Shown here: in pieces, positions 1 to 19,803 of the stretch | Layout: the number at the start of each line of letters is the position of its first letter | Numbering within the stretch: position 1 is the stretch's first letter | Assembly (NCBI GenBank): GCA_002712305.1 | Contig: PATE01000010.1 | Span: 36,340-56,142, forward strand | Length of the DNA stretch: 19,803 nucleotides | Source of the DNA: Gemmatimonadota bacterium | GTDB lineage: Bacteria > Latescibacterota > UBA2968 > UBA8231 | Direction: 5' to 3' | Position numbers and translations under genes: made by a program | Notes under the pieces: generated by a model | The model's input: the letters and a program-made list of their open reading frames with translations, nothing else | What the model was told of the DNA's origin: nothing | The model's database searches: none

Positions 1-792
1 TACGAACATGATATCGCGGACGCCGCGGCAGCGATGGCTTTCGACTTCGTCTTCGCCGTGTTCCCAGGGATCCTCGTCCTGACGGCTTTGTTGGGCGTCC
101 TCGACGTCCCTGTCGAGGCCTTCACCTCCCTGCTTCACGACATGGGTGTCGTCGTGCCCCAGCCTCTGATCGAGGTGGTGGAGACGAACCTTCAGCACGC
201 CAGTCAGTCCTCTCAGAGTTTGTTCTTCATCGGCATTCTTGGTGTTCTCTGGCCCGCGTCGGCCAGCATGTCCACAACCATGGCTGCTCTGAATCGAGCT
301 TACGGCACCCGCGAAGGACGCACGATTCTGTTGCGTCGTTCGCTCTCCGTTATCTTGATTATCGGTTTCGGTATCGCCCTGATGGTCCTGTTCAACCTCA
401 TCGTGTTCTCGGAGCAATTCGATCGCTGGTTGGCCACCCATTGGGCACTGTCGGTCGAGGTACCCTCGCTGACCAGCATTCTGCGCCACACGGCTGGGAT
501 CACAGGAACCCTCATCGTGGTGGCAACGGTGTATCGGATCGCCCCCGACGAGCCATTGCGTTGGCTTGACGTGCTCCCCGGCAGCCTCCTGTTTCTGGCT
601 CTGTGGACGCTGATCGCTGGAGGATTCGGATTCTACGTGAAATTCTTCGGTTACTACAGTATCGTTTATGGCGTATTGTGGGGTGTTATTGTCCTGCTCT
701 TGTCGGCCTATCTCGTCGCGTTCTTTCTTCTTCTCGGCGGCGAACTGAATGGAACGCTGTATCAGCAGAGACAACCCAAGAACCTGGCCTGA
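1..792 (+). CDS. YihY/BrkB-family inner membrane protein (5' partial)
   Basis: The reading frame is open from base 1 and the first residues (YEHDIADAAAAMAFDFVFA) already match the start of the BrkB/YihY core, so the true start lies upstream and the Met at base 34 is internal. The 263 visible residues contain about six hydrophobic segments: the AFDFVFAVFPGILVL stretch, a segment around 'SLFFIGILGVLWPA', 'SVILIIGFGIALMVLFNLIVF', 'ITGTLIVVATVYRIAPD', 'LPGSLLFLALWTLIAGG' and 'GVIVLLLSAYLVAFFLLLGGELN'. The YG-V-YG turn and the closing GGELN motif are typical of the family. These are integral cytoplasmic-membrane proteins; the old label 'ribonuclease BN' is a historical misassignment and transport roles are unproven. 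A lipoprotein gene follows after 43 bases on the same strand, probably in the same transcript, which ends at the terminator at 1347-1388. Family call is firm, function is not known. Confidence 0.88.
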   Translation, partial: YEHDIADAAAAMAFDFVFAVFPGILVLTALLGVLDVPVEAFTSLLHDMGVVVPQPLIEVVETNLQHASQSSQSLFFIGILGVLWPASASMSTTMAALNRAYGTREGRTILLRRSLSVILIIGFGIALMVLFNLIVFSEQFDRWLATHWALSVEVPSLTSILRHTAGITGTLIVVATVYRIAPDEPLRWLDVLPGSLLFLALWTLIAGGFGFYVKFFGYYSIVYGVLWGVIVLLLSAYLVAFFLLLGGELNGTLYQQRQPKNLA

Positions 793-835
793 AATCGGCC
801 CGGTCTGATCCTCCCGCTAGCGAAGGAGAACATTG

Positions 836-1306
836 ATGAGACGCACGATGGCAGTGGTCGTAGGTTCGTTGGTCGTGGTGGGGGGGATCGCCATGACGGG
901 ATGTGGGGAGAGGCCGGATGAACTGGGCCCCTATGTCCAGGCGTTCCAGGCGATGGACACCTATCACGAGCAGTTGGTGCAGATGGAGGTTGCCCTCAAG
1001 GCCGATCAGGTCGCCCTCGCTGCCGGTACCAGTGAAGTGATCACCGCCTACCTGGCGGACATGGAAAAGGTCCAATTAGGGAAGAACAAACGGATCATCG
1101 CGGGGCACAACAAAGTCAAGCGCACGTTGGCACACGCGCTGAAGAAGATTGTGCAACCCGATTTTCCCACGTTTCCTATCAGCGCATTGAAGCAGATCAA
1201 CGTGATTCGTGATGTTGTGATCACACACATCACTACTCTTGAAAAGAGATGGATCGAGGAAGAGCGCCCAACGGAGTTTCCCCTATCCTGGCCCGCCAAG
1301 GACTGA
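836..1306 (+). CDS. Small predicted lipoprotein of unknown function
   Basis: I do not recognise a family. The ATG at 836 is preferred over the TTG at 833 because AAGGAGAA at 823-830 is ideally placed for it. The 156-residue product starts with a basic n-region (MRRT), a hydrophobic stretch and a lipobox (M-T-G-C), giving a predicted lipidated cysteine at residue 23. A signal peptidase II substrate is therefore expected, anchored to the inner or outer membrane. The mature part is charged and mostly helical, with a Lys/Arg-rich middle (KNKRIIAGHNKVKRT) and a possible coiled coil, and no cysteines after the lipobox. It lies 43 bases after the BrkB-like gene and ends 40 bases before a strong terminator, so it is probably the last gene of that unit. 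Lipoprotein status rests on the lipobox; any function would be a guess. Confidence 0.82.
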   Translation: MRRTMAVVVGSLVVVGGIAMTGCGERPDELGPYVQAFQAMDTYHEQLVQMEVALKADQVALAAGTSEVITAYLADMEKVQLGKNKRIIAGHNKVKRTLAHALKKIVQPDFPTFPISALKQINVIRDVVITHITTLEKRWIEEERPTEFPLSWPAKD

Positions 1307-1346
1307 GCGAAACCGTCACAGAACTCGACACATCGTAGCGACATCC

Positions 1347-1388
1347 GGGGCAGACCGGCCGTGCGAGGCCGGTCTGCCCCGCCTTTTT
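1347..1388 (+). terminator. Rho-independent terminator after the lipoprotein gene
   Basis: A perfect 14-bp GC-rich stem (1347-1360 pairing with 1367-1380) has a 6-base loop GTGCGA, followed after GCC by a run of five T at 1384-1388. It is the strongest hairpin in the window. It lies 40 bases past the lipoprotein stop but only 25 bases before the RNase R start codon, so it either ends the upstream unit or acts as an attenuator or leader hairpin for RNase R. Confidence 0.9.
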
Positions 1389-1413
1389 CCCCTCGTCCAA
1401 TCCCGCCTGACCC

Positions 1414-3621
1414 ATGCTGCCAGATCCTCAAGACATCTTCGACCACCTGCTGGATGAGGACTATCAGCCCGCCAAGATCAAGGACCTGTCACGTGTCTTC
1501 GATGTGACAGCTGACGAATACCAGCAATTTCGCTTGCTCATGCGACAGTTGGAGTCGGAAGGTTCGGTGGTTCGTCTTCAGCGTAGACGCTTCGCCCATC
1601 CTTCTACCCTGATGCGTCAGTGGGGGCGTCTGCAGGTCCACTCCCGTGGGTTCGCCTTCGTTCATCGATCCGGCGCAGATGCCGACATTCTGATAGCTGA
1701 GAGTGATCTGGCCGGCGCCGTGGATGGCGACTGGGTGGAGGTCGAGATGCTTGGCTCCGATGGGGGCACAGTTCCGGCGCCTCGCGGTCGCGTTGTCACC
1801 ATCAAGGCTCTGCCAAAACGTCAGATGTTGGGAACCTATCGCGTCCGAGGTGGACACGGCATCGTTGTGCTCGAAGAGGAAGGCAATACCGTCGTGGCCG
1901 TGTCCCAGAACGACACCGTTTGTGCAGCGGATGGCGACCTGGTGATGGTTGATGTAGATGACACGTCGCAGGAGACGTCTCACCCTAGGCGATTCTGTAA
2001 GATCCTCCGTATTCTCGGACCGCGGGACGATCCACGATTCGATTGGCTCGTCATTGCCGCCCGTCATGATCTGCCGCTTGAGCCGGATGAGAAGGTCACT
2101 GCCGCGGCACGGTCGGTTCTCGATCAGCAAATGGACGTGGGTGGGGGAGAGGACCGTCGCGATCTTCGGGACCTGGATTGTGTCACCATCGATCCCAAGA
2201 CGGCACAGGATTTCGATGATGCCATCTCTCTGGAATGGCTTCCCTCTGGCGACCAGCGACTCGGCGTCCACATTGCAGATGTGAGCCACTTCGTCGAGCA
2301 GGGTGGCGTGATCGACACCGACGCACGGCTACGGGGGACCTCTGTGTATCTGTGCGACCAGGTGATCCATATGCTGCCCAGGCAACTGGCAGCCGATGCT
2401 TGTTCGCTCAAACCTCACGAAGATCGCTACGCAGTCTCCATCTTCCTCGACATCGATGGCGCGGGACGCATCGTGGCCACCGATGGTGCGGTGAGTGTCA
2501 TTCGGTCGAAGGCGCGGCTCACCTACGAAGAGGTGCAAGCGGTGATCGATGGTGATCCGGTCCGCGGTGCAACTGCCGCATTCGAGGGACTGCTGGGCGA
2601 AATGGCGGCTCTCAGCCAACGTCTTCGGGCTCGCCGATTCGAACGGGGGGCCCTTGACTTTGACGTGCCCGAGGCTCGTGTAGATGTCGATGATGATGGT
2701 TCGGTGTCGGGGTTGGGTCGCGAGGCACGATATTCCAGTCATCGGCTCGTAGAGGAGTTCATGTTGGCCGCCAACGAGGCCGTCGCCGCCCAGATGTTGG
2801 ACGGTGGGCTGGATGCGTTGTATCGGATCCACGACCCGCCCGATCCCGAAAAGCTGGAGATCGTTCGCCAGGTTGCCGGGGCACTCGGACAACGTCTTCC
2901 TCCGGGTAAGAAAATCCGAAGCAGCGACCTGCAGTCGGTTCTGATGCATTTCGAGAACCGGAAGGAGGCACCCCTGATCGGGCAACTCGTGTTGCGCTCC
3001 ATGATGCGAGCCATCTACTCAACGAAAGCGCTGCCTCACTTTGGCCTCGCCTCCGACGCCTATTTACACTTTACATCACCAATTCGCCGCTACCCGGACC
3101 TGCACGTTCACCGATTGCTGAAGGCGACCCTCCGAGGCACGGAGCCGGAGACGGTGGAGGATGTGGACTGGTTGGCCGAATGGTCGACCCACACCGAGCG
3201 GCGTGCGGTCGATGCGGAGCGAGAGTTGGTTCGTCTCAAGCAGCTGCGCTATATGAAGCCTCACGTCGGTGAAGAATTTGAGGGTACGGTCAGTGGCGTC
3301 ATCGGCAGTGGTTTCTTCGTCGAGCTCGATGACCTGTTCGTCGAAGGTTTCTGCCCGCTGAGGCTGTTGGACGACTATTACGAGTATGACGAGCACCGAC
3401 TGCGGCTGCTCTGCCCACAAACGGGGGTCACCGTGCGCCTCGGAACCCGTGCGACGATACAGATCGTACGTGTGGATCTCGACGTGCGGCAGATGGATCT
3501 GTTGCTGTTGGCAGCTGTCAGTGAACCGATGAAACAGAAACGGCAGCGAAGCGAGCACGGTGGGCGAGGAAAGCGGCAGCGCCCCGGGCGCCGGCGTGTA
3601 CGATCGAGAAAAGGACGTTAG
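1414..3621 (+). CDS. rnr: Ribonuclease R (3'-5' exoribonuclease, RNB family)
   Basis: RNase R degrades structured RNA from the 3' end (mRNA decay, rRNA quality control, tmRNA maturation) in the cytoplasm. The 735 residues show the family order: N-terminal winged-helix region (about 1-60), cold-shock-type OB folds (from about 70, 'GRLQVHSRGFAFV'), the RNB catalytic domain (about 250-580), an S1 RNA-binding domain (about 619-700) and a short Arg/Lys-rich tail. The catalytic metal motif DPKTAQDFDDA has D260, D266, D268 and D269, and the HFTSPIRRYPDL motif (552-563) gives the conserved arginines 558/559. Length is slightly below the E. coli enzyme, mainly from a shorter basic tail. No clear Shine-Dalgarno precedes the ATG, and a strong terminator ends 25 bases upstream, so initiation and promoter placement are unclear. 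The stop overlaps the stop of the convergent gene by a few bases. Confidence 0.97.
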   Translation: MLPDPQDIFDHLLDEDYQPAKIKDLSRVFDVTADEYQQFRLLMRQLESEGSVVRLQRRRFAHPSTLMRQWGRLQVHSRGFAFVHRSGADADILIAESDLAGAVDGDWVEVEMLGSDGGTVPAPRGRVVTIKALPKRQMLGTYRVRGGHGIVVLEEEGNTVVAVSQNDTVCAADGDLVMVDVDDTSQETSHPRRFCKILRILGPRDDPRFDWLVIAARHDLPLEPDEKVTAAARSVLDQQMDVGGGEDRRDLRDLDCVTIDPKTAQDFDDAISLEWLPSGDQRLGVHIADVSHFVEQGGVIDTDARLRGTSVYLCDQVIHMLPRQLAADACSLKPHEDRYAVSIFLDIDGAGRIVATDGAVSVIRSKARLTYEEVQAVIDGDPVRGATAAFEGLLGEMAALSQRLRARRFERGALDFDVPEARVDVDDDGSVSGLGREARYSSHRLVEEFMLAANEAVAAQMLDGGLDALYRIHDPPDPEKLEIVRQVAGALGQRLPPGKKIRSSDLQSVLMHFENRKEAPLIGQLVLRSMMRAIYSTKALPHFGLASDAYLHFTSPIRRYPDLHVHRLLKATLRGTEPETVEDVDWLAEWSTHTERRAVDAERELVRLKQLRYMKPHVGEEFEGTVSGVIGSGFFVELDDLFVEGFCPLRLLDDYYEYDEHRLRLLCPQTGVTVRLGTRATIQIVRVDLDVRQMDLLLLAAVSEPMKQKRQRSEHGGRGKRQRPGRRRVRSRKGR

Positions 3622-4745
3622 GCGCACATGACGCTCAGGGTCTGATCCATCTCTTCGGGCGTGTTGTACACATGTGGCGACAGACGAAGCCACCCCCCTC
3701 GATCCGTCGTATGGATGCGGGCTTCGAGCAACCGCTGAGCCACGAGTTCTGAGGATTGGTCTTGCGGTGGCTTGCAGGTGATGATTCCGGAGGCTTCGCC
3801 CGCTGCTCTTGAACTCAGCAACTCGAACCCATTTCTCACCAGTCCGTCGGCCAGTTGCTGGGTCAATGCCAGGATGCGCTCTTCCACCTGTTCCATGCCG
3901 ATTTCCAGCAACAGATCGATGGCCGCCTTCGTGCCGACGATCCCCACCGTGTTCTGTGTGCCCGTCTCAAAACGGCGAGCATCCTCGTGCAGGGCCGTGT
4001 CATAGCCGAGAAAATCGTGGGAGGAGGCGACGCTCGCCCAACCCATGGCGGCTGGCTTCACATGTCGCAGAGCCCTGCGGGAGCAATAGAACAGGGCGCA
4101 ACCCTCGGGCCCCATGAGCCACTTGTGTGCATCGGCAGCAAGACAGTCGATGCCCAGAGCCTGCACATCGAGCTGCAGCGCCCCGACACTCTGAATTCCA
4201 TCGACGACGAAAAGGATGTCGTGGTCGCGACACTGTTGGCCGAGGGCGGCAAGATCATTGCGAAACCCCGTGAAGAACTCCACAGAGCTCACACTCAACA
4301 CACGCGTGCTGGAGTCGATGGCAGCGGCGAAGTCCTCAACCCTCAGCCGTCCATCCCGTTCGGGGACCGTTCGAATGGTCACCCCTCGATCCGCGAGACT
4401 GAGCCACGGATACACATTCGCCGGAAACTCACGTTCGGCAACTACGACGGTATCTCCGGGACGCCAACTGACACCAAGGGCGACAGCGATCAGACCGTCT
4501 GTCGTGTTCTTGAGAAATGCCACCTCATCACTGTGGGCCCCGAGCAGCTTTGCGGCGCTACGGCGCGTCTGCGCGTAATTCGCATGCCACGCATCGATGT
4601 GTGCCAGTCCATGGTCAGCCACATCTGAAAGGTGTCGTTCCATCGCTCGCTGGACGGGACGTGAAATGGGGGCGACGGCAGCATGGTTGAGATAGATCCA
4701 GTGGTCAGTGATCGGGAAGTGCGCTCGAAGTTGATTCCAGTCCAT
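3618..4745 (-). CDS. PLP-dependent enzyme, class V aminotransferase / cysteine desulfurase-like
   Basis: This 375-residue protein has the fold-type I class V aminotransferase pattern: an N-terminal 'YLNHAAVAPISRPV' phosphate/substrate loop (18-31), 'NTTDGL' (80-84), the cofactor-ring aspartate in VVDGIQSVG (D182), and the Schiff-base lysine in ADAHKWLMGPEG (K208). The family includes cysteine desulfurases, isopenicillin-N epimerase-like enzymes and kynureninase-like proteins. No cysteine-bearing loop typical of IscS/SufS is obvious, so I do not call it a desulfurase or name a substrate. The start at 4745 is chosen because family homology begins there and GAGG lies 9 bases upstream; the frame stays open for 45 further codons upstream but that stretch is low-complexity and not family-like. 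It is a single-gene unit, tail to tail with RNase R with overlapping stop codons (3618-3621). Confidence 0.9.
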   Translation of the reverse strand: MDWNQLRAHFPITDHWIYLNHAAVAPISRPVQRAMERHLSDVADHGLAHIDAWHANYAQTRRSAAKLLGAHSDEVAFLKNTTDGLIAVALGVSWRPGDTVVVAEREFPANVYPWLSLADRGVTIRTVPERDGRLRVEDFAAAIDSSTRVLSVSSVEFFTGFRNDLAALGQQCRDHDILFVVDGIQSVGALQLDVQALGIDCLAADAHKWLMGPEGCALFYCSRRALRHVKPAAMGWASVASSHDFLGYDTALHEDARRFETGTQNTVGIVGTKAAIDLLLEIGMEQVEERILALTQQLADGLVRNGFELLSSRAAGEASGIITCKPPQDQSSELVAQRLLEARIHTTDRGGWLRLSPHVYNTPEEMDQTLSVMCA

Positions 4746-4812
4746 CGTTGGGATCCTCGGCGAGTTTGGACTCGGGGGCTCAGGGAGAGGGTCTCGGGTG
4801 GAGAATTGAAGG

Positions 4813-4841
4813 AAGATACCCTTCCCCGCAGTCGTCGTCAC
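4813..4841 (-). promoter_or_regulatory. Candidate sigma70-type promoter for the class V aminotransferase
   Basis: On the minus strand a GTGACG -35 (4836-4841) and a TATCTT -10 (4813-4818) are separated by 17 bases, each matching consensus at four of six positions. Transcription would start about 60 bases before the ATG at 4745. Moderate match only. Confidence 0.3.
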
Positions 4842-4860
4842 TGCCTCGATATCGCTCTCA

Positions 4861-4889
4861 TTGACGGTGCTGGTGAGCATCGATAGCTT
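4861..4889 (+). promoter_or_regulatory. Weak candidate promoter for the small ORF-holA unit
   Basis: TTGACG (4861-4866) is a good -35 box, but the hexamer 17 bases later is TAGCTT (4884-4889), a poor -10. If used, transcription would begin only a few bases before the ATG at 4898, giving an almost leaderless message; this would fit the lack of a clear Shine-Dalgarno in front of that ORF. Confidence 0.25.
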
Positions 4890-4897
4890 CGCCCATC

Positions 4898-5047
4898 ATG
4901 CTCAAATTTCTCCTCTTTGCTACAATCTGTGCCCTCGGCTATCGGTTGGTTCGGTCCCTCGGTGGGTCAGGGGACAAGACCGACGATCAAGTGGTCGATG
5001 CGGAGTTCACGGAGATCGAAGAGTCCGATCAGGAGACACCGTCGTGA
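4898..5047 (+). CDS. 49-residue membrane-anchored small protein upstream of holA
   Basis: The ATG at 4898 opens a 49-codon frame that is easy to miss because of its size. The product has a hydrophobic N-terminus (MLKFLLFATICALGYRLVR), then a short Gly/Ser linker and an acidic tail with the motif VVDAEFTEIEESD. A transmembrane helix followed by an acidic 'DAEFxEI' tail is a layout I know from other small bacterial proteins, but I assign no function. Its TGA (5045-5047) overlaps the GTG start of holA (5044-5046) in a GTGA junction, a hallmark of translational coupling, and the ribosome-binding site for holA (AGGAG, 5031-5035) lies inside this frame. That coupling is the main support for it being real. 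The Shine-Dalgarno for this ORF itself is weak. Confidence 0.72.
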   Translation: MLKFLLFATICALGYRLVRSLGGSGDKTDDQVVDAEFTEIEESDQETPS

Positions 5048-6114
5048 GCGCTAAAGCGGCGAAGAAGACGCGTCCCCGAAGGAAGGCCTCGGCGGAGGAT
5101 GTTCGCAGAGCCCTGAAGGGTGGAGGACAACCGGCTCCATTCTACTTGCTGCATGGGGAGGAGGAGTACGGCCGCAATCATCTGTTCGAGTGGCTTGTGG
5201 AAAAACTGCGACCGTCCGTAGCCGTCGAGTTCAATGTTGACACCTTCCACGCCGATGCCCTCGATCCGCAACGCCTGCTCGACATCTATTTCGCCTATCC
5301 CATGATGGCACCGCACCGATTGCTGATCCTGAGAGGTGTGGACAAACTGTCTCCGGCGAACACCAAGGCTCTTGAGCCGCTGGTGGAACTGGTGGCCGAG
5401 ACCTCGATGGTGATCGCCATCGGTGCCAAGATCGATATGCGACGCAAGCTGTTTTCGCAGATGTCATCGAAGGGGCAGGCCGTCGAGTTCCGTGTGCCCT
5501 ACGATGACAAACTCCCTCAAGCCATCGCCGAGATTGCTCGCAACAAGGAGCTCGACATCCGTCCGGAAGCCGTAGATCTGCTTGGGATGTACATGGGACC
5601 ACGGCAGTTGCAGGAGATCGCTCACGAGCTGGACAAACTCTCGATCTTTGCCGGTGATGGTCAGACGATTGAGGCGTCTCATGTGCAGCAGGCAAGTGGG
5701 GCGGGTCGCAACGCCAGCATCTTCGACTTTACCGATGCCGTAGGGAACGGAGACGCCTCCAAAGCACAGCAGCTTCTTCATACACTCCTTGAGCAGGGCG
5801 AGGAGCCGGCCAGGATGATTCCGATGCTGGCACGCCATCTACAGTTGCTTCTGCGCACGCAATCGATGGAGCAGCGTCGCCTTCAGCGGGATGAGATGGC
5901 TCGCGCCCTGGGGATATCTCCATTCTTCCTCAGTTCCTATCGAACCCAGGCGCGGCAACTGACGTCGGGAACCCTGTGGCGTGGCCTGAGTGCTCTGCGG
6001 CAGGCAGATGATCTCATCAAGGGTGGTGGACGTGGTAGAAATCAACCACACGTGGTCATGGACCTGTGTCTGGCCCAGCTCTTGGGGCGACAAGGGTCAG
6101 CCACCACTATATGA
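5044..6114 (+). CDS. holA: DNA polymerase III subunit delta
   Basis: HolA is the clamp-loader subunit that opens the beta sliding clamp during replication. The 356-residue protein follows the family: after a basic N-terminal segment (about 1-30) comes 'PFYLLHGEEEYGRNHLFEWL', the degenerate AAA+ domain without a Walker A, with 'MMAPHRLLILRGVDKL' and 'VIAIGAKIDMRRKLF', then the central helical domain ('MGPRQLQEIAHELDKLSIF') and the C-terminal collar domain ('SIFDFTDAVGNGDASKAQQLL' to 'GLSALRQADDLIKGG'). Length fits the usual 330-350 plus a short basic extension. The GTG at 5044 is chosen because AGGAG sits 8 bases before it and it overlaps the stop of the preceding 49-residue ORF; the frame is open back to 4861 but that part encodes the small ORF in another frame. 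Confidence 0.92.
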   Translation: MSAKAAKKTRPRRKASAEDVRRALKGGGQPAPFYLLHGEEEYGRNHLFEWLVEKLRPSVAVEFNVDTFHADALDPQRLLDIYFAYPMMAPHRLLILRGVDKLSPANTKALEPLVELVAETSMVIAIGAKIDMRRKLFSQMSSKGQAVEFRVPYDDKLPQAIAEIARNKELDIRPEAVDLLGMYMGPRQLQEIAHELDKLSIFAGDGQTIEASHVQQASGAGRNASIFDFTDAVGNGDASKAQQLLHTLLEQGEEPARMIPMLARHLQLLLRTQSMEQRRLQRDEMARALGISPFFLSSYRTQARQLTSGTLWRGLSALRQADDLIKGGGRGRNQPHVVMDLCLAQLLGRQGSATTI

Positions 6115-6125
6115 AGTAGGAGGGC

Positions 6126-6154
6126 TTGACGATTTTCCACTGCAAGAGTATATT
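6126..6154 (+). promoter_or_regulatory. Strong sigma70-type promoter for trxA
   Basis: TTGACG (6126-6131) and TATATT (6149-6154) are separated by exactly 17 bases, each one mismatch from consensus. The predicted start near 6161 gives a leader of about 118 bases before trxA, longer than needed for translation. A second -10-like TACAAT lies at 6191-6196 but lacks a good -35. Confidence 0.75.
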
Positions 6155-6229
6155 CGGCCGTCCTACGTAAGTGTATGAAATTGCTCGATTTACAATTCTT
6201 GTTCGCCAAACGCAGCCGCTCGACACAAA

Positions 6230-6250
6230 GTCGACGAAAGCATCGTCGAC
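6230..6250 (+). other. Hairpin in the trxA leader
   Basis: GTCGACGA (6230-6237) and TCGTCGAC (6243-6250) form a perfect 8-bp stem with the loop AAGCA. It ends 17 bases before the trxA Shine-Dalgarno (AGGAG at 6268-6272). There is no T-run after it, so it is not a terminator; it could stabilise the 5' end of the message or be a protein-binding palindrome. Confidence 0.5.
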
Positions 6251-6278
6251 GCGGTGGGCCCTCTGACAGGAGAGTTTC

Positions 6279-6608
6279 ATGTCCGACCCGATCACCTTGA
6301 CCGATGACAATTTCGACAACGAGGTTGTGAAATCCGATCAACCCGTGCTCGTCGATTTCTGGGCCTCGTGGTGTGGGCCCTGCCGTATGGTGGCACCCAT
6401 CGTCGAAGAGTTGGTCTCCGAATACGACGGGCGAGCTAAGGTTGGCAAGCTCGATGTCGACGCGGCACAGAAGACTGCGGGGGAATACGGCATTCGCAGC
6501 ATCCCAACGTTGCTGATCTTCAAAGATGGCAAGGTGGCCGACCAGGTCATCGGCGCCGTCCCCAAGACGCAGATTACGGAGAAATTGGACAAGGTTCTGA
6601 CCGCCTGA
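6279..6608 (+). CDS. trxA: Thioredoxin
   Basis: Thioredoxin reduces protein disulfides in the cytoplasm (ribonucleotide reductase, peroxiredoxins, methionine sulfoxide reductases) with electrons from thioredoxin reductase. The 109-residue protein has the classic length and active site W31-C32-G33-P34-C35 inside 'VDFWASWCGPCR', the cis-proline P76 in 'SIPTLLIF', and the 'F-K-D-G' turn after it. No signal peptide is present. The ATG at 6279 has AGGAG six bases upstream. It stands as a single-gene unit with its own strong promoter (6126-6154) and terminator (6632-6668). Confidence 0.97.
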   Translation: MSDPITLTDDNFDNEVVKSDQPVLVDFWASWCGPCRMVAPIVEELVSEYDGRAKVGKLDVDAAQKTAGEYGIRSIPTLLIFKDGKVADQVIGAVPKTQITEKLDKVLTA

Positions 6609-6631
6609 GGTTAGGACATGACTGAAAAAAC

Positions 6632-6668
6632 GACGCTCTCTCTTGGCAGGAGGGGGCGTCTTTTCTTT
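6632..6668 (+). terminator. Rho-independent terminator after trxA
   Basis: A stem of about 13 pairs (6632-6644 with 6648-6660, including several G-U pairs) around the tight loop GGC is followed by TTTTCTTT at 6661-6668. Six A residues precede the stem (6625-6630), so it may also stop weak antisense transcription. Confidence 0.85.
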
Positions 6669-6751
6669 ATCTATGACGGTGTCTCAGCGTCTGCGACTCC
6701 ATCGGATGTCACGAACGGATACTCGAAGTTGGCGACCGGAACGATCTGACT

Positions 6752-7333
6752 ATGGCCAAGGACCCCTTCTGGAGTAATCTCTTCCGCCGCCGCAGCGAGC
6801 AGGAAGACGAGCTGTACGAAATTCTGAGCCAGGTTCCCATCTTTCAGGACCTCGGACGACGCGAGTTCGAGCGTGTTCGTGGGATCCTGCATCGTCGCAC
6901 GTACGGCGAAGGGGAAGCGATCGTCAGAGAAGGGGATGTGGGAGTTGGAATGTATGTCATCCTCTCCGGAGAGGTTTCGATCGTTCAGCAAGGGACCGAT
7001 GGCCAGCAACTCGAGTTGGCACAGTTTGGTCCGGGAGACTTTTTCGGCGATCAGGTTCTACTCGATGAGTCTCCGCGAACCGCCTCCGTGCTGACGCGAT
7101 CGACGACGCGCGCCGTCGGGTTCTTTCGTCCTGATCTGCTCGAACTGATCGAACGGAACCCGCGTCTCGGACTGAAAATCGTCATGCGGCTCTCGCAGAT
7201 GATCTCCGTGCGGCTGCGGCAGACAAACCGCTTGCTGAAAGAAGCACGGGGCCGGGCTCGCAAGGCCGAAGAAGATCTCGCCGCGGCAGCTGCCTCCGAC
7301 GAACAAGAGCCCGCAGTACCCACCTCGACTTGA
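6752..7333 (+). CDS. Cyclic-nucleotide-binding (CAP_ED) domain protein without a DNA-binding domain
   Basis: Residues about 22-140 form one cNMP-binding beta-roll of the CRP/cAMP-receptor type: 'PIFQDLGRREFERVRGIL' (helix A), 'GEAIVREGDVGVGMYVILSGEVSIV' (beta roll), and the phosphate-binding cassette 'FFGDQVLLDESPRTASV'. In the cassette the usual ribose-contacting glutamate (FGE) is aspartate D100, while the phosphate-contacting arginine is present as R109. Instead of a helix-turn-helix the C-terminus has a helical Arg/Lys-rich segment (about 141-178) and an Ala/Pro-rich end, so it is not a transcription factor of the CRP type. Its stop is followed at once by, or overlaps, the start of the AI-2E-family permease gene, suggesting that it acts with that membrane protein. 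Ligand unknown. Confidence 0.88.
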   Translation: MAKDPFWSNLFRRRSEQEDELYEILSQVPIFQDLGRREFERVRGILHRRTYGEGEAIVREGDVGVGMYVILSGEVSIVQQGTDGQQLELAQFGPGDFFGDQVLLDESPRTASVLTRSTTRAVGFFRPDLLELIERNPRLGLKIVMRLSQMISVRLRQTNRLLKEARGRARKAEEDLAAAAASDEQEPAVPTST

Positions 7334-7344
7334 GGATCGGTTCA

Positions 7345-8832
7345 GTGGACGGACTTTTCGGACAACGCATCAAGGTTCTGCTAGGCATCCTGGGGCTCGT
7401 GGCAGCCCTGTGGTTCATCTATGCAGTGCGGGGAATTCTCGCCCCGTTTATTCTCGCCTTCATCCTCGCCTATGTCATGACGCCGCTGGTGGACCGCATG
7501 GAAGGTCGTGGTCTTCGGCGCACGGCCAGCATTCTGCTGATCTTCGCCGGTGGGTTTGTCGGCATCACACTCGGAGTGGTCACAGCGGGGAAGAAGCTCG
7601 CCCAGGAGATGATCGACCTCTCCGTTGAGTTCCTGCGTGAGGAAACGACGGAGCGAGAGTTAGTCATCCGCAATGATGGTACGGCGCGCCCCATGATCGT
7701 CGAGCTGGATGTCATCGGCGCCGGTGTTGGTATTGGGGTGAACCCCTTCACTATCGTCGAGCCGCGTGCGGACGAGACCGTCATCATTGAACCGCGCAGT
7801 GAACAGATCGTCCGCATCCGCTTTTCGCCACCTGAGGTGACTCCCTTTGCCGGCAATCTTACCGTCCGTGAGGAAAGAACGGGCAAGATCGCCTACAAGA
7901 TTCCCCTGCGTGGAAATGCCGATGTGGGGGATGGATGGGCCGGATACTGGAGTGCCAACAAGTCGCAGGAGCGTCTGTGGCGAACCCCGGCCTTCTGGGA
8001 ATTCGACCGGGACAAGGAGACCGACTGGGGCGAAATGGGTTTCAGCGCTTCGGGTTTCGACTTCGGCTCCGCAGGGCCCAACATCCTGACCAAGATCACG
8101 GTGTTGGCAAAGAATCTCGAACCCCATGTACAGCCGATCATCGGTCAAGATACCGACCTGGCCACACTGATTCAGACTCACGGCTCCCGACTGATCAATG
8201 TACTGCTGGGTCGAACCTCCGAACTGGTGGGGGGCTTATTCTCGGGGATCATGCTCATAGTTATCGTCCCCTTCGTGGCGTTCTTCTTCCTGCGTGAGGG
8301 GCGGCGCATCACGCATGGAATGATCGAGATGGTCCCCAACGGCTATTTCGAGATGACACTGAATCTGCTTCACTCCATCAACAACTCGATCGGTGGGTAT
8401 ATCAGGGGCCAGATTCTGGCCGTGAGTGTCGTCGCGGTCCTGGCGGGCACAGGGCTGATGCTGATTGAGGTTCCTTACGCCTGGCCCGTGGGCGTATTGG
8501 CTGGTCTCGCCAATATGATTCCCTATCTCGGCCCGATCATCGGGATTGCAGCAGCGACGATCGTCGCCTTGGCCACGCTGGGCGGCATGTCGATGGTGAC
8601 CAAGGTCATCATCGTCTTCGCCATCATTCAGATTGTCGACAATGTCCTGATTCAGCCTGTTGTGATCGCCAAGAGTGTCGATCTACACCCCCTCGTTGTT
8701 CTGGTGGTGGTGATGATCGGTAGCGATCTATGGGGAATCGTCGGAATGCTGATCGCCGTTCCCGCCACGGGGATTCTGAAGGTCAGTACGCAGACGATCT
8801 ACGACGGCGTCCGCGGGTACTCCGTAACCTGA
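7345..8832 (+). CDS. AI-2E-family (PerM/YhhT-like) permease with an inserted Ig-like ASH/HYDIN-type domain
   Basis: N- and C-terminal parts match the AI-2E/PerM permease family: two to three N-terminal membrane helices (starting 'LLGILGLVAALWFIYAV' and 'APFILAFILAYVMTPLVD'), and a C-terminal block with 'VPFVAFFFLREGRRI', 'GGYIRGQILAVSVVAVL', 'LANMIPYLGPIIGI' and 'VLIQPVVIAKSVDLHPLVV'. The usual length is near 350; this protein has 495. The excess sits after the third helix: residues about 100-192 (bases 7642-7920) read as an immunoglobulin-like beta sandwich with 'ELVIRNDGTARPMIVEL', 'IVRIRFSPPEV' and the closing 'IPLRGNA', the pattern of ASH/HYDIN domains, followed by about 60 Trp/Gly-rich residues. 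Start: GTG at 7345 has GAGG nine bases upstream; a TTG at 7330 overlapping the previous TGA would add five residues. Substrate unknown; family members have been linked to export as well as ion transport. Confidence 0.88.
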   Translation: MDGLFGQRIKVLLGILGLVAALWFIYAVRGILAPFILAFILAYVMTPLVDRMEGRGLRRTASILLIFAGGFVGITLGVVTAGKKLAQEMIDLSVEFLREETTERELVIRNDGTARPMIVELDVIGAGVGIGVNPFTIVEPRADETVIIEPRSEQIVRIRFSPPEVTPFAGNLTVREERTGKIAYKIPLRGNADVGDGWAGYWSANKSQERLWRTPAFWEFDRDKETDWGEMGFSASGFDFGSAGPNILTKITVLAKNLEPHVQPIIGQDTDLATLIQTHGSRLINVLLGRTSELVGGLFSGIMLIVIVPFVAFFFLREGRRITHGMIEMVPNGYFEMTLNLLHSINNSIGGYIRGQILAVSVVAVLAGTGLMLIEVPYAWPVGVLAGLANMIPYLGPIIGIAAATIVALATLGGMSMVTKVIIVFAIIQIVDNVLIQPVVIAKSVDLHPLVVLVVVMIGSDLWGIVGMLIAVPATGILKVSTQTIYDGVRGYSVT

Positions 8833-8877
8833 CGGACCACCAGCTCCTTCAGACTGGCCCCAACGCTACGCGCCTGG

Positions 8878-8907
8878 TTGACAAGGTGGGGGGCGGAATG
8901 CTACCTC
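8878..8907 (+). promoter_or_regulatory. Candidate promoter for the cold-shock-domain gene and clpX
   Basis: A perfect TTGACA (8878-8883) is followed after 18 bases by TACCTC (8902-8907), preceded by TG as in extended -10 promoters. The -10 match is poor. If used, it would give a leader of about 180 bases before the TTG start at 9096, as long as cspA-type leaders. Confidence 0.35.
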
Positions 8908-8972
8908 AATACGTCGGATTGTCGTAACTTCGAGTCTGTCCCTGTCCAGCGGAAACCACCGATTGGACCGTC

Positions 8973-8997
8973 GGCGAGGGACGATCTATCGCTCGCC
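8973..8997 (+). other. Hairpin in the leader of the cold-shock-domain gene
   Basis: GGCGAG (8973-8978) pairs with CTCGCC (8992-8997), with an inner CGA/TCG pairing around TCTA and a 3-base bulge on the left. No T-run follows. It sits in the 263-base gap 8833-9095, in which I see no gene, only this hairpin, a second one at 9039-9066 and a candidate promoter. Confidence 0.4.
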
Positions 8998-9038
8998 CCA
9001 TCAGGTAATGATGGCGGATGAGCGACTTCAAACCTGCA

Positions 9039-9066
9039 ACTCTGAGATTCCTCTAACACTCAGAGT
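9039..9066 (+). promoter_or_regulatory. Leader stem-loop with a loop complementary to the downstream Shine-Dalgarno
   Basis: ACTCTGAG (9039-9046) and CTCAGAGT (9059-9066) form a perfect 8-bp stem with a 12-base loop. The loop bases TTCCTCT (9048-9054) can pair with AGAGGGA (9081-9087), which overlaps the ribosome-binding site of the cold-shock-domain gene, with one G-U pair in seven. This could form a pseudoknot that hides or exposes the start site. Inferred from sequence only. Confidence 0.4.
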
Positions 9067-9095
9067 GGGGCGCCTGTTTCAGAGGGAGGAGTTTC

Positions 9096-9887
9096 TTGGC
9101 TTCGTTACAGATCAATCAAGCGACCATCGATTCTGTCGCCGATCGAATCGTAAATGCCCGCCAACTCCACGGGAAAGACAGTGCCTATGCCATCGGCCTG
9201 AATGCAGGCATCGAAATGCTGCTCGGGACCGATGTAGATACAGCCAAACAGATTCGGGCGAAGGTCCTGGAACTGGAGTCTGATAAGGCCCCAGTACAAA
9301 GCCCTCGCCCGTCAGCACCTGCTCCGGTTGTCAAGGAACACGCTGAAAAGGCACCGCAAGGAGATGATGACGCAACGCCCCTTGCCGAAAACACATGGAT
9401 TCGGGGTCACGTCAAATGGTTCAACAACGACAAGGGCTACGGTTTCATCTCGACCGATGCCAATACAGACGTCTTCGTCCATTGGCGCGACATCTCTTCC
9501 TGGGATCGATCGCTCACGCAAGGTGACCCCGTTGAGTTCATGGTCACCAAGACGGCCAAGGGCTTTCAGGCCATCAATGTGATGAAGCCAGGCGGTGAAG
9601 GGGCCGAAGACGAGAAGGCGGCAGAAGGATCAGCCGAGACGGCCCAACCTGGTGATGGGTCGGAGGCAGGCCCTGCAGTGGCGCCACCGGTGGTGCAGGG
9701 TGATGCTCCCGTTGAGACGCCCCCTTCGACATCTGATGCGGCTGAGCCTGCTGCAACAGAGCCAGAGGCGACTCCCCAGACCGCCCCGATAGCTGTCGAT
9801 GAAGGCTCAGAGCCCGCGGAATCGCCTCAACCTCAACCCTCTGCCGACGTAAACGCCGGCGGTAGCGGCGATACACAGAACGGCTGA
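9096..9887 (+). CDS. Cold-shock-domain protein with an N-terminal helical region and a long acidic Pro/Ala-rich tail
   Basis: The central residues 102-163 are a cold-shock domain: 'GHVKWFNNDKGYGFIS' with RNP1 K113-G-Y-G-F-I118, and RNP2 V126-F-V-H129, both needed for single-stranded nucleic acid binding. Ordinary Csp proteins are about 70 residues; this one has 263. Residues 1-62 look helical ('IDSVADRIVNARQLHGKDSAYAIGLNAGIEML') and match no family I know, followed by a Pro-rich linker. Residues about 165-263 are low-complexity, rich in Glu, Ala, Pro and Gln, hence probably disordered and acidic. Start is TTG at 9096, supported by GGAGG at 9085-9089 six bases upstream. clpX follows after 9 bases with its Shine-Dalgarno overlapping this stop codon, so the two are almost certainly co-transcribed. 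Probably an RNA-binding protein; its target is unknown. Confidence 0.9.
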   Translation: MASLQINQATIDSVADRIVNARQLHGKDSAYAIGLNAGIEMLLGTDVDTAKQIRAKVLELESDKAPVQSPRPSAPAPVVKEHAEKAPQGDDDATPLAENTWIRGHVKWFNNDKGYGFISTDANTDVFVHWRDISSWDRSLTQGDPVEFMVTKTAKGFQAINVMKPGGEGAEDEKAAEGSAETAQPGDGSEAGPAVAPPVVQGDAPVETPPSTSDAAEPAATEPEATPQTAPIAVDEGSEPAESPQPQPSADVNAGGSGDTQNG

Positions 9888-9896
9888 GGATCGACG

Positions 9897-11126
9897 ATGC
9901 TGAAGAAGCCACGCAATACGGTCAGTTGTTCGTTCTGCGGGAAGGGCGTGGGCCAGGTTGAGAAGATCATCACCGGCCCGTCCGTCCATATCTGCAACGA
10001 ATGCGTGGCCTTGTGTAATGAGGTCCTCGAAGAAGAGACTAAGCAGGAACCTAATCTCAATGGCAACCCCCTGCCCAAACCTGCTCAGATCAAAGAGCAA
10101 CTCGATGAGCATATCATCGGACAGGAGAGGGCGAAGAAAGCCCTGTCTGTCGCCGTCTACAATCACTACAAGCGGGTCCATTCCGGTACGTCCGATGTAG
10201 AACTGACGAAAAGCAATATCCTTCTTCTCGGTCCAACGGGCACGGGCAAAACGCTGTTGGCCGAGACGATGGCCCGCATCCTTCAGGTGCCCTTCGCCAT
10301 CGTGGACGCAACCGTCCTCACCGAAGCGGGGTATGTCGGTGAAGATGTAGAGAACATCCTCGTTCGAATCCTGCAGGCCGCTGACTATGATGTGGCTCAG
10401 GCGGAGCGGGGAATCCTGTTCATCGACGAAGTCGACAAGATTGCCCGCAAGTCAGGCAATCCATCGATTACGAGAGATGTGTCAGGCGAGGGGGTACAGC
10501 AGGAACTGCTCAAGATTCTTGAGGGAACCGTTTCGGGCGTTCCGCCAAAGGGTGGTCGGAAACATCCTGAACAGCCATTGGTTCAGATCAACACACGAAA
10601 CATCCTGTTTATCTGTGGCGGCGCCTTTGATGGCCTCGACAAGGCGATCGCCGCTCGCACCGGTCGCCGTGCGATCGGTTTCGGAGCAGCCGGTACAGAT
10701 GCTGCAGACGCTGACGTGGGACAGCTGTTGGCCCGGGTCGAACCCGAGGATCTGGTGCAGTATGGCCTGATCCCTGAACTGATCGGCCGGCTACCGGTGG
10801 TCAGTGCGCTGCACCCTCTCAGCGACGACGCGCTGCTCGATATTCTCGAGAGACCCAAGAATGCGCTGATCCGGCAATATCAGAAGCTGTTCGAGATGGA
10901 CGGCCTGTCCCTGCGTTTCGAAGAAGATGCGCTGAGAAAGGTCGTAGAATTGACACGAGAAAAGTCGATGGGGGCTCGCGGCCTTCGAGCGGTCCTGGAG
11001 ACGGCGATGTTCGAAATCATGTTTGAGCTGCCATCGAAAGATGATGTGAAAGAGTGTGTGATCACGAGGGACTTTATCTCCGCCAAGGGGCCGCCGACCT
11101 TCGTTCACAAGCGCAAGCGCGCCTGA
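9897..11126 (+). CDS. clpX: ATP-dependent protease ATP-binding subunit ClpX
   Basis: ClpX is the hexameric AAA+ unfoldase that feeds tagged proteins (for example ssrA-tagged) into ClpP. All hallmarks are in the 409 residues: the zinc-binding domain C11-x2-C14...C33-x2-C36, Walker A GPTGTGKT (112-119), pore-1 loop GYVGED (145-150), Walker B LFIDE (174-178), RKH loop (221-223), the ClpP-docking IGF tripeptide (260-262), and the sensor-2 box 'SMGARGLR'. The IGF motif shows that it can partner a ClpP, and a ClpP gene lies 2 kb away on the other strand. In many bacteria tig-clpP-clpX are contiguous; here clpX instead follows a cold-shock-domain gene by 9 bases. The ATG at 9897 is preceded by GAGGA (9886-9890). 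Confidence 0.98.
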
Positions 11127-11131
11127 GTAGT

Positions 11132-11169
11132 ACAGCCGCCCTCTCGTCCTCGTGTCCGGAGGGCGCTGT
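11132..11169 (+). other. Stable hairpin between clpX and the epmA-like gene
   Basis: Bases 11132-11143 pair with 11159-11169 in an 11-bp GC-rich stem with one bulged C and a 15-base loop. The bases after it (CATTGTCC) are not a T-run, so intrinsic termination is doubtful. It may be a processing or mRNA-stability element, or a weak terminator that lowers expression of the two downstream genes. Confidence 0.5.
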
Positions 11170-11192
11170 CATTGTCCCGGCAGAGATAGACG

Positions 11193-12221
11193 TTGCACGA
11201 ACCATCCGCACAGGAGCGCCGAACACCGCAATCTGCTGCACGGCGATTGCGGGCCTCGGCGTTGTCGGCGATCAGGCAATACTTCGTAGAACGCCAGTTC
11301 CTCGAGGTGGACACTCCTTTGCTGGTGGATGCACCCGGCTCTGAATCGAGTCTGGAGCCAATGCGCGTCGGGCGAACAGATGGCCGGCCCGCCTGGTTGA
11401 TTACGTCACCCGAACACCACATGAAGCGTTTGCTGTGTGACGGCGAGCGACGAATCTTCCAGATCTGTCGCTGCTTTCGCGGGGAGGAAGCCACGCCGCA
11501 TCATCGGGCCGAGTTCACGATGGTTGAATGGTATCGGCGGGATGCAGACTACCAGCAGATTGCCACAGATGTTGAACAGCTGGTCCTTTTCGTGGCGAAC
11601 AAGTGCGGTCTTGGACTCCAGGTGGGCCCGGCAGATGCGCTTGTCGATCTGTCGTCACCATGGTCTCAGTGGTCGGTGGCTGATGCGTTCGCTGAGTTTG
11701 CGCAGATCGAGTTGACCGGGCCAGAGGACCCCTCGGCATTGCGTCATGCCGCTCAGAGAGCGAACATGTCCTCCGTCACGGACGAGGATGATTGGGAGAC
11801 AGCCTTTTACAAGATCCTCCTCGAGCGCGTCGAACCGGCGCTGGCGCGCACCGGCCGAGGTGTGCACCTTCTCGATTGGCCTGCGCCCATGGCGGCCTTG
11901 GCACGTTTGAAGGAAGATGACCTCTCGGTGGCAGAACGTGTCGAGTCGTATGCGGGCGGACTAGAGTTGGCCAACGGCTTTTCTGAGCTTACCGATCCAC
12001 GGCAGCAACGTCGGCGGTTCTACCAGGAGCGAAGACGACGACGAAAGCAACAGCGAGATGTGTTTCCCGTGGACGAGTCCTTTCTTCGTGGACTGGCTAT
12101 GGGCATGCCATCATCAGCGGGTGTGGCGCTTGGACTGGATCGATTGCTGTTGCTGATAGGACCCTACAACGACCTGCACCACGTGGCGCCGCATTTCATG
12201 GAGCATAGAGAGAAAGAATGA
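11193..12221 (+). CDS. epmA: EF-P (R)-beta-lysine ligase-like protein, EpmA/GenX/PoxA (truncated LysRS paralog)
   Basis: The 342-residue protein resembles the catalytic core of class II lysyl-tRNA synthetase without the N-terminal tRNA anticodon-binding domain, the defining layout of EpmA, which attaches beta-lysine to elongation factor P to relieve ribosome stalling at polyproline. Seen: motif 2 'FRGEEATPHHRAEFTMVEWYR' (95-115), substrate region 'GLELANGFSELTDPRQQRRRF', and motif 3 'GMPSSAGVALGLDRLLLL' near the C-terminus. Length agrees with E. coli EpmA (about 325). A TTG start at 11193 is used because a stop codon lies just upstream and no ATG or GTG precedes the conserved core; its ribosome-binding site is weak. 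The partner genes efp and epmB are not in the window. Its stop overlaps the next start in an ATGA junction. Confidence 0.9.
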   Translation: MHEPSAQERRTPQSAARRLRASALSAIRQYFVERQFLEVDTPLLVDAPGSESSLEPMRVGRTDGRPAWLITSPEHHMKRLLCDGERRIFQICRCFRGEEATPHHRAEFTMVEWYRRDADYQQIATDVEQLVLFVANKCGLGLQVGPADALVDLSSPWSQWSVADAFAEFAQIELTGPEDPSALRHAAQRANMSSVTDEDDWETAFYKILLERVEPALARTGRGVHLLDWPAPMAALARLKEDDLSVAERVESYAGGLELANGFSELTDPRQQRRRFYQERRRRRKQQRDVFPVDESFLRGLAMGMPSSAGVALGLDRLLLLIGPYNDLHHVAPHFMEHREKE

Positions 12222-13120
12222 GTCGAATCCTGATCGTATCCGCCGACGACGGAGTCGCTGACGAGATTCGGCAGTCGCTCCCGGATGAGAGGTACGATCT
12301 CGTGCGATCTACGGATGTGGATGGCGGCTTTGAACATCTGGACAGTGGCGATGAGCGGTGTGATCTGGTTCTCTACGATCAACGATTGTCAGATGACAAG
12401 GACAAGGCCCCTGAACGTGGACTGGAGCGCTATGTAGATCGGGCCAGTACGATGGATACACCTCTGGTTGTGCTCAGCACGGCAAAACATTCCGCAGAGT
12501 GGGTGCCCTGGTTGAACGCGGGAGCCACCGATCATTTGCCCATCGAGCCGATCAATCCGGAAGTCCTGGCCGCAAAGGTCGCCGTTCTGCTACGGATCAA
12601 GGAGCGACTAGACCAGTTGCGCGCCGAGGCGGTGATCGATGAACTGACCGGTGTCCACAATCGGCGGTATCTCGATGAACAACTCGGTGCTCGGCTCGGC
12701 GAGGCAGCCCGCTACGACATGCCCTTTTCCATTGGCCTGCTCGATATCGACCATTTCAAGAACGTGAACGATGCCCACGGGCACCTTGCCGGTGACCGCA
12801 TCCTGCAGGAAACGGCGGGGATCATCCGCAAACAGATGCGGAAGGAAGATGTCTTGGTTCGCTATGGGGGGGAAGAGTTCGCCGTCATGTTGCCGCAAAC
12901 CGATCGTCTGGGATCTGTCATACTGGGCGAACGTATTCGCGAGGCCATCGCCGAACACAGCTTCGATGTAGATGGGAAGACGCTGAGGGTCACCGCAAGC
13001 GTGGGCGTTGCGTCCTATCCACTCGACAACTGTACTGAGCCTGAAGACCTGGTGGCCATCGCGGACAAGCGTCTGTATCAGGCGAAAGACGCAGGACGCA
13101 ACCAGAGCGTCTTCGAGTAG
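12218..13120 (+). CDS. Diguanylate cyclase: degenerate receiver domain plus GGDEF domain
   Basis: The C-terminal half (about 132-300) is a GGDEF cyclase making c-di-GMP from two GTP: 'DELTGVHNRRYLDE' start, 'DIDHFKNVNDAHGHLAGD' (metal and base contacts), active site R-Y-G217-G-E-E-F221, and 'SVGVA' near the end. The inhibitory I-site RxxD (R208-D211) is five residues before GGEEF, so product inhibition is expected. Residues 1-125 look like a receiver domain with phosphoacceptor-like D54 in 'DLVLYDQRLSD', but the acidic pair after the first strand reads S8-A9 and the conserved lysine near the end is missing ('DHLPIEP'). There is also an enlarged loop at about 58-78. Phosphorylation is therefore doubtful. 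The ATG at 12218 overlaps the epmA stop, so the two genes are coupled. Confidence 0.93.
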   Translation: MSRILIVSADDGVADEIRQSLPDERYDLVRSTDVDGGFEHLDSGDERCDLVLYDQRLSDDKDKAPERGLERYVDRASTMDTPLVVLSTAKHSAEWVPWLNAGATDHLPIEPINPEVLAAKVAVLLRIKERLDQLRAEAVIDELTGVHNRRYLDEQLGARLGEAARYDMPFSIGLLDIDHFKNVNDAHGHLAGDRILQETAGIIRKQMRKEDVLVRYGGEEFAVMLPQTDRLGSVILGERIREAIAEHSFDVDGKTLRVTASVGVASYPLDNCTEPEDLVAIADKRLYQAKDAGRNQSVFE

Positions 13121-13126
13121 GAAACC

Positions 13127-13141
13127 CCGTCGTCAGACGGT
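13127..13141. terminator. Possible small bidirectional terminator between convergent genes
   Basis: CCGTC (13127-13131) and GACGG (13136-13140) form a 5-bp stem with loop GTCA in the 21-base gap between the cyclase and clpP stop codons. On the plus strand a pyrimidine-rich TCTATTCTT follows. The stem is short, so termination is uncertain. Confidence 0.3.
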
Positions 13142-13744
13142 CTATTCTTCTGCCTCGGATTGGGCTGCCGTGGCGAAGATCCCATCGATCAAGCCGAAAT
13201 CTCGTGCTTCATCTGCTGACAGGAAGTAGTCGCGCTCGGTGACGTGATCCACCGTCTCCACATCTTTGCCGGTGTGGTCGACGAGGATCTGGTTCAGTCT
13301 TCGCCGCCAAGCCATGATCTCGCGGGCGTGAATCTCGACGTCCGATGCTTGCCCGCCGATTCCTCCCCAAGGCTGATGCAGCATGACCCTGGAGTGGGGC
13401 AGTGCGTGTCTCTTACCTGCCGAGCCTCCTGCCAACAGGATGGCGCTCATACTGTAGGCCTGTCCCACACACAGGGTGGCCACATCACAGGGGATGTGCT
13501 GTATCGTGTCATAGATGGCGAGACCGGCAGTGATATACCCCCCCGGACTGTTGATATACAGGGAGATGTCCTTCTTCGGATCTTCGGAGGCGAGAAACAG
13601 TAGCTGAGCGACGATGAGATTCGCCTCTGCGTCATCGACCACTGAGCCGATGAAGACGATGCGCTCCTTAAGCAAGCGAGAGAAGATGTCATAGGCTCGC
13701 TCGCCACGCCCCGTCTGCTCGATGACCATTGGAATGACTGCCAT
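13142..13744 (-). CDS. clpP: ATP-dependent Clp protease proteolytic subunit ClpP
   Basis: ClpP is the tetradecameric serine peptidase of the ClpXP and ClpAP machines. The 200-residue protein has the typical length and start '[25 protein letters not shown]', the 'SPGG' oxyanion region (66-69), catalytic S98 in GQAYSMSA, H123 in 'MLHQP' and D172 in 'TERDYFLS'. The region around the serine is usually GQAASMGA; here two neighbours are changed (Tyr before, Ser two after) while the triad is intact. The start at 13744 is chosen from family alignment; the frame is open further upstream to 14044 but those residues are not ClpP-like and run through the promoter. AAGGA (13758-13762 on the complementary strand) is the nearest Shine-Dalgarno, rather distant. 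It is a single-gene unit divergent from the pfkB-hfl operon, sharing the palindromic control region. Confidence 0.97.
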
Positions 13745-13801
13745 ACGCTCGTTATCTGTCCTTTGAGATCGAAAAGGTGAGATCCTCTGAAGGTGAAAAT
13801 G

Positions 13802-13830
13802 AGGATAACGGGACCTGCGAAGACTGTCAA
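13802..13830 (-). promoter_or_regulatory. Promoter for clpP
   Basis: On the minus strand a perfect TTGACA -35 (13825-13830) and a TATCCT -10 (13802-13807) are separated by 17 bases. Predicted start near 13795, giving a clpP leader of about 50 bases. The -35 lies inside one arm of the inverted repeat. Confidence 0.65.
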
Positions 13831-13865
13831 CGCGCCCTGTGCATCTACAACCCTCGCGTTGACAG
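13824..13865. promoter_or_regulatory. Perfect 11-bp inverted repeat over both divergent -35 boxes (candidate operator)
   Basis: CTGTCAACGCG (13824-13834) and CGCGTTGACAG (13855-13865) are exact inverted copies with a 20-base spacer, centre to centre 31 bases, close to three helical turns. Each arm holds the -35 box of one promoter (clpP leftward, kinase-hflKC rightward). The shared CGCG and the outer base go beyond what two consensus -35 boxes would explain. It does not resemble CIRCE or other operators I can name. Binding by a dimeric regulator is inferred. Confidence 0.55.
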
Positions 13866-13886
13866 AGTGAAACAGCCTGATACATT
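13859..13886 (+). promoter_or_regulatory. Promoter for the pfkB-kinase/hflKC/coaE/gcvTP run
   Basis: A perfect TTGACA (13859-13864) and TACATT (13881-13886) are 16 bases apart, and TG precedes the -10 with one base between (extended -10). Predicted start near 13893, about 89 bases before the ATG at 13982. It is the only clear promoter before the six-gene run. Confidence 0.65.
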
Positions 13887-13981
13887 CCTCCCTGCCTGAA
13901 CGAAGCACCATGGATCCCGATCGAATGTAGCCGTGGGGCAGCGATTTCCACTCTCCCAACTTTGATCCAACTCAGGACCTC

Positions 13982-14929
13982 ATGAGCCCAACGGCGATGC
14001 GCGTCGGAGTCCTCGGAAGCGTGAATGAGGACTCCGTTGTTCAAGCCGATGGGTCTGTTTCTGGTGATCTTGGAGGCGTCCTGTTCACGGCCGGCGCTTT
14101 GGCGATACTCGGACAGGACCAGCAGATCGAGCCCTGGCTCCTGACTCGAATTGGCTCACCACAGATGGAAAAGGTGCAGACCAGAATGTCTGCGTTTCCC
14201 ACGCTCCAGTTGGGGGTGGTCGAGACCTGCGACGGGGCTGGGTATCGCTGTCAGATCGAGTATGATGCAGATGGAGCCAAGCAGGAGCGACTGCTGGGTG
14301 ACGTACCACCGCTGACGATCCGGGATGTAGCCTACCATCTACGTGGCCTGCATGCCCTGGTCGTTAACTTCATCACAGGCTACGAACTCGAGTTAGCCAC
14401 TCTGCAGGCCATCCGGCGCGTGTTGAAGGGACAGATCGTGATGGATCTACACAGCCTGACCCTGGCACGAGACACCGAAGGCAGGCGCAGCCAGAGAGCT
14501 CTGCCAAGATGGCGAGCGTGGGTGGGGTGTGCGGATGTGCTGCAGATGAACGAGCAGGAGGCCGCAAGTTTAGGTGCACGGGGAGGACTTGAGGGGGCGG
14601 TCGAGTTTGCGCGGACGCTGCTCTCGTTCGGGCCTATGGCGGTGGTCGTGACCCTGTCGACCCGTGGAGCCGTGGGTGCCTGGCGTGATCCTGCAGGTTT
14701 CGTCCGATCCCATCATCAACCCGCACTTGAGGCGGGCGACGGGGTAGTGGACACGACCGGTTGCGGTGACGTGTTTCTTGCGGGTCTAAGCGCCGATCTG
14801 ATGAAGGGTGGATCTTTGCCGTCAGCGCTGAAACTGGCAGCATCAGCGGCTGCCAGAAAGTGCGCTCGCCCCGGATTGGCGGGCCTGGAGTGTCTGGTTC
14901 CAACATCGATGTTATCCAAAGAGGGTTGA
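13982..14929 (+). CDS. PfkB-family carbohydrate/nucleoside kinase (ribokinase fold)
   Basis: The 315-residue protein has the PfkB fold: N-terminal '[14 protein letters not shown]' (31-44, the GG-NxA region, loosely matched), 'WLLTRIGSP' (52-60), the metal/ATP motif M189-N-E-Q-E193, and signature 2 D257-T-T-G-C-G-D263 followed by 'VFLAGL'. D263 is the expected catalytic base. The usual alanine of DTxGAGD is cysteine C261. Substrates in this family range from ribose and fructose to adenosine and pseudouridine; nothing in the sequence tells which. The central region is unusually divergent. The start at 13982 has AGGA four bases upstream; a second ATG at 13997 has no better site. It ends one base before the hflK start, so it is co-transcribed with hflKC, an unusual partner. 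Confidence 0.85.
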
Positions 14930-14930
14930 G

Positions 14931-15935
14931 ATGCCACAACAGTTCGACTTCCCAAAGAGTCCGATTCCTAACTTCCGAGTTCAGCCGAAGACGATCTACC
15001 TCGTGCTGGCTGTGCTGCTGGCCCTCTGGTTGATGAGTGGCGTCTACACCGTCGCTCCCGACGAGAAGGCTGTCATCCTTCGTTTCGGAAAACTGTCCGA
15101 AGTGGTGGGGCCCGGGATCGACTATCACTTCCCACCCCCGATCGAAATGCACATCATCCGTTCGGTGACCAAGGTCTACCGAGAAGAGATCGGATTCCGC
15201 ACGATCGATCCCGGCCCGCCGGCTCGATACCGGCAGAAGCCGGATGAGGCCCTGATGCTGACGGGTGACGAGAACATCGTCAACGTGGAGATGGTTGTGC
15301 AGTATCGGGTCACCGATGTGGTGAAAGCTCTGTTCCAAGCTCAGCGGTTGGGTCCTTTCGAAGCCGGAGGGAGCGGTTTGGTCCACGACGCGGCAGAAGC
15401 TGCCCTTCGGCAGGTCGTGGGGCGGCACGGGATCGACCAAGTGCTGACGGAAGGGAAGTTGCAGGTCCAGACGGAGATCAAGGAGAAACTGCAGGAATTG
15501 TTCGCCCTCTACGATGTCGGTCTGGCTGTGGAAACGGTACAACTGCAGTCGGTGGGGCCTCCCTCGCAGGTCGACTCCGCCTTCAAAGATGTGGCCAGCG
15601 CGAAAGAGGATCGGGAGCGTCTCGTGAATGAGGGCAGAGGGTATCAGAACGATATTATTCCCAAGTCACGTGGTGAAGCAGAGCGAATGGTCAAGGAAGC
15701 CGAGGCCTACAAAGTCGAGCGCGTCCGGAGAGCCCAAGGTGATGCAGACCGTTTCGGTGCCGTCTACGCCGAGTACGTCAAAGCGCCTGAAGTGACCGAA
15801 CGACGTTTGTACATCGAGACGATGGAGCGTGTCCTGCCCGATATTCGCAAGTACATCATCGGCACAGGAGAGGGAGACGCGGCTCTTCTCAACCTCATCA
15901 ATCTCGACCGGGCTCAGCCCGGTCAGAATCGCTGA
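14931..15935 (+). CDS. hflK: FtsH protease modulator HflK (SPFH/band 7 family)
   Basis: HflK and HflC form a large membrane complex that encloses and regulates the FtsH protease. The 334-residue protein has one N-terminal membrane anchor (about 21-41, 'TIYLVLAVLLALWLMSGVY'), then the SPFH domain beginning 'TVAPDEKAVILRFGKL', with 'GPGIDYHFPPPIE', 'LMLTGDENIVNVEMVVQYRV', and the helical stretch 'KSRGEAERMVKEAEAYKVERVRRAQGD' typical of HflK. It lacks the long Gly/Pro-rich N-terminus of the E. coli protein (419 residues) and starts near the anchor. GAGG at 14921-14924 is its ribosome-binding site. hflC follows after 12 bases. Confidence 0.94.
   Translation: MPQQFDFPKSPIPNFRVQPKTIYLVLAVLLALWLMSGVYTVAPDEKAVILRFGKLSEVVGPGIDYHFPPPIEMHIIRSVTKVYREEIGFRTIDPGPPARYRQKPDEALMLTGDENIVNVEMVVQYRVTDVVKALFQAQRLGPFEAGGSGLVHDAAEAALRQVVGRHGIDQVLTEGKLQVQTEIKEKLQELFALYDVGLAVETVQLQSVGPPSQVDSAFKDVASAKEDRERLVNEGRGYQNDIIPKSRGEAERMVKEAEAYKVERVRRAQGDADRFGAVYAEYVKAPEVTERRLYIETMERVLPDIRKYIIGTGEGDAALLNLINLDRAQPGQNR
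15906..15924 (+). other. Hairpin at the hflK-hflC junction
   Basis: GACCGGGC (15906-15913) and GCCCGGTC (15917-15924) form a perfect 8-bp GC-rich stem with a 3-base loop, inside the last codons of hflK and 24 bases before the hflC start. No T-run follows. It may influence stability or the ratio of the two products. Confidence 0.5.
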
Positions 15936-15947
15936 AAGAAGGCTGTC

Positions 15948-16805
15948 ATGAGATTCGCCGTCGGCGTCGTCGTCGTCCTCATTGCCGCCATGTTTGGGGC
16001 AAACCTGGTTCTGTTCACGGTGACCGAAATCGAGCAGGTGGTGGTGACTCAGTTTGGCAAGCCCAAGCGGGTGATCACCGAACCAGGACTTTATTTCAAA
16101 CTTCCAGATCCCTTCCAGCGCACGACCTCCTTCGACAAGCGGCTGCTCGAATACGACTCGAATCCAGACCCGATTTTTACTCAGGACAAGAAGATCCTCC
16201 TTCTCGACAACTACGCTCGCTGGCGGATTGTGGATGCCCTCGTTTTCATGCAGGCGTTACGCACAGTGGACGAGGCGCTGGCACGCATCGATGACATCGT
16301 CTTTTCGGAGCTGCGCAAGGAACTGGGCCAGCACGAATTACATGAAGTGGTGTCGACGAATCGCGAGCCCATCATGCAGTTGGTCACTAAGCGTGCAAAC
16401 GATGCGGCCAAGTTGTACGGGCTGGAGATCATCGATGTCCGCGTGAAACGGGCTGATCTGCCACCGGAGAACGAGAACGCCGTGTACGAACGCATGCGTG
16501 CCGAGCGGGATCGTGAGGCCAAGGGGTATCGGTCCGAGGGAGAGGAGCAAGCTTTGAAGATTCGGGCCGAAACCGATCTTCAAGCCTCCACGATCCAGGC
16601 CGAAGCCTACGAACGAGCGCAGGGAATTCGAGGTGAAGGCGACGCGACAGCGCTTTCTACCTACGCCGAAGCCTACAAGAAGGCTGCCAATTTCTACGAA
16701 TTCACACGCACCCTAGAAGCCTACGAGACAGCGCTGAAGACCGAGACGGTCCTCGTACAACCGGCGGACACGGATTTTTTCCGCTATCTGTTGGGGAGAC
16801 CATAG
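15948..16805 (+). CDS. hflC: FtsH protease modulator HflC (SPFH/band 7 family)
   Basis: HflC is the partner of HflK. The 285-residue protein has an N-terminal anchor (about 3-22, 'FAVGVVVVLIAAMFGANLVLF'), the SPFH start 'EIEQVVVTQFGKPKRVITEPGLYFKLPDPF', the core 'NYARWRIVDALVF' and 'YGLEIIDVRVKRADLPPENENAVYERMRAER', followed by the HflC-type 'YRSEGEEQALKIRAETD' helix and the helical tail. Length is near the usual 300-330. The ATG at 15948 has AAGG (15939-15942) five bases upstream. The coaE frame begins seven bases after the stop. Confidence 0.95.
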   Translation: MRFAVGVVVVLIAAMFGANLVLFTVTEIEQVVVTQFGKPKRVITEPGLYFKLPDPFQRTTSFDKRLLEYDSNPDPIFTQDKKILLLDNYARWRIVDALVFMQALRTVDEALARIDDIVFSELRKELGQHELHEVVSTNREPIMQLVTKRANDAAKLYGLEIIDVRVKRADLPPENENAVYERMRAERDREAKGYRSEGEEQALKIRAETDLQASTIQAEAYERAQGIRGEGDATALSTYAEAYKKAANFYEFTRTLEAYETALKTETVLVQPADTDFFRYLLGRP

Positions 16806-16812
16806 GGACGGA

Positions 16813-17463
16813 GTGGGAGCTCGGACAGCTCTTGGCGGTCGTTACGCAGGACCCAATCTACGGGTGGCGATTACCGGTAATATGGGCAGCGGCAAGTCGA
16901 GTCTGGCGACCCTGCTGCGAGAGAGGGGGGCTGGCATCGTCGATGCTGATGAGCGGGCGGCGCACCTGCTCGAGTCAGATGGGAATCTGGTGGGGCAACT
17001 GGCAGACGCATTCGGCGACGATCTTGTTGACGATCACGGCAGACTGGATCGGCGAAAACTGGCCCATCGCGCGTTCTCCAACGATGAGACCAGGCAGCAT
17101 CTGGACCGCCTTCTTCGGCAACCTCTCGAGCGACTCTTGTGGGAGACGATGGATCAGCTGGCACCGACGGCTCGCATCGTCATTCTCGACGCACCTCTGG
17201 TGTTCGAGTGGGGAATCGAATCACACTTTGATGCCGTTATCGTCGTGACCGTCGACAGTGAAACTGCCTTGCTCCGATTGCAGGATCGAGGCGTGAGCGA
17301 AGATGAAGCGCGTCGGCGCCGCAGCGCTCAGTGGCCTGCGGAGAGACAATCAGAGCTGGCAGACTTCGTCGTCGACAACAATTCAGACCTGACGAACCTG
17401 GAAGCCCAGGCTGATGTGGTCTGGCAGGCGCTGCAAGACAGGGTCCGTGAAGGGATGGCGTGA
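16813..17463 (+). CDS. coaE: Dephospho-CoA kinase
   Basis: CoaE phosphorylates the 3'-hydroxyl of dephospho-CoA, the last step of coenzyme A synthesis. The P-loop reads G22-NMGSG-K28-SS, followed by the family's 'GIVDADERAAHLLE' (D44, D46), 'HRAFSN', 'IVILDAPLVFEWG' and the late 'SAQWPAERQSELADFVVDNNSDL'. Length 216 compared with about 200 for the family: the excess is an N-terminal run before the P-loop. An alternative GTG at 16864 would give a start four residues before the loop and 199 residues; it has AGGA but 12 bases away. The 16813 GTG is kept because it follows hflC by seven bases. Its stop overlaps the gcvT start (GTGA). Confidence 0.93.
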   Translation: MGARTALGGRYAGPNLRVAITGNMGSGKSSLATLLRERGAGIVDADERAAHLLESDGNLVGQLADAFGDDLVDDHGRLDRRKLAHRAFSNDETRQHLDRLLRQPLERLLWETMDQLAPTARIVILDAPLVFEWGIESHFDAVIVVTVDSETALLRLQDRGVSEDEARRRRSAQWPAERQSELADFVVDNNSDLTNLEAQADVVWQALQDRVREGMA

Positions 17464-18593
17464 GTGAGAATTTGCGGCGAACGCCGCTGTTTGCTGTTCA
17501 CGAGGCCTCCGGCGCCCGTTTGGTTCCTTTTGCCGGTTGGGAGATGCCCGTTCAGTACACGGGAATCGGCGACGAGCATCTGGCCGTGCGAGAGGGGGCG
17601 GGGTGTTTCGATGTCAGCCACATGGGCAGACTTTACGTCCACGGGCATGGTTCTGTGCACTGGCTCGAAACCATCCTGCCCGCACGCATCTCCAGCATGC
17701 GCATCGGGCAGATGTCCTACTCGGTTCTGTGCACCCCCGATGGTGGAGCCATTGACGATCTGGCCGTCTATCGATGTGCTAAAGAGAACTTCCTGTTGGT
17801 GGTGAATGCCTCGAGGGCCACACAGGATCTCTCCACACTTGAGGCCCTGTTGCCCGATGACGGATCAGCAGCGATCGAAGATCGCACGACCCAAGAGGGC
17901 ATGGTGGCTGTGCAGGGACCGCGGGCCCTCGAACTGCTGACCGACATCGACCTGGTTGGGGGGCGATTCAACGATCTGGCACCCCTTGGATTCTTCCGAT
18001 TCCGCCAACGGGCCGACGAGACGGGCTCATGGTTGCTCAGTCGCAGTGGCTACACCGGTGAGGATGGTTTTGAGATCATCTGTCCCGCCAGCGAGACGAC
18101 ATCGTTGTGGGAGGCACTGGTTGCACGCGGTGTGCTACCCATCGGCTTAGGCGCGCGAGATACGCTGCGAACAGAGATGGGTTATCCTCTCTATGGCCAC
18201 GAACTGAGTGAACAGATCGGACCTGTCGAGGCAGGCCTCGCCTGGGCCCTGGCTCTTGATAAGGAAACGTCCTTCGTGGGACAGCAGAGACTTGTCGACA
18301 GGCAGCAGGGTACTCAGCGACTGTTGGGGCTGAGAATCGAGGGCAAGGGCATTCCGCGCCCCGGTTACGAGGTCTCTCAAGAAGATCAGGTCGTAGGGAG
18401 CGTGACCAGCGGAACCTATTCACCGAGTCTACAGGCGGGCATCGCCCTGGCGTTGGTTGACACGGCCCGCATCGATCCGAAACGGGGCGCAGCGATCCAT
18501 GTGCGCAACCGGCAACTACCCGCCAATTTCTGCGACCTGCCCTTCGTCCCATCTCGGGTCAAGCGCCGCCGTCGCAAGAGGACCGTATCGTGA
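17460..18593 (+). CDS. gcvT: Aminomethyltransferase, glycine cleavage system T protein
   Basis: GcvT takes the aminomethyl group from lipoylated H protein and passes it to tetrahydrofolate, releasing ammonia. The 377-residue protein shows 'GWEMPVQYTGIGDEH' (26-40), 'DVSHMGR' (51-57), 'GGAIDDLAVYR' with the catalytic-type D100, 'SRSGYTGEDGFEI' (194-206), 'GLGARDTLRTEMGYPLYGHEL' (229-249) and 'PRPGYEV'. It ends with a highly basic 'PSRVKRRRRKRTVS' tail, longer than usual. The GTG start at 17460 overlaps the coaE stop by four bases, and its own stop overlaps the gcvP start by four bases, so all three are translationally coupled. There is no gcvH between gcvT and gcvP. Confidence 0.96.
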   Translation: MSENLRRTPLFAVHEASGARLVPFAGWEMPVQYTGIGDEHLAVREGAGCFDVSHMGRLYVHGHGSVHWLETILPARISSMRIGQMSYSVLCTPDGGAIDDLAVYRCAKENFLLVVNASRATQDLSTLEALLPDDGSAAIEDRTTQEGMVAVQGPRALELLTDIDLVGGRFNDLAPLGFFRFRQRADETGSWLLSRSGYTGEDGFEIICPASETTSLWEALVARGVLPIGLGARDTLRTEMGYPLYGHELSEQIGPVEAGLAWALALDKETSFVGQQRLVDRQQGTQRLLGLRIEGKGIPRPGYEVSQEDQVVGSVTSGTYSPSLQAGIALALVDTARIDPKRGAAIHVRNRQLPANFCDLPFVPSRVKRRRRKRTVS

Positions 18594-19803
18594 GTGTAGA
18601 TTTTGAACGTCGACACATTGGTCCCAGTGAACATCAAGTCGACGAAATGCTTGAGGAGCTTGGCTACCAGGATCTTGAGGCCCTGACAGCAGCGGCAGTT
18701 CCTGCGGCCATTCTCAGTGAGCACCGGCTGCAGATGGAACCCGCCTGGGACGAGCATCGACTGCTGTCCAGACTGCGCCAAATCGGCGGCCGCAACACAG
18801 CAGCACGTTCCTTTCTGGGGATGGGTTATCACGACTGTGTGACACCTCCCGTCATCCAGCGAAATATCCTCGAGAATCCCGCCTGGTACACACAGTACAC
18901 TCCCTATCAGTCCGAAATCGCCCAAGGGCGTTTGGAGGCTCTGCTCAACTTCCAGACCGTCATCATCGACCTCACCGGTCTGCCGCTGGCCAATGCGTCC
19001 CTGCTGGATGAGGCGACGGCCGCAGCAGAGGCGATGGCGATGTTGCAAGCCGCCCAGGGCCGGAAGGGCACATCCACACGGTTCTTTGTCGCCGACGACG
19101 TTCATCCGCAGACGATCGGTGTTGTGGGTACCAGAGCACGCTGGCGTGGCTGGGAACTGGTTGTGGCACCGACAGAGAAATTTGAGATCTTTCTGCAGGA
19201 AGGAGGCTTCTTCGGCGCCTTGTTTCAGTACCCCTCCACCTACGGTGCCGTCGACGCCGAAGCGACACGCACACGGATCGAGTTCGCGAGCCAGGCAGGT
19301 GTCCCTACGATCCTGGCTGCTGACCCTCTGGCCCTGACATTGCTGACGCCACCAGGCGAATTGGGTGCCGCCATTGCAGTGGGTTCCACGCAACGCTTCG
19401 GCATGCCGATGGGTTTTGGTGGTCCTCACGCTGCCTATCTGGCCGCCAGCGAGGACTTCAAGCGACTCCTCCCGGGGCGCATTATCGGCGTGGCGCGTGA
19501 CGTCGATGGTCGCCCCGCCCTGCGGATGGCGCTGCAAACGCGTGAGCAACACATCCGCCGAGAAAAGGCCACGAGCAACATCTGTACGGCGCAAGTCCTG
19601 CCGGCCGTCGTGGCCAGCATGTATGCCGTCTATCACGGCCCCGAGGGGCTGCGCACGATCGCTCAACAGGTACACTCACGCGCCTGCGAAGTGGCCTCGA
19701 TGGCACGTGCCAACGGATTTGAGATGCCCCACGATGAGTTCTTTGACACGATCTGTGTGCAGGCCGGCGAAGACAGCCTCGACGCGGTGATGAGTCGCGC
19801 CGA
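18590..19803 (+). CDS. gcvP: Glycine dehydrogenase (decarboxylating), P protein, N-terminal part (3' partial)
   Basis: The frame opens with GTG at 18590, overlapping the gcvT stop, and has no stop codon up to the window end (404 codons). The first residues 'VDFERRHIGPSEHQVDEML' are the start of the full-length, single-chain GcvP type rather than of the split GcvPA subunit. Further hallmarks are 'NILENPAWYTQYTPYQSEIAQGRLE' (two-part motif with the GRLEALLNFQ helix), 'LLDEATAAAEAM', and 'FGMPMGFGGPHAAYLA', followed by 'QTREQHIRREKATSNICT'. The pyridoxal-lysine lies in the C-terminal half, beyond the window. GcvP decarboxylates glycine and hands the aminomethyl group to H protein. With gcvT it forms most of a glycine cleavage system; gcvH must lie elsewhere or downstream. 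Confidence 0.95.
   Translation, partial: MSVDFERRHIGPSEHQVDEMLEELGYQDLEALTAAAVPAAILSEHRLQMEPAWDEHRLLSRLRQIGGRNTAARSFLGMGYHDCVTPPVIQRNILENPAWYTQYTPYQSEIAQGRLEALLNFQTVIIDLTGLPLANASLLDEATAAAEAMAMLQAAQGRKGTSTRFFVADDVHPQTIGVVGTRARWRGWELVVAPTEKFEIFLQEGGFFGALFQYPSTYGAVDAEATRTRIEFASQAGVPTILAADPLALTLLTPPGELGAAIAVGSTQRFGMPMGFGGPHAAYLAASEDFKRLLPGRIIGVARDVDGRPALRMALQTREQHIRREKATSNICTAQVLPAVVASMYAVYHGPEGLRTIAQQVHSRACEVASMARANGFEMPHDEFFDTICVQAGEDSLDAVMSRA

Follow-up and report, generated by a model that had tools for sequence, protein, structure and literature searches.

An AI-2E-type permease of one Latescibacterota class carries an ASH/PapD-like, probably circularly permuted insert and is encoded beside a cyclic-nucleotide-binding protein

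Two groups of described proteins resemble the product of the locus presented here: ASH-type domains, which are best known from cilium and centrosome proteins, and permeases of the AI-2E family. TqsA-family proteins can form pentamers, and the PDB entry of Escherichia coli TqsA (7nb6) holds five chains of identical sequence. Members of the AI-2E family may differ in function; PhoA fusion placed the N-terminus of one of them in the cytoplasm, and the C-terminus of a family member was located outside, which leaves the number of helices in the family unsettled (PMC7221264). Such permeases were present in 13 of the 14 control genomes, and a match was obtained in 56 of the 60 related genomes that we searched. 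In the window, by which we mean the whole stretch of 19,803 nucleotides analysed here, the two groups meet in one protein: an ASH-type domain is placed in a bacterial transporter, whose gene follows that of a protein with a cyclic-nucleotide-binding domain (CNBD) (Table 1). What is new here is the presence of the insert at one site in one class, its probable permutation, and the pairing of CNBD and AI-2E genes in six phyla. We found nothing relevant in the open-access literature on either the ASH-permease architecture or the CNBD/AI-2E pairing, and novelty is claimed within this limited coverage.

Table 1. Features of the two-gene locus, in positions of the window.
Feature	Coordinates	Strand	Evidence
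Gene for soluble cyclic-nucleotide-binding-domain protein, 193 aa	6752..7333	+	PF00027 1.6e-21; conserved neighbour; binding motif
Gene for AI-2E-type (TqsA-type) permease, 500 aa	7330..8832	+	PF01594 1.6e-57; TqsA fold Z 17.7
Three N-terminal membrane-type helices, residues 7-101	7348..7632	+	AlphaFold2 helices 7-32, 34-59, 64-101; hydropathy
ASH/PapD-like sandwich core, residues 104-196, strands B to G	7639..7917	+	Cep192_D4 4.9e-8; seven strands 107-195; CEP192 SPD-2 domain Z 8.4
Trp-rich linker, residues 197-230	7918..8019	+	pLDDT 48-58 over 201-230; alignment
Strand-A-like segment (WGEMGFSASGFDFGSAGPN region), residues 231-250, end of insert; probably permuted	8020..8079	+	Native domains carry it before the core; +10.7 bits when moved to front; strands pLDDT 81-91
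Remaining AI-2E fold: soluble helices and C-terminal membrane helices	8083..8829	+	PF01594 positions 88-325; model

The window permease has the family profile and the membrane-part fold of E. coli TqsA and YdiK (7ot9). Its match to PF01594 lies above the curated cut-off across the membrane core (195.6 bits, for a cut-off of 34.3) and comes in two pieces, which cover positions 7-82 and 88-325 of the 327 of the profile, the second at residues 251-489 of the permease; in the genome search these pieces score 161.7 and 40.0 bits, and the insert lies between them. TqsA is devoid of the insert: a profile built from 36 relatives of the window permease matches it outside the insert, in two adjacent pieces that meet at TqsA residue 92. 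The AlphaFold2 model of the full permease (pLDDT 84.4, pTM 0.60) aligns with TqsA (7nb6_A) at Z 17.7 over 327 residues, with an rmsd of 5.9, and with YdiK at Z 9.3 (Foldseek, VIA-align). The insert-free relatives found have mostly 340-440 residues, against 500 in the window permease, and the excess of about 150 residues, put at about 140 in a preliminary description of this DNA, lies between the third membrane helix and the fourth.

The insert is an ASH/HYDIN/CEP192-type beta sandwich, a solid identity, on which profile matches, the AlphaFold2 model and fold searches agree. When excised, it matches Cep192_D4 (4.9e-8, 33.6 bits, for a curated cut-off of 35.5), Cep192_D3 (5.9e-4) and ASH (0.095), staying below the curated cut-off for every Pfam ASH-type model; the native-order core of one relative (L027) reaches 36.1 bits with PF22544, whose cut-off is 25.5. 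Over the insert, the profile of 36 relatives matches PDB chains of HYDIN, FAP47 and CEP192, the HYDIN match having a whole-sequence E-value of 2.3e-14 with no single domain passing alone. In the model of the permease, the N-terminal helices are followed by the seven strands, mostly at pLDDT about 90, then by a linker at about 201-230, short strands at 231-238 and the helices of the family. The top match of the insert, above other PapD-like folds, is the SPD-2 domain of CEP192 (7ptb; Z 8.4, rmsd 2.1 over 90 residues). Modelled alone, the insert has the same strands (pTM 0.76) and matches 7ptb at Z 8.0; across both models the comparisons give Z 8.0-8.4 and rmsd 2.1-2.2, and a Z near 8 supports a common fold while carrying no information on function. 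The seven-stranded sandwich is thus common to the insert, CEP192 (see also 6fvi) and HYDIN (7sqc), but in the window it sits within a membrane permease and its first-strand segment apparently comes last. One domain of the PapD-type periplasmic chaperones FaeE, FimC and CsuC, which are two-domain soluble proteins of pilus assembly, also resembles the insert at Z 6-7; this likeness of fold provides no evidence for a chaperone function of the insert.

These results agree with the preliminary description in that it had proposed, at 7642-7920, an AI-2E permease with an ASH/HYDIN-type domain inserted after the third membrane helix: profiles, model and fold searches return a sandwich of the ASH/PapD-like families, neither helical nor disordered, whose core (7639-7917) fits these coordinates. 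It had further held that the domain replaces the usual soluble helical region, and here it was mistaken. Helices 252-271 and 277-300 are present after the insert and align with those of insert-free relatives; the usual helical loop is kept behind the insert, which is hence an addition and not a replacement. The AlphaFold2 model rules out such a replacement, and together with the alignments it also rules out an ordinary family loop or a disordered stretch. The Trp-rich segment described after the sandwich does exist, but it is a linker modelled at low confidence, and in the alignment its form in the window occurs only in the window's species and in the one congener compared.

In the aligned proteins, the insert occupies one identical site in four families of a single class of uncultured Latescibacterota. 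In the AI-2E proteins outside this clade, including those of other Latescibacterota families and the paralogues, helix 3 is joined directly to the soluble helices. When the insert profile was run against 64 genomes of the phylum, full-length matches were obtained only within the window's class; shorter matches restricted to the core lie mostly in long open reading frames, and those that were fetched are repeat-type ASH proteins. The insert is absent from the fetched AI-2E proteins of Bacteroidota, Elusimicrobiota, Bacillota, Ca. Poribacteria, Thermodesulfobacteriota and others, a sample drawn by similarity to the window permease and not exhaustive. Searching named genomes by pattern gave nothing when the insert alone was the query, but a longer alignment did find it; in the named records its hosts are metagenome-assembled genomes that bear the labels Ca. 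Latescibacterota, Ca. Handelsmanbacteria or Gemmatimonadetes. The same insert occurs in more than 30 independent genomes, which rules out an assembly or sequencing artefact. The best core tree implies two label changes, with an insert-free family of small genomes (f8) next to the insert-bearing family f1, yet a single insert clade is not rejected (p-AU 0.386), and we have discarded the idea that two independent gains are required. One gain followed by a loss in f8, or a misplacement of f8 in the tree, is possible.

The coupling to an upstream cyclic-nucleotide-binding gene, also part of the preliminary description, is borne out by the overlap of the TGA stop of this gene with the TTG start codon of the permease at 7330-7333. 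The partner protein matches PF00027 above the curated cut-off (76.5 bits, for a cut-off of 27.5), and its motif FFGDQVLLDESPRTAS follows the phosphate-binding pattern F-G-E-x-x-L-L ... P-R-[ST]-A, with D in place of E and the Arg and Thr kept. The motif is altered in some orthologues of the partner, and some are devoid of key nucleotide-binding residues. In one genus-level group (L116-L119 and L123), it reads FFGAQALVDxSPRPAS (FLG in L123), with the E/D and the T/S lost, which suggests that cyclic-nucleotide binding is altered or lost in these partners. A CNBD homologue lies directly upstream in 18 of the 18 loci inspected more widely, even where the other neighbours differ. We then surveyed 78 loci chosen by permease similarity alone, 74 of them with upstream sequence, and found a same-strand CNBD neighbour in 57: all 31 insert-bearing loci and 26 insert-free ones. 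These pairs span six phyla (Latescibacterota, Elusimicrobiota, Ca. Poribacteria, Gemmatimonadota, Neomarinimicrobiota and Thermodesulfobacteriota), and the 17 loci where the neighbour is missing are mostly Bacteroidota-related or from Bacillota. Since the neighbour accompanies insert-bearing and insert-free permeases alike across these phyla, the pairing probably predates the insert, and the two genes apparently form a conserved two-gene unit (loci L099-L176). No fusion of the two was seen among them; the candidates with long open reading frames (L154 and L160), checked by hand, have the CNBD in another frame. Such a neighbour provides a direct handle on the regulation of AI-2E permeases.

The strand order of the insert departs from the canonical A-to-G order. 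Its core begins directly after the membrane helix, and a segment of the form F-S-x-S-x-x-D-F-G, resembling strand A, comes after the core; because of this position we class the insert as a probably permuted variant of the ASH fold rather than as an ordinary ASH domain. In the long ASH proteins of the same genomes, a hydrophobic-x-x-D-F-G-like segment stands directly before the core in most domains (77 matched stretches). We built a profile of 70 native domains and scored the insert against it with the segment placed in front of the core, using shuffles for comparison. The score of the window rises from 33.6 to 44.3 bits and none of 100 shuffles is as high; the mean gain in the window's family is 8.4 bits, whereas the true upstream residues, used as a control, add nothing to the score of the window and raise the family mean by 2.0 bits. 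Of 200 random draws of 21-residue pieces from the permease, which could overlap the segment itself, 2 reach the score of the window. After the move, three of the four clearly matching relatives have PF22544 coverage from position 2-3 onwards, where it previously began at 23-24. Judging from these scores and from the model, the sandwich looks circularly permuted, with the first strand after the last; support for this is good for the majority of the window's family and weak elsewhere: in seven members of genus g7, 1-16 of 100 shuffles score as high, and in families f2-f4 the mean gain is just 2.6 bits. The ranges given by VIA-align consist of first and last residues only, and the structural searches gave no confirmation of the permutation.

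The simplest origin would be a stretch cut from a tandem ASH array in phase B-G-A instead of A-G. Strand A, now last, would complete the same sandwich, and both ends of the insert would lie at the former A-B loop. The insert shows that an Ig-like fold can occur in nature within a membrane protein, probably by way of a permutation through which the two ends of the fold come to lie close to each other. A plausible source is provided by the long ASH-repeat proteins of the same genomes (e.g., G000:C52, locus L070), which match the same core profile; they differ from the permease in having strand A before the core, usually tandem copies, and no AI-2E part. One array (L075, G037:C14:81500-87500) consists of ASH repeats in tandem, eleven of them matched, each about 105 residues long and nearly identical to the others; excision from an array of this kind could yield a domain in shifted phase.

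For the locus as a whole, we propose an explanation to which we give an even chance. An AI-2E-type permease, a putative solute or ion transporter, is encoded with a soluble CNBD protein that would probably act from the cytoplasmic side to regulate either the permease or its production. Within one Latescibacterota class, the permease would have gained the probably permuted ASH/PapD-like sandwich in an extracytoplasmic loop after membrane helix 3. If it is a homopentamer like TqsA, five insert domains would stand round the outer mouth, and this ring could serve envelope partners as a platform for docking or assembly. The insert is predicted to lie outside because the N-terminus is cytoplasmic in the PhoA data of one homologue, three helices precede the insert, and the loop between helices 2 and 3 is basic (PLVDRMEGRGLRR); the sensor protein, with no membrane or export segment evident in its sequence, is predicted inside. 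A bolder version, in which a two-gene module of at least six phyla combines regulation by the CNBD at the inner face with an outer sensor or docking ring of permuted ASH domains in Latescibacterota, would make a single transporter the meeting point of inner and outer signals; we regard it as quite unlikely.

Other explanations bear on single parts of this proposal. The D-F-G segment might be a remnant of another ASH repeat that followed the core and has been lost, which would leave a single sandwich devoid of strand A. Native tandem arrays do have the strand A of the next domain directly after the last strand, the gain upon permutation is weak in f2-f4, and the pairing of segment and core is predicted from sequence and model confidence, not from coordinates. 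Yet few parts of the insert are as well conserved as this segment (F149, G150 and P154 of A3), it is modelled as short strands at pLDDT 81-91 past a linker at pLDDT about 50, in the insert alone as in the full protein, and the residues upstream of the core form helix 64-101, so that no other strand A is at hand. We therefore hold a vestige to be unlikely, if slightly less so than the bolder version above. Another alternative concerns the role of the domain. The most conserved positions of the insert (N, F-x-P and G-N) are structural for the fold, its identity to the window outside the genus is 15-34%, which indicates fast divergence, and the alignment displays no obvious conserved surface patch; moreover, the insert-free f8 keeps the same permease and partner gene. 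All this would suit a passive structural add-on that stiffens the oligomer, holds it like a clamp or rests on the surface of the membrane, and that was kept by descent in one class in the absence of any specific partner. However, the insert is kept in all four families of the class where an orthologue of the permease was found, which suggests some selected role, and we consider a passive add-on somewhat unlikely.

The preliminary description, which suggested a permease gated by a bound partner and pointed to the coupled cyclic-nucleotide-binding protein, can be read instead as having this protein dock on the ASH domain and gate the permease through it. The overlap of the two genes, the clear CNBD match and the presence of the sensor gene beside every insert-bearing permease with upstream sequence would all be expected under such gating. 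But sensor and insert are predicted on opposite sides of the membrane, so that binding to the insert is probably not how the sensor works, and the 26 insert-free pairs imply that the insert is not needed for the pairing. This leaves gating through the insert very improbable.

Around the two genes, the order trxA, CNBD, AI-2E, cold-shock protein and clpX (6279-11126 in the window) is kept across the window's family, and in the other families of the class just CNBD and AI-2E stay together out of this order. The cold-shock gene of the window (9096-9887) encodes a protein of 263 residues with a single cold-shock domain at residues 103-164, which has an unassigned N-terminal part before this domain and a long acidic, Pro-rich tail.
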